DNA of 64,000 nt from Actinomycetes bacterium (GTDB lineage Bacteria > Actinomycetota > Acidimicrobiia > Acidimicrobiales > Aldehydirespiratoraceae), in the NCBI GenBank assembly GCA_024276495.1, contig JAJRXC010000051.1, positions 1 to 64,000 on the forward strand. Direction: 5' to 3'. A program made the translations under genes and the position numbers. Below are positions 1 through 64,000 of this stretch, one piece after another; the first letter of the stretch is position 1, and the number at the start of each line of letters is the position of its first letter. The notes beneath the pieces are model-generated. The model did not search any database. It was not told the DNA's origin and was given only the letters and a program-made list of their open reading frames with translations.

Positions 1-205
1 CGTCCTGGGCGTTGCGGGTGGCCTGACGCAGACCCGAGGTCTGCGCCCGCAGCTTCTGGCTGATGACCAGGCCCGACGCATCGTCGGCGGCACGGTTGAT
101 CCGAAGACCACTCGACAGCTTCTCGATGCTCTTGCCCATCGACATCGCGCTGGCACCCAGATTGCGCTGGGCGTTCAGTGCCATGATGTTGTTGTTGATA
201 CGCAT
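1..205 (-). CDS. fliC: flagellin, N-terminal part (runs off the window)
   Basis: Flagellin is the secreted filament subunit. The first 68 codons are visible, starting MRINNN and carrying the conserved D0 helix with KLSSGLRINRAADDASG at about residues 30-46. The coding region continues beyond base 1. The ATG has a GAGGAAAC ribosome site directly upstream. A sigma-28-like promoter lies about 80 bases upstream (288-315), and a strong terminator for the preceding operon lies upstream of that, so flagellin is probably its own transcription unit. Nothing can be said about the variable domain or C-terminus. Confidence 0.95.
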   Translation of the reverse strand, partial: MRINNNIMALNAQRNLGASAMSMGKSIEKLSSGLRINRAADDASGLVISQKLRAQTSGLRQATRNAQD

Positions 206-287
206 GTTTCCTCGTGTCCTCCATGAGCCGAGGTGAAGGCCCGCCAATCCGTTGGTCGGGCCTGCCGACGGTTTGTCGACGGGGAAG

Positions 288-315
288 GAATCGGCGGTCG
301 ATGCGTCGTCGATGA
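288..315 (-). promoter_or_regulatory. candidate FliA/sigma-28 promoter of flagellin
   Basis: On the minus strand: TCAT (312-315), 16 bases, GCCGATTC (288-295), then about 82 bases to the flagellin ATG. Same layout as 13 other sites in the window and close to the sigma-28/WhiG consensus TAAA-N15/16-GCCGATAA. The transcription start is inferred, not shown. Confidence 0.6.
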
Positions 316-489
316 GGTCGCCCGGAGCGGCGGTGACCTTTCGGAACACCAACGAGGACATCGGCTTCGTCGACGGGTACCTCCGTCATCGCCGCGACGT
401 CGTTTCGTCATGCCCCGGTGGTGTCTTTTGTCACCGGGCCGCGGGCCGGAGCGGCCAAGATGGTCGCGATGATGAGGAGGAAACGCACG

Positions 490-533
490 AAAAAGGCGGT
501 TGACCCTCACCAGGCGGGCGGTGAGGGTCAACC
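490..533 (-). terminator. intrinsic terminator downstream of fliL
   Basis: Perfect 14-base inverted repeat (arms 498-511 and 520-533, 8-base loop), followed on the minus strand by GC and a run of five T (complement of 490-494). It would stop minus-strand transcripts from the fliL end of the flagellar operon before the flagellin promoter. Confidence 0.85.
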
Positions 534-622
534 TTGTGGTCGAGTCCGTCAGGCGGGCGACGGGCCTCTCCCACAACATCGCACAGTAGCGATTGTCGCC
601 ACCGTGCGTAGCGATGGTGCCG

Positions 623-718
623 GGTTGGGGGTTCCCGGCGAGATCCGGCGAACCCCCCGGGGTTGGGGGTTCCCGGCGAGATCCGGCGAACCCCCCGGGG
701 TTGGGGGTTCCCGGCGAG
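623..718. repeat. 38-bp tandem repeat (2.5 copies), each able to form a hairpin
   Basis: Three units start at 623, 661 and 699. The first two are 38 bp; the third is cut after 20 bases exactly where the fliL stop codon begins (719). Inside a unit, GGGGGTTC and GAACCCCC form an 8-bp stem with an inner CCGG pairing. Units 1 and 2 are identical. The repeats sit right behind fliL, so they could act as tandem transcription-slowing or mRNA-stabilising hairpins ahead of the main terminator at 490-533. Confidence 0.85.
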
Positions 719-1207
719 TTATTGCATGACGAAGGTGGTGAGCAGGACGCGCACGACCTTCTCGTCGTCGTAGGCGGCGCGGATGAGGGTGGAGAGCTCC
801 TCGCGGACGACCGTCTTGGATCCGGGGGCCCGAAGCGCTTCGAATGACTGGGCCGACAGATAGTCGATGGCCGCGTCGACTGCGATGGGAGCTTCGGTCT
901 CCATCGATTCCACGGAGGTCCCGGCTTCGAGGACGAGGGCGAGTCCGACCCGCAGGTAGCGGTTCTCGCCGGGATCCGTCAGGTTCACGACGAGCTCTTC
1001 CATCGGGAAGATGTCGCCTTCCTCGATCACCCGTTCGGCCTGCTCGTCGATGCCGTCGACGCCGTCGACCGCTTCTTCGGCGGGAGCCGGCGCGAGCACG
1101 AACTTGTAGACCGCGGCGAGGCCGACGAGGCCGACGACGATCATCTTGCCCTTGCTCTTGCCGCCCTCCTCCTCTTCGTCCGATGCCTTCTTCTTTTTCT
1201 TGGCCAT
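719..1207 (-). CDS. fliL: flagellar basal-body protein FliL
   Basis: FliL is a single-pass membrane protein that surrounds the stator and supports motor torque. The 162-residue product has a Lys-rich cytoplasmic start (MAKKKKK), an acidic patch, one membrane helix at about residues 22-40 and a periplasmic domain (about 55-162) with the typical FliL pattern (FPMEELVVNL, then NRYLRV). An AAGGAGACGGC ribosome site precedes the ATG. It is the last gene of the motA-motB-fliL group, 17 bases after motB. In many bacteria fliL precedes fliM; here it sits with the stator genes, consistent with its stator role. Confidence 0.93.
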   Translation of the reverse strand: MAKKKKKASDEEEEGGKSKGKMIVVGLVGLAAVYKFVLAPAPAEEAVDGVDGIDEQAERVIEEGDIFPMEELVVNLTDPGENRYLRVGLALVLEAGTSVESMETEAPIAVDAAIDYLSAQSFEALRAPGSKTVVREELSTLIRAAYDDEKVVRVLLTTFVMQ

Positions 1208-1224
1208 GGGATGCCGTCTCCTTG

Positions 1225-2142
1225 TCAGGTCCCGCCGAAGACGGGGTCCTCGAATCCTGCGATGTCGACTGTGGTGGTCGCGTCGAGCCCGGTCGCCGTG
1301 TCGACGTCTGATGTGTCATCGACGAACGGGGCGTCGCTGATCGTCGCCGTGTCGGGTTCGACGAGGATGACGATCTCGGTGCGCCGGTTGGCTTGGCGGC
1401 CTTCGGCGTCGGCGTTGGAGGCGCGGGGTCGGGTGTCGGCGTAGCCGACCGCGCCGAGCCGGCTGCCGTCGATGCCGTAGCTCTCGTTGAGGGTTCGCAA
1501 CACGGCGGTCGCCCGGGCCGACGACAGCTCCCAGTTGGTGGGCCACACGGTGCCGGTGGTCGGCACGGAATCGGTGTGGCCCTCGACCAGGATCTGGTTG
1601 TCGAGTCCGGACACGGCCGCGGCGACCGCGGACAGGGCCGGCGCGGCCTCGGGTTCGATGTGGGCCGAGCCGGAAGCGAAGAGAAGTCGTTCGTCGAGCG
1701 TGATCACGACCCCTCGAGGGTCGAGGTCGACGTCGAAGTCCGTGATGTCCACCGACGCGGCCCCCAACGCCTGTTGGACGGCATCGCGCAGCTCCTCGAC
1801 TTCGTTGGGGGTGATGACCTGATCGGATGCCAGTTCGTCGAGGAGGGCATCGATCTCGTTCTGCACGTCCGACGGGACGACCGCGAGTTGTCCGGAGTTC
1901 TCGTTGATCCCGAGGCCTTCGTCGAGGAACCCGGATCCTTCGGGAAGGGCGGGGCTGGAGATGGAGAACGCCTGTTCGACGCCGTAGCGGAACTCGGCGA
2001 ACTTCTTCTCGTCGAGCAGGGAGAAGGCGTAGAGCAGGACGAAGAACGCGAGCAGCAGGGTCATCGCGTCGGCGTAGCTGTCGAGCCACGCCTTCGACGG
2101 CCCGTCGTCTTCGACGACCACGGCGGCCTTGGCCTTACGCAC
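1225..2142 (-). CDS. motB: flagellar motor stator protein MotB
   Basis: MotB forms the ion channel with MotA and anchors it to peptidoglycan. GTG start (2140-2142) chosen because it overlaps the motA stop by 8 bases and follows a GAGGAAC ribosome site; 305 residues. The N-terminus holds the single membrane helix with the channel Asp in the YADAMTLLLAFF stretch (about residues 22-33). The C-terminal half is an OmpA-like peptidoglycan-binding domain (EGHTDSVP, then SSARA and NRRTEI). Ion specificity cannot be read from sequence with confidence. Confidence 0.95.
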   Translation of the reverse strand: MRKAKAAVVVEDDGPSKAWLDSYADAMTLLLAFFVLLYAFSLLDEKKFAEFRYGVEQAFSISSPALPEGSGFLDEGLGINENSGQLAVVPSDVQNEIDALLDELASDQVITPNEVEELRDAVQQALGAASVDITDFDVDLDPRGVVITLDERLLFASGSAHIEPEAAPALSAVAAAVSGLDNQILVEGHTDSVPTTGTVWPTNWELSSARATAVLRTLNESYGIDGSRLGAVGYADTRPRASNADAEGRQANRRTEIVILVEPDTATISDAPFVDDTSDVDTATGLDATTTVDIAGFEDPVFGGT

Positions 2143-2923
2143 TCTTTTGTTCCTCGTCGGTCTGTCGCTCGGACGGCGGCAGATAGGCCGAGAGCTTGCC
2201 GGAGAGGGCTCGGGGGTTGGCACCGGATTGGATCGAGATGATGCCTTCGATCAGGAGCTCACGAAAGGCCACCTCGATCGTCGAGGTCCGCTTCAGCTTC
2301 ATCGAGACGGGGGTGTAGATGTAGTTGGCGAGAAAAACACCCCACAGGGTCGTCGAGAACGCCACCGCGAGGGCCGGGCCGAGCGCGCCGGGGTCGCTCA
2401 GGTTCGACAGCATGTCGATCAGGCCGATGACCGTGCCGGCCACACCGAACGCGGGGGCGTATCCGGCTGCGTTGGAGAAGAACGCCGCACCGGCCCGGTG
2501 CCGGGCCGACATCTGGGCGACCTCGAGCTCGAGGGTCTCGCGCAGCTCTTCGGGGTCGGTGCCGTCGACCGCCATCATCAGGCCGGTCTTCAAGAACTCG
2601 TCCTCGACTTCGCCGAGGGAGCTCTCGAGGGTCAACAGACCGTCACGGCGGGCGATGTCGGCGAACTCGACGAGTTGTTCGATCGAGCCGGCGGAGTCGG
2701 GCGGGGCGCCACCGGCAAACGCCTTGATCCCCGCCTTGAGGCCGTTCTTGAGGTCGGGAATGGTGCCACTGGCGGCGGTCGCGCCCATGCTGCCGAAGAA
2801 GACCAGCAGGATCGATCCAGGGTCGCCGAAGAAGATCCCGACCGGGTCCATCCCGGCCATGAACATCGCGCCGAACGTCGTGGCGAGGGCAATGATGATG
2901 CCGGCGATCGTCAGCGGATCCAT
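2135..2923 (-). CDS. motA: flagellar motor stator protein MotA
   Basis: MotA is the multi-pass stator subunit that transmits force to FliG. The 262-residue protein starts MDPLTIAG and shows the usual four membrane segments (two near the N-terminus, two around residues 145-200) and the MotA/TolQ/ExbB core (GTVIGLIDMLSNL at about 160-173). The large cytoplasmic loop lies between helices 2 and 3. Its ATG lies one base after the flbD stop and its end overlaps motB, so flbD-motA-motB are translated as one unit. Confidence 0.96.
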   Translation of the reverse strand: MDPLTIAGIIIALATTFGAMFMAGMDPVGIFFGDPGSILLVFFGSMGATAASGTIPDLKNGLKAGIKAFAGGAPPDSAGSIEQLVEFADIARRDGLLTLESSLGEVEDEFLKTGLMMAVDGTDPEELRETLELEVAQMSARHRAGAAFFSNAAGYAPAFGVAGTVIGLIDMLSNLSDPGALGPALAVAFSTTLWGVFLANYIYTPVSMKLKRTSTIEVAFRELLIEGIISIQSGANPRALSGKLSAYLPPSERQTDEEQKSA

Positions 2924-2924
2924 G

Positions 2925-3176
2925 TCAGGTGTCCTCGTCGCTGGTGGGGTCGTCCACGAGGTGGAGCGCGACGACCGCGGCGGGGTCCTCCGCGGTTGCC
3001 ACGACCCGCGCCCGGAAGTGGACGATTCGGTCGATGACCTCGTCGATGGGTTCGGCGACGAGGTACTTCGTGCCGTCGATGAGGGTCAGGACGGTGTCGG
3101 GGGTGACGTCGACGCGCTCGATCAGGTCGGCGTTCAGCGCGAAGCGCTCGCTGTTCAACCTCGTCAGCTGAATCAT
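2925..3176 (-). CDS. flbD: flagellar FlbD family protein
   Basis: Small (83 residues) FlbD-family protein, usually encoded next to motA in Gram-positive flagellar clusters; its biochemical role is not established. Start set at the ATG 3174-3176, which opens MIQLTRLNSERFALNADLIE, the conserved family beginning, behind GAAGGGAA. An upstream in-frame start exists but adds 22 residues not typical of the family. The pattern DTVLTLIDGTKYLVAEPIDE at about 27-46 is diagnostic. Confidence 0.92.
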   Translation of the reverse strand: MIQLTRLNSERFALNADLIERVDVTPDTVLTLIDGTKYLVAEPIDEVIDRIVHFRARVVATAEDPAAVVALHLVDDPTSDEDT

Positions 3177-3291
3177 CGACTTCCCTTCCGTGACCATCCC
3201 GGTCGGTTCCGGGCAGTGTTGGTCGAAGGGCAGTCTCGGCACCCGGTCCGGTCACATGAGGGGGAAATCGGGCCTACGGGGGCCCGAATCG

Positions 3292-4182
3292 TCAGCGCAG
3301 GAAGTCCATCAGCGACCGGTCGAGGATGCGGGCCGTGACGTTGAGGGCGACGGTGTAGGCCGCCTCCTGGTTCTTGAGATCGAGGATCGCGTCGGCGAGG
3401 TCGATGTCCTCGGTTTCGCTGAGCGCGGAACGCATCTCGATCGTGACGTCGACGTTGCGGGCCTCGAGCTTCTCGAGTGACGAGAGCCGGGCGCCGAGGG
3501 TCGCCTGCGCGTTGTTGACGGAAGTGCGCGATCGGGTGATAGCGTCGAGGCCATCGGATACTCCGACGCCGGCTTCGACGCGATCGGCGATCTCACGGAG
3601 CATCTCGAAGGTGTTGCCGTTGATCGGGTCGCCGGGGTTCTCGATGCCGAACACTTCGGGGCCGGTGACGTTGACCTGATACGAGGAGCCGCTGCCGACG
3701 GTGCGGTTGACCACACCCGAGTCGCCGACGTAGCTGCCGGAGGGGTCGTAGGCCTGGGCGTTTCCGGAGGTACCGCCGAAGATCGGGCGCCCGAGGGTCC
3801 TCGTGTTGCCGAGGCCGATCATCTCCTCGGCGATGGCTCGCAACTCGGTGGCGATGGCGTTGCGGGCGGTCGGGCCGAGCGAGCCGTTCTCTGCCTGGAT
3901 CGTCAGGTCCTGGGCCCGGGTGAGCCGATCGTCGATTCCCTTGAGGGCGCTGTCGGCGGTTCCGAGCCACATCTTGGCGTCGCCGATGTTGCGGTCGTAT
4001 TGCTCGTAGGACCGCAACGATCGACGGTAGCGAAGGGCGGCCAGCGCCCCCGCGGGGTTGTCGGAGGCCCGTTCGAGCTGGCGGCCCGACGCGACCTGTT
4101 GTTGGATCTTGGCCAGGCGACCGCTGACGGTCGCGAGGTCGGCCCGCATCGCCGAGGTCTGGGACTGTTGGGTGACACGCAT
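3292..4182 (-). CDS. flgL: flagellar hook-associated protein 3 (FlgL)
   Basis: FlgL is the hook-filament junction protein, secreted by the flagellar export system. The 296-residue product has flagellin-like terminal helices: an N-terminal coiled-coil region (residues 1-100, with QQVASGRQLERASDNPAGA near 28-46, the FlgL form of the flagellin signature) and a C-terminal helix ending DFLR. The middle carries FGGTSGNAQAYD. It lies 12 bases after flgK, the usual partner, and ahead of flbD. Length is normal for FlgL. Confidence 0.95.
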   Translation of the reverse strand: MRVTQQSQTSAMRADLATVSGRLAKIQQQVASGRQLERASDNPAGALAALRYRRSLRSYEQYDRNIGDAKMWLGTADSALKGIDDRLTRAQDLTIQAENGSLGPTARNAIATELRAIAEEMIGLGNTRTLGRPIFGGTSGNAQAYDPSGSYVGDSGVVNRTVGSGSSYQVNVTGPEVFGIENPGDPINGNTFEMLREIADRVEAGVGVSDGLDAITRSRTSVNNAQATLGARLSSLEKLEARNVDVTIEMRSALSETEDIDLADAILDLKNQEAAYTVALNVTARILDRSLMDFLR

Positions 4183-4194
4183 CGGGCTGCTCCC

Positions 4195-5598
4195 CTATCG
4201 GCCGACGAGGCCGAGTCGGTTGACAAGGATGTCGAGCATCTCGTCGACGGCGTTGATGACCCGCGCCGATGCCTCGTAGGCGCGCTGGGCGGCGACGAGA
4301 TCGATCATCTCCTCGTCGATGTTGACGGAGCGGGCGGCGAGGCGGGCTTCGTCGATCCTTTGGAGCACGGATTGCTGCGCCGTGGCGCGCGAGATCGCGG
4401 ATCCGACCTGTACGCCGAGCCCACCGACGAGCTCCGCGTATTGGTCGTTGGCGCCGCCGGTGGCGTCGCGCAACGCGGCGATCTGTTGGCCGACGGACGC
4501 GTCGAGCTGGCCGCCGCCGGCACTGGCGATCGAGACCCGCCGGGGTTGCCCGGAGACGTCGGTGGAGATCGCGAGCGTCGCCGCGGTGGTGCCGGTCGGT
4601 TCGAAGAAGTTCCAGCCGGTGGCGCCGTCGAGGTCCTGGCCGCCGCTGTGCAGGGCGTTGACCGATGTGACCAGCGCGGTGGCGATGCCGTCAAGGTCCC
4701 GGATCGCGTCGGGGATCGTCGAGTTGGCCATGTCGAGGAGGCCGGCGGCCTCGCCGCCGGTGGGGGTGACCTCACCGCCGTTCTTCCACTGCAGGACGAG
4801 GCGTTGTACGCCGACGTCGGCGAGGCCGGCGTCGACGACGGTGTTGCTCTGCAGCTCGACCGTGCGGCCGCTCTGGACGAGGGTGCTCCCCCCGACATAG
4901 ACGTCGACGGTCCCGTCGTCGCGGGGCTGGACGCGGGCGCCGACGAGGTCGGCGAGCTTGCCGAGGGCGAGGTCTCGTTGGTCGAGCAGGTCGTTGGGGG
5001 CGGAGCCGGAGAGCAGCAGGGGCCGTAGCGAGTCGTTGAGCGTCGCGACCTCGGCGGCGAGGTCGTTGACCTGGGCGACCAGGGCCGACGCTTCGCCGAC
5101 CGCGGTGTCGCGCAGGCTGCGAATCTGATCGTCCATGAAGCGGAACTGGTCGACGGTGGCTTCGGCCTGTTCGAGCGCCGCGGTTCGTTGGGGGATCTCG
5201 CCGGGGTTGTTCGCCAGCTCGTCGAACGACGACCAGAGGGTGTCGAGGCTCGCGGCGAGGCCGCTGTCGGAGGGTTCGGTGTGGACCAGCTCGATCCGTC
5301 CGAAGTAGCGGCTCTCGAGGCTGAGCTCGGCGGACGCCGCCCGTTCGCCGAGGGATCGGGTCTCCAGGAACTGATCGCGGTAGCGGCTGATGCCGGCGAC
5401 GTCGACGCCGTCGCCGGTGAGCAGCCCGCCGCTGAACAGGCCCGGTACGGCGCCGGCACCGCCGGAGACGAGGTCGGCGCGCTGGCGTGAGTAGCCGGGG
5501 GTGGTGGCGTTGGCGACGTTGTTGCCGATGACGTCGAGTCGTTGGCGTTGGGCGAGCAGGCCGGAGAGCGCACTCTGGAGGGCGGAGATGTTGCTCAT
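4195..5598 (-). CDS. flgK: flagellar hook-associated protein 1 (FlgK)
   Basis: FlgK is the first hook-filament junction protein. 467 residues. The N-terminus has the axial-protein signature (ALSGLLAQRQRLDVIGNNVAN at about 8-28, followed by TPGYSRQRADL); the C-terminus has the matching helix (EEMIDLVAAQRAYEASARV, about 427-445). The middle holds the usual hypervariable domain. It starts 22 bases after flgN, which encodes its probable export chaperone, and is followed by flgL. Confidence 0.96.
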   Translation of the reverse strand: MSNISALQSALSGLLAQRQRLDVIGNNVANATTPGYSRQRADLVSGGAGAVPGLFSGGLLTGDGVDVAGISRYRDQFLETRSLGERAASAELSLESRYFGRIELVHTEPSDSGLAASLDTLWSSFDELANNPGEIPQRTAALEQAEATVDQFRFMDDQIRSLRDTAVGEASALVAQVNDLAAEVATLNDSLRPLLLSGSAPNDLLDQRDLALGKLADLVGARVQPRDDGTVDVYVGGSTLVQSGRTVELQSNTVVDAGLADVGVQRLVLQWKNGGEVTPTGGEAAGLLDMANSTIPDAIRDLDGIATALVTSVNALHSGGQDLDGATGWNFFEPTGTTAATLAISTDVSGQPRRVSIASAGGGQLDASVGQQIAALRDATGGANDQYAELVGGLGVQVGSAISRATAQQSVLQRIDEARLAARSVNIDEEMIDLVAAQRAYEASARVINAVDEMLDILVNRLGLVGR

Positions 5599-5620
5599 CG
5601 CATCGTGTCGATCGGCCCGG

Positions 5621-6136
5621 TCAGAGCGACCGGTCGATCAGTCCTCGTTCGGCGCTGCCGTGGACGGTCGAGCCGCTTCGGTCGTAGCCGCCGTCGCCGG
5701 CATCTCCCAGAACGAAGCTGGTGAGCTCGCGGGTGAGGTTGAGGCCCCGCTGGAGCTGTTCGCGGCCGTTCAGCGACACCGTCGTGATGTCGGCCACGAG
5801 CACCAGGAAGGCGTCGCGGTGTTCGGCGAGGATCTGTTCGTACGGCTCGGGGGCCCGGTTGACGAGATCTTCGAGCGACGCGTCGGCGTCGAGCCCCATG
5901 GAGATCCCGATCTCGGCGGTCAACTCCCGCCGACCGGCCTCGATCTCACCGATCGTGGTCACGAGGAGTTGGACGTCGTTGACGGCGTGTTGCAACAGGG
6001 TCTGGTCGCCGCCGGCCAGGATGAGCTCTTGCACCTTGAGCAGGTAGTGGAGCCGTTCGAGGTGACGTCGCTGTTGCCAGAGCACCCGGGTGAGGTCACT
6101 CAGCGGCGACTCGGGGGTTGCAGGGCCTGCGTTCAT
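5621..6136 (-). CDS. flgN: FlgN-like export chaperone for FlgK/FlgL
   Basis: Predicted FlgN family chaperone that holds hook-associated proteins for export. 171 residues, mostly helical with long amphipathic stretches (residues 15-60 and 110-150), a length and position (just before flgK) typical of FlgN. The ATG at 6134-6136 is preferred over an upstream GTG (6152-6154) because a sigma-28-like promoter sits between the two with its -10 at 6144-6151. That would make the mRNA start at or just before the ATG (leaderless). No ribosome site is seen. Family assignment rests on context and helical pattern. Confidence 0.75.
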   Translation of the reverse strand: MNAGPATPESPLSDLTRVLWQQRRHLERLHYLLKVQELILAGGDQTLLQHAVNDVQLLVTTIGEIEAGRRELTAEIGISMGLDADASLEDLVNRAPEPYEQILAEHRDAFLVLVADITTVSLNGREQLQRGLNLTRELTSFVLGDAGDGGYDRSGSTVHGSAERGLIDRSL

Positions 6137-6143
6137 CACTTGA

Positions 6144-6170
6144 GTATCGGCCACTCGCTGACCGGTATGA
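6144..6170 (-). promoter_or_regulatory. candidate FliA/sigma-28 promoter of flgN-flgK-flgL-flbD-motAB-fliL
   Basis: On the minus strand: TCAT (6167-6170), 15 bases, GCCGATAC (6144-6151), then 7 bases and the flgN ATG. It has the best -10 match to GCCGATAA in the window and lies between fliA and flgN, as expected for a late flagellar operon. Confidence 0.65.
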
Positions 6171-6227
6171 GGGATACAAGGTCACGAATCTCGGCGGAGC
6201 GTGGTGCAGAACCGCCCTGGGACCCAC

Positions 6228-7055
6228 TCAGAGTGAGGGCGTGGTCACCGGCTGAAGACGGCTTTGAGCGGTCGAATCGGCCGCGATCGCCTTCGCGTAC
6301 TCCTGACGGCTGCGATCACGACGACGGCGTGACGGCTCGGCCGGCGCCTCGTCGTACTGGGCGTCGATGCCCTCCCGAATCCGCCGCAGGGCATCGTCTT
6401 TGATCTGCGAGATCCGCGATTGGGTCACTCCGAGTAGTGCCCCCAGCTCGTCCATCGGCCGTTCCTCGAGGAAGTAGCCGACGACCACTGCCCGGTGACG
6501 GGGCGGCAGGAGATGGATCGCCGAGCGGATGTATGCCTTCAGCTCACGATCCTCCAGCCCGGCGAGCGGGTGGGTCGAATCGGCGTCCGCGATGGTGTCG
6601 CCGAGCGTCGACGCGCCGTCGCCGGCGTTCATCGGTCGATCCAGCGCCATCACGACACCGCGCCGGACCTTGCTGCGCAATTCGGAGAGCTCCTTGACCG
6701 TCATGTCGGCGGCCTCGGCGACCGTGCGATGGTCGGGGGTCTCGCCCCGCTTCTCGAGCAGGCGCTGCTCGACGGTGTTGAGCTCCCGGGACTTCGCCCG
6801 CAGGGAGCGGGGCAGCCAGTCCTCGTGTCGGATCACGTCGAGGATGGCACCTTCGATCCGGCGACCGGCGAAGGTCGAGAAGGCGACGCCCCGATCGGGG
6901 TCGTAGCGACCGGCCGTCTCGCACAGGGCGAGCATGCCCGCCTGGACGAGATCGTCACGCTCGATGTGGTCGGGGAATCCCGCCGACATCCGTGTGACGA
7001 TGTGTTCGACGAGAGCGACGTTGCTCTCGATCCTGTGCCGAATCTCTTGGTCCAT
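6228..7055 (-). CDS. fliA: RNA polymerase sigma factor for flagellar genes (FliA/WhiG/SigD family)
   Basis: Sigma-28 family factor that directs RNA polymerase to late flagellar promoters. 275 residues: region 2 (about 15-85, with RDDLVQAGMLAL and GVAFSTFAGRRIEGAILD), region 3 (about 85-150) and region 4 (about 185-235, with the helix-turn-helix MDELGALLGVTQSRISQIK). A basic tail of about 40 residues follows region 4. Strong AGGAAGGCGGG ribosome site. It lies just before flgN, whose upstream region carries the matching promoter motif. No anti-sigma factor FlgM was recognised in the window. Confidence 0.95.
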   Translation of the reverse strand: MDQEIRHRIESNVALVEHIVTRMSAGFPDHIERDDLVQAGMLALCETAGRYDPDRGVAFSTFAGRRIEGAILDVIRHEDWLPRSLRAKSRELNTVEQRLLEKRGETPDHRTVAEAADMTVKELSELRSKVRRGVVMALDRPMNAGDGASTLGDTIADADSTHPLAGLEDRELKAYIRSAIHLLPPRHRAVVVGYFLEERPMDELGALLGVTQSRISQIKDDALRRIREGIDAQYDEAPAEPSRRRRDRSRQEYAKAIAADSTAQSRLQPVTTPSL

Positions 7056-7085
7056 GACGACCCGCCTTCCTAGTGTGCCCGAACG

Positions 7086-8540
7086 TCATCGGGCCGGAAT
7101 GACGGCACCTTGCGCGATCTGGGTCGACCGGCCCCCTTCAACGGTTCGATCGGTCCCCTCCGGCTCGGGGCGTCCCGGGAACCCCGGCGCGTTGACCGCG
7201 GCCAGAACCGAGCCACCGACCACCGAGGTGAGCTCCGGCGGTGACGGATCCTGACGAAGGTCGAGCAGGGAGACGATCACGGGATCGGTGCCGTTCTCAC
7301 GGGCATCGATCCGCAACTGCTCGCGCCGCTCCTGCATCTCCTCGGAGTCACCGGCAACCGTGACGATGCCGTCGAAGAGGGGGTCCGGGGCACCACGGGG
7401 CTTGGCCCGCGCGTCGGAACGGTCGATGTACAGATCGAGTCCACAGCGCCGGATCTGTTCGAGATTCCCCCACGCGAGCCGAGTCGAGCGGTCGGCGAGG
7501 TCGGACGGCACCACGATGCCGATCTGGCCGTGCATGCCCGCGGCGTTGACGCGAGCCGCGATCCGCGCCGGCGCGTCCCAATGGCACAGGGCCGCGCCCT
7601 GGGCCCGTACGAAGCACCGGGCGCCGCTCGCGGCGGCGACGCCGAGCGCTTCGTCGACGGCCCGCAAAAGGGCGGCCAGCTCGGCGAACATCTCGCCGCC
7701 GGCGGGCACCGGATCGATGAGTCGACCCACGGCCGAGTCGTCGGCGATCGAAACGAGCCAGGTCTGCGCCACGTTCGGCCCGACGACATCGGTTGCGCCG
7801 ACCACCGCGCCTCGTCCTTCACGACGGGCCCGTTGGCGGGCCTCGCCGGCCTGGCGGACGAGATCGAGTCGATCCACGGCATTGCCGACCGCGAGCCCGA
7901 TCACGGCGCGCGGGTCGAGCGCGCCCCCGTCCCACCGGACCGGCCGATTCACGATGTCGAGCATCCGACCGGCCAGCCAGCGTGTGGTTCGATCGTCGAT
8001 GACGTCGCGCAGCACGACGAAGAAGACACCCGGGCGGCGCACGAAGACCAACGGTCCGAACGGCCCCCCGGCGGTCCCGATCCAGCCGTGGCTCTGGAGC
8101 CGATGGGTCACCGAGACCATGAGCGCCTCGGCCGCGCCGTGGTCGTTCGCGACCTCGCGAGCGGCGATCTCGGGGACTTCCACCGAAACGATCGCGAAGC
8201 GGCCACTCAGTGATCCGGCGACGAGATCGTCGGTGAGCACCGTCTCCATCCCTTCGGCGAGCGGCAGCCCGGTGCGCGAGTCGAACAAGTCGTCGACGCC
8301 GCGTTCGACGACCACGTCGTCGTGGTGAAAGGAGAGCCACAGCGCCGCGGCCCCGAGCACGGTCAGCGAGATCAGAACCGCGATCCCGTCGAGGACCACC
8401 CCGGCGCCGATCAGCACGATCGCCGCGAGCTTCACGAGGTCCGACGGTCCGGGCGTGGCGACCTTGCGACCCCGCTCGGCCCGCAGCAGCGCGCCGGAGA
8501 TCTCCTGGTGCGACTCGTGGTTCAACCCGACCGTCTGCAT
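7086..8540 (-). CDS. membrane protein with degenerate GGDEF and EAL domains
   Basis: 484 residues from the ATG 8538-8540; a TTG two codons upstream is possible. Two membrane helices at about 40-80 are followed by a GGDEF-like fold whose opening DSRTGLPLAEGM is recognisable, but the catalytic GG(D/E)EF loop is replaced by VRRPGVFFVV. A region resembling an EAL fold (about 270-410) lacks the EAL, DDxG and ExGxE motifs. It is therefore probably not a cyclase or phosphodiesterase, and may be a c-di-GMP binder or protein-interaction module. It sits between the ACR3 gene and fliA, so it is likely tied to flagellar control. Function unknown. Confidence 0.7.
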   Translation of the reverse strand: MQTVGLNHESHQEISGALLRAERGRKVATPGPSDLVKLAAIVLIGAGVVLDGIAVLISLTVLGAAALWLSFHHDDVVVERGVDDLFDSRTGLPLAEGMETVLTDDLVAGSLSGRFAIVSVEVPEIAAREVANDHGAAEALMVSVTHRLQSHGWIGTAGGPFGPLVFVRRPGVFFVVLRDVIDDRTTRWLAGRMLDIVNRPVRWDGGALDPRAVIGLAVGNAVDRLDLVRQAGEARQRARREGRGAVVGATDVVGPNVAQTWLVSIADDSAVGRLIDPVPAGGEMFAELAALLRAVDEALGVAAASGARCFVRAQGAALCHWDAPARIAARVNAAGMHGQIGIVVPSDLADRSTRLAWGNLEQIRRCGLDLYIDRSDARAKPRGAPDPLFDGIVTVAGDSEEMQERREQLRIDARENGTDPVIVSLLDLRQDPSPPELTSVVGGSVLAAVNAPGFPGRPEPEGTDRTVEGGRSTQIAQGAVIPAR

Positions 8541-8686
8541 GTTCAACCCGTCTCTCGCCGGACCGTGTGTCTCGACGGAGGACAGTTACGTACGAAACCG
8601 ACGAGAAACGAGAGAGGTCACCTCGAAAGGGTCGGGTGGCCCACTTCGGCGGTGCCCGATCGACCCAACCGATCTGGGCCCGATCA

Positions 8687-9769
8687 TCACACCGGAGATC
8701 GGCTGGACGGGTAGAAACGACCGCGGGCCCACAGCGCCACATAGACCAGGCCGACGAGGACCGGCACCTCGATGAGCGGCCCGACGACGCCGGCGAGGGC
8801 CTGCCCCGACGTGACGCCGAACACTCCGATCGCCACCGCGATGGCGAGCTCGAAGTTGTTGCCGGCCGCGGTGAACGCGAGCGTGGTGTTGCGCTCGTAG
8901 GAGAGCCCGAGCCGCAAACCGAGCGCGAACGACACGACCCACATGAGCGCGAAGTAGGCCAGCAAGGGGACGGCGATCCGGGCGACATCGACGGGCTTGT
9001 CGGTGATGGTCTCGCCCTGAAGGGCGAAGAGGACGACGATGGTGAACAAGAGGCCGTAGAGCGCCCAGGGCCCGATGCGGGGCAGGAAGTCGTTCTCGTA
9101 CCAAACGATCCCCCGACGGCGTTCGCCCCACCACCGGGTCAGGTACCCGGCGGCGAGCGGAATCCCCAGGAACACCAGGACGATCTTGGCGATTTCCCAC
9201 ATCGAGACGTCGAGCGCCGCGGTGTCGAGCCCGAGCCACCCGGGAAGGAGCTCGAGGTAGAAGTAGCCGAGGAGGGCGTAGGCGACGATCTGGAACAGGG
9301 AGTTCACCGCCACGAGCACCGCCGCGGCTTCACGGTCCCCACAGGCGAGGTCGTTCCAGATGAGGACCATGGCGATGCAGCGGGCCAGGCCGACGATAAT
9401 GAGGCCCGTGCGGTAGTCGGGAAGGTCGGGCAGCAGCAACCAGGCGAGCGTGAACATCAGGGCCGGCCCGATGAGCCAGTTGAGCACGAGGGAGCTGAGC
9501 ATCAGGCGCCGGTCGGCGGCGACCTCGTCGATCCGGGAGTACCGGACCTTCGCCAACACGGGATACATCATCAACAGCAGACCGACGGCGATCGGCAGCG
9601 ACACCGTGCCGATCTTGACGGTGTCGAGCCAATCGTCGAGATCGGGGATCGCACGACCGAGCCCGATCCCCGTCGCCATCGCGAGGAGGATCCAGACGGG
9701 GAGGAACCGGTCGAGACGGGAGAGACGCTCGAGCACGGGGCGCTCGCGATCGACGACGGAACCGGTCAT
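8687..9769 (-). CDS. acr3: ACR3-family arsenite efflux permease
   Basis: ACR3 proteins export arsenite driven by membrane potential. 360 residues with ten predicted helices and the hallmark GLARCIAMVLIWN stretch (about 128-140) containing the conserved cysteine needed for transport; AAGNNFELAIAVAIGVFG near 300-317 is also typical. It starts 12 bases after csrA on the same strand, inside the flagellar run, which is an unusual place. No arsR or arsC is nearby. A broken aquaporin-like fragment between flhB and flhA may be another relic of an arsenic gene set. Probably an insertion; specificity inferred from family. Confidence 0.9.
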   Translation of the reverse strand: MTGSVVDRERPVLERLSRLDRFLPVWILLAMATGIGLGRAIPDLDDWLDTVKIGTVSLPIAVGLLLMMYPVLAKVRYSRIDEVAADRRLMLSSLVLNWLIGPALMFTLAWLLLPDLPDYRTGLIIVGLARCIAMVLIWNDLACGDREAAAVLVAVNSLFQIVAYALLGYFYLELLPGWLGLDTAALDVSMWEIAKIVLVFLGIPLAAGYLTRWWGERRRGIVWYENDFLPRIGPWALYGLLFTIVVLFALQGETITDKPVDVARIAVPLLAYFALMWVVSFALGLRLGLSYERNTTLAFTAAGNNFELAIAVAIGVFGVTSGQALAGVVGPLIEVPVLVGLVYVALWARGRFYPSSRSPV

Positions 9770-9781
9770 CGCCGGCCTGCG

Positions 9782-10006
9782 TCAGGCCCCGGGCCGGGGA
9801 AGATCGGTCGATACCACCGTCGCGGAGCGGGCGGCCTCCTCGTTCGACTGGCGGATCTCGGCCGCCACCTCTTCGCGGTGAACGGCGACCGAACGAGGCG
9901 CGTCGACGCCGATGCGGACCTGGTCACCTCGGATGTCGAGGACCCGAACGACGATGTCGGGGCCGATCACGATCGCTTGATTGGCGCGGCGGCTCAAGAC
10001 CAGCAC
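9782..10006 (-). CDS. csrA: carbon storage/translational regulator CsrA
   Basis: CsrA is a small dimeric RNA-binding protein that blocks translation of target mRNAs, commonly flagellin mRNA, and is held in check by FliW. 74 residues, beginning MLVLSRRANQAIVIG and containing VRVLDIRGDQVRIGVDAP, the conserved five-strand core; the C-terminal helix and tail (about 45-74) are slightly long. It follows fliW by 22 bases, the usual fliW-csrA pairing. Targets here are not known; the flagellin leader (206-287) is the obvious candidate. Confidence 0.96.
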   Translation of the reverse strand: MLVLSRRANQAIVIGPDIVVRVLDIRGDQVRIGVDAPRSVAVHREEVAAEIRQSNEEAARSATVVSTDLPRPGA

Positions 10007-10028
10007 TGAGGATGCTCCTAGGCCCGGC

Positions 10029-10505
10029 CTAGCCGGACACGATCTCGCGGGTGGAGTACTGCGAGTCCGAGAGTACGACCTGACGGCCGACCCCCGTCGG
10101 ATTGTTGATCACGACCGGGCCGAGGAGGTTGGCGGTGATGGATTCGACCGCACCGTCGGCGGCACGCCGCACCGTGACCAACGCGAGCACGTCGGCGTCG
10201 CTCGACGACTCGAGGGCGATGGCGGTGACGTCGGCCTCGGGAAGCTCGAGGTCGTAGTCGGGAAAGAACAAGAAGGCGTCGATCGCCAGGAACGCCAGAT
10301 CGGGATCGTCGACGGATTGGAGCCACAGCCAGCCGTCGGCGTCGGGCATCGGCACCCTGATGTAGCGCGTCGCGTCGGGGAACCCGAGCAGGCCCCCGTC
10401 GATCTCGATGAGTTGCTCTTCGAGCGCATCGAGGACACCGAAGCGCGACGTCGCGATCTGCATGGGCGCGATGCTACTGGTCGGCATCGTTCGCGTCGGT
10501 GACAT
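10029..10505 (-). CDS. fliW: flagellar assembly factor FliW
   Basis: FliW binds flagellin and, when free, CsrA, coupling filament assembly to flagellin translation. 158 residues from the ATG 10503-10505, chosen because AGGAAGG lies 8 bases upstream. A shorter product starting MQIATSRFG (ATG 10461-10463) is nearer the usual family length but lacks a ribosome site. Core motifs: GGLLGFPDATRYIRV (about 37-51), the DPDLAFLAIDAFLFFPDYD stretch, and the C-terminal NLLGPVVINNPTGVGRQVV. It overlaps the upstream membrane-protein gene by 32 bases. Confidence 0.94.
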   Translation of the reverse strand: MSPTRTMPTSSIAPMQIATSRFGVLDALEEQLIEIDGGLLGFPDATRYIRVPMPDADGWLWLQSVDDPDLAFLAIDAFLFFPDYDLELPEADVTAIALESSSDADVLALVTVRRAADGAVESITANLLGPVVINNPTGVGRQVVLSDSQYSTREIVSG

Positions 10506-10890
10506 CTCGTGGACCTTCCTGTGAGAGGGACTCGGCGGCCATGGGCGCGGCGGCGACTTCGGCCGCTGCCTCTGCCGCGGCCGTGCGGGCGTTCAGCAGC
10601 GCTTCCTCCACCGTCTGGAGGGCGGCCTGGGTCTGATAGTTCTCCAGGAGGGAGCCGAGGGCGGAGGCGACGAACATCGAGAGCGCCATCGCGATCGCGA
10701 TTCTGGTGACCGCGGTCGTCGTCGTGATCGCGTCGTCCATCGCGGACGCGATGACCGGGAGGGCGACCGCCGCGGTCGCGAGCAGCGCCCAGCCCGAGCG
10801 CGCGGCACGCCGGCGTTTCGCGTTGCGGCGCTGCACGCCCGAGACGATCGACTCGACCGTCGACTTCTCGGCCGGGGTGAGCTCAGGCAC
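10474..10890 (-). CDS. small membrane protein of unknown function between the flhF-like gene and fliW
   Basis: 138 residues, not recognised as a known family. A basic N-terminus (RRNAKRRRAARSG at about 21-33) is followed by two hydrophobic segments (about 34-50 and 60-80) and an Ala/Glu-rich helical tail. It overlaps the FlhF-like gene by 8 bases and fliW by 32 bases, so it is translationally linked to flagellar genes. The slot is where flhG (a MinD-like ATPase) often sits, but this protein has no ATPase motifs. Confidence 0.75.
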   Translation of the reverse strand: MPELTPAEKSTVESIVSGVQRRNAKRRRAARSGWALLATAAVALPVIASAMDDAITTTTAVTRIAIAMALSMFVASALGSLLENYQTQAALQTVEEALLNARTAAAEAAAEVAAAPMAAESLSQEGPRDVTDANDADQ

Positions 10891-12007
10891 GGCGCCGATT
10901 CTCCAGCCACACGGCGGCGAGCAGGTCCGCGGTCGCCGGTCGACCCTCGATCGAGCCCAGTGGGATCTCGAGGTCGAGCATGGCGAGGGGTTCGACCGTG
11001 TCGGCGACGGCCACCAACTCGATCGCGTCCACGCCGCCGAGCTTGCCGGCGAGACGGCCCACGTCCTCGGTCAGTCTCCAGGCTTCGACCACCAGGCGCA
11101 CCTGGTCGGCCTCGATCGCCTTGATCGCCTTGGCGGCCCATGCCCGCTCGACCGCTTCCACTCCCTGGTCGAGCACGACGGGGACGACACCGTCGCGTTG
11201 GCGCCAGCGGGCCGCCCGGCTGGTCAGCTCGTCGAGGTCGTCGATCACCAGCCAGGAGGGGACGTCGGCGACATCGCCGGAGCGGCTGAGCACCGCCACG
11301 TCGCCGTTCCAGAGCTGATGACGCGCTCCCATCCGGCGGGTGGTCTCCAGCGCGGTCGCGGCCTCCCCGACAAAGACGACGAGCCCGGAGTCACACGGCA
11401 GAGGTGGCGCGGTCGGCACGGCGTCGAGGCGATCCAGCATCGCCCAGAGAAGATCGGTCTTCGCGGCCCGTTGCGGTGAGAAGACGCTGGCGCCACGCGG
11501 CGCGTCCTCCAGGGCGACCGCAGCCGAGACGGCGTTCGCGGCCAGCATCGGCGTCGATGTCGGAGGCTCGGCCGGGGCCGACTCCGGGGCGAGGGGCGCG
11601 GCCTGACCGGTGGCCGCGGCGCTCACTCCCACCAGCTCACGTTCCCGCACGGGCGACGGTGCGTCGCCGCCGCCGAAGAACTCGTCGAGGGCCGACTCGT
11701 AGTTCTCCTGTGGCGTCTCGGGCGCGTCGCCACCGCTGAGGCGGCGATCGGCGATCGCGTTTCGTACCATCTGCTGGAACGAGTCGGGCTCCTCTTCGTC
11801 GTCGAGGAGCGCGAGGGCGGGGTTGGCGGCGAGCGCGGCCGATGGTCGGGCCCACACCTCGTACCACTCACTGGCGAAGAAACCGAAGAGGCCACCCCGG
11901 CGCACCCGGTTGGCGGCCTCGATCTCGACCTCGGATCCGAAGCAGAGGCGGGCCTCGCTGAGAACCTCTTCGAGGATCGGACCTTCGAACAGCATGGAGT
12001 TCGTCAT
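10883..12007 (-). CDS. FlhF-like protein lacking a recognisable GTPase P-loop
   Basis: FlhF is an SRP-type GTPase placed after flhA that sets flagellar position and number. This 374-residue protein has the FlhF-style N-terminal segment (ILEEVLSEARLCFG, then RRGGLFGFFASEWYEV at about 36-51), a Pro/Ala-rich linker, and a C-terminal region about 170-370 in the place of the NG domain. Where GPTGxGKTTT should be, it reads GLVVFVGEAATALETTRRMG, so the nucleotide-binding loop is missing; no clear G-box DxxG or TKxD is seen. Its ATG overlaps the flhA stop by 4 bases. Likely a degenerate FlhF serving a structural or regulatory role; assignment is inferred from the N-terminus and gene order. Confidence 0.65.
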   Translation of the reverse strand: MTNSMLFEGPILEEVLSEARLCFGSEVEIEAANRVRRGGLFGFFASEWYEVWARPSAALAANPALALLDDEEEPDSFQQMVRNAIADRRLSGGDAPETPQENYESALDEFFGGGDAPSPVRERELVGVSAAATGQAAPLAPESAPAEPPTSTPMLAANAVSAAVALEDAPRGASVFSPQRAAKTDLLWAMLDRLDAVPTAPPLPCDSGLVVFVGEAATALETTRRMGARHQLWNGDVAVLSRSGDVADVPSWLVIDDLDELTSRAARWRQRDGVVPVVLDQGVEAVERAWAAKAIKAIEADQVRLVVEAWRLTEDVGRLAGKLGGVDAIELVAVADTVEPLAMLDLEIPLGSIEGRPATADLLAAVWLENRRRA

Positions 12008-14064
12008 GGGGTGTCGCCTCCGGTGGCATCGATGACGGTGGACGGGTCGACGACGGTTCCGACCGTCGCGATCTGGACCTGCGGGCCGATCTCCCGGAAC
12101 GAGAGCACGGGTGGAGCGTTCTCGGTGCCTTCGAGCATCCGGGTCAGGGGGCGGCGCAGAGCGGGTGAGCAGATGAGAACGGGTTGGTGACCGTCGGCCT
12201 CGGCCCGCAGGTTCAGGTCACGGATCTGATCGATCATGGCCTGCAGGTGCACGGCGTCGAGGCGGGTCGAGGCGGCTTCGGCGCCGAGGGCCGCGATGAG
12301 CTCCCGTTCGAGGATGGGGTCGAGGCTGAGCACCGGAAGTTGGCCGTCGCGGGCGTGTTGTTCGGTGATCGCCGGGGCCAGCACCGCCCGCACCGCTTCG
12401 ACGAGGTCGTCGGAGGTCTGGGCGTTTCGGGCGGCTTCGCCGATCACCTCGAGGATGCGGACCATGTCGCGAATCGGCACCTGTTCACGGAGCAGTTGCT
12501 GAAGGACCTGCTGCACCTGCGGCAACGCGACGTCGCTGACGCCGAGGTCCTCGACGACGGCCGGATCCGACTCCCTGACCAGCTCGAGCAGGTTCTTCAC
12601 GTCTTGGCGGCCGATGAGCTCGGCCGCGTTCTGACGGGCGATCTCGGCGAGGTGGGTCGTGACGACCGACGCCCGGTCGACCACGGTGGCCCCGAGCGTC
12701 TCGGCCTGCACCCGGTGGGCTTCGGGCACCCATTTGGCCGGGAGACCGAAGACGGGCTCGACGACCTCCTCACCGGGGAAGATCGAGAGGTCGTCGGCGA
12801 TGACGAGCGCCTTGCCCGGCGGTGCGATGCCCCGGGCCAGTTCGACGCCGTGGACGAGGATCGCGTAGCTCCCGCCCGGCAGTTCGATGTTGTCCCGGGT
12901 GCGCACGGCCGGCATGACGAGGCCGAGTTCGAGCGCGATCTTGCGGCGCAGGGCGCGGACCCGGTCGAGGAGGTCGCCACCCTTGGCCGCATCGACGAGA
13001 TCTACCATGTCGGCCGCGAGCTCGAGACCGATCGCCTCGACCCGGATCGACCGGCGCAGCTGGGCCGGATCGTCGGGGTCGACCGCCGGTGCCGGTTCGG
13101 GTGCCTCGTCGGCGATCTCCTCGGCGTCGGCCTTCGCGAGCCGGAACCCGAGCATCGCGGTGCCGCCACCGACGAGAACGAAGGGGAGGAAGGGGAGTCC
13201 GGGCACGATGCCGAGGCCGGCGACGATCGACCCACCGACGATGAACGGACGTGACTGGCGGGAGAACTCGTTGGCGACGTCGGTTCCCAGATCCGAGGTG
13301 CCCGTCGCCCGGGTGACGATGATGCCCGATGAGATCGACACGAGCAGGGCGGGAATCTGCGACACGAGGCCGTCGCCGACGGTGAGCAGCGAGTAGGTCG
13401 AGCCGGCGTCACCGATCGACATCCCCTGTTGGACCACCCCGATGATCAGCCCGCCGACGAGGTTGATGGCGGTGATAACGATGGCGGCGATGGCGTCGCC
13501 CTTGACGAACTTCGACGCACCGTCCATCGCACCGTAGAAGTCGGCTTCGGCGGCGACGTCGGCCCGCCGCCGGGTGGCTTCGAAGTCGTCGATGATGCCG
13601 GAGTTGAGATCGGCGTCGATCGCCATCTGCTTGCCGGGCATGGCGTCGAGGGTGAATCGGGCGCCGACCTCGGCGACCCGCGTGGCGCCGTTGGTGATCA
13701 CCACGAACTGGATGACCACGAGGATGAGGAAGACGACGAGACCGACGACCACACTGCCGCCGATCACGAACCGGCCGAAGGCGGTGATCACGTCGCCTGC
13801 TTCCCCGGTGCCGAGGATCAGTCGGGTGGTCGAGACGTTGAGGGCGAGCCGGAACAAGGTGACGACGAGGAGCAGGGACGGGAACGACGAGAGGTCGAGC
13901 GCCCGCTTGACGTTGAGGGTGGCGAGGAGGATGAGGACCGCTGCGGCGATGTTGAGCGAGAGGAGCAGGTCCAGCACCACCGGCGGCACCGGAATGACCA
14001 TCATGACGACGATGCCCACCACTGCGACGGGAAGGGCCATGGTCGCGGTCGTCGAACGAGGCAC
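12004..14064 (-). CDS. flhA: flagellar export gate protein FlhA
   Basis: FlhA is the large export-gate protein of the flagellar type III system and binds chaperone-substrate complexes through its cytoplasmic domain. GTG start at 14062-14064 (GGGAG just upstream), giving 686 residues, the normal length; an in-frame extension of 76 Arg-rich residues was dismissed. N-terminal half: eight membrane helices and the FHIPEP-family signature (NGATRVAEVGARFTLDAMPG). C-terminal half (from about 330): cytoplasmic domain including LPGGSYAILVHGVELARG. A 460-bp gap with gene remnants separates it from flhB. Confidence 0.95.
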   Translation of the reverse strand: MPRSTTATMALPVAVVGIVVMMVIPVPPVVLDLLLSLNIAAAVLILLATLNVKRALDLSSFPSLLLVVTLFRLALNVSTTRLILGTGEAGDVITAFGRFVIGGSVVVGLVVFLILVVIQFVVITNGATRVAEVGARFTLDAMPGKQMAIDADLNSGIIDDFEATRRRADVAAEADFYGAMDGASKFVKGDAIAAIVITAINLVGGLIIGVVQQGMSIGDAGSTYSLLTVGDGLVSQIPALLVSISSGIIVTRATGTSDLGTDVANEFSRQSRPFIVGGSIVAGLGIVPGLPFLPFVLVGGGTAMLGFRLAKADAEEIADEAPEPAPAVDPDDPAQLRRSIRVEAIGLELAADMVDLVDAAKGGDLLDRVRALRRKIALELGLVMPAVRTRDNIELPGGSYAILVHGVELARGIAPPGKALVIADDLSIFPGEEVVEPVFGLPAKWVPEAHRVQAETLGATVVDRASVVTTHLAEIARQNAAELIGRQDVKNLLELVRESDPAVVEDLGVSDVALPQVQQVLQQLLREQVPIRDMVRILEVIGEAARNAQTSDDLVEAVRAVLAPAITEQHARDGQLPVLSLDPILERELIAALGAEAASTRLDAVHLQAMIDQIRDLNLRAEADGHQPVLICSPALRRPLTRMLEGTENAPPVLSFREIGPQVQIATVGTVVDPSTVIDATGGDTP

Positions 14065-14149
14065 GGTGCTCCCAACTGGTGAGTCCTCGCCGTCCCTGGC
14101 AGTCGGTGAACGCGATCCATCGCGATCGGGATCAGCATCGGCCCCGAGG

Positions 14150-14417
14150 TCACCGCCATGGTGGGCCGAACGGATCAGCCGCCGGAGGCCCGCGGGGCTC
14201 CGGTACCGACGGGTTCGCGATCTCGGCGATCGCGGCGGTGGACGGCCGGCGGTGATCCGTTGAGGCCATGGACGATCGGGGCCGCGAGACACCGTGGATC
14301 ACCAGGATCAGGCCCAGGGTGGCAACCGCCTCGGCCACCAGGATACGGTCGCCCCCACGCGACCGGGTCGAGACGGCGATCACCCCCCCGCTCGAACATC
14401 ACGTTCGCGAACCGGAT
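14150..14417 (-). pseudogene. aquaporin-like (MIP family) gene remnant
   Basis: In one minus-strand frame (from GTG 14381-14383) the translation contains IAVSTRSRGG and then LVAEAVATLGLILVIHGVSR, which resembles the mid-protein region of actinobacterial aquaporins; an ANPSV further on recalls the second NPA box. Directly upstream in another frame is RFANVMFE, also aquaporin-like; a run of seven G bases at the junction marks a one-base frameshift. There are no intact ends and most of the gene is missing. Aquaporin genes often accompany arsenic pumps, so this may belong with the ACR3 gene. The similarity is from memory and modest. Confidence 0.4.
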
Positions 14418-14505
14418 CTACTACCGCCCCGTCGACGCCTGCGTCGGAGGGGTCATGGAGTTCGGGCTCTGCCTGCTCGGCCACGACCCCGGCTGCGAGC
14501 GCTGA
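14398..14505 (+). pseudogene. possible 3' remnant of an unknown plus-strand gene
   Basis: The plus-strand frame ending in the TGA at 14503-14505 reads RIYYRPVDACVGGVMEFG and then CLLGHDPGCER, with almost every third codon position G or C, as in real genes of this window. The frame has no coding look upstream of about 14398. No start or family could be assigned. It could be the tail of a deleted gene or chance. Confidence 0.25.
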
Positions 14506-14524
14506 CCACCCGCCTCCGGCCCGC

Positions 14525-15688
14525 TCACACTCCCGCGGCCGACTCCGCCGGCGTCCGCACCTCGTCGCGGGGCCGGGCCCGCTCCGGGATGGCCAACGCC
14601 TCGATGTCGAACGGCATGAGGTGGATCCCGCCCAGTGAACGCCGTCGACCGAGCCGGTGCACGAACGCCAGCAACACCGCCACACCCTGGAACATCTCGT
14701 TCGGCACCGGGGTGCCGACGACCCCGACCCGGTGCAGCGCCCGGGCCAGCGGCCGACACTCCACGACGGGGATCGATTCGGCCAGGGCCTCGGCCCGGAG
14801 CCTGAGCGCCATGGCGCCGATGCCCTTCGAGACGACGATCGGGACCCCGATCTCCTCGTCGTAGCGGAGCCCGACCGAGTAGTGCGTCGGGTTCACCACC
14901 ATCACCGTCGCCGGCGCGGCGTTGGCCAGCATCCGGTTGCGGGACAGGTCGCGGGCGGCCTGGCGCATGCGCCCCTTGATGTGGGGATCGCCGTCGGTCT
15001 GCTTTTGCTCGTCCTTGATGTCCTGCTTCGACATCTTCATGTCCCGCATGTGGTTCTTGCGCTGCATGGCGTAGTCGGCCGCGGCGATCAGCAGACCGAG
15101 AAACCCGACCAGCCGGGTCAGATCGAGAAGCTTCCCTCCGAGATAGACGAGCGATTCCCCGAGCTCGAATTGCGGCCGTCCCGTCAGGTCGTCCGAGACC
15201 CCCTTCACGAGCGGGATCGCGACGGCCGCGACCATGAAGAGCCGCATCGCCGCCTTGACCGCTTCCCACTGGCCCCGTGCCGAAACGAGCCGTTTCAGCC
15301 CGGCGACCGGATTCAGTCGCTTGACCTGCGGCTTCATGGCCTTGGCGCTGAGCATGAACCCGGTCTGCCCGACCGTCGCGAGGACGGCGATCAGAGCGGC
15401 CCCGGCCAGCACCGGAAGCATGAGGAGAAAGATGTCGGTGAGGGCCCCTCCGAGCTCGGCCTGGGCCGCGGCCGCGGTCGGCTCGGCCGCCACCTCCCGG
15501 ACTCGGCCGAGCCGGACCGACAGCACGTCACCGGCCCGGGAGAGATAACTCGGCAGGATGAACGTCGACACCACGACCAGAAGCCACGGCACGAGGTCCG
15601 CCGACTTCACGACCTTGCCCTCTTTGCGCGACTCCTTTTTCTTGCGCTCCGTGGGCTTCTCGGTCTTCTGACTCTTGTCACCGGCCAT
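14525..15688 (-). CDS. flhB: flagellar export switch protein FlhB
   Basis: FlhB sets the substrate switch of the flagellar export gate. 387 residues: a Lys-rich cytoplasmic start (GDKSQKTEKPTERKKKESRK), four membrane helices between about 30 and 205, and a cytoplasmic domain with the autocleavage motif NPTH at residues 266-269 followed by YSVGLRYD. The tail after about 345 is longer than usual. It starts 3 bases after fliR. Downstream, toward flhA, lies a 460-bp stretch with gene remnants. Confidence 0.96.
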   Translation of the reverse strand: MAGDKSQKTEKPTERKKKESRKEGKVVKSADLVPWLLVVVSTFILPSYLSRAGDVLSVRLGRVREVAAEPTAAAAQAELGGALTDIFLLMLPVLAGAALIAVLATVGQTGFMLSAKAMKPQVKRLNPVAGLKRLVSARGQWEAVKAAMRLFMVAAVAIPLVKGVSDDLTGRPQFELGESLVYLGGKLLDLTRLVGFLGLLIAAADYAMQRKNHMRDMKMSKQDIKDEQKQTDGDPHIKGRMRQAARDLSRNRMLANAAPATVMVVNPTHYSVGLRYDEEIGVPIVVSKGIGAMALRLRAEALAESIPVVECRPLARALHRVGVVGTPVPNEMFQGVAVLLAFVHRLGRRRSLGGIHLMPFDIEALAIPERARPRDEVRTPAESAAGV

Positions 15689-15691
15689 GGG

Positions 15692-16450
15692 TCAGAACAT
15701 CCCCATCATGGCGCGCGTCGCCCGGTCGGCCAGATTGTCGACCGCCCACGGCAACACGGCGAGGGCGCTGCCCAGCAGCAACACGAGGACCAGCGCCTTG
15801 GTCGTCAAGCCCAACATCAAGACGTTGGCCTGGGGCGCGGCCCGGGCGAGCAGGGCCAGGCCGATCTCGGTGATGAGAAGCACGGCCGCGATCGGAAAGG
15901 CGATCTCGAGCGCGGCGACGAAGAACACACCGAGGCCCTCCACGAGCGCGCTTCCGATGCTGTTGAGCGACGGCCCGTCCAGCGGCGCCGCGTCGAAGCT
16001 GCGCATGTAACCGTTGAGGATCAGCAGATGCCCTCCGCCGACGAACAGGAGCACGGTCGCCATCAGCCCGTAGAAACGGGCCACGGGTGCGCTCTGAGAT
16101 TTCAGGAGCGGGTCGTAGACGGCACCGATCGACAGCCCGCTCGCGAAGTCGATGAACGAGCCGGCGACCTCGAACGCGACGAAGTAGAGCCGGATCACGA
16201 AGCCCAACGCAACCCCGATGAAGACCTGGTAGCCGATGGCGAACACCAGGGAACTGACCCGCAAGTCGACGGTCTCCATCGGAATGCGGCCGGCCATGAG
16301 CCAGGCGAGACCGACCGCGAGACCGACCCGGATGCGGGCGCTGAGCAGCGCGCCGGCGAACGGCGGGGCCGTGGTCAGCCACGCGACCGTCCGCACCATC
16401 GCGAGGAGAAACGCGACGAGGGCCTCGGCCGGAAGGGTGGCTTCGATCAC
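15692..16450 (-). CDS. fliR: flagellar export gate protein FliR
   Basis: FliR is part of the FliPQR export-gate core. 252 residues with six or more hydrophobic helices over the whole length, including GLAVGLAWLMAGRIPMETVD and the typical FVIRLYFVAFEVAGSFIDFA (about 84-103). GTG start 16448-16450, 10 bases after fliQ, in the standard fliP-fliQ-fliR-flhB order. Confidence 0.95.
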   Translation of the reverse strand: MIEATLPAEALVAFLLAMVRTVAWLTTAPPFAGALLSARIRVGLAVGLAWLMAGRIPMETVDLRVSSLVFAIGYQVFIGVALGFVIRLYFVAFEVAGSFIDFASGLSIGAVYDPLLKSQSAPVARFYGLMATVLLFVGGGHLLILNGYMRSFDAAPLDGPSLNSIGSALVEGLGVFFVAALEIAFPIAAVLLITEIGLALLARAAPQANVLMLGLTTKALVLVLLLGSALAVLPWAVDNLADRATRAMMGMF

Positions 16451-16460
16451 GGGTGTCGGA

Positions 16461-16730
16461 TCAGGCGACGAGCCGCGGGATGCTCTCGAAGAGCCCCTCG
16501 GTGAACGACACCATCTCCTGCATCATCCATCCGCCACTGAGCAACAGCACACCGCCGACGGCGATGAACTTGGGCACGAACGCCAGGGTGGGTTCGTTCA
16601 GTTGGGTCGCGCTCTGGACCAGACCGACCATGAGGCCGACCAGCAACGAGGTGAACAGGACGGGAGCCGCGAGCTTCGCGGCCGCCATCATCGCCTCGGA
16701 CGCGATCTCGAGGACCATTGCATCATCCAT
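16461..16730 (-). CDS. fliQ: flagellar export gate protein FliQ
   Basis: FliQ is the small two-helix subunit of the FliPQR export gate. 89 residues, typical length, with helices at about 15-40 and 50-72 and the family pattern LLVGLMVGLVQSATQLNEPTL. The ATG is at 16728-16730. It lies 42 bases after fliP and 10 bases before fliR. Confidence 0.95.
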   Translation of the reverse strand: MDDAMVLEIASEAMMAAAKLAAPVLFTSLLVGLMVGLVQSATQLNEPTLAFVPKFIAVGGVLLLSGGWMMQEMVSFTEGLFESIPRLVA

Positions 16731-16772
16731 TTGGGGGCTCGGTTCCTTTGGTTTCGGGGTAGGACTGGGTCG

Positions 16773-17654
16773 CTAGGTGGTGTTGAAGCTCGTGATGAGC
16801 GTCTCGGCGAGGAGAACCCAGCCGTTGACCATCACGAAGAGAAGGATCTTGAACGGAAGCGACACGAAGACCGGCGGCAGCATCATCATGCCGAGCGACA
16901 TCAGAACGGAGCTCACGACCAGGTCGATGACCAGGAAGGGCATGAAGACGACGAAGCCGATGATGAACGCCGTCTTCAGCTCCGAGAGGATGAACGCCGG
17001 CACCAGGGCCGACATCGAGACGTCGTCGGGGGTGTCCGGGGCGAGCTCGCTGTTCTCGGCCGCGAGCATGAGGCCGAGCTCGTCCGCGCCCACGTTGGCG
17101 AACATGAACTCCCGCAGCGGATCGACCGCGGCGTTGTAGGCCTCTTCCTGCGTCAGCTCGCCCTCCAGATAGGGCTGCAACCCCTCCTCGTTCATCGCCT
17201 TGAGCGTCGGGCCCATGATGAAGATGCTCAAGAAGAGCGAGAGGCCGACCACGACCTGGTTCGGCGGGACGCTCTGCACGCCGAGGGCGTTGCGCACCAG
17301 CGAGAAGACGATCACGATCCGGGTGAAGCTCGTCAACATGATGACGAGCGACGGCGCGACCGACAGCAGCGTCAAACCGATGATCAGGACGACCGACTCG
17401 CTCGGCACGCCTTCACCGTCCTCGCCGCCGAGATCGATGTTGAGCGAGAGTCCGCCGTCCTCGCCCGGGACGGTCGGCTCCTCGTCCGGCAGAACCGTCT
17501 GGGGGAGGTCGATCTCGGGGCGGGCCGGCGGGCCCGACTGGGCGGCCACGGGCGCGGCCATCCACAACGCCGCGAACGCGACGATGAACGCCAACACCGA
17601 CGTCGCCGACGGGCGGCGACCGGTGGAGCGGGAGACGGGCCCGCGGCGCGTCAC
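16773..17654 (-). CDS. fliP: flagellar export gate protein FliP
   Basis: FliP forms the main ring of the export gate pore. 293 residues from a GTG start (17652-17654). A cleavable signal sequence ends near residue 39 (VAAQSG), as is known for FliP. The FliP core follows: LSVAPSLVIMLTSFTRIVIV, NQVVVGLSLFLSIFIMGPTL, and the C-terminal helices with FKILLFVMVNGWVLLAETLI. The gene follows fliO with a 4-base gap. Confidence 0.96.
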   Translation of the reverse strand: MTRRGPVSRSTGRRPSATSVLAFIVAFAALWMAAPVAAQSGPPARPEIDLPQTVLPDEEPTVPGEDGGLSLNIDLGGEDGEGVPSESVVLIIGLTLLSVAPSLVIMLTSFTRIVIVFSLVRNALGVQSVPPNQVVVGLSLFLSIFIMGPTLKAMNEEGLQPYLEGELTQEEAYNAAVDPLREFMFANVGADELGLMLAAENSELAPDTPDDVSMSALVPAFILSELKTAFIIGFVVFMPFLVIDLVVSSVLMSLGMMMLPPVFVSLPFKILLFVMVNGWVLLAETLITSFNTT

Positions 17655-17658
17655 GCGG

Positions 17659-18042
17659 TCAGGTACGGCGGACGGACCATTCCCGGAGCATCTCGATCAG
17701 ATTCATCCCTGGTGGTACCGAGCCGTCCGGCTCGGCGATCGACGACGTCCTGTCGTCGGCGGACACGGGGGCCTCCGGTTCGGGGGGCAACAGCTCGTCG
17801 CCCTCCGCCAGCACCGCGATGGTGTGTTCGTTGGCACCCACGAGGATCGTGCGGTCCCCGACCTGGAGGAGGGCGATGGTGGACGCCCGCCCCAGTTGCT
17901 CACGGCCCTTGACCGTGATCGCTCCCTTGGTGCTGAAGCCCAGCCCCAACCCCTTCGGTCGTTTGGCCGCCCACGCGAGCGCGGCGATCAGGCCCAACAC
18001 GATCCCCAAGGAGACCACGAGGCGCAGGATCATCGTCAACAC
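17659..18042 (-). CDS. fliO: flagellar biosynthesis protein FliO
   Basis: FliO assists assembly of the FliP ring. 127 residues from the GTG at 18040-18042: one membrane helix (about 4-25) followed by a cytoplasmic domain with VKGREQLGRASTIALLQVGD and RTILVGANEHTIAVLAEGDE, the typical FliO pattern. The start is uncertain: the frame stays open upstream and overlaps the end of fliN, but the only other start codon is a GTG at 18160-18162 without a ribosome site. Gene order fliN-fliO-fliP supports the call. Confidence 0.88.
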   Translation of the reverse strand: MLTMILRLVVSLGIVLGLIAALAWAAKRPKGLGLGFSTKGAITVKGREQLGRASTIALLQVGDRTILVGANEHTIAVLAEGDELLPPEPEAPVSADDRTSSIAEPDGSVPPGMNLIEMLREWSVRRT

Positions 18043-18085
18043 GGCAGAACCGCCGAACGCCGAGGCGTCGAGACCGGCATCGACA

Positions 18086-18748
18086 TCAGAGGGTGTCGTC
18101 GATCCGGCCGACGATCTCCGTGATCCGAACGCCGTACTCGTCTTCGATGACGACGACCTCACCGCGGGCGATGAGTGAGCCGTTGACCACGACGTCGACC
18201 GGCGAGCCGGCGGTGCGATCGAGCTCGATCACCGAACCGACGGTCAGCTGGAGGATCTCGGCCACGGAGAGGCGGGTGTGACCGAGCTCCGCGCTGACCT
18301 CGAGGGGGACTTCGCGCAGCACACCGAGCGACAGCAGCCCGCTCGACAGGTCGGCGTCGGCGGTCTCGCGACGCTCCTCCTGGGAGGCGACCACCGTCAC
18401 CGGGGAGATGAAGGCGACGAGCGCCGGCCCTTGCGGCCCTTCGATCAGCAGCACGGAGCCCTGTACCGAACCGGCGTCGCAGCTGCCGAGCTCGACGGGT
18501 TCGGTGGCGAGCTCCGAGGCGAAGTGTTCGATGATGCCGGTGGGATGACCGAGCCCGTCGGAGACGTCGACCAGCACCACCCGAACGGACCCGACGATGA
18601 ACTCCCAGCTTCGGAAGTCCGTTCTCAACTCGGGCGCGGCATCGATCGCGACGATCGTCACCGAGGTCTGATTGTCCGGCGTGGCGAAGCTCTCGCCGAC
18701 GACGGCAAGTCGACCCAGGTCGATCGTGTCGGTCGTGGTGTCGGTCAT
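18086..18748 (-). CDS. fliN: flagellar motor switch protein FliN (long, FliY-like form)
   Basis: FliN/FliY is part of the C-ring rotor switch. 220 residues from the ATG 18746-18748 behind AAAGGACTCC, overlapping fliM by 4 bases (ATGA). The C-terminal SpoA domain (about 140-215) is clear: LREVPLEVSAELGHTRLSV, VGSVIELDRTAGSPVDVVVN, then IARGEVVVIEDEYGVRITEI. The N-terminal 130 residues form an extra domain, as in FliY, but no CheC-type phosphatase motif (E..N) was recognised, so I use the general FliN name. Confidence 0.92.
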   Translation of the reverse strand: MTDTTTDTIDLGRLAVVGESFATPDNQTSVTIVAIDAAPELRTDFRSWEFIVGSVRVVLVDVSDGLGHPTGIIEHFASELATEPVELGSCDAGSVQGSVLLIEGPQGPALVAFISPVTVVASQEERRETADADLSSGLLSLGVLREVPLEVSAELGHTRLSVAEILQLTVGSVIELDRTAGSPVDVVVNGSLIARGEVVVIEDEYGVRITEIVGRIDDTL

Positions 18749-19671
18749 GACAGGAGTCCTTTCGTGGAGCTGCTCGGTTCGCCCACGACGGCACACGCCA
18801 GTCGGTTGCGTCGAATGGTGGGCCGCACGTTGAGGGCCGGGCGACCGGCGATCGAGAGCAGGGGCGGGGTGTCGGCGGAGATGCCGGTCTGGAGGACGTC
18901 GCCGACCTGCAGGGCGCTGATGTCGCCGGCGTTCATGAACGTCGACGGGAGGGCGACGGTGACGGGGATCGGGACCCGCAGGATGCTCTGACGGATGGGG
19001 GACGACCGCACGAGCGCTTCCGCCGTCGCCTCCCGTTCCATGTCGGAGAGCGAGGCGAGGATCGGCACGATCGCCTCTTGTGGGTAGCAGACGATCATCG
19101 TGATGTCGTCGTCACCGAACGTGAAGAGCATCTCGAGAATGACGACCACGTCGTCGCCGGGCACCAGCTTGACAAGCTGATTGTTCAGTTCGCTGCGGAT
19201 GAACGACAGTCCGAGGGGGTGATAGGGATCGAATGCCGAGGTGATCGCCTGCAACAGCTTCGGGAGGTAGTCCTCGATGAGGTAGGCGTCGACGATGGTG
19301 AGGCTGCGCTCGGGCCCCGGCGTCGTGCGCAACAATCGGTCGACGAGCCGTAGGGCGGTCCCGCCGGGGAACAACACGGCGCAGTCGCCGGCCAGGGCGT
19401 CCGACGACACGACACCGTGATACGTGCGGGCGGGAAGCCCGTCGATGAACTGTTGATAGCGGGTCTGCTCGAGACTGACGACCGAACCGCGAACGTCGTG
19501 TTCGAACAGGGCGCCGAGCACCTGCTCGAGGTCTCGGGCGATCGTCTCGTGGATGCGCCGGAGCCCGGCGGTCGCCTCGCGCCCAAGGCGCTGAGGGACG
19601 CCGAAGTCGTACGGCACCACATCGCTTCTACTCGTCGTTTTGCCCACGCTGGTCAGGTTCGTGCGCCCCAC
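18745..19671 (-). CDS. fliM: flagellar motor switch protein FliM
   Basis: FliM is the middle C-ring protein that links FliG and FliN; in chemotactic bacteria its N-terminus binds phospho-CheY. 308 residues from GTG 19669-19671. It shows the FliM core (about 25-215, with RFxxGL-like DFGVPQRLGREATAGLRRIH) and a C-terminal SpoA domain (about 225-300). The first 20 residues lack the usual acidic EIDALL-like CheY-binding peptide. No ribosome site is seen. A CATATT box a few bases upstream suggests a leaderless transcript; it is the first gene of the long flagellar run. Confidence 0.93.
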   Translation of the reverse strand: MGRTNLTSVGKTTSRSDVVPYDFGVPQRLGREATAGLRRIHETIARDLEQVLGALFEHDVRGSVVSLEQTRYQQFIDGLPARTYHGVVSSDALAGDCAVLFPGGTALRLVDRLLRTTPGPERSLTIVDAYLIEDYLPKLLQAITSAFDPYHPLGLSFIRSELNNQLVKLVPGDDVVVILEMLFTFGDDDITMIVCYPQEAIVPILASLSDMEREATAEALVRSSPIRQSILRVPIPVTVALPSTFMNAGDISALQVGDVLQTGISADTPPLLSIAGRPALNVRPTIRRNRLACAVVGEPSSSTKGLLS

Positions 19672-19734
19672 CCCGAATATGAGATGGCAAAGGGCACCAC
19701 TGCCGAAATGGGCCGTACGCCCCAGTCGGCACTC

Positions 19735-19761
19735 TCATGCCCGCAGCCCCTCGGCCGAATC
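19735..19761 (+). promoter_or_regulatory. candidate FliA/sigma-28 promoter of the HDOD-GGDEF gene
   Basis: TCAT (19735-19738), 15 bases, GCCGAATC (19754-19761), 29 bases before the ATG. Same spacing as the flgN promoter on the opposite strand; here it lies in the fliM-HDOD divergent gap. Confidence 0.6.
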
Positions 19762-19790
19762 TGCGACGCGAAACGAGAGGACCCGCACCC

Positions 19791-21335
19791 ATGACCACCA
19801 TTGACACCTCTTCGGCCGCCTCGGCCGCCTCGGCCGCCTCGGGGGCCGTCGAGGCGATCGACGTCGACGCCGTGATCGCCCGATTCGGCGACCTTCCGAC
19901 ACTCGCACCGATCGCCATGGAGGTGCTCCGGCTGGCCGACGACGAACGAGCCACGCTCGAGGACATCGCCGGGGTGATCAGCCGCGACCCCGGCCTCGCC
20001 GCGCAGCTGCTCCGGGTCGCCAACTCCCCCATGTACGGGATGGGTGGGGAGGTCTCCAGCCTGGCGCGAGCCGCCACCGTGCTCGGTCTTCGGACCGTCA
20101 AGCTGCTCTCACTCAGCTTCTCCGTGGTTACGCGGCCCGAATCAGGTGACCGCGTCGGGGAACGGATCTGGCGCCACACCCTCGTGTGGAGCGCCGTGGC
20201 CCAGAACCTGGCGAAGACCCACGAACCCCGACTTGCCGACGAGTGCTTCATCTCTTCTCTCCTCGGCAACCTGGGCCGACTCGCGCTGGTCGACGAACCC
20301 GTGTACGCAAAGACCCGCGACGCAGCCGGCGGCTGGCTCGATCACGAAGCCGAACGGCATGCCTTCGGCGTGTCGAGCCTCGACGTCACCGCCGAGATCC
20401 TCGCCGGATGGGGCCTTCCCCCGGTGCTGGGCGAGGCGATCCGCCATCTCCACCATCCGGCCGACGCGCTGGGGCAATCGGTACGGATCGCCGGGATCCT
20501 CAATGTCGCCGATGCCGCGGCCGAGTTGCTCATCGCCGACGAAGCCGAGGCCCCGGCCGCGCTCGAGCAGTACACGGCCCGGGCCGCCGGACAACTCGAC
20601 TCGAACCAGGAGGAGATCGAGGCGTTGCTGATCGACGCGGGCCCCGCGGTCGACGACATCGCCGCGATGTTCCGAACCGACGCACCGACCGAGGCGCCGA
20701 TCGCCGACCTCTTGACCCGGGCGAAGGAGGGTCTCGCTCGCATGTCGCTCGACATGGTGGTCGCCCTGTCCCAAGAGGAAAGTCGAGCCGAACAGCTCGC
20801 GACCGAGAACGAGCGCCTCGCGACGGAGGCGGCAACCGACGCGCTGACCGGTCTTCCGAACCGGCGCACCTTCGACGCCACGATGGCCCGAGAGATCTCC
20901 GCCCGGCTCCGTCATCCCCAGCCGGGGTCGCTCGGCCTGCTGATGATGGACCTCGACAAGTTCAAGGCGGTCAACGACACCCACGGTCACCAGGTCGGCG
21001 ACGAGGTCCTCAAGGGCTTCGCAGCCCGGCTCAAGCTCCACACCCGTCGCGACGAGATGCTGGCCCGGGTCGGAGGCGAGGAGTTCGTCGTGGTCATCCC
21101 GGTCACCGACGCCGACGAGATCCCGCTCGCGGCGGAACGGTTCCGCAAGGCCGTCGCCGCCGAGCCCTTCCCGACCGACGCCGGCCCGTTGGACATCACC
21201 GTGAGCATCGGGGTGGCGTGCACCGCGAACCTCCACGAAGCCGTCGCGAAGGAGCTCTACGAGGCCGCCGACCAGGCGCTCTACGAGGCGAAGCACGGCG
21301 GTCGGAACCGCTACGCGATCTCTCCTCTGCGATGA
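19791..21335 (+). CDS. HDOD domain plus GGDEF diguanylate cyclase
   Basis: 514 residues from the ATG 19791-19793 (AGAGGA upstream). Residues about 25-230 form an HDOD domain, a metal-free HD relative used for signalling (SRDPGLAAQLLRVANSP, then LGLRTVKLLSLSF). A helical linker (about 310-345) leads to a GGDEF domain with DALTGLPNRR at 350-358, MMDLDKFKAVNDTHGH, and an intact GGEEF active site at 428-432, so it should make c-di-GMP. The product-inhibition site RxxD is not kept (RRDE). Divergent from fliM with a sigma-28-like promoter. HDOD-GGDEF fusions often act in motility or polarity; the input is unknown. Confidence 0.93.
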   Translation: MTTIDTSSAASAASAASGAVEAIDVDAVIARFGDLPTLAPIAMEVLRLADDERATLEDIAGVISRDPGLAAQLLRVANSPMYGMGGEVSSLARAATVLGLRTVKLLSLSFSVVTRPESGDRVGERIWRHTLVWSAVAQNLAKTHEPRLADECFISSLLGNLGRLALVDEPVYAKTRDAAGGWLDHEAERHAFGVSSLDVTAEILAGWGLPPVLGEAIRHLHHPADALGQSVRIAGILNVADAAAELLIADEAEAPAALEQYTARAAGQLDSNQEEIEALLIDAGPAVDDIAAMFRTDAPTEAPIADLLTRAKEGLARMSLDMVVALSQEESRAEQLATENERLATEAATDALTGLPNRRTFDATMAREISARLRHPQPGSLGLLMMDLDKFKAVNDTHGHQVGDEVLKGFAARLKLHTRRDEMLARVGGEEFVVVIPVTDADEIPLAAERFRKAVAAEPFPTDAGPLDITVSIGVACTANLHEAVAKELYEAADQALYEAKHGGRNRYAISPLR

Positions 21336-21470
21336 CAAACGGGCTCGTCTGAGCGCAAACGTCACTCGCGGGAAGCGGCGAACGCCATCTGACCCGATCC
21401 CTCCTCTCGTCGACGCTGTCGAGCGACCCGAAGCACTCCTTCGGGCGTCCCGACGACGAAAGGAACGCTC

Positions 21471-22019
21471 GTGCGTCACCTCGCCGCGAGTGTCGTGGTG
21501 CTGGCCCTGCTCGCGGCCGGTTGCACCTATGCGCTGGCCGATGAAACGACTCGCTGGGCCTGCGGTCCGTTTCGGTACGAGATCAACCCCGAGGGTGCGA
21601 CCGATGCGCAGATCGACGCCGTTCACCGGGCCGTGGAGCGGTACGTGGCCGTCACCGGCCGCGACGCCCAATTCGTCGGTCTCACCGACCAACGCCGGTC
21701 GGTCGACCCGCGACCACTCGACGCCCCAGTCCTCATCGAGTGGTTCTGGCCCGACGACGTCACGTTCTCCCGAATGGGATTCGGCGAGGCGTTCGCGGTC
21801 GATGGCCGCTACGTGGGCGGGTCCGTCTACCTGCGTCCGAGCGAGTCGCCCACCCCGGCGTGGTTGGTGGAGCGCCTGACGATGCACGAGCTCGGCCACG
21901 TCGGAGGACTGCTCGACGTCGACGATGAGCAGGAGATCATGAATCCCGCGCTCACCGTCGACGAGTGGGGCGACGGTGACACCGTCGGCCTTCTCCTCAC
22001 CCACGAGCCGTGCGCGTGA
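21471..22019 (+). CDS. secreted lipoprotein metalloprotease, snapalysin-like zinc motif
   Basis: 182 residues from GTG 21471 behind GAAAGGAAC. The N-terminus is a lipoprotein signal ending in the lipobox LLAAGC (Cys at about 18). A zinc-protease motif HELGHVGGLLD lies at about 140-150, matching HExxHxxGxxD (third ligand Asp, as in snapalysins of Streptomyces), followed by a Met-turn IMNP. The small size fits a minimal metzincin catalytic domain. It is not in an operon with its neighbours. Substrate unknown. Confidence 0.75.
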   Translation: MRHLAASVVVLALLAAGCTYALADETTRWACGPFRYEINPEGATDAQIDAVHRAVERYVAVTGRDAQFVGLTDQRRSVDPRPLDAPVLIEWFWPDDVTFSRMGFGEAFAVDGRYVGGSVYLRPSESPTPAWLVERLTMHELGHVGGLLDVDDEQEIMNPALTVDEWGDGDTVGLLLTHEPCA

Positions 22020-22033
22020 GCGGCTCGTCGCAC

Positions 22034-22060
22034 TCATATGGCCTCGCGGGCCACCGATGC
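22034..22060 (+). promoter_or_regulatory. candidate sigma-28-like promoter of the CheB-like operon
   Basis: TCAT (22034-22037), 15 bases, ACCGATGC (22053-22060); one mismatch to GCCGA. It lies 22 bases before the ATG of the CheB-like gene. Confidence 0.45.
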
Positions 22061-22082
22061 TGAGGGGGAAGGAGACCCCGAC

Positions 22083-22655
22083 ATGACCGCGTTCCCGCCG
22101 GACCAGACCACGATGCCACGGACCGCCATCAGGGCCGTCCTCATCGCGGGGGCCGGCGAGGTGGGCCGGGAAGGGGCCATCGGGCTTCTCGACCGTCTCC
22201 CCCTGCTCCGCTGCCCGATCATCGTCTGCGTCCGCGACGCGGCGCTGACATCGATCCGGTCGCGGATCGACGGCGTGCGAACCCGCTGGGTCGTCGACGA
22301 CGAACCGATCGAGACGGCCTCCGTGTGGATCGCCCCTCCCGGACGCCACACCCATCTCCGAGACGGGCGGTTCCGGCTCAGCGAGGCCGACGACGGGTCC
22401 CCCACCGACGCCCCCTCTCTGGGCCGGCTCTACCACTCGCTTCGCGTCGACTTCGGCTCTCGCGTGTTCGCCGTGGTCATCGACACCAAACGCACCAACA
22501 CGCCGCAGCTTCGGCTGCTCGCCCAGCGGGGCGCCCGAGTCGTCAGCCCGATCGACTACGGCGAAGATGCCGTCGCGACGTTCTGGACGCCGGAGGCGAT
22601 CGTGACTCATCTCGGTGACCATCTGGCCGCATCCACCGAGGCGGCGATCGCATGA
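22083..22655 (+). CDS. CheB methylesterase-like protein without the catalytic triad
   Basis: 190 residues from ATG 22083 behind AAGGAG. The overall layout follows the CheB catalytic domain: an opening AVLIAGAGEVGREGAIGLLD in place of xxxIGASTGG, a middle SVWIAPPGRHTHLRDGRFRL matching the well-conserved IAPPGxH segment, then SLGRLYHSLRVDFGSRV. The nucleophile Ser is gone (AGEVG), the usual catalytic His position reads Arg, and the GMGxDG segment with the catalytic Asp is absent. It is likely a pseudoenzyme. No receiver domain and no cheR or MCP genes nearby. It overlaps the next gene by 4 bases. Confidence 0.7.
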   Translation: MTAFPPDQTTMPRTAIRAVLIAGAGEVGREGAIGLLDRLPLLRCPIIVCVRDAALTSIRSRIDGVRTRWVVDDEPIETASVWIAPPGRHTHLRDGRFRLSEADDGSPTDAPSLGRLYHSLRVDFGSRVFAVVIDTKRTNTPQLRLLAQRGARVVSPIDYGEDAVATFWTPEAIVTHLGDHLAASTEAAIA

Positions 22656-23215
22656 GCGCCGAAGCCGAGACCGGCGAGGACGACGAGACCTACAGCGCGA
22701 TCCGCACCGTGCTGGGGACGACCGAACGGACCGCTCGTTGGCATCTGACCGACGAGGTCGACGTGTTGACCGCCCTGGGGCGGGCCCGATTCGACCTCCG
22801 CCTCGTGGAGACGACCGGTCGCCCGGTCGCGGAGATTTCCGTGAAGTGCTTCCTCGGCAGCGTGAGCCTCGTCGTTCCGCCCGGGACGCTCGTCGTTCTC
22901 GACGGCACCTCGTTCCTCGCCAGCGCGAACTGCCAGGTCGAAGCCGGCGACGAATCGGATCTTCCCCGGATCGAGGTGACGGCGACAACCGTTCTGGGAC
23001 GGGTGAAGATCGTGTCGAGTGAGCCGGCCGTCCTCGAGGCGCACTCCGGCGAGGCCGAGCTGTCCGACGTGCCCGACGTGCCCGACGTGCCCGACGTGCC
23101 CGACGAGGCCGAGCTGTCCGACAAGCCCGACGAACCCGCCGTGCCCAACGAAGCCGACGAGACCGGCGAGGCCGAGCTGTCCGACGAGACCACGGCGCAA
23201 CCGATCGCGTCCTGA
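22652..23215 (+). CDS. LiaF C-terminal-like protein with acidic repeat tail
   Basis: 187 residues, translationally coupled (ATGA) to the CheB-like gene. Residues about 15-125 resemble the beta-helical C-terminal domain of LiaF-type proteins (VKCFLGSVSLVVPPGTLVV, then EVTATTVLGRVKIV). The last 55 residues are an acidic tail built from AELSD boxes (three copies) and a DVP repeat (four perfect 9-bp units at 23069-23104). No signal peptide or membrane helix, so probably cytoplasmic. The pairing with a CheB-like pseudoenzyme is unfamiliar to me. Confidence 0.6.
   Translation: MSAEAETGEDDETYSAIRTVLGTTERTARWHLTDEVDVLTALGRARFDLRLVETTGRPVAEISVKCFLGSVSLVVPPGTLVVLDGTSFLASANCQVEAGDESDLPRIEVTATTVLGRVKIVSSEPAVLEAHSGEAELSDVPDVPDVPDVPDEAELSDKPDEPAVPNEADETGEAELSDETTAQPIAS
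23069..23104 (+). repeat. in-frame 9-bp tandem repeat (GTGCCCGAC x4)
   Basis: Four perfect copies of GTGCCCGAC inside the tail of the LiaF-like gene, encoding Val-Pro-Asp units. Such repeats often change copy number by slippage and would alter tail length without breaking the frame. Confidence 0.9.
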
Positions 23216-23272
23216 GCCGCCGAGCCGGCCCGGGCCCGACCTCGGACTCGGCCCCGGTCGTGCGCCGCCGGC

Positions 23273-24775
23273 TCAGCCGCGCAGGCGGCGCTTTTGCTCG
23301 TACATCCGGAAGTCGGCCCGACGAAGCGCCTCTTGGACATCGGTGCCCGGGAGCGCCACGCTCCAGCCGGCGCTGACACCGACTTCCACGGTTCCGTGGT
23401 CGGTCGAATAGCTGCCGGCGACGGCATCGAGCACACGATTGGTCATCTCGACCAGCTCCGATTCGGACGGGAGGTCGACGAACGCGATGACGAACTCGTC
23501 GCCACCGAAACGGGCCACCTCGTCGTCGGGACGCACACATCTCTTGAGCCGGGCCGCCACCGCGCACAGGAGCGCGTCGCCACTCGAGTGGCCGTAGGTG
23601 TCGTTGACGGTCTTGAATCCGTCGAGGTCGAGGAAGCCGACACCGACCGTGCGCCCGGCGGCGAGATGGGCGGCGACCCGACTCTCGAGGCCCCGGCGGT
23701 TCAGCAGGCCGGTGAGCGGGTCCTCTTCGACCTCCCGCCGCAGCCGGGCGACCCGCACGCGGCTGTCGGTGACATCGCGAAGCACGAGGATCCAACCCGA
23801 GACCACCGGGTCGTCGGAAAGATCGTGGCCGGCAAGGTGGTACCAACGACCCCTCGGGCCGAGCACCTCCGTGGGAAGGCGGTACAACGGTGGGGGTCGA
23901 TCGGTCGGTGGTTCTCCACCGAGCTCGAGCCCGTCATCGGTCTCACGCAACGGCACCACCGTGCCGCGGAGATCATCGACCCCGGCGCCGAGCGCCTCGG
24001 CGGCCCGCTCACTCACGAACACGATCCGGGCGTCGTCGTCGACGACGATCGCCCCGTCGGCAAGATGATGAACCAGTATGCGGAACAGCTGCTCGCTCGA
24101 CCGCAACTGCTCCTCCGCGAGCTTTCGGTCACCGATCTCCCGGAGGTTCAGCACGTAGGCCTGCACCGCGGGATCGTCTCGCGCATCACTCAACACGGAC
24201 TCGACCCAGACGGCGGTGCCGTCGCGGGCGCGAAGGCGGAACTCCGAGACGCGAGGACCCGCCGAGCCCGCCCACTGGGCGGTCATGGTCCGAACCGCGG
24301 CGAGGTCCCGACGATCCACGTGCCAAAAGGCGCGACTCCCGACGAGGGAGCCCGGCGGGTACCCGAGCAGGGACGTGAGTCGATCGCTCGCGTGGGCGAT
24401 GGTGAGACCGAGGGGTTCGACCACCGCGATCGACTCGTGCCCGTTGCGCAGGACGGTACGCCAGTAGGCCTCGGCCCGGCCGTCTCGCTCGCGGGCCTGC
24501 TCACGGGCCGTCACATCGACCCGGGCCAGCACCGTCACCCCGTCATCGCGACGCTCCTGCACACGATGCTCGACGAGCCGCCAGCGACCGGGCCCGGCCC
24601 TGCACCGCAGGATCGCGTGGGCGTCCTCGACGTCGACATGGGCGATGAACGCGTCGAGGTTCTCCTCGTCATCGGGATGGAGCTCGAGGTGGTAGTCGTC
24701 GAGGGGAAAACGGGGGTCGTCGCGGCCCACCACCGCGACGGGCGTCAACGCGGGCCGCGCGGCGGGCTCGGTCAT
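23273..24775 (-). CDS. PAS-domain GGDEF diguanylate cyclase
   Basis: 500 residues, no membrane segment. Two or three PAS-like modules (about 1-90, 100-220 and 225-340; IAHASDRLTSLLGYPPGSLVG is a classic PAS stretch) precede a GGDEF domain with DPLTGLLNRRGLE (about 352-364), FLDLDGFKTVNDTYGH and an intact GGDEF at 424-428. RPDD at 415-418, five residues before GGDEF, is an intact inhibitory I-site, so it should be feedback-regulated. Its start overlaps the pilP-like gene by 4 bases; it is the last gene of the pilM-pilO operon, pointing to local c-di-GMP supply for pili. Confidence 0.93.
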   Translation of the reverse strand: MTEPAARPALTPVAVVGRDDPRFPLDDYHLELHPDDEENLDAFIAHVDVEDAHAILRCRAGPGRWRLVEHRVQERRDDGVTVLARVDVTAREQARERDGRAEAYWRTVLRNGHESIAVVEPLGLTIAHASDRLTSLLGYPPGSLVGSRAFWHVDRRDLAAVRTMTAQWAGSAGPRVSEFRLRARDGTAVWVESVLSDARDDPAVQAYVLNLREIGDRKLAEEQLRSSEQLFRILVHHLADGAIVVDDDARIVFVSERAAEALGAGVDDLRGTVVPLRETDDGLELGGEPPTDRPPPLYRLPTEVLGPRGRWYHLAGHDLSDDPVVSGWILVLRDVTDSRVRVARLRREVEEDPLTGLLNRRGLESRVAAHLAAGRTVGVGFLDLDGFKTVNDTYGHSSGDALLCAVAARLKRCVRPDDEVARFGGDEFVIAFVDLPSESELVEMTNRVLDAVAGSYSTDHGTVEVGVSAGWSVALPGTDVQEALRRADFRMYEQKRRLRG

Positions 24776-25041
24776 TCGTCACCGAACCCGTCTTCGCCAC
24801 CGAACCCGCTCTCGCCACCGGGAGCGGGCCCGAGCGGGGCCTCCGGCAAGACGAGGGGCACGAACGGGTCGCGGCGGTCGGGATCGGGCGTCCACTGCGG
24901 GGCGGGGGCCACGTCGTCGACCAGTCGACTCACCGGCACGAACGGTTCGTCGACCTCATCGACACCGTCGGGCACGAACTGCCTCGCGACGAGCGCGACG
25001 AGGACGAGGGCGACCGCCAGGAGGGACTTCGATGCGCTCAT
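24772..25041 (-). CDS. small PilP-like type IV pilus protein
   Basis: 89 residues: a short cytoplasmic start, one hydrophobic segment (about 7-20), then a Pro- and acid-rich chain containing DRRDPFVPLVLPE (about 55-67). The RDPF motif is typical of PilP-type proteins that bind PilN/PilO. It overlaps pilO upstream and the GGDEF gene downstream by 4 bases each. It is much shorter than proteobacterial PilP and has no lipobox. Assignment is mainly from gene order and the RDPF motif. Confidence 0.6.
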   Translation of the reverse strand: MSASKSLLAVALVLVALVARQFVPDGVDEVDEPFVPVSRLVDDVAPAPQWTPDPDRRDPFVPLVLPEAPLGPAPGGESGFGGEDGFGDE

Positions 25042-25640
25042 CGGTCCGTCCCCTCCGCGTCGTCGAAACCGTCGAGGAACTCGTCTTCGAACTCGACGAG
25101 CTCCTCGGTGGTGAACACCCGCAGCTCCACGTCGACGACCAGGTCGTCGGAGAGCTCGTCGACGCCGACCGCGACCGACTCGACGATCACGAGTCGAGGC
25201 CCGTCCATGAGCGCCGACAAGAGGTCGATCGCGGCCGAGAACGTGCCGCGCAGGGCCACCGCGACGACGACGCTCGACGTGCCGGGCGGCGTGGCGGCAT
25301 CGTCGAACGAACCCAGGATCGACGTCGGGACGATGTCGATCAGCTCGACATCGGAGGCATCGGCCACCGTCTCGAGCCCGAGCAGAAGCCCGGCGAGATC
25401 GGGGTCGTCCGGTATCGCCTGTCGGTGGCGGTCGAGCTCGGCCGTCAGCGCCGGAACGGTCGGTTCGATCGCCACGAGGTCGTCGATCTCCCCGGAGAGC
25501 TCCTCGACGAGCCGTTCGGCGCGGTCGAGTCGGACCTCCGCCTCCGTCGACGTGGTTCGGGCCGGGACCAGGCCCATGACGGCGGCGACCGCCACGACCA
25601 CCGTGGTCGGCAGGGCCAGCCGCGTGATGCGCGCGCTCAT
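25038..25640 (-). CDS. pilO: type IV pilus inner-membrane assembly protein PilO
   Basis: 200 residues: one membrane helix (about 7-26), a coiled-coil stretch (about 30-85, with EVRLDRAERLVEELSGEID) and a ferredoxin-like C-terminal fold (about 85-180), the normal PilO arrangement. An acidic tail of about 20 residues ends the protein. The ATG 25638-25640 overlaps the upstream pilMN stop by 4 bases. PilO partners PilN in the alignment complex linking the pilus motor to the envelope. Confidence 0.85.
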   Translation of the reverse strand: MSARITRLALPTTVVVAVAAVMGLVPARTTSTEAEVRLDRAERLVEELSGEIDDLVAIEPTVPALTAELDRHRQAIPDDPDLAGLLLGLETVADASDVELIDIVPTSILGSFDDAATPPGTSSVVVAVALRGTFSAAIDLLSALMDGPRLVIVESVAVGVDELSDDLVVDVELRVFTTEELVEFEDEFLDGFDDAEGTDR

Positions 25641-27262
25641 GACCCTACCCCCGTGTCTCGCCCCCGCGCCCGCGGCGACTCGGCCGCGTCGGTCAACCGA
25701 CCTTCCGCGACGAACGCGACCACCGGGAGCTCGAGCTCGCCGTACACCGATGCGGTCGACTGGACGAGCCACACGTCGTCGACACCGTCGAGCGACGCCA
25801 CCGCCCGCAGCCATCGCGCCACCCCGCCCTGATCCAGGGCCACCGCGCCGAACGTCGCGGTCGTCTCGGCCTGATCGATCATCGGGTCGTCGACCGGCCG
25901 CCGGAGAGAGACGCTCGTGAGGAAGGTGTCGTCGGGAATCACCCCCGCGATCTCGTCGAGCAGCCGCGGCCACCAGATCTCGCCGGCGACGGCGTCGTCG
26001 TGGATCCGACGGCGATCGAACACCTCCTGTTGCAAGGCAGCCACCTCGTCGAGGCCGACGACTCTCGCCGCGAGCACGTCGGCCTGGAGCTCGGCACTCT
26101 CGGCGCTTCCCTCGGCCCGGACCGCGTCACTGTTCGCGGCGCCGACGAGGCGCATCGCGGGAATCGCGACCGCAGCCGCCACGACGAGGCCGACGGCGAG
26201 CTCGCGATCTCGCCGGCGTCGAGCCGACACCGACGGGACGTCGAGGTGCACGCTTGCGTCGGTGCGGTCGACCGCGCCGAGCGCCACGCCTGCGGCGGTG
26301 GTGAACGGTGCGAACGGGAACTTCTCGCCCCACCACGCCGGAGGATCCACGACGGCCACCGACGCGTCCACCCCGGAGGCCATGAGCTCGACCAGCGACT
26401 CGTCGGCACCGTACGAGCCGGCCAGGTCGACCCCGGCCCTGATCCCGCCGCCGGTCTGTTGGCTCTCCTCGAAGCGGATCGCGGCCGCCACCTCCTCGAC
26501 CACGGTCCGAAAGCGCCGGATCTTCGGGTCGTCCACCCGCGCGCCGGCTCCGGGACCGTGGCGAAACTGGTCGACGCGGGCCAGGGCCTCTTCCAGCTCG
26601 TCGGCGGCCTGGGTGGACCGCTCGCCGCCTCCGCCGGTCAGGACCCGGGTGACCGTCGCCCGTCCGTCCCGGCGAACGACGATCGTCGTGCTGACGCCGT
26701 CGACGCTCACGATCGTGCTGTCGCGCGACACACCGCCGGTCACGCTGAGGCCCAGGGCGGTCGATGAGAGCGTCACGTCGCAGACCCGGAGGCCGGCATC
26801 GGCGATCGCGGCCGCGATCATCTCGACACTGGCTCGGCGAACGGCGACGGCGACCACGTCGATGGATGTCGCGGTTCGTCCGACCTCGTGGATGTCGGTG
26901 ACGGCCTCGTCGAGGCCGTAGGGCAGATAGGTGCCCAGCTCGTAGCGGGCGGCCTCTCGGACGTGCTCGGCCACGTCGAGCGGCAGCGAGAGGCGTCGGA
27001 AGGTGGCGTCTCGGCCATCGATCCCGAAGGCCAGCTGCTTGGTCCGGAACCCACCCTCCTTCCAGAGGGACCGGAGGGCCGCGGCGAATCCGTCGGGGTC
27101 GACGATCCGACCCTGGTCGGTGATCTCGCCGGGTACGACGACTTCGGCGCATCGCACGAGGCGCGGTCGACCGAAGACGGTACGGATCTGTGCGCCCTTG
27201 ATGACGTCGCCGTCGACGACGACACCAACGACGTTGGCAGATCGAGGTCGACGAGTGGACAT
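25637..27262 (-). CDS. PilM-PilN fusion protein of the type IV pilus alignment complex
   Basis: 541 residues from ATG 27260-27262. Residues 1 to about 320 are PilM, an actin-like ATP-binding protein (GVVVDGDVIKGAQIR, LPLDVAEHVREAARYELGTY, SVDGVSTTIVVRRDG). After a basic linker (SARRRRDRELA) a membrane helix and a PilN-type periplasmic domain follow (about 350-520, with WWPRLLDEIAGVIPDDTFLT). In most pilus operons these are two genes. No stop or restart lies between, so this looks like a true fusion that tethers PilM to the membrane. Followed by pilO and the pilP-like gene. Confidence 0.85.
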   Translation of the reverse strand: MSTRRPRSANVVGVVVDGDVIKGAQIRTVFGRPRLVRCAEVVVPGEITDQGRIVDPDGFAAALRSLWKEGGFRTKQLAFGIDGRDATFRRLSLPLDVAEHVREAARYELGTYLPYGLDEAVTDIHEVGRTATSIDVVAVAVRRASVEMIAAAIADAGLRVCDVTLSSTALGLSVTGGVSRDSTIVSVDGVSTTIVVRRDGRATVTRVLTGGGGERSTQAADELEEALARVDQFRHGPGAGARVDDPKIRRFRTVVEEVAAAIRFEESQQTGGGIRAGVDLAGSYGADESLVELMASGVDASVAVVDPPAWWGEKFPFAPFTTAAGVALGAVDRTDASVHLDVPSVSARRRRDRELAVGLVVAAAVAIPAMRLVGAANSDAVRAEGSAESAELQADVLAARVVGLDEVAALQQEVFDRRRIHDDAVAGEIWWPRLLDEIAGVIPDDTFLTSVSLRRPVDDPMIDQAETTATFGAVALDQGGVARWLRAVASLDGVDDVWLVQSTASVYGELELPVVAFVAEGRLTDAAESPRARGRDTGVGS

Positions 27263-27299
27263 GACGAGAGAGGTCCTTCCGAACGAGAGACGGGTGCCA

Positions 27300-27326
27300 G
27301 CGTCGGCACGCGTCGAGCGCCGATCA
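27300..27326 (-). promoter_or_regulatory. candidate sigma-28-like promoter of the pilMN operon
   Basis: On the minus strand: TGAT (27323-27326), 15 bases, GCCGACGC (27300-27307), 37 bases before the pilMN ATG. The -35 differs by one base from the TCAT form. Confidence 0.4.
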
Positions 27327-27384
27327 GCCTCTCCGGGCGACGGATCCGGCGACGCGGCCGGTTGTGACGAAAGGGAATCCGGAA

Positions 27385-27924
27385 TTGATCGCAACGGCCC
27401 ATCGCCACGGCCCGCGGCCCGCCGATCCTGCGGGGGTGAACCAGGCGATCCCTCATGCGACGCCCGCGGCGCAGGGTCGTCTCGACAGCGGCCGGGCGAT
27501 CCTCGAGGCCCTGGTCGGGCTGACGCTCGTCGCCCTCGCCGTCGTCGGCTGGGGACGGGCATCGGTCACCGCGACGCGCACCGAGGCCGCGGCCACGAAT
27601 CGGGAGATCGCCCTGGAACTGGCGACCAACACGCTCGAGGAGATGTCGATTCGCGACTGGGCGACCGCCGCGATCGAGGCGGTCCCCGGCGCGCCGGCCC
27701 GGTTCGAGGGCCGGACGATCGTTCGCAGCCCCCGCGGCGTCCCGGCCACGACCATCGTGGCCCGCGACGGGCGAACGTTCGAGATCCGGCGCGACGTGAC
27801 CGATTCGGGAGACCCCGCGTGGCGTCACCTGATCGTGCGGGTCGGATGGCGCGAGGGCGAGCGAGAGGTCGAGGTCCGCCTCGACGGCGCGATCCGCCGC
27901 CCCGACACCCCATCGGGACCATGA
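27385..27924 (+). CDS. minor type IV pilin, PilV-like
   Basis: Predicted minor pilin (179 residues from a TTG start behind AAAGGGA; a GTG at 27436, which would give a 19-residue leader, is also possible). The class III leader cleavage site is probably after Gly in LDSGRAILEALVG, leaving Glu at position 5 of the mature chain, followed by a hydrophobic helix (ALVGLTLVALAVVGW). The remainder resembles a small pilin head. First of three overlapping minor-pilin genes (27385-29575). No prepilin peptidase gene is present in the window. Confidence 0.75.
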   Translation: MIATAHRHGPRPADPAGVNQAIPHATPAAQGRLDSGRAILEALVGLTLVALAVVGWGRASVTATRTEAAATNREIALELATNTLEEMSIRDWATAAIEAVPGAPARFEGRTIVRSPRGVPATTIVARDGRTFEIRRDVTDSGDPAWRHLIVRVGWREGEREVEVRLDGAIRRPDTPSGP

Positions 27925-28457
27925 CCGGCCTGCGCCGACACGGCGATCGCGGGACCACGCTGGTCGACGTGATGATCGGACTGGCGTTGACGACCATGGC
28001 CGGATGGCTCATCGCCAACCTCCTGACCACGACGGCTGAGCGTACGGCCCCGTCGGTCGACGAGTTCGACCTCGGGCTCGCCGCCGACGCCTTCACGCGT
28101 GATGTACGGGAAGCGGACCGGGTGGAGGTGGACGGGCGCGATCCGATCACCACGATCGATCTCCCGCGGGCGGACGGGGTCGTGCGGTGGGAGATCTCCG
28201 GCCCGATCCTCACCCGCCGCACCCCCGGCGAGGCGGCGCCGCGGGTCATGGCCACGGAACTGGGCCCGGGATCGTCGTTCGAGCTCCGAGACGGCAACGG
28301 CGCGCCGCTCGATCCGGGCCGCGCCGACGATGTGCGGTGGTGCACCCGGCTCGTCGTCATGGACATCTCCCTCGCTCCGGGCCCCGACGAGACGGACCGG
28401 AACGTGCGGCGAAGCGTCGCCCTCCGGGTCTCGCCGAAGTCGGGAGCCTGCGAATGA
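27921..28457 (+). CDS. minor type IV pilin, PilW-like
   Basis: 178 residues; ATG overlaps the previous stop by 4 bases. An 11-residue leader ends in Gly (GDRG), then TTLVDVMIGLALTTMAGWLI forms the pilin N-terminal helix. Position 5 of the mature chain is Asp rather than the almost universal Glu. The head (about 50-178) has the general look of PilW/GspJ minor pilins (AFTRDVREADRVEV). Its last bases overlap the next gene (ATGA). Confidence 0.75.
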   Translation: MTGLRRHGDRGTTLVDVMIGLALTTMAGWLIANLLTTTAERTAPSVDEFDLGLAADAFTRDVREADRVEVDGRDPITTIDLPRADGVVRWEISGPILTRRTPGEAAPRVMATELGPGSSFELRDGNGAPLDPGRADDVRWCTRLVVMDISLAPGPDETDRNVRRSVALRVSPKSGACE

Positions 28458-29575
28458 ACTGCTCGACCGATCGACCCGACCCCGCGACCCGAGGGCGCGA
28501 CGAACACGGCGCCGCGCTCTTGTTGGCGGTCGCCGCGCTCACCCTCGTGTCGCTGCTCGGGGCGGTGCTGTTGGCCAACGCCCGCGCCGAGATCCGGCGA
28601 ACCGATCGACTCGTGGACCGGGCGGAGGCCGAGTCCGTCATCGACGTGGCGGTCTCCGCCGCCTGGGGCGACATCGTGGCCGGGGCATCGACCGCGTTTC
28701 GTGGATCCGGGGAGACGACGGGCGGCCCGTGGTCCTTTCGGGCGACACCGGTGACCCCGACCCGGTGGGAGGTCGTCGTCGACAGCGGGACGGGATCGGC
28801 TGCGGTGACGGGGAGGGTGACGATCACCCGTGAGGCCCTGGCGCCCTACAGCCTTCTCGTGGAGGACGCGTCGACCGGTCCACTTCGCGGCCGGGTGCGC
28901 GGCCGGGTCGGCATCACCGGCGAGGCCTCGTTCGCGGGCCGCTCGCTCGGCGATGTCCAGGAGCTCATCGGATCGGACGCCACCTGCACGGGTTGTGACA
29001 ATCCGGTGATCGTCGACGACCGCCGCGACCGAGACGACGACCACGACGACGACCGCCGCGACCGCCGCGACCGCCGCGACCGCGAGCACGATGACGACGA
29101 CAACGACAATGAGCACGATGACGATCGCCCGACCCGGTCATGTCCCGACGTGGACGGCACGATCACCGGCCCCCTCGGTGGTGACGTCGTCTACGAGTGT
29201 GACGACGAGATCACGCTCCGCTTCACCGGGATCGTCTCGGTGGACGGTCCCGTCGTGTTCGTCTTGGGCCCGAAGGCGACGCTTCGTTTCGACCAGGCCG
29301 ATCTGAACCCGGGAGGAAACCCGGCCGACTTGTCGATCACCCAGCCCGAATCCGACGACACCGAGGTCACGATCGTCGACAGCTCGTTTCGGGGCGTCTT
29401 GTCGGTTCCCGACAGCCGGCTCACGACATTCGGGTTCCGCTGGGTCGGAATGGTGGTCGCCGAGGAGCTCGTCGCGTCGTCGGGTTCGGAGTTGGCCGGC
29501 GACTGGACCCCAGCGCTCGAGACGTTCGGCTTCGACGGCTGGCGCATCACCGGCTGGCAGACCGAACGGCGCTGA
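28454..29575 (+). CDS. PilX-like minor pilin or pilus-associated protein with Asp/Arg-rich insert
   Basis: 373 residues; starts by ATGA overlap. The N-terminus fits PilX: a leader ending GRDEHG, then AALLLAVAALTLVSLLGAVL. Residues 188-224 are a low-complexity block rich in Asp, Arg and His (such as DDDHDDD and RRDRRDRRDRE), flanked by a CTGC pair (178-181) and Cys 230. The C-terminal part (about 235-373) looks beta-rich. The insert may bind cations or act as a flexible spacer. Last of the minor-pilin trio. Confidence 0.7.
   Translation: MNCSTDRPDPATRGRDEHGAALLLAVAALTLVSLLGAVLLANARAEIRRTDRLVDRAEAESVIDVAVSAAWGDIVAGASTAFRGSGETTGGPWSFRATPVTPTRWEVVVDSGTGSAAVTGRVTITREALAPYSLLVEDASTGPLRGRVRGRVGITGEASFAGRSLGDVQELIGSDATCTGCDNPVIVDDRRDRDDDHDDDRRDRRDRRDREHDDDDNDNEHDDDRPTRSCPDVDGTITGPLGGDVVYECDDEITLRFTGIVSVDGPVVFVLGPKATLRFDQADLNPGGNPADLSITQPESDDTEVTIVDSSFRGVLSVPDSRLTTFGFRWVGMVVAEELVASSGSELAGDWTPALETFGFDGWRITGWQTERR
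29015..29125 (+). repeat. Asp/Arg/His low-complexity coding repeat
   Basis: Irregular repeats of CGCGACCGC and GACGAC triplets within the PilX-like gene (residues 188-224). The frame is maintained throughout. Confidence 0.8.
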
Positions 29576-29612
29576 GCGGAGCGGACCGGAAGCCGGTCAT
29601 CGCCCGGACGGC

Positions 29613-29639
29613 TCAATCTCACGGCGGTGGGGCCGACAC
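29613..29639 (+). promoter_or_regulatory. candidate FliA/sigma-28 promoter of the HDOD gene
   Basis: TCAA (29613-29616), 15 bases, GCCGACAC (29632-29639), 50 bases before the ATG of the HDOD gene. Confidence 0.55.
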
Positions 29640-29689
29640 TGACACCGAAGGGCATCAACCGAGCAGCACGACCGAACAACAGGGAACCG

Positions 29690-30568
29690 ATGGAGAACGC
29701 ACTGATCAGCCGAGCGGACATTCTGCAGGCGGCGTCGACAATCGAGCCGCTTCCGGCGTCGGTCTCGCGGCTCATGAGCATCGTCTCCTCGTCGGACTAC
29801 GACGCGGCCGCGATCGTCGAGATCGTGACGCAGGACCCTGCGCTCGCCGGTGACGTGCTGGCCCGGGCGAACTCCGTCAGTTCGGGTTCGCGAACCGTCA
29901 TCGGTGACCTGAAGCAGGCGGCGGCCCGAATCGGCGCCAACGCGGTCGTGGAGATCGCCCTGCGACGGACGATGCACAGCCGCCTCTCCGGTGAGGTGTC
30001 CGCCTACGGTCTCGGGCCCAACGAGCTCTGGCGCCACGCCGTCACCACCTCCGTTGCCGGTGACGTGATCCGCAAGGCCTCGACCCAGCCGATCGCGCCG
30101 ATGCTCACCACCGCCGGACTCGTGCATGACATCGGCAAGCTCGTCATCGCCAAGTGTCTGCCGGCCTCTCTGACCGATTCCCTCGTCACCGCGGCCGAGG
30201 CCGATTCTCTCGACCTCGCCGACGCCGAGCGGCAGGTCCTCGGCATCGACCACGGAGAGGTCGGCGGGGTGGTCGTGCGAGCCTGGGGGCTGCCGGTCAG
30301 CGTCCAGACCGCGCTCACCCAGCACCACGCGCCAGAGGTCGGCGACGCCTTCACCCATGCCCTGATCCTCGCCGACGACATCGCCCACGCCGTCGAGGAG
30401 CTCGTGGCCACAGGGAGCGACGAGGACGCCGAGGACGACCTCTCCCCGATCGTTCCCCACAGCGCCCTCCACGCCACCGCCATCGGCGTCTCCGCTTCGA
30501 GCCTCCCGGCCCTGGTCGGCGACACCGCCGACCTCGTGCGCGACGTCATCTCGGGCTTCGATGGCTGA
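29690..30568 (+). CDS. HDOD domain signalling protein with a retained HD motif
   Basis: 292 residues from ATG 29690 behind AGGGAACC. Almost the whole protein is an HDOD/HD-type domain: LPASVSRLMSIVSSSDYDAA, DPALAGDVLARANSVSSG, then GLVHDIGKLVIAKCL with an intact HD pair (about 145-155), so it may still bind metal. No output domain is attached. It sits between the minor pilins and pilB and has a sigma-28-like promoter. Stand-alone HDOD proteins are known regulators of motility and c-di-GMP signalling; the partner here is unknown. Confidence 0.88.
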   Translation: MENALISRADILQAASTIEPLPASVSRLMSIVSSSDYDAAAIVEIVTQDPALAGDVLARANSVSSGSRTVIGDLKQAAARIGANAVVEIALRRTMHSRLSGEVSAYGLGPNELWRHAVTTSVAGDVIRKASTQPIAPMLTTAGLVHDIGKLVIAKCLPASLTDSLVTAAEADSLDLADAERQVLGIDHGEVGGVVVRAWGLPVSVQTALTQHHAPEVGDAFTHALILADDIAHAVEELVATGSDEDAEDDLSPIVPHSALHATAIGVSASSLPALVGDTADLVRDVISGFDG

Positions 30569-30578
30569 GCCGCCGGCG

Positions 30579-32282
30579 TCAGCCGACGACGGCGAGCACT
30601 TCTTCAGGGGTCGTCACCCCGGCGACGACCCGGCGCAGTCCGGCCTCGCGCATCGTGACGAGGCCGGCGTCGACCGCGGCCCGCTGGATCTCGAACACCG
30701 GACGTCGACCGATGACGAGATCGCTGATCTCGTCGGACCACGGCATCACCTCGTGGATCGCGATGCGCCCCCGGAAACCGGTGCGCGAACAACGATCGCA
30801 TCCGGGGCCGCGACGCACCACGACCGATCCGTCGTCGTTCACGAGGTCGGGGGAGAAGCCGATGGCGGCGACCCGGGCCGGATCCAGGCGCTCTTCGACG
30901 CCGCAGCCATCGCATACGCGGCGCACGAGCCGCTGGGCCGTCACCGCCCGGACCGACGCGGCGACCAGATACGGTTCGACTCCCATCTCCACGAGCCGGA
31001 CCGGTGCCGACGCGACGCCGTTGGTGTGGACGCTCGACAAGACGAGATGCCCGGTCAGCGACGATTCGACGGCGATGCGGGCGGTCTCGGTGTCGCGGAT
31101 CTCTCCGACGAGCATGACGTCGGGATCGAGCCGGAGGAACGACCGGAGCACCCGCGAGAACGTCAATCCGGCCTTGATGTTGACCTGGACCTGTTTCAGC
31201 CCGTCGAGTCGGTACTCGACGGGATCTTCGACCGTCACGATGCTGCGGGTCGGCGCGTTGAGCTGCTGGATCGCGGCATAGAGGGTGGTCGTCTTGCCCG
31301 AACCGGTCGGGCCGGTGACGAGCACGATTCCCCATGACTGATCGAGCGCGGTCCGAAGGTCGCTGAGTTGGCCGTCGAGCAGCCCCACCCGGTCGATCGA
31401 GGCGAGCACGCCGTCGTTGCGGAGGAGGCGAAGAACGGCGCTCTCGCCGTGCACGGTCGGGGTCGTCGCGACCCGGATGTCGACCCGTTCCCCGCCGATC
31501 ACGATGCTCGCCCGGCCGTCCTGGGGCAGTCGCCGTTCCGCGATGTCGAGACCCGTCATCACCTTGATGCGGGCGAGAAGACCGGCCTGCAGGCTCTGTG
31601 GCGGCTCGAGCGCGTCGTGGAGCACACCGTCGATGCGGAACCGCACCCGCAACCCGTCCTCGAAGGGCTCGATGTGGACGTCGGACGCCCGATCCTGAAT
31701 CGCCTTGTTCAAGAGCAGGTCAACGAAACGCACGATCGGCGCGTCGGCCTCGCGGTCGACGGCCGCCGTTTCGACGACGGGCACACGATCGGCCTCGTCG
31801 ACCGCGGCGAGCAGCAGCTCACGAACCTTGCTGTCCGCCGAGGCAGCCCGCTCGATGACGCGGTCGATCTGTTCGGGATCGGCCAGCACCGTGCGCACCG
31901 GAGCGCTGAGGATGTTGCGGATGTCGTCCTTCGCGACGACATCCACCGGGTTGGCCATCGCCAAGACGATGTCGTCGCCGTCGACGGCCACGGGGACGGC
32001 GCGATGATGACGAGCGATCGACGCGGGAATCCGCTGGACCAGCTCGAGGTCGATCGCCGCGCCGTCCAACTCGAGATACTCCAACCCGAACTGCTCGGCG
32101 AGGGCCCGCAGCAACGCGACCGGCGCCACGATCCCCTCCTCGAGCAGCACCTCCCCGAGGCGGCGCCCCGTCGCCCGCCCGTTGGCGAGTGCCTCCTCGA
32201 TCTGGGCATCGGTCACCAACTCGAGATCGACGAGGATCTCGCCGAGACGGCGTCGGGTCGCGACGATCGGGACAGAGGACAT
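30579..32282 (-). CDS. pilB: type IV pilus extension ATPase PilB (GspE family)
   Basis: PilB hydrolyses ATP to extend pili. 567 residues: an N-terminal MshEN/T2SSE-N domain (about 8-150; such domains can bind c-di-GMP, with RRLGEILVDLELVTDAQIEE as its start), then a RecA-like domain with Walker A GPTGSGKTTT at 324-333, Asp box and Walker B (MLVGEIRDTETARIA). The four-Cys zinc motif (CDGCG ... CDRC) lies near 440-480. The ATG is 8 bases after the -10 of a sigma-28-like promoter, suggesting a leaderless mRNA. Divergent from pilT. Confidence 0.94.
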   Translation of the reverse strand: MSSVPIVATRRRLGEILVDLELVTDAQIEEALANGRATGRRLGEVLLEEGIVAPVALLRALAEQFGLEYLELDGAAIDLELVQRIPASIARHHRAVPVAVDGDDIVLAMANPVDVVAKDDIRNILSAPVRTVLADPEQIDRVIERAASADSKVRELLLAAVDEADRVPVVETAAVDREADAPIVRFVDLLLNKAIQDRASDVHIEPFEDGLRVRFRIDGVLHDALEPPQSLQAGLLARIKVMTGLDIAERRLPQDGRASIVIGGERVDIRVATTPTVHGESAVLRLLRNDGVLASIDRVGLLDGQLSDLRTALDQSWGIVLVTGPTGSGKTTTLYAAIQQLNAPTRSIVTVEDPVEYRLDGLKQVQVNIKAGLTFSRVLRSFLRLDPDVMLVGEIRDTETARIAVESSLTGHLVLSSVHTNGVASAPVRLVEMGVEPYLVAASVRAVTAQRLVRRVCDGCGVEERLDPARVAAIGFSPDLVNDDGSVVVRRGPGCDRCSRTGFRGRIAIHEVMPWSDEISDLVIGRRPVFEIQRAAVDAGLVTMREAGLRRVVAGVTTPEEVLAVVG

Positions 32283-32290
32283 CGCGCTCA

Positions 32291-32317
32291 GTGTCGACCG
32301 GTTCCGCCCTGGGATGA
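32291..32317 (-). promoter_or_regulatory. candidate sigma-28-like promoter of pilB
   Basis: On the minus strand: TCAT (32314-32317), 15 bases, GTCGACAC (32291-32298), 8 bases before the pilB ATG. One mismatch in the -10 (GTCGA for GCCGA). Confidence 0.45.
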
Positions 32318-32360
32318 GGCCGTGCGCGGCGAAGGGGCCGGCGCGATTCCCGGCTCGAGG

Positions 32361-32387
32361 TCATGTCAGGCCTCGACTCGCCGACAC
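32361..32387 (+). promoter_or_regulatory. candidate FliA/sigma-28 promoter of pilT-pilC
   Basis: TCAT (32361-32364), 15 bases, GCCGACAC (32380-32387), 27 bases before the pilT GTG. Back-to-back with the pilB site, 43 bases apart. Confidence 0.6.
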
Positions 32388-32414
32388 TGCGACCGTCCAA
32401 CCAGGAGGACCGAG

Positions 32415-33632
32415 GTGTCGCGCGACACGGACGAAGCGAACGACGTGTTCCAGCCGACCGAGCTCGACGAAGGCGCTCGTTCGTGGCTGGAGGATCAGCT
32501 TGCCGCCGTCGCCGCCACGCCGACCGCCCGCTCACGCACCGAAGGGGCCCCGACCGAGACGGACGCCGTGTCGGTCGACCCCGGCCTGCGGGCGATGCTC
32601 GAGATCGCCGAACGCCGGGGCGCGACCGATCTCCACATCTCGGTCGGTGCGACCGCCCGACTTCGTCACCACGGCCGCATGCAGACGATCCACGACTTCG
32701 AGGCGCTCGGGGAGGCGCAGCTCGAACGCATGCTCACCTCGACGCTCACCGCGAGGGGACGCGACCAACTCGACACCGAAGGCAGCGCGGACACGGTCGT
32801 GGAGTTGCGGTCCGGGATGCGGGTCCGGGCGAACATCTTTCGCGGCGCGAACGGGATCGGCGCCGCGTTCCGTCTGCTTCCCGACGCCGTTCCCCTGCTC
32901 GAGGACCTCGGGCTTCCCCCCACGATCGCCGAGCTCGCCACGGCGCCGCGGGGTCTCCTGCTGCTGACGGGGGCGACCGGCTCGGGCAAGACCACGACGA
33001 TCGCGGCGCTCGTCGAACAGGTCATCGGCCCCCGACCGCTGCACGTGATCACGTTCGAGGACCCGATCGAGTACCGGTTCTCCCATCTCACCGCCCTCGT
33101 CACACAACGCCAGATCGGCGAGCACGCACCCGATTTCCCCCACGCGCTCCGTCAGGCCCTCCGCCAGGATCCCGACGTCATCGTCATCGGGGAGATGCGC
33201 GATCCCGACACGATCGCCGCCGCGCTCACCGCCGCGGAGACGGGACACCTCGTCTTGGCGACACTCCACAGCCGAACCGCGCAGGGGGCCATCTCGCGCA
33301 TCGTCGAGTCGTTCGGCGACGGCCGCCAGGAGCTCGTCCGGACCCAGTTGGCCAACGCGCTGGTGGGCGTGGTCAGCCAACAACTCGTCCCGGCCGCCCA
33401 CCACGGCCGGGTTCTCGCCACCGAGGTCCTCGTTGCGACAACCGGCGTCTCGAGCCTCATTCGGGAAGGGCGCCTCCACCAGATCGCCGCCGCGGTCGAT
33501 GCGGGTGCGTCCCGCGGGATGCAGTCCATGGATCGCTCGTTGGCCGCCCTCGTCCGGCGCGGACTGATCTCCTCCGAGACGGCGGCCGCCCGCTGCGTGG
33601 ACCCGACCGGACTCCGGGAGCTCCTCCGATGA
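32415..33632 (+). CDS. pilT: type IV pilus retraction ATPase PilT
   Basis: PilT retracts pili and powers twitching. 405 residues from GTG 32415 behind AGGAGG, with an unusual acidic N-terminal extension of about 50 residues. PilT core: RRGATDLHISVGA (about 67-79), Walker A GATGSGKTTT at 186-195, Asp box and RQALRQDPDVIVIGEMRDPD, then HLVLATLHSRTAQGAISRI. The SSLIREG segment corresponds to the PilT AIRNLIRE signature that separates it from PilB. Its stop overlaps the pilC start by 4 bases. Confidence 0.94.
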   Translation: MSRDTDEANDVFQPTELDEGARSWLEDQLAAVAATPTARSRTEGAPTETDAVSVDPGLRAMLEIAERRGATDLHISVGATARLRHHGRMQTIHDFEALGEAQLERMLTSTLTARGRDQLDTEGSADTVVELRSGMRVRANIFRGANGIGAAFRLLPDAVPLLEDLGLPPTIAELATAPRGLLLLTGATGSGKTTTIAALVEQVIGPRPLHVITFEDPIEYRFSHLTALVTQRQIGEHAPDFPHALRQALRQDPDVIVIGEMRDPDTIAAALTAAETGHLVLATLHSRTAQGAISRIVESFGDGRQELVRTQLANALVGVVSQQLVPAAHHGRVLATEVLVATTGVSSLIREGRLHQIAAAVDAGASRGMQSMDRSLAALVRRGLISSETAAARCVDPTGLRELLR

Positions 33633-34876
33633 CCGCGGCGACGTGGCGCTACGCCGCGATCGACGATGCCGGCAACCCCGTTCGTGGGGAGGTCAAGGCC
33701 CGTTCCGAAGGAGATGCCGTCTCGCGGGTTCGCGATCTCGGCTACCGGCCGATCGTGCTGCGCCGACCTCGCCGCAACATGTTGCGCGCGGAGATCGCCG
33801 TCTCCTTGTTCGCCCCGAAGGTCAAATCCGCGGAGCTGGCCGGCAGCATCCGGCAGCTCGCGGCGATGCTCCAGGCCGGCGTCCCCATGATGCGGGCCCT
33901 CACCGTGCTGGTGCAACAAAGGGCCCTCACCGTGCTGGTGCAACAAAGTGGCCCCGCCCTCAACGCCGCGTGGACCGGTGTGCGGGCCGACATCGAGGGT
34001 GGCGACGCGCTCTCCGTGTCGCTGCGTCGACATCCCCGAATCTTCGACCCGGTCCTCGTCAGCCTCGTCGAGGCCGGCGAGGCATCGGGCACCCTCGACG
34101 AGTCCCTGCGGCAGGCGGCCACCGCGCTCGAGCGAAAGGCGGAGCTCCGCCGCAAGGTCCGGAGCGCCCTCGCCTACCCGATCGCGGTGCTCGGGCTCGT
34201 CGGCGTCGTCATCTTGGCGATGTCGCTGTTCGTCGTGCCGGTCTTTCGAGGCGTCTACGCCGATCTCGGCGGCGAGTTGCCCGTGCCGACGAGGATCGTT
34301 CTGAGCGTCAGCGGATTCATCGGGAGCAACATCGTGTTGCTGATCGGCGCCGTCGCGGCGGCGCTGACGGCCCTTCGTCGCTGGGGGCGCACCCCGGCGG
34401 GTGAGCTCGCCCTGGCGAAGATCGTCCTGCGCATCCCGGTCGTCGGCGACCTCGTCCGGCGCACGGCGCTCGCGCGCGCGTCGCGGTCCCTGGCGGTGCT
34501 GGCCTCGGCCGGAGTGCCGCTGCTGGAGGCCCTGCAGATCGCCGGCGACGTGAGCGGCAACGCCGTGACCCGCGGCGTGTTCTCCGACGCCGCCGATGCC
34601 GTGCGCGCCGGCCGAAGCCTGTCATCGGAGCTCATGACCAGCGACGTCATTCCTCCGCTCTTCGCCCAGGTCGTCGCGGTCGGCGAGGAGTCCGGCGACC
34701 TCACGGAGATGCTTCGGCTCGTGGGAGATGTCTACGAGGCCGAGGTCGACGCGGCCGCCGAGTCGTTCTCCGCGGTGGCCGAACCACTGTTGATCGCCTT
34801 TCTCGGCATCGTCGTGGGCGGCATCGTCTTGTCGCTGTACCTCCCGATGTTCCGGTTGATCGATCTCGTGCAGTGA
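33629..34876 (+). CDS. pilC: type IV pilus platform protein PilC (GspF family)
   Basis: PilC is the inner-membrane platform on which PilB and PilT act. 415 residues with two GspF cytoplasmic domains (about 70-195 and 275-395), each followed by membrane helices (FVVPVFRGVYADLGGELPVP is the typical segment). The first GspF domain contains a perfect 27-bp tandem duplication that repeats RALTVLVQQ (33894-33947), adding nine residues to a helix. Whether the product works is open. Overlaps pilT; followed by a hairpin terminator and then the pilin gene. Confidence 0.92.
   Translation: MTAATWRYAAIDDAGNPVRGEVKARSEGDAVSRVRDLGYRPIVLRRPRRNMLRAEIAVSLFAPKVKSAELAGSIRQLAAMLQAGVPMMRALTVLVQQRALTVLVQQSGPALNAAWTGVRADIEGGDALSVSLRRHPRIFDPVLVSLVEAGEASGTLDESLRQAATALERKAELRRKVRSALAYPIAVLGLVGVVILAMSLFVVPVFRGVYADLGGELPVPTRIVLSVSGFIGSNIVLLIGAVAAALTALRRWGRTPAGELALAKIVLRIPVVGDLVRRTALARASRSLAVLASAGVPLLEALQIAGDVSGNAVTRGVFSDAADAVRAGRSLSSELMTSDVIPPLFAQVVAVGEESGDLTEMLRLVGDVYEAEVDAAAESFSAVAEPLLIAFLGIVVGGIVLSLYLPMFRLIDLVQ
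33894..33947 (+). repeat. perfect 27-bp tandem duplication inside pilC
   Basis: Copies at 33894-33920 and 33921-33947 are identical, in frame, and encode RALTVLVQQ twice. Identity at all positions suggests a recent event or a copy-number-variable site. Confidence 0.95.
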
Positions 34877-34893
34877 CCTTCAGACCCACCGGC

Positions 34894-34920
34894 CGGGTCG
34901 TTCGACCCGACTTCTTCTCC
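34894..34920 (+). terminator. hairpin terminator after pilC
   Basis: CGGGTC-GTTC-GACCCG stem with a four-base loop (34894-34909), followed by ACTTCTTCTCC, moderately T-rich. It separates pilC from the pilin promoter. Confidence 0.5.
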
Positions 34921-34924
34921 GGTC

Positions 34925-34951
34925 TGATCCGCGACCCGGCCCGACCGATGC
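34925..34951 (+). promoter_or_regulatory. candidate sigma-28-like promoter of the pilin gene
   Basis: TGAT (34925-34928), 15 bases, ACCGATGC (34944-34951), 42 bases before the pilin ATG. Weaker match than the flagellar ones, but identical in spacing. Confidence 0.45.
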
Positions 34952-34993
34952 TGACGGGAAGCCTTTCACCGACGCCGGGCCAAGGACCTCGTC

Positions 34994-35476
34994 ATGAACC
35001 ACCACTCCGAAAACACCGGCCACCGAGCCCACCGGGAACGGGGGTTCACGTTGATCGAGGTGATGGTCGTCGTGCTGGTCATCGGCATCCTGTTGGCCAT
35101 CGGTGTCCCCACCTATCTCGGGGCCCGGGAGCGGGCCCAGGACCAGGCCGCCCGATCCACGTTGCGATCCGGTCAGACCACCGCCGCGGTGGTCTATGTC
35201 GACCGCGGGACCTACCGGGACGCCAACGTCCGCAACCTGAGAGCCGCCGAGCCGGGATTCATCTGGCGGGGCAGCAACTCGGCGTCACGCGATCAGGACG
35301 AGCTGAGCGTCGCCGCCACTCGCGACGGCAGGGAATGGGGGGCGGCGACCCGCTCCGATTCCGGCGAATGCTTCTTCATCCGGCTGCGCGCCGACGGCAG
35401 CACCCTCTACGGCAGCTCCAGCTCACAACCGTGTACCGGAAGCAGCGCTCTTGGAGTCACCGACAGGGAGTGGTGA
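34994..35476 (+). CDS. pilA: major type IV pilin
   Basis: 160 residues from ATG 34994 behind AAGGACC. A 17-residue leader ends in Arg-Gly, then the textbook pilin start FTLIEVMVVVLVIGILLAIG with Glu at position 5 and the long hydrophobic helix. The head (about 65-160) holds two cysteines (in GECFF and QPCTG), likely a C-terminal disulphide loop. It is the only canonical pilin in the window. A terminator hairpin follows at 35509-35563. Confidence 0.93.
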   Translation: MNHHSENTGHRAHRERGFTLIEVMVVVLVIGILLAIGVPTYLGARERAQDQAARSTLRSGQTTAAVVYVDRGTYRDANVRNLRAAEPGFIWRGSNSASRDQDELSVAATRDGREWGAATRSDSGECFFIRLRADGSTLYGSSSSQPCTGSSALGVTDREW

Positions 35477-35508
35477 GCCTCCAGGCGGGCACCACTCGGC
35501 TCCACGAC

Positions 35509-35563
35509 AGCCGGAACCTCTGATCGATCGTGCGGGCGACCGATCGGGGGTTCCGGCTTCTTC
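35509..35563 (+). terminator. terminator after the pilin gene
   Basis: AGCCGGAACC (35509-35518) pairs with GGTTCCGGCT (35549-35558), with an inner GATCG pairing in the loop, followed by TCTT. A long stem in the right place after pilA. Confidence 0.6.
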
Positions 35564-35583
35564 GCGCTCGCGGCCGACTCGGG

Positions 35584-35610
35584 TCATACAACGGTCGACG
35601 GTGCCGATGC
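35584..35610 (+). promoter_or_regulatory. candidate FliA/sigma-28 promoter of the GGDEF-EAL gene
   Basis: TCAT (35584-35587), 15 bases, GCCGATGC (35603-35610), 67 bases before the start codon. Confidence 0.6.
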
Positions 35611-35677
35611 TGAGCGCCATGCGCAGCGCGTCCGACCCGATGCGGCCGACCCGGCCCGACCTCGACGGTGGTCGATC

Positions 35678-37099
35678 ATGATGTTCGTCGTCGTGATGCT
35701 CACGTCGGGCGCGCTGCTCGCGATCGCCGCCGGCGTCCACACGATTCACCGGCTGCGCCGTCAACTCGCCGGTCTCGAATCGATGACCCGGGCGGCGGGC
35801 GCCGATCCCGACCGTGACCCCGTCACCGGCGCCGCGAACTGGGCCGGGCTCCTCACCCACCTCCGGACCGCCCGGGCCCGCAGAACCGACAGCACCGACG
35901 ACATCGGCATCCTCGCGCTCGACATCGGCGAGTTCGGCGCCCTCAACGCGTCGCTGGGCCGGGCCGCCGGCGATGTCGTCCTCAAGACGGTGGCCGGACG
36001 GTTGCAGGCCAAGGTGCGCGCCCGTGAGCTGTTGGCCCGGACGAGCGGGGGCCGGTTCGTCGTCGCCCTCGAGGCCCCCGTCACCCCGTACGGTGCCCGC
36101 CGGGCCGCCACCCGTCTCCTCGAAGCGATGCGCGAACCGTTCGAGATCGACGGGGAACCGGTGACCCTCGACGCCCACGCCGGGATCGCCACCGGACCTC
36201 GGTCCGATGGCGAGGATCTCGTCGAGAAGGCCCAAGCCGCCCTGATGAAGGCCCGGCGAGACGGTGCAGCCCACCCGGTCCTGTTCTGCGACTCCTTCCG
36301 CCGCGACACCGCACGAACGTTCCACCAGGCCCAGCAGCTCAAGACCGCGGTCTCGGCCGGTGAGCTCTACCTCGCCTACCAGCCGATCCATCGCACCGAG
36401 GACGGCGCCCTGACCGGCGTCGAGGCGCTGCTCCGATGGGACAGCCGGACGTTCGGACCGGTGTCGCCGGTCGACTTCATCCCGATCGCCGAGGACACCG
36501 GGGCGATCATCGAGATCGGCGCGTGGGTGCTGCAAAAGGCGTGCGAGGATCTCCGCCATCTGGCCGGCGGCCGTGACGATCTCGTGCTGTCGGTCAACGT
36601 GTCGCCGTACCAGATGCGCAACTGCTCGTTTCACGAGCTCGTCGAGTCGGTGCTCGTTTCGACCGGGACGCGGCCCGACGCGCTCCAACTCGAGATCACC
36701 GAATCGACGCTGGCCCGTCCCGAGGAAGTTGCCGACCAGCTCGAACGACTACGGGCGCTCGGCACCCGCATCGCCCTCGACGATGTGGGCACCGGTTACT
36801 CGTCGCTGGCCCAGATCGCGGCGCTGCCGGTCGACGCGATCAAGCTCGACCGATCCCTCGTCAGCCGGATCGGCGACCCGTCCTCGGATGGCGCGGAGCG
36901 GGTCTTCACCAGTCTGGCCGCCCTCGGCCAGTCCCTCGGCCTCGATGTCATCGCCGAGGGGATCGAGACGGTCGAGCAGGCGCGGGTCGCTCGCGACGCC
37001 GGCTGCTCGCACGAACAGGGGTTCCTGTACTCGCGGCCGATCCGGCTCGAGGAGGCGATCCTCTACGCCGGCTCGTTCGTCGGCGAAACCCGACGCTGA
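35678..37099 (+). CDS. membrane-anchored GGDEF-EAL protein, probable c-di-GMP phosphodiesterase
   Basis: 473 residues. One N-terminal helix (about 3-25), then a GGDEF domain opening DPVTGAANWAGLL whose active site is changed to SGGRF, so no cyclase activity is expected. The EAL domain (about 215-465) is complete: GVEALLRWD (EAL), NVSPYQM, LEITESTLA, DDVGTGYSSLAQ, IKLDRSLV and AEGIETVEQ. It should therefore degrade c-di-GMP, perhaps tuned by GTP binding to the GGDEF part. It follows the pilin gene and has its own sigma-28-like promoter. The ribosome site is weak; start could be the second ATG. Confidence 0.92.
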   Translation: MMFVVVMLTSGALLAIAAGVHTIHRLRRQLAGLESMTRAAGADPDRDPVTGAANWAGLLTHLRTARARRTDSTDDIGILALDIGEFGALNASLGRAAGDVVLKTVAGRLQAKVRARELLARTSGGRFVVALEAPVTPYGARRAATRLLEAMREPFEIDGEPVTLDAHAGIATGPRSDGEDLVEKAQAALMKARRDGAAHPVLFCDSFRRDTARTFHQAQQLKTAVSAGELYLAYQPIHRTEDGALTGVEALLRWDSRTFGPVSPVDFIPIAEDTGAIIEIGAWVLQKACEDLRHLAGGRDDLVLSVNVSPYQMRNCSFHELVESVLVSTGTRPDALQLEITESTLARPEEVADQLERLRALGTRIALDDVGTGYSSLAQIAALPVDAIKLDRSLVSRIGDPSSDGAERVFTSLAALGQSLGLDVIAEGIETVEQARVARDAGCSHEQGFLYSRPIRLEEAILYAGSFVGETRR

Positions 37100-37117
37100 A
37101 CCCTCCGGTCGAACGAC

Positions 37118-37145
37118 TCATCGGAGATTCACACCCCGCCGATTC
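37118..37145 (+). promoter_or_regulatory. candidate FliA/sigma-28 promoter of the subtilase gene
   Basis: TCAT (37118-37121), 16 bases, GCCGATTC (37138-37145), 96 bases before the ATG. Same elements and spacing as the flagellin promoter. Confidence 0.5.
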
Positions 37146-37241
37146 CCGAAGGTCATCGGGGCGGTGAGCTAGGTCACCACGGTCTGAGGCAGACGATGCG
37201 TCGGCGTCAAGCGGCCTCGGGGGCCCGCCGTACCCCGGCAC

Positions 37242-38483
37242 ATGAGCCGGAGAAACAGGTTTGGGACGACGATCGGCGCGGCCATCTCGGCGACCCTCGT
37301 CATCGCGGCAGCGGCGACGCCCGCCGGCGCCGCGGACTCCGCCGCCCACACGGATCCCCCCACGTTCGAACTGATCGTGAGCGAGGAGGTGGCCGAGGGC
37401 GAGGCGCCGAACTTCTCGATCGTGGAGACCGACCTCGCCGGTCTCGTGAAGGTGCTCGAGGAGCGCGGCGACGAACGGGTCGAGTGGAATGGCACGGCCC
37501 AGCTCACCTGGCAGCCCCGGGATCCCTCCTACCTTCTCGACCGCGGCGAGCAACAAGAAGGCCTCGAGATCGCCTGGGACGTCACCCGCGGCGCCGCCGA
37601 CGTGGTCATCGCGGTGATCGACTCCGGCGTCAATCCCAGCTCCGAGCTCGACGGCCGCCTTCTCGACGGCATCAGCATGATCGACGGTGACCCGCACGTC
37701 GACACGTTCGGCCACGGCTCCGCGGTGGCGCTCGTCGCCGCCGCCGCCCACGACGGCGTCGGTGTTGCCGGCGTGTGCCCGTCGTGTTCGATCCTGCCCG
37801 TACAGGTCGCGACCGAGGACGGCAGCGTTCCGTGGGCGGCCGCGGCGGACGGCATCGTGTGGGCCGTGGACAACGGGGCCGACATCCTCAACCTCTCGTT
37901 CGGGTCCCGCGGCGCCCCCCGTGTCGTCGAGGAGGCCGTGGCCTATGCCATCGCCAACGATGTCGTCGTGGTCGCCTCCGCCGGAAACTTCGGCGACGAC
38001 GTGCCGTTCTACCCGGCCGCCTTCGACGGTGTCATCGCGGTCGGCGGCGCCGACGAGTCGTTGGCCCGCTACCCGTGGAGCAGCTTCGGACCCTGGGTCG
38101 ATGTCGCGGCGCCAGGGTGCGCCCGCGGCATCCACGGTCCCGACACGATCGGCTGTGGAACGAGCTTCGCCGCTCCGTGGATCGCCGGGGTCAGCGGTCT
38201 CCTCGCCGCCGAGTACGGCCGTGTGGGCCCCGCGGCGACGAAGGCGGCGATCGCCGCGGCGACGTCGCCGTTGTCATGGGTCGAGACCGGCTGGGTTCTC
38301 GCCGGGGAGCTGTTCGGCCCCCGCTTCCTCGACGTCGAACCCGACAGCTACTACGCCGAACCCGTCACCTGGCTCGTCGACCAGAACATCACCACCGGCA
38401 CCAGCCCCACCACCTACGACCCCGACGCCCCCGTCACCCGCGCCCAACTCGCCACCTTCCTCTGGCGACTCGCCGCCGTCTGA
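37242..38483 (+). CDS. secreted subtilisin-like serine protease (S8) with SLH-like C-terminus
   Basis: 413 residues. Signal peptide to about residue 30 (ATPAGAADS). Catalytic triad visible: Asp in VIAVIDSGVN (about 122-131), His in FGHGSAVALVAAA, and Ser in GTSFAAPWIAGVSGLL; the oxyanion Asn is in SAGNFGDD. After the protease domain a short C-terminal unit (SYYAEPVTWLVDQNITTG, then YDPDAPVTRAQLATFLWRL) matches S-layer homology repeats, suggesting wall attachment. It follows the GGDEF-EAL gene and carries a flagellin-type promoter. It may process surface proteins; substrate unknown. Confidence 0.88.
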   Translation: MSRRNRFGTTIGAAISATLVIAAAATPAGAADSAAHTDPPTFELIVSEEVAEGEAPNFSIVETDLAGLVKVLEERGDERVEWNGTAQLTWQPRDPSYLLDRGEQQEGLEIAWDVTRGAADVVIAVIDSGVNPSSELDGRLLDGISMIDGDPHVDTFGHGSAVALVAAAAHDGVGVAGVCPSCSILPVQVATEDGSVPWAAAADGIVWAVDNGADILNLSFGSRGAPRVVEEAVAYAIANDVVVVASAGNFGDDVPFYPAAFDGVIAVGGADESLARYPWSSFGPWVDVAAPGCARGIHGPDTIGCGTSFAAPWIAGVSGLLAAEYGRVGPAATKAAIAAATSPLSWVETGWVLAGELFGPRFLDVEPDSYYAEPVTWLVDQNITTGTSPTTYDPDAPVTRAQLATFLWRLAAV

Positions 38484-38538
38484 TCCGGCCCGCCACCTCG
38501 ACCCCCACCGGGGGCAGGCTCACCGAGAGTGACGAAGC

Positions 38539-38565
38539 TGAAGGCGGGGCGCAGTCGGCCGATGG
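38539..38565 (+). promoter_or_regulatory. candidate sigma-28-like promoter of the LuxR-type regulator
   Basis: TGAA (38539-38542), 15 bases, GCCGATGG (38558-38565), 65 bases before the ATG. Confidence 0.4.
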
Positions 38566-38630
38566 AGTGTCCGGTACGACTCGAACACCCGGGCCGGGCC
38601 CGACAACCGAGGCGGGAAGGAGCCGATCGG

Positions 38631-39281
38631 ATGATCAGCGTCTATGTGGTCGACGCGAGAGAGATCTTCCGACGCGGCCTGCGCGATCTCCTTTCCGAGG
38701 TGGACGACATGGAGATCATCGGTGAAGCGCCCGATGCCGCTGCCGCGACGAGCGAGTTCGCCGATCTCGACCCCGACATCGTCCTCATCGATCTCGACCT
38801 CGGCGACGGACGCGGAATCGAGCTGTGCGAAGAGGTCGCCGGAACCCGCCCGGGAACCCGAGTCGTCATGTCGTGCCCGTACAGCGGCGACGAACGCATC
38901 GGCGCGGCGATGCTGGCCGGCGCGTCGGGCTATCTCGTCGCCACCGACGACGGCGACGAGATCATCGGGCGGATCCGCCGATCGAGCTGCGCCGGTCTCT
39001 CCCTCGACGCGGCCATCGCCGGCGACCTCTTCGACCGGGTCCGCTCCGGACGCCCGTACGCCGAGGAGCCACTCGCCGCCCTGACCGACCGGGAACGCCA
39101 GATACTCGATCTCCTCGCCGAGGGGCTCACGAACCGGGACATCGGTGACGCGCTGCATCTGTCGCCGAAGACGGTGAAGAACTATGTCTCCGTGATCCTC
39201 AAGAAGCTCGGGATGAGCACCCGAACCGAGGCCGCGGTGTTCGCGGCGCGGCGAGCCGCCCCGGAGGATTCCCACCGCTGA
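38631..39281 (+). CDS. NarL/LuxR family response regulator
   Basis: 216 residues from ATG 38631 behind AAGGAG. Receiver domain (about 1-120) with acidic pocket Asp 8, the phospho-acceptor Asp in VLIDLDLGDG (about 52-54) and the conserved Ser/Lys switch region less clear. LuxR-type DNA-binding domain (about 145-210): LTDRERQILDLLAEGLTNRD, then LSPKTVKNYVSVILKKLGM. No sensor kinase is adjacent. A sigma-28-like promoter upstream suggests it belongs with the motility genes. Converges with the SDR gene. Confidence 0.92.
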   Translation: MISVYVVDAREIFRRGLRDLLSEVDDMEIIGEAPDAAAATSEFADLDPDIVLIDLDLGDGRGIELCEEVAGTRPGTRVVMSCPYSGDERIGAAMLAGASGYLVATDDGDEIIGRIRRSSCAGLSLDAAIAGDLFDRVRSGRPYAEEPLAALTDRERQILDLLAEGLTNRDIGDALHLSPKTVKNYVSVILKKLGMSTRTEAAVFAARRAAPEDSHR

Positions 39282-39288
39282 GCGACGA

Positions 39289-40065
39289 TCAGCGGTCGAA
39301 GATGTGCGGGTACATCGCCGTGGTCGCGGCCGAGATCATGTCGACCCGCTCGGCCCGTTCGACCGCCGCGGCGAACTCGAGCCCCTCGTCGGCCAGCCAG
39401 CGCCCGCCCCGGGGCAGGTCGTCGAGCGCGGCGGACACGACCGTTCTCGGGTCGACGGGCGGCGCCATCATCTTCGACTCGTCGGCCCGGCCGGCCCGGA
39501 ACGCCGGGGTGTCCATGCTCGGCGCCAGGATCGCGAGGCTGTGCACGCCGGTGTCCTTGAGCTCCCAGCCGATGGCCTCGACGAGATTGACCGAGAACGC
39601 CTTCGTGGCGCTGTAGAGCGCGACACCCGCGGTGCCCGCGAGCGCCGACCCGGAGCTGGTGGTGACGAACCCGCCGCGGCCGCGGGCCACCATCGCCGGG
39701 ATCGCCCAGGCCGCGAGGTCGACGGTGGCCCGACAGTTGACATCGAGGAGAATGGCCCGCTCTGCGGGTCCCATGTCGAGGAAACGACCCACGTAGCTGA
39801 CGCCGGCGTTCGCCACCGCCAATCCGATCTCACGGTCCCCCACGGCCTCTTCGAGCACCTCGGTCCAACCGGGATCGCGCACGTCGACGACCACCGCGAC
39901 GGTGGGTCCGGCTCGGCGGGCCGCGACGGCGCGGACCACCGGGTCGCGATCGACCATGACGACGCCGAGTCCGCGTTGGTGGAGCTCCTCGACGAACGCG
40001 AGGCCGACACCCATCGCGGCGCCGGTCACCACCGCCCAGGGCCCGTATCGCTCGGTGAAGTCCAT
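39289..40065 (-). CDS. short-chain dehydrogenase/reductase
   Basis: Classical SDR, 258 residues. NAD(P)-binding TGAAMGVG at about 15-22, the NAG motif (AVANAGVSYVG), catalytic Ser in TTSSGSALAG and YSATK (about 153-157). The Asp after beta-2 (VDRD) favours NAD(H). Its ATG directly abuts the kinase stop codon upstream, so the two are probably co-transcribed. Substrate not predictable. Confidence 0.9.
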   Translation of the reverse strand: MDFTERYGPWAVVTGAAMGVGLAFVEELHQRGLGVVMVDRDPVVRAVAARRAGPTVAVVVDVRDPGWTEVLEEAVGDREIGLAVANAGVSYVGRFLDMGPAERAILLDVNCRATVDLAAWAIPAMVARGRGGFVTTSSGSALAGTAGVALYSATKAFSVNLVEAIGWELKDTGVHSLAILAPSMDTPAFRAGRADESKMMAPPVDPRTVVSAALDDLPRGGRWLADEGLEFAAAVERAERVDMISAATTAMYPHIFDR

Positions 40066-41859
<1,794 letters not shown>

Positions 41860-41950
41860 CAGTCTCCACATCATCTCGCGAAGCCGAAAGTATAGGTTCT
41901 CCGCCGGATCACGCCCATCGGCGATGGCCGGGGTTGCTACGATCCGCCCG

Positions 41951-42492
41951 ATGGGTTCCCGCGTGCTTCGAGTGGAAGCCGGCCGGACGACCATCGACCT
42001 CGCCCGCGACGGCGACTACCCCATCGGCCGGGATCTCGCCCATGTCGTCGCCCAGGTGGTCGCCTCCGACCCGTTGATCACCACGAGCCCGACGACTACC
42101 GTTTCGTCAACGAGATCATCGCTGCGGTGAAGAGCCCGATGTTGGCCGGGGCCGCCGAGAGCTTCGACCCCAACCTCTTCGTGCTCGACGCGGATCTGGA
42201 TCTCGTCGACGCACCCGCCCCGGTGTCGCTCATCACCCAGTGGCGTTCGGTCGCGTCCGAGATCGGCCGCCGCCTCGCCCGGGCCGACACCGAGGCAACC
42301 CGCCGTGCCGTCGTTGCCGAGATCGAGAGGAACGCGGCCGCCGGGGCCGCGGTGCTCCGGGCCGCCGCGGCCGTCGACGGATCACAGGAGATCGCCGGTG
42401 AGATCGCGGCAGGCGGCGCCGGGGTGCGGTTTCTGACGCCGGCCGAGCGGGATGCGTGCTGCGAGGCGACGGCCGGCGACGCCGCACCCTGA
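41951..42492 (+). pseudogene. unknown gene split by a probable frameshift near 42070
   Basis: Two plus-strand frames look coding in succession. The first starts at ATG 41951 (MGSRVLRVEAGRTTIDLARD) and keeps good codon use to about 42070; the second, shifted by one base, reads DDYRFVNEIIAAVKSPMLAG and continues to the TGA at 42490-42492. Joined, they give about 180 residues with no recognised domain, helical in the second half. A TACGAT box 7 bases before the ATG suggests a leaderless gene. Either a true pseudogene, a sequencing error, or two genes (the second from GTG 42127). Confidence 0.45.
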
Positions 42493-42516
42493 TATCGGCG
42501 CCGCAGCGACCGATGC
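42490..42516 (+). promoter_or_regulatory. possible sigma-28-like promoter of nhaA
   Basis: TGAT (42490-42493, overlapping the stop of the upstream frame), 15 bases, ACCGATGC (42509-42516), 23 bases before the nhaA GTG. Same two elements as the pilin site; could be chance. Confidence 0.3.
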
Positions 42517-42539
42517 TCCCGGCGGAAAGGAGCACCGAC

Positions 42540-43880
42540 GTGTCTCACGCCGTCTCGGTCGAAACCTCAACGCGACGAACCACACGGCGTGGTTTTCGGG
42601 AGTTCCTGCGGCTCGAGAGCGCGGGCGGTGTCTGTCTGCTCAGCGCGACGATCATCGCGTTGGTGCTGCGGAACTCGCCGCTGGGAGAAGACGTCGCTCA
42701 GTTCTGGGAGCAACACGCGGTCGTGACGCTCGGTCCCATCTCGATCAACGAGTCGCTCACCCAGTGGATCAACGACGGCCTCATGGCCATCTTCTTCTTC
42801 GTCGCCGGGTTGGAGATCAAGCGTGAGCTCGTGGTCGGCGAGCTCCGTGATCTTCGCCGTGCCGCGCTTCCGGCGTTCGCTGCGATGGGCGGAATGATCG
42901 TCCCCGCGGGGATCTACATGCTGCTCAACTTCGGGGGTGCGGGGGCGCAGGGCTGGGGGATTCCGCTCGCCACCGACATCGCCTTCGCGGTGGCAGTCCT
43001 GGCGGTCGTGGGCCGGCACCTTCCCTCGGGTCTCAAGGTGTTCCTCTTGAGCCTGGCCATCGCGGACGACATCGGGGCGGTGCTGGTGATCGCGTTCTTC
43101 TACAGCTCGTCGATCTCCTTCTCCTGGCTCGGCGTGGTCGCCGGGCTCATCGCCACCGTGATCGTCATGCGGCGCGCCGACATCTGGTTCGTCCCCGCCT
43201 ACGTGATCGTGGGCATCGGGCTGTGGGTCGCGATGCTCGAGTCGGGCGTTCACGCGACGCTGGCCGGCGTCATCCTCGGCCTCATGGCTCCCGCGGTGGC
43301 CCGCCGGCCGACGCCGACCGTCATCGACGTCGAGCCGTCGATCCCGTTGGGCGTGCTCCGAGAGGTGCTTCGTGATGCCCGCGAGACGGTGCCGGTGACC
43401 GACCGACTGCTCCACATCCTCCACCCCTGGACCGCGTTCGTGATCCTGCCCCTCTTCGCGCTCGCCAACGGTGGGGTCGCGTTGTCGGCCGCCGGGGTCG
43501 CCGACGCGGCCACCAGCCCGATCACGATCGGGATCGTGCTGGGGCTGGTCGCGGGCAAGACGATCGGGATCGTGGTCGCCACCCGCCTGGCCGTTCTCTC
43601 CGGCATCGGCTCACTTCCCGAGAACGTCACGTGGCGCGGGGTCACCGGCGTCGCGTTCCTCGGAGGGATCGGCTTCACCGTCTCGTTGTTCATCACCGGG
43701 TTGGCCTTCACCGACACGGCCCTGCAGGATTCGGCGAAGATGGGGGTGCTCGCCGCATCCTTGATCGCCGCGGTCGCGGGGGCCACGGTCCTGCACCGCG
43801 AACCCGGCCCGGGGAGTGCAACGCCGGGGCCCCGACGGCCAGATGTCGACACCGAGGAACCGTTGGCGTCGGTGCCGTGA
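42540..43880 (+). CDS. nhaA: Na+/H+ antiporter NhaA
   Basis: NhaA expels sodium in exchange for protons and regulates internal pH. 446 residues from GTG 42540 behind AAAGGAG. About 12 helices; diagnostic segments are DGLMAIFFFVAGLEIKREL (about 79-97), PLATDIAFAVAVLAVVG with the first Asp of the pair, and LSLAIADDIGAVLVIAFFY with the Asp-Asp ion site. ESGVHATLAGVILGL and TGLAFTD are also typical. The C-terminal tail of about 30 residues is hydrophilic. Stands alone after the frameshifted gene. Confidence 0.95.
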   Translation: MSHAVSVETSTRRTTRRGFREFLRLESAGGVCLLSATIIALVLRNSPLGEDVAQFWEQHAVVTLGPISINESLTQWINDGLMAIFFFVAGLEIKRELVVGELRDLRRAALPAFAAMGGMIVPAGIYMLLNFGGAGAQGWGIPLATDIAFAVAVLAVVGRHLPSGLKVFLLSLAIADDIGAVLVIAFFYSSSISFSWLGVVAGLIATVIVMRRADIWFVPAYVIVGIGLWVAMLESGVHATLAGVILGLMAPAVARRPTPTVIDVEPSIPLGVLREVLRDARETVPVTDRLLHILHPWTAFVILPLFALANGGVALSAAGVADAATSPITIGIVLGLVAGKTIGIVVATRLAVLSGIGSLPENVTWRGVTGVAFLGGIGFTVSLFITGLAFTDTALQDSAKMGVLAASLIAAVAGATVLHREPGPGSATPGPRRPDVDTEEPLASVP

Positions 43881-43889
43881 TCGCCGGGG

Positions 43890-44288
43890 TCAGCTCGGTT
43901 CGGGCCTGTCGCCCGAACGCCCGGTGCGGCCGACGAGCAGTCCGGGCCAGGCGATGAGGAGTTGATAGGTGACGGCGCCGAACGAGGCGACCCCGAGCGG
44001 AATGTGGATCGCCGCCGCGCCCTGGGAATCGCGAGCCGAGTAGCCGAGCCCGATCTGGGCGCTCAACACGACGATCATGACGAGACCGACGACGCGCAAC
44101 GCGCGGCTGTCGAGCCGGAAGAACGCCACCCCGGTCGTCAACACGGCGATGGCGAACACGGCGTTGCCAAGGGTGGCGTGGAGCCCGATGCCCCAGTCAC
44201 CGAAGATGTGCTGGCCCGCGATCACGGCCTGCACCGCGACGAGAACCACGAGAGTTGCCGCGCCGACGCGGTGAAGTCTGGTCCACAC
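43890..44288 (-). CDS. four-helix membrane protein of unknown function
   Basis: 132 residues with four hydrophobic segments (about 8-28, 36-56, 63-83 and 95-117) and several His residues in or near helices (HRVG, GQHIFG, GLHATLG, AIHIPLG), reminiscent of small cytochrome b-type or heme-binding membrane proteins. No family is assigned with confidence. It lies 37 bases downstream of the large membrane protein on the same strand, at the edge of the oxidase region, so a link to respiration is possible. Confidence 0.6.
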   Translation of the reverse strand: MWTRLHRVGAATLVVLVAVQAVIAGQHIFGDWGIGLHATLGNAVFAIAVLTTGVAFFRLDSRALRVVGLVMIVVLSAQIGLGYSARDSQGAAAIHIPLGVASFGAVTYQLLIAWPGLLVGRTGRSGDRPEPS

Positions 44289-44325
44289 CGGGTCAGGTGT
44301 ATCACCGCGGAGGGCAGTTCCGGCG

Positions 44326-45852
44326 TCAGTCGGTGACGAATTCCCGTCGCCGGTCCGTCGTCTGGTTCAACGAGCGGACCGTCGCGGCGATTCGTCCGAC
44401 GATCGCCAGCGACAGGGCGATCAAAAGGCCACCGACGACCACTTGCGCCGCCGTCGGACCGTCGGTCTTGGTGACCAGATACAACTCGGTCGATTTCGTC
44501 ACCGATCCGTCGTCGCCGATCGTGACGGGAAGCCAGGCTTCCAGCCGGTCCTCGCCGGCGCGGGCCTCGGTGTACACGAACCAGCGACCCGACTCGTCGA
44601 GGTCCACCCGGCCGACCCAGCCGCCTTCTCCCTCGTCGAGCGAACCGGTGACGACTCGGCCGGCTCGGCGGGCCACGACCCTCTCGGGTTCGATTCCCTC
44701 GGTGCCGGCGTCGAGGGCCACGATCACGTCGACTCGCCCCTCGGTGACCGTGGCGGTCAGGGCGACGCTCGCGACCTCGTCGCCTTGACCCGGATCGTGA
44801 GCGGCGGCCGGACGGGGGATCGAGACCGTGAGGACCACCAACGTCGCCAGTGCGGCCAGCGCCGCGGTCGACCCGATCGGAGCCCGACGAGACGGTGCCG
44901 GATCGAAGACGACGATCACCGCGGCGACCGCGGCCGCGGCGATGGCCGTGCCGACGAGCGCGTCGGGGGTCGACGGAGCGACGCCGCCCGACACGATCTG
45001 GAGATACGGCACGTAGACGATGAAGAGGGCCGCCACGAACGCCACCGCGCGTGCTGAAACGGGCCAACCGCGTCGACGGGCCACGTCGGCGACCACCAGG
45101 GCGGGGACGATGACCGGCACGATCGGCCGGGAGAAGTCCATGACCCACAAGACGACGGCGACCGCGGCGACCGCGGCGGTGTAGGCCAGGCCGGCCCGGG
45201 TCGCCGGCCACGCCGGCCGCGTCGGCGCCACGGCCTGCACCGTGAGCAGGCCCGCCATCAATCCGGTCGCGAGGGCCGGCAGATACCAGAGCGGGGAGAA
45301 CTGGGCGACGTCGGTGTCGTACTCCAGCACCAGGACCTGCCAGCCGCCCAGCACCCCGGCGCCGGCCGCCACCGACAGGACCGATCCGGCCCGCGAGGTC
45401 ATCGCCGCGGCGCCCTGGCCGGCGATCATCGCGATGCCACTGGCCAACGAGATCGTCCCGAGCAACGCGACCATGTGCGGGGGGCTCCACACGACCGCGT
45501 CGCGGCCGAACGCCTCGTGCCACCACGCGTCGACGGGCGCCGATCCGAGTGTGACCGCGGCGCCGATCACCGCCACGCCCACGGGGCCCGAGATCATCGC
45601 CGTCACACCACCCGCCCGGCGCTGCCAGCCCCACCGGATCACGACGCCGACGGCCAGCGCCACTCCCGCGTACAAGGCGACGTGGGGGGCGCTCAAGGTC
45701 TCGTCCCGACCTCGATCGGTGTGCCACGCGTCGTCCCAGTAGACGCCGAAGAGTGCGAGCACCAAGCCGATGAGCGCGGCGGTGGCGCTCGGGGCGGTGA
45801 TCGGCGACGTGGTTCGGGCCGGTGAGCGAGCGGCATCATCTGTGTTGCGCAT
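44326..45852 (-). CDS. large membrane protein with a C-terminal beta domain, respiration-linked by context
   Basis: 508 residues from ATG 45850-45852. About ten hydrophobic helices fill residues 25-340; several conserved-looking acidic and His residues lie at helix ends (DDAWHTD, APVDAWWHEAF, SPPHMVALLG). After AAAHDPGQGDEVA comes a soluble region (about 355-455) with the feel of a FixH/CopC-like beta sandwich, then a last helix. A CATAGT box 6 bases before the ATG suggests a leaderless gene. Not recognised as a named family; a role in oxidase or copper handling is inferred only from the neighbours. Confidence 0.6.
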   Translation of the reverse strand: MRNTDDAARSPARTTSPITAPSATAALIGLVLALFGVYWDDAWHTDRGRDETLSAPHVALYAGVALAVGVVIRWGWQRRAGGVTAMISGPVGVAVIGAAVTLGSAPVDAWWHEAFGRDAVVWSPPHMVALLGTISLASGIAMIAGQGAAAMTSRAGSVLSVAAGAGVLGGWQVLVLEYDTDVAQFSPLWYLPALATGLMAGLLTVQAVAPTRPAWPATRAGLAYTAAVAAVAVVLWVMDFSRPIVPVIVPALVVADVARRRGWPVSARAVAFVAALFIVYVPYLQIVSGGVAPSTPDALVGTAIAAAAVAAVIVVFDPAPSRRAPIGSTAALAALATLVVLTVSIPRPAAAHDPGQGDEVASVALTATVTEGRVDVIVALDAGTEGIEPERVVARRAGRVVTGSLDEGEGGWVGRVDLDESGRWFVYTEARAGEDRLEAWLPVTIGDDGSVTKSTELYLVTKTDGPTAAQVVVGGLLIALSLAIVGRIAATVRSLNQTTDRRREFVTD

Positions 45853-45896
45853 GCGGACACTATGCAGGGTGACCGCCAAGAATGCAACACTAGCGA

Positions 45897-45908
45897 TGCA
45901 CTAGTGCA
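45897..45908. promoter_or_regulatory. 12-bp perfect palindrome TGCACTAGTGCA
   Basis: Perfect dyad 45-55 bases upstream of the large membrane-protein gene, next to a partial second copy (TGCAACACTAG at 45883-45893). Likely an operator; the binding protein is unknown. Confidence 0.4.
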
Positions 45909-45909
45909 C

Positions 45910-46626
45910 CTATTGAGAGGCGGTGGGGGTCCCGATCCGCGGCCGGATCGCGACCGCGGCAGCCAACGCGGCCCCCGCGAGCACCGTCACGACGATCGAG
46001 GTCATGTGTTGACGAGTGAGCCCGTCGCCGACATGGGGCAACCAGACGGACCCGACGGTACGAACGGCGGCGACGGCGACTCCCGCGCCGAGCAGCACCA
46101 GCAGCGGATCGTCGCCCCGGTCCCGGACCCGCCGCGTCACGATCGCCGCCGCGACGACGGCCAGCGCCATGAGCAACCCGACCGGCAACATCGTCGTGCT
46201 GAGCCCGGGCGGCCGCAGACCCAACGACGAGTCCGGCCCGAAGCACCCGTCACGGAAGAGACACGCCGCCTCGTACATGGCGTAGCCGATCATCGCCAGC
46301 GGCGCCAGGTCGACCAGTCGCACCAGTGGTGCCACCCAGTCACGGACGGCCGACCACACCAGCACCCCGACGGCGGCGGCGACACCCGGCCAGAACTCGA
46401 CCCCGCTGCGGATGATCAACATGTCGGAGACACTCCCGATCGAGCTGGGGTCATCGAGGGCCAGGGTGGTCAACCGACCGACCGCGAGACCGGCGAAGGC
46501 CGGGGCGAGGGCGACGTCGAGGAAACCCACGGGTTCGTCATAGGTCGACAACGGCCACCAGTTGGCGAGCAGCGTCGGCACGCCGAATCCGACGATCATG
46601 CTCATCAGGAGTCCGTAGTCGATCAC
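45910..46626 (-). CDS. polytopic membrane protein, faintly Lgt-like
   Basis: 238 residues from GTG 46624-46626, overlapping the TlpA-like stop by 4 bases. Six or seven helices. A middle segment PLAMIGYAMYEAACLFRDGC (about 95-115) and the following Gly-rich turn recall prolipoprotein diacylglyceryl transferases, but the catalytic His-Gly-Gly loop of Lgt is not evident. It is co-translated with the thioredoxin-like gene, so it may take part in disulphide or cytochrome maturation. Name kept general. Confidence 0.55.
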   Translation of the reverse strand: MIDYGLLMSMIVGFGVPTLLANWWPLSTYDEPVGFLDVALAPAFAGLAVGRLTTLALDDPSSIGSVSDMLIIRSGVEFWPGVAAAVGVLVWSAVRDWVAPLVRLVDLAPLAMIGYAMYEAACLFRDGCFGPDSSLGLRPPGLSTTMLPVGLLMALAVVAAAIVTRRVRDRGDDPLLVLLGAGVAVAAVRTVGSVWLPHVGDGLTRQHMTSIVVTVLAGAALAAAVAIRPRIGTPTASQ

Positions 46627-47180
46627 CGCAGCGCGTCCTCGATGAGGCTGGCCAGGCGCTGCTCGGAGATTCCGCCGTTGACGCGGGCCCGGATCGCGCC
46701 ATCGGCCCCGAACACATAGGTCGTCGGATAGGCCGTGAGACCGAGCGCGACCCGGATCTCGCCGGTCGTGTCGAAGACGTTGGGATACGTGAGCCCCATG
46801 TCGTTCAGGAACTTCTGGGCCTCCCGCGGATCGTCGTTCGACGCGACGCCGAGGATCACCGCCCGCCCCTCGTAGGTGTCGGCCGTCGACTGCAACAGCG
46901 GCATCTCCGTTCGACACGGCGCGCACCACGACGCCCAGATGTTCACGACGACCGGCTGCCCCCGGAGGCCGACCAGGATCCCTTCGAACTCCTCGAGCGA
47001 GGCCTGCGGGAACGTGCCCTCGGCCGGAAGATCGATCGGGTCCCCGGAGGCGACGAAGTCGGGAAACTCCGGCTCGCGCAGGGCGGTCGATCCGACCCAG
47101 GCCGCGGCCGCCACCACCACGGCGATCAACGCGATCCGGCGGGGAGTGAACGGCGGACGAGTGACTTCGGATTCGGGCAC
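46623..47180 (-). CDS. membrane-anchored thioredoxin-like protein (TlpA/ResA family)
   Basis: 185 residues from GTG 47178-47180. One N-terminal helix (about 12-30) anchors a thioredoxin fold outside the membrane: VVNIWASWCAPCRTEMPLLQ with the redox pair WCAPC at about 79-83, and the cis-Pro in GLTAYPTTYVFG. Such proteins reduce cysteines during cytochrome c or CuA assembly. The setting, just downstream of ctaB and the oxidase genes, fits a CuA-maturation role. A CcdA homologue that could supply electrons is at 53884. Confidence 0.9.
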   Translation of the reverse strand: MPESEVTRPPFTPRRIALIAVVVAAAAWVGSTALREPEFPDFVASGDPIDLPAEGTFPQASLEEFEGILVGLRGQPVVVNIWASWCAPCRTEMPLLQSTADTYEGRAVILGVASNDDPREAQKFLNDMGLTYPNVFDTTGEIRVALGLTAYPTTYVFGADGAIRARVNGGISEQRLASLIEDALR

Positions 47181-47242
47181 GGCAGACGATAACCCTCGTC
47201 GGCGTGGCGGTGCTCGCGGGCCGACCGGGGCCCGGCCCGGGA

Positions 47243-48130
47243 TCAGATCGGGGCGCCCCAGAACGCCTCGAGGGCGACCGCCGAGAAGAGCAGCGTCAGG
47301 TATACGATCGAGTCCCGAAAGAAGGCCATCGCCTTCGCTTCGGTGAGCCGAAACGACCCGCGGATGAACCAACCACCGAGCACCGCGGTCGGCACGAGGT
47401 ACACGACACCGACCACGGAACCGAGACCGAGCGCGAGTGAGGCGATGACGGTGAGGACCGTGTAGGCACGAATCTGACGAATCGTGGGCCCGACCCCCGC
47501 CACGACGGGCAGCATCGGCACATCCGCGCTGCGGTAGTCGTCCCGGTAGCGAATCGCCAGCGCCCAGAAATGCGGCGGGGTCCACAGGCACACCACAACG
47601 AAGAGGGCGAGCGCCTCGAACGAGAGGGTGCCGGTCACCGCGGCCGATCCGACGAGCACGGGCACCGCGCCGGCAACGCCACCGATGACGATGTTCTGCG
47701 AGGTCCGCCGTTTGAGCACGAGCGTGTAGACGCCGACGTAGAACAGCAGTGACCCGGTGCACAGCCAGGCCGCCAGTTGGCCGACGAAGATCACGAGCCA
47801 GACATGGCCGACGAGACCGAGAACGATGCCGAAGACGAGCGCGTTGCGCACCGGGACATCGCGGGTCACCAGCGGGCGATCCGACGTCCGGTTCATCACC
47901 TGATCGATGTCGCGGTCACAGACGTTGTTGAGCACGTTCGCCCCACCGGCCGAGAACGACCCGCCCATCACCGTCGCGACCACCAGCCAGGTGGACGGCC
48001 AGCCGCCCTGGGCCAACATCATCGTCGGCACCGTGGTGACGAGCAGCAGCTCGATGATGCGCGGCTTGGTCAGGCGGACATAGGTACCGATGACCGACGG
48101 AGGTCGGGTGACGGGGCGGTTGTCGAGCAT
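47243..48130 (-). CDS. ctaB: protoheme IX farnesyltransferase (heme O synthase)
   Basis: Makes heme O from protoheme for aa3-type oxidases. 295 residues, UbiA prenyltransferase fold with about nine helices. First Asp-rich motif NVLNNVCDRDIDQVMNRT (about 65-82) and the matching DRPL, second motif around RYRDDYRSADVPMLP (about 192-206). A single ORF in the usual place next to oxidase genes. Starts 3 bases after the cupredoxin stop. Confidence 0.95.
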   Translation of the reverse strand: MLDNRPVTRPPSVIGTYVRLTKPRIIELLLVTTVPTMMLAQGGWPSTWLVVATVMGGSFSAGGANVLNNVCDRDIDQVMNRTSDRPLVTRDVPVRNALVFGIVLGLVGHVWLVIFVGQLAAWLCTGSLLFYVGVYTLVLKRRTSQNIVIGGVAGAVPVLVGSAAVTGTLSFEALALFVVVCLWTPPHFWALAIRYRDDYRSADVPMLPVVAGVGPTIRQIRAYTVLTVIASLALGLGSVVGVVYLVPTAVLGGWFIRGSFRLTEAKAMAFFRDSIVYLTLLFSAVALEAFWGAPI

Positions 48131-48133
48131 CGA

Positions 48134-48967
48134 TCAGGCAGTCCGCACTACGAGCGTGGTGCGCATGCCCGCATCCCAGTGGGAACCCCGACCACGGAAG
48201 CAGCCGACGTCCCATTCGCCGACGGCGTCATCGGGGACCGTCACGGTCAAACGGGCGACCTCGCCCGGGCGGCGCTGCACCATGAAGCCGGCGTGGACGT
48301 CCTCGCCGCCATCGCCGCCCATGTCCATGCCGTCCATGTCACCGGCCGACTCGTCGTCGTGGCCGGGATCGGCCGACTCGTCGTCGTGGCCGGCGTCGGG
48401 CATGTCCATGCCGTCCATCTCGCCCATCTCGTCGTCGGCCATCGAATCGTCCGACATGTCCATGCCGTCCATGCCGTCCATCTCGTCGTCGGCCATCTCG
48501 TCGTCGGCCATCGAATCGTCCGACATGTCCATCCCGTCCATGCCGTCCATCTCGCCCATCTCGTCGTCGGCCATCGAATCGTCCGACATGTCCATCCCGT
48601 CCATGTCCATGGCGCCCATGTCCATGTCGCCCATCGCGCCCATGTCCATTCCCGCGTTGGGCGGATCGACGATCGGGGTGACGTCCTCGAAGAAGTCGTG
48701 CTCGAAGCCGTTCGGGTAGCCCTCCCGGGTCTCCTGGAGGTTGCGTCCGATCATGAACTCGTGCTCGTTGTCGCCGGCGTTGACCAAGATGAAGGTGACC
48801 GTCTCGCCCGCCGTCACCTCGATGCGGTCGGTCCCGAAGGTGAACTCGTCCATGTCGATCACGATCTCGCCCGCCGCGTCCGGGGTGAGAACGATCTCGT
48901 CCTCGGCCAAGCCGCAGCCCGCGGCAACGAGACCGAACAACGCCAGGAACGCCAGGATTCTGCGCAT
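48134..48967 (-). CDS. cupredoxin-domain lipoprotein with a Met/Asp repeat insert
   Basis: 277 residues from ATG 48965-48967 (TTGGAG upstream). A lipobox (LVAAGC, Cys 18) follows the signal. The cupredoxin fold is split: strands 1-4 at about 25-100 carry one copper His (NEHEF, 69), and the C-terminal strands at 228-277 carry Cys 256, His 263 and Met 268 (GCFRGRGSHWDAGM), a complete type 1 copper set. Between them (107-217) lies an insert with 29 Met, mostly as MD, GMD and SMADDEM repeats, plus HDDES boxes. Met-rich chains commonly bind Cu(I). Position between ctaE and ctaB suggests copper delivery to, or storage for, the oxidase. Confidence 0.85.
   Translation of the reverse strand: MRRILAFLALFGLVAAGCGLAEDEIVLTPDAAGEIVIDMDEFTFGTDRIEVTAGETVTFILVNAGDNEHEFMIGRNLQETREGYPNGFEHDFFEDVTPIVDPPNAGMDMGAMGDMDMGAMDMDGMDMSDDSMADDEMGEMDGMDGMDMSDDSMADDEMADDEMDGMDGMDMSDDSMADDEMGEMDGMDMPDAGHDDESADPGHDDESAGDMDGMDMGGDGGEDVHAGFMVQRRPGEVARLTVTVPDDAVGEWDVGCFRGRGSHWDAGMRTTLVVRTA
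48317..48649 (-). repeat. Met/Asp-rich coding repeat in the cupredoxin gene
   Basis: About 111 codons with three near-identical units of about 60 bp encoding MDGMDMSDDSMADDEM, plus shorter variants. The protein periodicity and near-perfect DNA copies indicate slippage or unequal exchange. Copy number probably varies between strains. Confidence 0.9.
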
Positions 48968-49026
48968 TTTCAACTCCAAGCCGTGGCCGGGGCCACTGTT
49001 TGCGCTGCGTCAGCCGAGGAACGACC

Positions 49027-49590
49027 TCAGATGAGATACAACGCCGGATAAAAGAACACCCAGACCACGTCGACGAAGTGCCAGTACTTGACGCCCGCCT
49101 CCACCGGCCACGCGTTGTCGGCGTAGCGGCCTCGTCTCGCATTGTTCCACAGCAGGCCGAGGAATATGAGGCCGGTCAACACGTGGAAGGCGTGGATTCC
49201 GGTCATCGTGAAGAAGACCGTTCCGAACTCCGTGCTCGGCGGGAACGCGTCGAACGCCTCGATCCACTCGTAGGCCACGCCGGCGACGAACACGAACCCG
49301 AGCAGAAGGGTCAGCGACAGATACTTGACCATTTCCGCCTGGTCTCCGTGGTGGGCGGCATGCTCGGCCCGGAACGCCGTGTAGCTCGATGCGAGCAGGA
49401 TGGCGGTGATGACCAGGCCGATGGTCTGGGAGACCTCTTCGTGGACTTCGGTACCGAGCAGGCTGAACCGGGTGGTGAGGACCCCGGCGAAGAGCATCGT
49501 CTCGGAGAGGAAGAACAGCCACAGCCCGATCCGGTTGATCTTCAGACGCGGGGTGGCGTGCTCCATGGGGAGGACTTCGGTGGCGGCCAT
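49027..49590 (-). CDS. ctaE: cytochrome c oxidase subunit III
   Basis: 187 residues, five predicted helices, as in the short actinobacterial form of subunit III. Typical segments: GLWLFFLSETMLFAGVLTTR (about 22-41), GVAYEWIEAFD and the helix pair FHVLTGLIFLGLLW and YWHFVDVVWVFFYPALYLI at the end. It starts one base into the stop of the subunit IV gene. Completes a ctaC-ctaD-subunit IV-ctaE operon on the minus strand. Confidence 0.95.
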   Translation of the reverse strand: MAATEVLPMEHATPRLKINRIGLWLFFLSETMLFAGVLTTRFSLLGTEVHEEVSQTIGLVITAILLASSYTAFRAEHAAHHGDQAEMVKYLSLTLLLGFVFVAGVAYEWIEAFDAFPPSTEFGTVFFTMTGIHAFHVLTGLIFLGLLWNNARRGRYADNAWPVEAGVKYWHFVDVVWVFFYPALYLI

Positions 49591-49789
49591 CAGTCGGTCG
49601 CCCCGAAAATGTTCTTGATGTGCATGAAGGCCACGAGGATGATCGCACCCTTGGCGACCGCTATGAGGGTGAGGAGCAGGAACGAACCGGTGACCTCACC
49701 GGCACTCACCAGGTATTCGAGGAGGGTCAGGATCGCCAGGACGACCACTGCCATCATTCCCGGCGAGTTCTGGAACGCCTTCACTGCGG

Positions 49790-49793
<4 letters not shown>
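49590..49793 (-). CDS. small oxidase subunit IV-like protein
   Basis: 67 residues from GTG 49791-49793, overlapping the ctaD stop by 4 bases (GTGA). Two helices (about 12-30 and 36-58); the ending KGAIILVAFMHIKNIFG is typical of prokaryotic cytochrome oxidase subunit IV. The location between subunits I and III fits. Easily missed by automated annotation because of its size and start. Confidence 0.8.
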
Positions 49794-51625
<1,832 letters not shown>

Positions 51626-51650
51626 CGTTTCCCCCTTGTCGATCGCACGC

Positions 51651-52397
51651 TCAGCCCCCGGCGGCCGCGAGCCACGCGTCGAACTCCGCCTGCTCGACGA
51701 CGGTCACACCGGTGAACATGCGGGCGTGGCCGACACCGCAGAGCTCCGCGCACTGCACCCGCATCTCATCTTGGTTGTCGAAGCTTCCGAGCACCTCGGC
51801 GGTCACCATGGTCGTGGTGATCTGGCCGGGTACGGCATCTTTTTTGATCCGGAAAGCGGGGATCCAAAAGGAGTGGATCACGTCGGTCGAGCTGATCCGG
51901 AAGAGGATTCGCCGGTCGATGGGCAGCATCAGGGTGCCCTGGGTCTCGACCCCCGATTCGGCATAGGTGTAGGCCCAATTCCACCGTTCGGCCCGCACAT
52001 CGATGATCAGGTCGGGTTCGGGTTCGGCCCGCAGCTCGTCGAGCCCCGTGAAGCCGGGGGTGATGACGATGAGCACCGACAGCGCGGTGGTGATGACCAC
52101 CCAGGTGCCGATGAACAACCGGTTGGTGCGAATGGGGGCGCCGTCGGCCCCGGTGCCGCGGTCGCGGTCACGAACGAGCGTGTAGCCGCCGACGACGAGC
52201 ACGAAGGTGAACACCGGCGCGGCGAACAGCAAGAGCAGATCGAACGCGTCGTCGGTGATCTCGGCTTCTCGCGACGCGGCGAACGGATGCCATTGGATCG
52301 CGGCGACCGCGATCACGGCCAACACCGTGGCGACGAGCCAGATCAGCCCGACGACGAGCAGGCGCTTTGATGAGTTGTTGCGGTCCTCTTCCCCCAT
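51651..52397 (-). CDS. ctaC: cytochrome c oxidase subunit II
   Basis: 248 residues from ATG 52395-52397 (a TTG four codons upstream is possible). Two helices (about 15-40 and 53-75) and a further hydrophobic stretch (about 95-115), then the CuA cupredoxin domain: AERWNWAYTY, DVIHSFWIPAF with a CuA His, and CAELCGVGHARM (both Cys, His and Met). It has no cytochrome c domain. The upstream gap contains a BlaI-type dyad right at the presumed promoter. Confidence 0.95.
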   Translation of the reverse strand: MGEEDRNNSSKRLLVVGLIWLVATVLAVIAVAAIQWHPFAASREAEITDDAFDLLLLFAAPVFTFVLVVGGYTLVRDRDRGTGADGAPIRTNRLFIGTWVVITTALSVLIVITPGFTGLDELRAEPEPDLIIDVRAERWNWAYTYAESGVETQGTLMLPIDRRILFRISSTDVIHSFWIPAFRIKKDAVPGQITTTMVTAEVLGSFDNQDEMRVQCAELCGVGHARMFTGVTVVEQAEFDAWLAAAGG

Positions 52398-52410
52398 GAC
52401 GTCGGGCAAG

Positions 52411-52426
52411 CTACTACATGTTGTAG
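52411..52426. promoter_or_regulatory. BlaI/CopY-type operator between ctaC and the BlaR-like gene
   Basis: CTACTACATGTTGTAG: arms CTAC and GTAG with a central ACATGT. One mismatched pair. It resembles known BlaI/MecI/CopY sites (TACAnnTGTA core). It lies 14 bases from the ctaC start on one side and about 135 bases from the BlaR-like start on the other; a BlaI homologue is encoded at 53453. Confidence 0.6.
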
Positions 52427-52560
52427 GAGATGTCCATCATCGGGTTTCCCGGTATCCCCGACATTCGCCGTGTCCGGGGGCCGGAACTTTTACTTCCTGT
52501 CATCGGCGCCGTGCGGTAGCCTGGACGACACATCGCGGGGAAGACACGACAGGGGGCGGT

Positions 52561-53406
52561 GTGACCGGGTTCGAGATACTCATGTCCACGTCCGCGCTGC
52601 TCGCCGTCCCGGTGATCGCCAGCCACTGGCGAATCCAGCCCCGCCCGGTCGCGTTGGCCGCGATCTGGTCCGTCGCGTTGACGGCATGCATCGTGTTGAC
52701 GACCCTGTCGATGTGTGCGGCGGCCCTGATCGGCACCTTCGGTGCGGCCGGCCGGGAGTTCTCGCCCCGCCATCTCATCCCGGCGGTGCCGTTCACCGGG
52801 TGGATCAGTCTGGCCATCATCACCGTGGCCGTCGTCAGCGGCATCCGGGCGATCCATGGAACGAGCCGCCGACGGCGGCAACTCGTCGATCGACTCCGGT
52901 ATGCCGACGTCACCCACATCGACGAGGTCGCGGTCGTCACGTTGCCGACGGAGGACTTCGTCGCCGTCGCCGTGCCCGGCCCCGATGGCTGCGTGCTGAT
53001 GTCCGAGGGGGCGATCGAGGAGCTGAGCCCACCGGAGCTGCGCGCCGTCGTGCACCACGAGGACGCGCACCGCCGCCTCGGACACCACCGCCATCTGCTG
53101 CTCGCCCGGGCCGCCGATCAGTCGTTGTGGTTCGTGCCGGGCATGCGCCACGCGACCCGGACCCTGCGGGAGTCGCTGGAGATCGCAGCCGACGCCGACG
53201 CCGGCGAAACCGTCGACAACCGGTCGGTGGCCGCCGCGCTGCGACGATGCGCCCCCCGCACCGACCGGATGGCCGCCCGCCGGCTGCGACGGATCAACAC
53301 CGACACCGCCGCGAAGTTCGCCCTCGGGGGCCTGTCACTCGGACTGATGGCGGTGAGCGCCGCCGCGGTGTTCTTCGAGTTGAGTTGGCTCGGGGTCATG
53401 GCCTGA
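52561..53406 (+). CDS. M56 (BlaR1-type) membrane metallopeptidase
   Basis: 281 residues from GTG 52561 behind AGGGGG. Three N-terminal helices (about 4-20, 30-60 and 75-95), a cytoplasmic zinc-protease domain with the HExxH motif HEDAH (in VVHHEDAHRRLGH, about 162-174), and a C-terminal helix (about 255-278). No sensor (penicillin-binding) domain is attached. Such proteins pair with BlaI repressors, cleaving them on a signal. Followed by the BlaI-like gene after 46 bases. Confidence 0.88.
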   Translation: MTGFEILMSTSALLAVPVIASHWRIQPRPVALAAIWSVALTACIVLTTLSMCAAALIGTFGAAGREFSPRHLIPAVPFTGWISLAIITVAVVSGIRAIHGTSRRRRQLVDRLRYADVTHIDEVAVVTLPTEDFVAVAVPGPDGCVLMSEGAIEELSPPELRAVVHHEDAHRRLGHHRHLLLARAADQSLWFVPGMRHATRTLRESLEIAADADAGETVDNRSVAAALRRCAPRTDRMAARRLRRINTDTAAKFALGGLSLGLMAVSAAAVFFELSWLGVMA

Positions 53407-53452
53407 TCGATGATGGAACACACCTGATGCCCCACACCACGACGAGAGCACG

Positions 53453-53806
53453 ATGACGAGACGACAGCGTGGAGAGCTCGAACGCGCCGTGCTGGAGGTG
53501 CTGTGGGACCACGGCGGGTGGCTGACCCCCGCCGAGGTCCGCGATCTCCTCGAGGCCGACCTGGCCTACACCACCGTGGTCACCGTGCTCCGGCGACTGT
53601 TCGACAAGAAGCTCATCGCTCGCGAGGTCGACGGACGGGCCCACGCCTACCGACCACACAGCACCCGCGACGAGTACGCCGCCGAGGCCATGGCCCAGGT
53701 CCTCGCCGACGCCCGCGATCCGGTCACCGCGCTCAACCACTTCGTCGACACGCTCGGAGACGACGACCGGCGACAGTTGACCCGCCTGCTCCGTCGCCGG
53801 TCGTGA
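53453..53806 (+). CDS. BlaI/MecI/CopY family repressor
   Basis: 117 residues, winged helix: LERAVLEVLWDHGGWLTPAE (about 8-27), TTVVTVLRRLFDKKLIAREV (recognition helix and wing) and the C-terminal dimer helices. Partner of the M56 protease upstream. Its probable operator lies in the ctaC/M56 gap (52411-52426), which would make it a regulator of the oxidase as well as of itself. In mycobacteria a related BlaI is known to control both beta-lactamase and respiratory (ATP synthase) genes; no beta-lactamase is present here. Confidence 0.92.
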   Translation: MTRRQRGELERAVLEVLWDHGGWLTPAEVRDLLEADLAYTTVVTVLRRLFDKKLIAREVDGRAHAYRPHSTRDEYAAEAMAQVLADARDPVTALNHFVDTLGDDDRRQLTRLLRRRS

Positions 53807-53883
53807 CCCTCGCCGACCCGGTCGGCCGACCTCCGTTCGCGACCGCCCTGTCATAGGGTCGACTCCGTGATCGGCACGACCCG

Positions 53884-54753
53884 ATGATCAGCGCGCCCAT
53901 CGCCTTGGCGTTCACGGCCGGAATGGTCGCCGCGTTCAACCCCTGCGGCTTCTCGCTCCTGCCGGCCTACATCGGCGCGTTCGTCGCCGGGGACGAGGTC
54001 TCCGAGCGCACGGACCGGAGGATTCTCCGCGCCGTCGGGGTCGCCGGCGCGGTGTCGGTCGGGTTCATCATCGTGTTCGCCACCGCCGGCCTCGCGATCG
54101 ACAGCCTGACCGGCGAGGCCCGACGCCAGCTGCCGTGGATCACCATCGCGATCGGTGCGCTCCTCGCCGTCGCCGGCGTCGCGACGATCGCCGGCTGGAA
54201 GCCGACCATCGCGATTCGTGGCCCCCGACTGTCGACCGGGTCCAACCGTCCCCGGGTGATGGTCGGCTACGGCGCCACCTACGCCATCGCCTCGCTGTCG
54301 TGCACGATCGGTCCGTTCCTCGCGGTCACCGGCACCGCGTTGTCGCAGTCACCGGTCGAGGGACTGGCGACCTATGTCGCCTACGCGCTCGGCATGGGTC
54401 TCATCATCTTGATCCTCAGCGTGGCGTCGGCCGTCGCGCACAGCACCGTCGCCAACCACATGCGGCGGCTGTCGCGGGTGGCCCCGAGGGTGGGGGGCGT
54501 GCTGATGGTTCTCGCCGGCGGCTACGCGATCTGGTACGGCCGCTGGGAACTGGCCGTCTACAACGGCGACCTCGGAACCGATCCCCTGATCGACACGATG
54601 GAGGATGTGCGGCTCTGGCTCGTGGCCTTCATCGAGAACGTCGGCGCCGGGCGGCTCGTCGCGGTCGTCGTCGTCGGGATCGGTGCCGCTGTCGCGACCG
54701 CGCGTGCGGCTCGGACCGGCCCCGAACGGGTCGACGCGACCAACGACGCCTGA
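53884..54753 (+). CDS. ccdA: CcdA/DsbD-type thiol-disulphide membrane protein
   Basis: 289 residues, six or seven helices, with the two conserved Cys in NPCGFSLLPAY (about 20-30) and LSCTIGPF (about 138-146). CcdA carries electrons across the membrane to periplasmic thioredoxins such as the TlpA-like protein at 46623, supporting cytochrome c and CuA maturation. Follows the blaI-like gene by about 77 bases. A hydrophilic tail ends the protein. Confidence 0.93.
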   Translation: MISAPIALAFTAGMVAAFNPCGFSLLPAYIGAFVAGDEVSERTDRRILRAVGVAGAVSVGFIIVFATAGLAIDSLTGEARRQLPWITIAIGALLAVAGVATIAGWKPTIAIRGPRLSTGSNRPRVMVGYGATYAIASLSCTIGPFLAVTGTALSQSPVEGLATYVAYALGMGLIILILSVASAVAHSTVANHMRRLSRVAPRVGGVLMVLAGGYAIWYGRWELAVYNGDLGTDPLIDTMEDVRLWLVAFIENVGAGRLVAVVVVGIGAAVATARAARTGPERVDATNDA

Positions 54754-54771
54754 CCGTCCCCGCCGACCGCC

Positions 54772-55047
54772 TTATTCGAGCTCGGCGACCCGTTCGCGGT
54801 ACTCCTCGGTCGAGAGCTCGCCTCGGGCGTAGCGCTCGGCGAGGATCTCGCGGGCCCGGTCGGTCGGATCGCGGGGAGCGGGTCCGGGGGGATGGACGGG
54901 TCCGGTCCCGGCCCGGACGAGCCAGACGATCAGGACCACGAAGAGCGCCATCATGACGACACCCCACAACCATATCCATCCACCATCCCAGCCGTCCATG
55001 TGGTCAAAACCTTCGGCATCGGCGAGGATCGCAACTGCGTCGAGCAC
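54772..55047 (-). CDS. small membrane protein with SHOCT domain
   Basis: 91 residues from GTG 55045-55047 behind AAAGGAG. One membrane helix (about 24-46) with an aromatic cluster (DGWDGGWIWLWG), then a C-terminal SHOCT motif, AREILAERYARGELSTEEYR (about 64-83). SHOCT segments are oligomerisation modules found in many small proteins. It converges with ccdA. Function unknown. Confidence 0.85.
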   Translation of the reverse strand: MLDAVAILADAEGFDHMDGWDGGWIWLWGVVMMALFVVLIVWLVRAGTGPVHPPGPAPRDPTDRAREILAERYARGELSTEEYRERVAELE

Positions 55048-55192
55048 CGGAAACTCCTTTCGGTCAGAAGATCCTTCTGTCGGGGACCGTCCCGGTCAAA
55101 ATGATCGTCGGGGTCACCGACCTGAGCGTGTGGGCGAACGAAACCCCGTCGAACGGGATCCGGGTACAGCGTGGTCCGATCGCGGGCGCCGG

Positions 55193-55212
55193 CGTAGGGT
55201 CCTAGGTCCCTA
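55193..55212. promoter_or_regulatory. 20-bp near-perfect dyad in the SHOCT/ABC permease gap
   Basis: GTAGGGTCCTAGGTCCCTAC, symmetric except for two T/A positions. A second, shorter dyad, GGGACCGTCCC, lies at 55084-55094. Both resemble response-regulator boxes in style, but the regulator is unknown. Confidence 0.35.
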
Positions 55213-55258
55213 CCCCGCCCCCCTACCCGGGCCGAGGTCGTCGCCGGCCGTCACCGCA

Positions 55259-56779
55259 TCATGAGACGGTGACCCGTCGAAAGACCGTGGTGGCCACGGC
55301 CCCGAGCACGACGAGCCATCCGAGCGCGAGCAACAGCGCCCCGGTCTCGTCGAACGTCGGCGTGAACGCGCCGTCCATCATGACCCGCACCGCGCCGTGA
55401 CCCGGCAGGTAGCGCCCCCACGCCGGCGGGGCCGCGTCGAACATCGCGTTCTGGGCGAGGCCGATGTCGATGAACGGCAAGACGAGAAGGAGGTAGAGGC
55501 CGCCGAGCCGACCGAAGATCGGCCCGACGATGATCCCGATCGTGGCGTAGGTGAGGGCCACCAGGACGTTGGCCAGGATGAACAGCGACCAGCTGACGGC
55601 TCGGAAGCTCACCGCGGTGATCGCTATGGAGACGGCGGTGGCCATGAGCGACGCACCGGCGATGACCGCCATGCGAACGGTGAGGATCTCGACGGGCCGG
55701 AACCGGGTCAACGACAAGCGCCGGTCGGCCTGGGCCGAATCCAAGATGACGAACAGTCCGGCCAGCGAGGCCAGGAACCCGATCGTGATCGGCACCATCA
55801 CCGCGCCGTGCACGTCGGCCATCGACAGCAGCCGGAGGCCACGGTGACCGTTCTCGACGAGCTCGACCGGCGTCGGATCGCTGGGCGTGACCGCGATCGA
55901 GGCGCTGATGAACGCCACCGGCAGGCCCAGGATCAGGATCCACATGGCGGGCATGCGTCGGAGCTGACGGTTCGCAGCCGACCAGGCGGCGCCGACGCGG
56001 CGCAGCCCCGGGGACGTGCGCCGCACGACGTGCCGTCGTGGTCTCGTCGTGGCGGTCAACGCGACGACGGCGATCGAGATCGCCACGGCGGCCCACACCA
56101 ACGACAGGCCCACGTCGCCGAGCGGGCCGGCGTGCGCCGACGCGACGTCGGTCACCACCAGGGTCGGGAAGTGAAGGGGAAGGATCCGGATGAAGCCCGC
56201 GGTTCCGCCCATGGCCGGGCCGAAGAAGACGTCGAAGATCCAGGCGAAGACGACGATGAGCGAGCCGTTCATCTCCGAACGGACGAGGGCACCGACGGTG
56301 ACGCCGATCCCCGCGTAGATCACCGCGAAGACGATCGTGGCCCCGATGACCCGGGGCGAGGTGGCGAGATCGGTGCGAACCCGAAGCGCGACGAGCGCGC
56401 CGAGCGAGGCGAGGGCGACCAGGGCCGCGGTCGACACCAGTCGGGAGGCGACGACCCGGCCGGCACCGGCGCCGGCCGCGGCGAGTCGGCTATCGGCGTC
56501 GCGCGAGGTCGACACGTGGAAGAAGCCGGCCACGCCGGCCAGCACCGCCGCCGCCCAGCCGGCGGTCGCGGCTTCGACCTCGCCGAGGTCGGAGGCTCCA
56601 CCGAGGATGTCGGCGAAGTCGGCCAGGGCGCCGGCGGAAAGGGTCACGAAAACGACGGGGACGACGATCAACAAGACGACGTTGATGGGCCGGCGACCGT
56701 GTTCCACCATCCATTGCCGGGTGAGCGACAGGGTGAACGACGGTTCGGGGGTCGAGGCGGGGACCGGGGCGGAGGTCAT
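55259..56779 (-). CDS. ABC-2 type exporter permease
   Basis: 506 residues from ATG 56777-56779, overlapping the ATPase stop by 4 bases. Two halves with about six helices each (roughly 30-245 and 285-500), typical of a fused ABC-2 permease such as NosY-like or multidrug exporters. The operon runs divergently from csoR with a CsoR operator in front, so the transported substrate is likely linked to copper or copper stress. Substrate not provable from sequence. Confidence 0.85.
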
Positions 56780-57450
56780 CTCAGCACCGTGCGTCCGTCG
56801 ACGAGGTCGTAGATCCGGTCGAACCGGTCTTCGTCGGCGATGAAGTGGCTGATGATGAGCAGGCTCGATCCGGTCTCGCGTCGACGTGCGGTCAGTTCCC
56901 AGAATCGTTGGTAGGTGTCCCAGTCGAAGCCGGCGTAGGGCTCGTCCAGGCAGAGAAGTCGCGGGTTGTGCAGCATGGCCAGGGCCAGGTTGAGCTTCGA
57001 CCGGGTGCCCCCGGAGAGCTCTTCGACCCGGGTGTTCGCGAAGCGGGCGAAGTCGAGCTCTTCGTAGGCGGAGGTGCGGGCCGAGTCGAGCTCGCCGGCC
57101 TCGAGCCCGTAGGCGACGCCGAAGAGGTCGAGGTGCTCGTCGCAGGTGAGTCGTTCGTAGAGGACCGGGACCTGCGGGCAGTAGCCGAAGCTCTCGGTTC
57201 GTTCGACGGTTCCGGCGTCGGCGGCGAGATCGCCGACCAGCACCTTCATCAGGGTGCTCTTGCCCGAGCCGTTCTCCCCCACGAGACCCACGATCTCGCC
57301 GGGGAACATCGTGAGGTCGGATCCCTTGAGGACGGGGAACGTGCGTCGCCGGGGCCACCAGCCCCGCCGGTACGCCTTCCACACGCCGCTCGCGTACAAC
57401 ACCGAGGTGGCCGTCTCGCGAGGGTTGGTGATCACGGTTTCGGTTGTCAT
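56776..57450 (-). CDS. ABC exporter ATPase
   Basis: 224 residues: Walker [10 protein letters not shown] (about 59-67), Q-loop CPQVPV, signature [15 protein letters not shown], Walker [14 protein letters not shown] and switch His in ISHF. Small single-domain ATPase of the ABC-2 class. ATGA overlaps link it with the DsbA-like gene upstream and the permease downstream, forming one operon. Confidence 0.95.
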
Positions 57451-58082
57451 GGTGCCCTTCCTGTGTTCTGGTCGACGACCTTGGCCACGAATCCGAGAAG
57501 GCCGTCGGGGTCGAGTCGCGCGGTGAGCCCACCGGCCGCGTCGTGGCCGATGTCGAGTGAGGGACAGAAGTAGTCGTGGCCTTCGATCCAGAAGTGGGGA
57601 GACCCGCTGACGAGTCGCCGTTGACCGTCGGCGTAGTCGGCCCGCACGGCCGCGCTCGCCTCGACCGGTGGGGGCGCGAGGTCGAACGACGCGGCGATGC
57701 CGGCGAGGACCCGGGGGTCGCCGACGTCTTCACCCTGTTCGAAGAGCGCCGAGCGGAGGGCGAGGCTCACCTGGAGGCCGGTGTCGGGGTCGGCGTCGTA
57801 GGCCGCGGCGGCGAGATTCAGCGCGGGAATCGTGGTCGCGGGCCAGTGGTCGATCCGGAAGCCGGAGAAGCGGTCGGTGCCGAGTTGGGCGCGGAGCGCG
57901 TCGATCTTCCCCGCGGTCGCGACCGGGTCGAGTGGACTGCCGTTGACCCATTCGAGGGGCCACGCCCGCACCCGGACCTCCGCGTCGGGACTCGACTCGG
58001 CGAGCTCGTCGACGACCATCGCGAGGCCGAGATGGGTGAACGGACACGAGATGTCGGCGAAGACTTCGACGGTGGGACTCAT
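57447..58082 (-). CDS. DsbA-like thioredoxin-fold protein (FrnE group)
   Basis: 211 residues, no signal peptide, so likely cytoplasmic. Begins [20 protein letters not shown]; the active site is CPFT rather than CxxC (only the first Cys kept). The C-terminal half includes [20 protein letters not shown]. First gene of the ABC exporter operon, reading from the CsoR operator. A role in copper-stressed thiol repair or copper sensing is possible but inferred. Confidence 0.82.
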
Positions 58083-58092
58083 GCTTGTACTA

Positions 58093-58111
58093 TATACCCC
58101 TATAGGGTATA
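58093..58111. promoter_or_regulatory. CsoR copper operator
   Basis: TATACCCCTATAGGGTATA, arms TATACCC and GGGTATA, matching the known CsoR box (ATACCC-centre-GGGTAT). It is placed in the 66-bp divergent gap of csoR and the DsbA-ABC operon, so CsoR probably controls both. Confidence 0.85.
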
Positions 58112-58148
58112 GTCAACCGTCGTTCGAACCGAGAAAAAGGGCGCTATC

Positions 58149-58445
58149 GTGCTGCGGACCGCTATGGCTGGATACTCATACTCGAAAGACGACTACTCGG
58201 CGCGACTGCGACGAATCGAAGGACAGGTCCGCGGCCTGCAGCGCATGATCGACGAGGACACGTACTGCATCGACGTCCTCACCCAGATCAGTTCGGTCAC
58301 CAAGGCGCTGCAGAGCGTCGGCATGGGGCTCGTCGACGAACACCTCCGCCACTGTGTCAAAGAGGCAGCCGTCGAGAGCGACGACGCCGGCAACGCGATG
58401 ATCGACGAGGCCACCGCGGCCATCGCCCGACTCCTGCGCTCCTGA
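58149..58445 (+). CDS. csoR: copper-sensing repressor CsoR
   Basis: 98 residues from GTG 58149 (AAAGGG upstream; an ATG at 58164 is possible). All-helical DUF156/CsoR fold: RLRRIEGQVRGLQRMIDED, then Cys in TYCIDVLTQ (40) and HLRHCVKEA (His 65, Cys 69), the Cys-His-Cys triad that binds Cu(I). DNA release on copper binding is established for the family. Its operator lies immediately upstream. Confidence 0.95.
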   Translation: MLRTAMAGYSYSKDDYSARLRRIEGQVRGLQRMIDEDTYCIDVLTQISSVTKALQSVGMGLVDEHLRHCVKEAAVESDDAGNAMIDEATAAIARLLRS

Positions 58446-58520
58446 TCCGCGCCCCGCGGGATCGTTAGGGTCGCGACTCCCACTAGGGTCCGGCAGACCC
58501 GAATCTGGAGACCGGTACCA

Positions 58521-59327
58521 ATGAGCCCCCACCGTCCATTCCGACGCCTGGCCCTCGCCCTCGCCGCGATCGCCCTCATTGCCTCCGCGTGTGGCAGCGA
58601 CAGCGCCGACGACGCGCCGATCAACCCCATCGAGCCGATCCTCGCCACCGAGATCGAGATCACCGCCGACCCGTCGGGGACCACCGCGCGCCTCGCAGTC
58701 GACACCACCATTCCGGTGGCGTGCTCGGTCATCTACGGCACCGACGACTCCTTCGGCTCGATCGCCGTCGACAGCGACATGCAGGGCGGGGCCCACGACG
58801 ACCACGGGCCGCTGATGACCGGCCTCACTCCCGACACCGAGTATCAGTACATCCTCCAGGGTTCAGACGCCAACGGGCGGATCTACCGGAGCGAGATCAT
58901 GACGTTTCGCACACCAGCCGCAGCCGACAACGGCCTCGGCGACAACCTCGCCCCGAGCGGCACGATCACCGGGTCGAGCTCCGACTTCTCCGCCGGTTTC
59001 GCCGCGACGAACGCGATCGACGGCGACATCGGCACCGAATGGTCATCGGCCGGCGACGGCGACGACGCCTGGCTCGAAGTCGACCTCGGCGAAGCCCGCG
59101 AGGTCGCGGCCGTGAGCTTCCGGACCCGCTCGATGACCGACGGCACCGCGATCACCGAGACGTTCACGGTCACCGTCGACGACACCGTTCTGGGGCCGTT
59201 CCCGGCCGGCGACGAGCCGGTCCTGCTCGACGACCCGATCACCGGTCAGGTCTTCCGCTTCGACGCGGACACGACCACCGGTGGCAACACCGGCGCGACC
59301 GAGATCGAGATCTTCGCGGCCCGCTGA
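58521..59327 (+). CDS. secreted lipoprotein with FN3-like and F5/8 C (discoidin)-like domains
   Basis: 268 residues. Lipobox LIASAC (Cys about 24). Residues about 40-135 look like a fibronectin type III or purple-acid-phosphatase N-terminal domain (GLTPDTEYQYILQGSDANGR). Residues about 140-268 form a discoidin-like domain (AINAIDGD-style stretch reading ATNAIDGDIGTEWSSAG, then WLEVDLGEAREVAAVSF). Probably binds carbohydrate or surface ligands. Lies between csoR and copZ, but nothing in it indicates copper binding except one His-Asp-Asp-His segment. Confidence 0.75.
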   Translation: MSPHRPFRRLALALAAIALIASACGSDSADDAPINPIEPILATEIEITADPSGTTARLAVDTTIPVACSVIYGTDDSFGSIAVDSDMQGGAHDDHGPLMTGLTPDTEYQYILQGSDANGRIYRSEIMTFRTPAAADNGLGDNLAPSGTITGSSSDFSAGFAATNAIDGDIGTEWSSAGDGDDAWLEVDLGEAREVAAVSFRTRSMTDGTAITETFTVTVDDTVLGPFPAGDEPVLLDDPITGQVFRFDADTTTGGNTGATEIEIFAAR

Positions 59328-59408
59328 CCGATTGATGCACGGCCGCGCCACGAACCGCGCCGAACCGGCTCTACCCTCAACAGCACAACGGAACAGGAGA
59401 CACGACCG

Positions 59409-59609
59409 ATGACCACCGACACGCACACGTATTCCGTACCCGGTATGACTTGCGATCACTGCAAGAGCAGCATCGAGAAGGAGATCCTCCCTCTCGACGG
59501 TGTCGAGGGTGTGCAGATCGATGTCGAGTCGAAGGTCGTCACCGTCACCGGCGGCGACGACGCCGCCATCGTCGCCGCGATCGACACCGCCGGATACGCC
59601 GTCGCCTGA
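59409..59609 (+). CDS. copZ: copper chaperone CopZ (HMA domain)
   Basis: 66 residues, single heavy-metal-associated domain with MTCDHC at about 13-18, the Cu(I)-binding loop, and a typical ferredoxin-like fold ending DTAGYAVA. Upstream AACAGGAGACACGACC gives a good ribosome site. CopZ hands copper to CsoR or P-type ATPases; no copper ATPase is in this window. Convergent with thiQ. Confidence 0.93.
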   Translation: MTTDTHTYSVPGMTCDHCKSSIEKEILPLDGVEGVQIDVESKVVTVTGGDDAAIVAAIDTAGYAVA

Positions 59610-59621
59610 TCCCGCCCGGGT

Positions 59622-60611
59622 TCACTCGCCGACCGGCACCACCGCCGACGGATCCAGTCGCAGACGCAACTGCCGTCCGGGCTCGGGAGCCGGCTCGCCG
59701 CGCACAACCACATCGAGCTCGGTGCCGTCGGCGGCGGTGACGACCAGGAGATGATGATCGCCCCGGTAGGTGCGACTCCGCGTCGTGACGACGAACGGGC
59801 CGTCGTCGTCGGGTGAGAATCCGTCGGCCCGGTAGACGACATGGTCGGTCACCGGCGACGGTGTGGGCCACCCCATCGCCCGAGCGTTCCCGGTTGGCAC
59901 CAGGTTCCGGAAGCCGAGGAACCGTGCCGCGAACGGCGACCGGGGATGCGACCAGAGCTCCTCGGGGGAACCGACTTGTTCGATCCGGCCATCGTGCAGC
60001 AAGACGACCCGATCGGCGAGGGCGAACGCCTCTTGTTGATCGTGGGTGACGTAGATCGACGTGGCACCGACCCGGTCGAGAATGTCGTGGAGCTCGACGA
60101 CCAGTCGGTCCCGAAGGCTGCGATCGAGCGACCCGAGCGGCTCGTCGAACATCAACAGCCGGGGGGCGGGCGCGATCGCGCGCGCCAGCGCGACCCGCTG
60201 CTGTTGACCACCCGAGAGGTGCCCGATGGCGCGGTCGCCGTATCCTTGCAGGCCGACGAGAGACAACACGGTGTCGACCCGCTCGCCGATCTCCGCTCGA
60301 CTCTTGTGCATCATCTCCAGGCCGAACGCCACGTTGGCGGCAACCGTGCGATGGGGAAACAGGGCGTAGTCCTGGAACATGAGCCCGAAGCCGCGCCGAT
60401 GCACCGGGATCGCCGCCAGATCTCCGCCGTTCCATCTGAGGATGCCGGCCGTGGGCTTCTCCAGCCCGGCGACGGCCCGCAGCAGCGTGCTCTTGCCGCT
60501 TCCACTCGGGCCGAGGAGCGAGACGATCTCACCCGGCTCGATGGTCAGATCCAGGTTGTCGATCGCGACGACATCGCCGTAGGTGACGGTCAGACCTTCG
60601 ATCTCGAGCAC
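59622..60611 (-). CDS. thiQ: thiamine ABC transporter ATPase
   Basis: 329 residues from GTG 60609-60611 (GAGAGGG upstream). Complete ABC ATPase: Walker A GPSGSGKST (about 34-42), LSGGQQQRVALARAI and LMFDEPLGSLD. An accessory C-terminal domain (about 230-329) follows, as in Fe/thiamine-type importers. Operon partner of thiB and thiP, which gives the thiamine assignment; alone it could be iron or other. Confidence 0.85.
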   Translation of the reverse strand: MLEIEGLTVTYGDVVAIDNLDLTIEPGEIVSLLGPSGSGKSTLLRAVAGLEKPTAGILRWNGGDLAAIPVHRRGFGLMFQDYALFPHRTVAANVAFGLEMMHKSRAEIGERVDTVLSLVGLQGYGDRAIGHLSGGQQQRVALARAIAPAPRLLMFDEPLGSLDRSLRDRLVVELHDILDRVGATSIYVTHDQQEAFALADRVVLLHDGRIEQVGSPEELWSHPRSPFAARFLGFRNLVPTGNARAMGWPTPSPVTDHVVYRADGFSPDDDGPFVVTTRSRTYRGDHHLLVVTAADGTELDVVVRGEPAPEPGRQLRLRLDPSAVVPVGE

Positions 60612-60621
60612 GTCGGCCCTC

Positions 60622-62283
60622 TCAGAAGCTTCCGATGTCGCCCGCCCGGAAGCGTTCGACGAACAACATGACGACTGCGGTCACCACCATCAACACGACG
60701 CTCATCGCCATCGCCATCCCGAAGTTCATCGCGCCGGGCCGCGACAGGAGACGAAAGATGGCAACCGGCAAGGTGGTGACGTTCGGGCGCACGATGAAGG
60801 TCGTCGCCCCGAACTCGCCGAGTGAGACGGCCGCGGCGAAACCGGCGCCGACGAGACCCGCACGCGCGACGATCGGCAGGTCGATCTCGCGCCACACCCG
60901 TACCGGTCCGGCCCCGAGCGTCGCCGCCGCTTCCCTCAGTCGGGGGTCGATCGAGCGGATCATCGGGACCATCACCCGGATCACGAACGGCAGGGCCACC
61001 AGCGTGTGGGCCAACGGGATGATGATCGGCTCGCTGCGGAGGTCGAGGACGCCGCGATCGAGCGAGATGAGGAACCCGAAACCGACGGTGACCGCCGACG
61101 TTCCGAGCGGCAGCATCAAAAGGGAGTCGAACCATTGTGTTGCCCGGGAGCGTCCGTAGCCCACCAGCGACGCCGCCAGTCCTCCGATGACGAGGGCGAG
61201 CACCGCGGTGATCGCGGCGAACGACAGCGAGTTCCTCAACGCCTCGGTCGGCGCGACCGCCAGCACGGTGTTCGATGCGCCGTTGCCGAGGGCCCGGTAG
61301 TAGTCGAACCCGAGCCCGCCGGCCGTGCGCAGCGACCGTTCGACGAGCACGGCGAGCGGAACGAACAGGAGGGCGGCCATGAACACCACGTTGGCGAACA
61401 CCAGCCGCTTCTCCCCTCGCGTCGACGGGATCCGTTCGACTTCGACACTCGGGCGCAGGTTCAGTTCGACGGTGCGCCGCTCTTGATGACGTGCGTACAC
61501 GGTGAGGATCACGAACACGCCGACGAGTTGCACGATGGCGAGCGCCGCGGCCAACGGGAGGTTGAGCAGTTGGGCGGTCTGACGATAGATCTCGACTTCG
61601 AGCGTTGCCCGTCGGGGTCCGCCGAGCAGCAGGATCACCCCGAACGACGTGAACGAGAACAAGAACACGATCGAGGCCGCCGCGCCGATCGCCGGACGAA
61701 GCAGGGGCAGCGTGACCTGACGGCACGCCCGGACACGGCAGGCACCGAGGACCCGGGCGGCCTGTTCCATCCGGGGATCGAGATGGCCCCAGAGCCCGCC
61801 GACGGTGCGGACGACGACCGCGTAGTTGTAGAAGACGTGGGCGAACAGGATCAGCCAGATCGAGCCCTTGAGGTCGACCCCGAGGGCGCCGTCGGGGCCG
61901 GCGAGCGCGAGGAAGGCCACGCCGACGACCACCGTCGGCAGAATCAGCGGAATCGTCACCGCGGCCCGGATCAGCGACCGCCCCCGGAACCGATAGTGGG
62001 ACAGGACATAGGCCCCCGGCAGCGCCACCACGAGAGTGACCAGCGTCGACGCGGCTGCCTGCCACAAGGTGAACCAGGCGACGCGGCGCAGCTCCGGATC
62101 CGTCAGGACGCGGGTCAGCGGCGACGGGTCGAATCGACCGTCGGGCACCATTCCCCGCCACAGGATCGACCCCACCGGATAGACGAAGAAGACGGCGATG
62201 AACGCGACCGGGAGGGCTGCGACGACCGCCGTGCCCAGGATTCGGCTCGTCCGCGCTCGGGCCGGTCGGGAGGCGGTCACCAT
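60622..62283 (-). CDS. thiP: thiamine ABC transporter permease
   Basis: 553 residues from ATG 62281-62283, overlapping the thiB stop (ATGA). Two fused permease halves, each with an EAA-like loop (MEQAARVLGACRVRACRQVT and LREAAATLGAGPVRVWREID), about 12 helices in all: the ThiP/FbpB double-permease layout. Followed by thiQ after 10 bases. Confidence 0.88.
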   Translation of the reverse strand: MVTASRPARARTSRILGTAVVAALPVAFIAVFFVYPVGSILWRGMVPDGRFDPSPLTRVLTDPELRRVAWFTLWQAAASTLVTLVVALPGAYVLSHYRFRGRSLIRAAVTIPLILPTVVVGVAFLALAGPDGALGVDLKGSIWLILFAHVFYNYAVVVRTVGGLWGHLDPRMEQAARVLGACRVRACRQVTLPLLRPAIGAAASIVFLFSFTSFGVILLLGGPRRATLEVEIYRQTAQLLNLPLAAALAIVQLVGVFVILTVYARHQERRTVELNLRPSVEVERIPSTRGEKRLVFANVVFMAALLFVPLAVLVERSLRTAGGLGFDYYRALGNGASNTVLAVAPTEALRNSLSFAAITAVLALVIGGLAASLVGYGRSRATQWFDSLLMLPLGTSAVTVGFGFLISLDRGVLDLRSEPIIIPLAHTLVALPFVIRVMVPMIRSIDPRLREAAATLGAGPVRVWREIDLPIVARAGLVGAGFAAAVSLGEFGATTFIVRPNVTTLPVAIFRLLSRPGAMNFGMAMAMSVVLMVVTAVVMLFVERFRAGDIGSF

Positions 62284-63326
62284 CACCGCAGGACGGTCGT
62301 GGTCCACTCGTCCAACCACCGCTCACGATTCTCGGCGATGAGCGACGGGTCGATGGTGTGGGGGTCGTCGGGAACGACGGTGTGGTCGACGAACTCCTGC
62401 GGCAGCGGAACGTCGGGGTTGATCGGGAACACGAAGTAGTTGAGGGGCAGCTCGGCCTGGAGCGAGTCGGACAGCCACCAGTCGATCAGCCGCCGCGCCG
62501 CGGCTTCGTCGTCGGTGCCGTCGAGTATGGCGATGAACTCGATCTGGCGGAAACAGCTCTGCACCATCACCCCGGTGGGTGCGACCGTGACGGGCGGATC
62601 GGCGAAGATGACCTCGGCCGGCGGGCTCGACGCATAGGAGACGACCAGCGGCCGCGGCCCGGCGCCGGCCGAGCCGGAGAACGAGGTGTAGTAGGCCTCG
62701 TCCCATCCGGCGACGACTTCGACGTCGTTGTCGACGAGCGCCTGCCAGTAGTCGAGCCAGCCGTCTTCGCCGAACTCGCTGATCGTCGCCAGGACGAACG
62801 CCAGCCCGGGCGACGACGTCGCCGGATTCTCCACGGTGAGAAGCCCCGCGTAGGCCGGTTCGATGAGCTGGGCGAGGGTCTCGGGGACCGCCACCCCGTT
62901 GTCCGCGAACCATGCCTTGTCGTAGTTGATGCACACGTCACCGAAGTCGACCGCGGTGACGTTGTAGGTGGTGTCGAGTTGCAGGTCCGGCGGGATCACC
63001 GTGGCGTTGGGCGACTCGTAGGGGATCGTGATCTCGGCGTCGAGAACCCGGCTGAGAAAGGTGTTGTCGATGCCGTAGATGACATCACCGAGCGGGTTCC
63101 CCTTGGTGAGGATCGCCTGGTTGACCATCGAGCCGGCATCGCCTCCGGCCAGCAGATCGATCTCGATTCCCGTCTCGGCGGTGAAGCCGTCGAGCAGGTG
63201 GGCGACCGACGAGAAGGCGTCGTTGGTGACCAGCGTGAGGGTGGTGGTCGGGGCCGGTTCCGAGTCGTCGCCACACGCTGCGGCGATCATCGAGAAGCCG
63301 ACGAAGACCAGGAGGATTCGGCGCAT
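62283..63326 (-). CDS. thiB: thiamine-binding lipoprotein
   Basis: 347 residues from ATG 63324-63326 (AGGG upstream). Lipobox MIAAAC (Cys about 18). Fits the ThiB family: YGIDNTFLSRVLD (about 84-96), VCINYDKAWFAD, ENPATSSPGLAFVLATI, YASSPPAEVIFAD, SCFRQIEFIAILDGT and FVFPINPDVPLPQEF. Binds thiamine (or its phosphates) outside the membrane. No TPP riboswitch was seen in the 120 bases upstream. Confidence 0.88.
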   Translation of the reverse strand: MRRILLVFVGFSMIAAACGDDSEPAPTTTLTLVTNDAFSSVAHLLDGFTAETGIEIDLLAGGDAGSMVNQAILTKGNPLGDVIYGIDNTFLSRVLDAEITIPYESPNATVIPPDLQLDTTYNVTAVDFGDVCINYDKAWFADNGVAVPETLAQLIEPAYAGLLTVENPATSSPGLAFVLATISEFGEDGWLDYWQALVDNDVEVVAGWDEAYYTSFSGSAGAGPRPLVVSYASSPPAEVIFADPPVTVAPTGVMVQSCFRQIEFIAILDGTDDEAAARRLIDWWLSDSLQAELPLNYFVFPINPDVPLPQEFVDHTVVPDDPHTIDPSLIAENRERWLDEWTTTVLR

Positions 63327-63382
63327 GCGACACCCTATTCAGGACTGACCGCGCCAACCGGGAATAGATCGGCGCGGAGGTC

Positions 63383-63410
63383 TCATGTCGGCGAGCCGGT
63401 TTGCCGATGG
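63383..63410 (+). promoter_or_regulatory. candidate FliA/sigma-28 promoter of the HD-GYP gene
   Basis: TCAT (63383-63386), 16 bases, GCCGATGG (63403-63410), 35 bases before the ATG. N16 spacing as at flagellin and the subtilase. Confidence 0.55.
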
Positions 63411-63445
63411 AGGCACCACTGCCACGTCGACCGAAACACTGTGCC

Positions 63446-64000
63446 ATGGCGAGAGCCGCAGCCGAGACAACGCCTGCCGACCGGCCTTCGCGGTCGACCG
63501 GGACATGGAGGGCGCGTCCGCTGCTGGCCTGGCTCATCCGGGCGACCCTGGTGATGGTGCCGCTCGCGTCGAGTTGGATGAGCGTGCGCCTCGCGATCCG
63601 ATTCGTCCCGCGACCCGAGGGCATCGAACCCACGATCGTCTGGGTCGGCGGCGCGCTCGCCTTGTCGGTCCTCGTTCATCAGCTCTCGCGGCGGGTCCTG
63701 CGTCGGTTCAGCTCGCTCGGGATGCTGTACACGCTGTCACTGACCTTCCCGGACACGCCGCCCTCCCGGCTGTGGGGATCTTTGCGGGTCCGCCGCGTCG
63801 AGGATCTCGAGCGACAGCTGGGAGCCGACGCCGCCGGCGTGCTCGACTCGCGAACGAAAGCCTCCCGGATGGCCGAGCTGGTGATGTTGGTGAGCCGGAG
63901 GGAGCTGGTGACCCGTGGTCACAGCGATCGGGTCCGGTCGTATTCCGAGGCGATCGCGACGGAGCTCGGTGTGGGCGACGACGATCTGCGTCGGTTGCGC
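63446..64000 (+). CDS. HD-GYP-type protein, N-terminal part (runs off the window)
   Basis: 185 codons visible from ATG 63446; frame open to the window end. Two hydrophobic segments (about 26-48 and 64-82), a helical linker, then the first helices of an HD domain: RELVTRGHSDRVRSYSEAIA followed by ELGVGDDDLRRLR, the usual lead-in to the HD residues of HD-GYP c-di-GMP phosphodiesterases. The catalytic HD and GYP motifs lie beyond base 64000. No ribosome site is visible. Confidence 0.75.
   Translation, partial: MARAAAETTPADRPSRSTGTWRARPLLAWLIRATLVMVPLASSWMSVRLAIRFVPRPEGIEPTIVWVGGALALSVLVHQLSRRVLRRFSSLGMLYTLSLTFPDTPPSRLWGSLRVRRVEDLERQLGADAAGVLDSRTKASRMAELVMLVSRRELVTRGHSDRVRSYSEAIATELGVGDDDLRRLR

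Follow-up and report, generated by a model that had tools for sequence, protein, structure and literature searches.

The window, by which we mean the whole 64,000-nucleotide stretch of Acidimicrobiia DNA that was analyzed, carries a cytochrome c oxidase cluster in which cox2, cox1, cox3, a cupredoxin gene, and ctaB lie in this order on one strand, followed by a gene for a TlpA-like thioredoxin. The earlier note had placed the cupredoxin gene between ctaE and ctaB, and this position holds, with cox2, cox1, and cox3 upstream and ctaB immediately downstream. The genes and the parts of the cupredoxin gene are as follows:

51651..52397, minus strand: cox2/ctaC, with the CuA motif CAELCGVGHARM and no fused cytochrome c domain seen (domain and structure searches)
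49790..51625, minus strand: cox1/ctaD, with the motif YSHPAVY and 2yev as best solved relative (domain and structure searches)
49027..49590, minus strand: cox3/ctaE of the second oxidase type (domain and similarity searches)
48134..48967, minus strand: gene for a predicted AcoP-like cupredoxin lipoprotein, 277 aa from ATG (ORF, profile search, structure model)
48914..48967, minus strand: predicted signal peptide up to the conserved Cys18, the putative lipidation Cys, with a relaxed lipobox that has Ala at -3 (alignment)
48650..48913, minus strand: N-terminal half of the cupredoxin fold, residues 19-106, with His69 (48761-48763) and the AcoP-like stretch GYPNGFEHDFFE (translation, alignment, profile, model)
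48317..48649, minus strand: Met/Asp repeat insert, residues 107-217, predicted disordered (translation, repeat analysis, structure model)
48587-48634, inside the insert DNA: 15-bp tandem unit, 3.2 copies (DNA repeat analysis)
48404..48605, minus strand: 63-bp tandem repeat, 3.1 copies, 91% match (DNA repeat analysis)
48343-48399, inside the insert DNA: 27-bp tandem unit, 2.1 copies (DNA repeat analysis)
48137..48316, minus strand: C-terminal half of the fold, residues 218-277, with Cys256 (48200-48202), His263 (48179-48181), and Met268 (48164-48166) (translation, alignment, profile)
47243..48130, minus strand: ctaB, heme o synthase, starting 3 bp past the cupredoxin stop (ORF and domain searches)

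We take 2yev to be the Thermus caa3 oxidase and read the YSHPAVY motif of cox1 as that of a type A2 oxidase. Apart from an antisense frame inside the repeat array, the window ORFs of at least 80 aa contain no CxxCH heme motif, and thus the electron donor would be either encoded elsewhere or the cupredoxin itself. Divergent beside the oxidase operon are genes for a BlaR1/M48-like membrane peptidase (52396-53406, plus strand) and a BlaI-type repressor (53453-53806, plus strand). L054, L055, and L056 also have this pair at the oxidase cluster, and L027, L042, and L057 have it near the cupredoxin, a recurrence that suggests that it may regulate the second oxidase. The BlaI-type repressor has no Cys, unlike the copper-sensing repressor CopY. 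A CsoR-family metal-sensitive repressor (58164-58445, plus strand; Pfam PF02583), with Cys, His, and Cys residues similar to the copper ligands of CsoR, is encoded about 9 kb from the cupredoxin. The surroundings also include a CcdA/DsbD-like membrane protein (53884-54753, plus strand) and two proteins without a Pfam match (44326-46605, minus strand), all of which are again present around this oxidase cluster in L055, and some of them in L057.

The window protein has all four copper-ligand positions, His69, Cys256, His263, and Met268, the last three of which form a Cys-x6-His-x4-Met (Cx6H) loop. This spacing, which the earlier note does not mention, is rare, the usual Cys-His spacing being shorter; 15 relatives share both the loop and the upstream His. 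The ligands are invariant in 18 of 18 aligned proteins, the window protein included, 16 of which had been selected for Cx6H. The proposal that a type 1 copper site is split by a Met/Asp insert is therefore borne out in the form of a type-1-like ligand set on either side of the insert, and by analogy the His-Cys-His-Met site is probably green (type 1.5). Cys18 is likewise invariant in all 18 aligned proteins but has Ala at -3, and the protein is putatively lipidated at this position.

Among proteins of solved structure, AcoP is the best relative in a single-sequence search (E 5e-4), and with a profile built from the 18 proteins it is the best match at E 1.8e-16, the next family reaching 1e-6. 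It also ranks first when the model of the window protein is searched with Foldseek, and structural alignment with it gives Z 18.0 and 1.8 A over about 120 residues at 27-29% identity (next entry, Z 14.4). The window protein matches Pfam Cupredoxin_1 and Copper-bind only below their cut-offs, and an ordinary plastocyanin or azurin was rejected because these matches are sub-threshold and AcoP is clearly nearer by profile and structure. The entries 4hcf (Cupredoxin_1) and CueO in the structural alignment share the fold only, and the title of one such entry names the CueO Met-rich domain. CueO-type multicopper oxidases carry a Met-rich insert near the type 1 copper site, but they have three domains and a trinuclear site, whereas the window protein has one domain. 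On the evidence of its sequence and predicted structure, we regard the window protein as an AcoP-like cupredoxin.

AcoP is a green cupredoxin that co-purifies with the Acidithiobacillus cytochrome c oxidase; its ligands are H85 and C159-x6-H166-x4-M171, and its description highlights an extra region-2 and the unusual Cys-His spacing (PMC4059628). It keeps the oxidase active, has a cytochrome c as an interaction partner, and may either give electrons a second way in or shield the copper center (PMC4059628, PMC5982212). In AcoP groups I and II the gene lies within a cytochrome c oxidase cluster, and homologues occur in the oxidase clusters of acidophiles, with more distant ones in halophiles (PMC4059628). 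AcoP of Acidithiobacillus ferrooxidans (PDB 7z3b/7z3f/7z3g/7z3i) and the window protein share the cupredoxin fold with its His...Cys-x6-His-x4-Met ligands, an extra inter-ligand region with a G(F/Y)P...(N/D)FF(D/E) stretch, and a gene in a cytochrome c oxidase cluster. They differ in host, which for AcoP is an acidophilic iron oxidizer, and at the N terminus, where AcoP has a transmembrane helix and the window protein has a signal peptide with the conserved Cys18. That helix is stated for group I only, and groups II and III have other N termini (PMC4059628); it is thus not family-defining. In the profile alignment, the insert is located after the G(F/Y)P...FF stretch common to both proteins and falls between AcoP chain residues 112 and 120, that is, between the AcoP His and Cys ligands, in a stretch where AcoP has no Met. 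From this alignment we take the place of the insert to be that of AcoP extra region-2, which is delimited in a figure of PMC4059628.

The insert itself is exactly as first described, with 29 Met in 111 residues. Positions 48317-48649 translate to residues 107-217, which comprise 29 Met, 37 Asp, 8 Glu, and 2 His but no Cys, Lys, or Arg, and the repeat unit is MDGMDMSDDSMADDEMGE. Against the Met background of 2.2% in the 17 other ORFs of the window (153 of 6917 residues), 29 or more Met in 111 residues has a binomial p of 7e-23, a value that speaks to composition only, the duplicated units being non-independent draws. When measured in family-alignment columns, the window insert spans 120 residues, 48 of them Asp or Glu. 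AlphaFold models the core with confidence, and over residues 111-220 the block-mean pLDDT is 46-55; the array is accordingly predicted to be disordered. An assembly artefact is an unlikely source of the array because G005, the single-contig genome of a different species, has its own 115-residue array, and because inserts of at least 50 residues are found in nine further genomes.

The expectation that cupredoxin folds rarely carry such an insert is not supported in that form. The extra region of AcoP is likewise inter-ligand (PMC4059628), CopI contains a segment of its own (PMC13308877), and His/Asp- or Met-rich inter-ligand stretches are present in many other class-level cupredoxins that we read. 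A separate case is L120 (2547-3746, plus strand; G182), in which two short-loop cupredoxin motifs flank a long His/Asp/Ala/Glu repeat (DDHATEDHADAAE...) that looks like another metal-binding-like array in the class.

Relatives were sought in several sets of genomes. The window genome and 99 others gave matches in 15 of 100; 51 genomes of the family gave matches in 4, the window genome included; and a named genome collection gave 13 loci. Among 395 genomes of the class, 60 had matches, the majority of those read being short-loop cupredoxins, and for the weaker class-level matches 30 loci and 20 fetched stretches were read. With each genome counted once, 16 complete Cx6H proteins were obtained, the window protein included. 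In all 16 cases the gene comes immediately after cox3, in the same orientation, and this also holds for both truncated family members (2/2). If every copy with a readable Cx6H motif is counted, the figure is 16 of 18, the two without a recognized oxidase gene being L061 (6001-6081, a 27-residue match) and the decayed-looking L108 (1918-2559, plus strand). The L061 fragment runs antisense to a BlaI/M56-like frame. Among the 36 short-loop (Cx4H) rows of the tree, one has cox3 in its flank (L080) and one lies beside ctaB (L019), although many of these flanks extend only 1.5 kb. The L080 protein (2583-3053, plus strand; G015) is a Cx4H cupredoxin encoded about 0.5 kb after the 49% cox3 of an intermediate second oxidase. 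The L019 protein (1045-1818, plus strand; G067) is a second cupredoxin of its genome, Cx4H and with a Glu/Asp/His-rich insert, whose gene is convergent with ctaB of the oxidase cluster. No genes like the window oxidase genes were found in 20 further stretches, 19 of which contain a cupredoxin. Viral origin or spread was rejected, as none of six pattern stretches in viral contigs encodes a relative, and no plasmid relative of the full protein was found at E 1e-3.

The tree was built without L054, L037, and L012, which have no C..H....M motif (L054 and L037 are incomplete), and without the short L021, L023, L061, and L020. The 16 Cx6H rows cluster together (97/87). AcoP has a long branch and falls with three Chloroflexota proteins and L019 in a group (84/79) whose branch is not firm. 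The tree puts this AcoP group beside the Cx6H group, the two being joined at 93/97 to the exclusion of two CopI-like proteins, and a joint Cx6H and AcoP clade is not rejected (p-AU 0.22). Within the tree set, the highest identity of AcoP is 34%, to a short-loop protein. The Thermoflexus (Chloroflexota) cupredoxins L058 and L059 also lie beside the Cx6H group and belong to the same fold family, with HEFMVGR and GF..DFF stretches; they differ from the window protein in that their loop is Cx4H, their insert columns hold 10 residues, none of them Met, and no gene like the window oxidase genes was found within 6 kb.

All 16 Cx6H proteins carry inserts with 18-30% Met, no Cys, no Lys or Arg, and 0-3 His, at lengths of 22-120 residues in alignment columns. 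The units themselves differ: DMSDM/DMSDT in L002, GDGDAMDMTDEEM in L004, MQDGQ in L035 and L038, and GGDMGDGHGEDAG in L032. Within one genus, L035 and L038 have 10 versus 8 MQDGQ-type units and are identical at 242 of 252 aligned residues, and the window protein and L003 combine 86% core identity with inserts of 120 versus 70 residues. The copy-number turnover that the near-identical DNA units had suggested is thus seen between species, over a range of 22 to 120 residues and with L035 and L038 two units apart. Short inserts of 22-27 residues with 4-8 Met occur in L024, L025, L026, L027, and L030; they are found in two of the three Cx6H tree subgroups and arrays of at least 50 residues in two, one subgroup having both. 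Composition is thus conserved, but the units change in sequence and in number. Selection for a Met-rich and acidic composition would produce such a pattern, and an ancestral short Met-rich seed also contributes to it.

The link to an oxidase, which the earlier note had drawn from gene order, is supported beyond the window, by the position of Cx6H copies and truncated members behind cox3 and by co-occurrence in 23 genomes searched with the window cox3, a set picked among relatives whose members do not count as independent. Of the 23, all but G014 (22 genomes) have a distant cox3 (31-40% identity). A second cox3 that resembles that of the window (68-82% identity) is present in G005, G013, G026, and G067 besides the window genome (G000). 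The cupredoxin gene and the window-type second cox3 are both present in 5 of the 23 genomes and both absent from the other 18; G015, with its 49% cox3, has no Cx6H protein. A shared operon, by itself, is no proof of shared function.

We favor, with moderate confidence, a model in which the window protein is an oxidase-docked, AcoP-like cupredoxin with an electron-transfer or protective role and a disordered arm that buffers Cu(I) beside the second oxidase. The lipid-anchored cupredoxin would be a partner dedicated to the second cytochrome c oxidase, which the same gene cluster encodes, and its rigid core would dock on the oxidase and either pass electrons to the CuA subunit or protect it, as proposed for AcoP. 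The arm would be the 111-residue Met/Asp stretch, which takes the place of the AcoP extra region between the corresponding ligands. It probably grips copper: its thioethers and carboxylates would most likely offer weak, reversible binding to several Cu(I) ions and so form a local copper buffer beside the oxidase. Points against the model are the 2 His and the lack of Cys in the insert, with which Cu(I) affinity may be weak, the placement of AcoP outside the Cx6H group, the relaxed lipobox, and the Cx6H fragments L061 and L108 away from cox3. Electron transfer and copper handling may in this way be combined in one protein. Reports of metal binding, redox behavior, or interactions for these proteins were not found in the open-licence literature.

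Several other roles were weighed against this one. CopI, a green type-1.5 cupredoxin, contains an internal His/Met-rich copper-binding segment (PMC13308877). The isolated peptide takes up Cu(II), and a preference for Cu(I) is expected; in the model proposed for CopI the segment captures Cu(I) and the cupredoxin center oxidizes it to Cu(II) (PMC13308877). The window protein could serve copper tolerance in the same manner, its arm capturing periplasmic Cu(I) and the oxidase operon being a mere convenient home, but we consider this unlikely. Like CopI of Rubrivivax gelatinosus and others, it is a single-domain cupredoxin with Met residues between its His ligand and its Cys-His-Met loop, albeit with only 2 His in the 111-residue insert; a gene for a CsoR-family repressor is found about 9 kb off, and the CopI model NF051440 matches 17 of the 18 aligned proteins. 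The scores are far under the cut-offs, however: the best of ten relatives scored singly reached 71 of 280 bits, the window protein gave no match to NF051440 at E 0.01, and it scored 16 bits against the CopI model NF047895, for which the cut-off is 200 bits. CopI also differs in its N-terminal His-rich site, its short conserved His/Met segment, and its copper tolerance context; no His precedes His69 in the translated window protein, which thus lacks a CopI-type N-terminal site. Two CopI-like plasmid proteins are Cx4H, have a copper oxidase and TolC as neighbors, and branch off outside the AcoP/Cx6H group, and a tolerance role would leave the cox3 linkage unexplained. The suggestion of the earlier note, a copper reservoir or delivery factor for the oxidase, can be taken to mean a store or metallochaperone that supplies copper to CuA or CuB of the second oxidase and replaces Sco/PCuAC; in this form it appears to us just as doubtful. 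It fits the location of the gene between cox3 and ctaB and the TlpA-like thioredoxin gene after ctaB, and profile searches for SCO1/SenC, Cox11, and PCuAC found none of them in the five genomes with a window-type cluster (G000, G005, G013, G026, G067). Over 19 genomes, these searches matched SCO1/SenC in 7 (6 above the cut-off), Cox11 in 0, and PCuAC in 6, and in 14 control genomes they matched in 6, 1, and 3, respectively. Yet Sco and PCuAC are also missing from four of five family members that do not have the gene (G002, G004, G009, G021; G020 has both), and five of nine distant Cx6H bearers (G154, G224, G105, G186, G169) keep both above the cut-off, the other four lacking both above the cut-off (G380 has a Sco match below it). 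Replacement of Sco/PCuAC as a specific claim was rejected on this basis. Because Sco/PCuAC loss does not track the gene, a delivery factor gains no specific support, and the pattern of Sco, Cox11, and PCuAC argues neither for nor against delivery. A type 1 site holds its copper tightly within a rigid framework, which fits electron transfer better than delivery. Copper delivery by the cupredoxin is nonetheless possible.

The arm might also be no metal site at all, acting instead as a disordered acidic linker for the docking of basic partners or as a sacrificial Met antioxidant near an oxygen enzyme. Its strong acidity (48 Asp and Glu in 120 aligned residues), the absence of Lys and Arg in 16 of 16 inserts, the predicted disorder, and the freedom of the unit sequence to change are all consistent with such a role. 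A docking linker needs no 18-30% Met, however, and Met is kept in all 16 inserts despite changing units, with 4-8 Met even in the forms of 22-27 residues, so that we rate this role slightly below the two preceding ones. Least probable in our estimation is a respiratory entry for cuprous ions, in which the arm would gather Cu(I), the green site would oxidize it, and the electrons would pass to CuA of the adjoining oxidase. If it were true, copper detoxification and respiration would be one reaction, and repeat length would tune copper capacity between species.

An oxidase partner and a green cupredoxin with a Met-rich segment are each known separately, from AcoP and from CopI, respectively. Their combination, the Met/Asp repeat arm, and the occurrence in Acidimicrobiia were not found in the open-licence literature. 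An oxidase-docked cupredoxin with a copper-buffering arm, the role that we favor, would extend the AcoP kind of oxidase partner to Acidimicrobiia, whereas PMC4059628 reports it mainly from acidophiles, with distant homologues in halophiles. It would also add to that partner a changing Met/acid repeat arm, of which the composition is kept but the sequence and length are not. Our findings make two questions testable: the function of AcoP for its oxidase, and the ability of a disordered Met array, carried by an electron-transfer protein, to buffer copper locally for a respiratory enzyme. The natural length variants, from 22 to 120 residues, provide a ready-made series.
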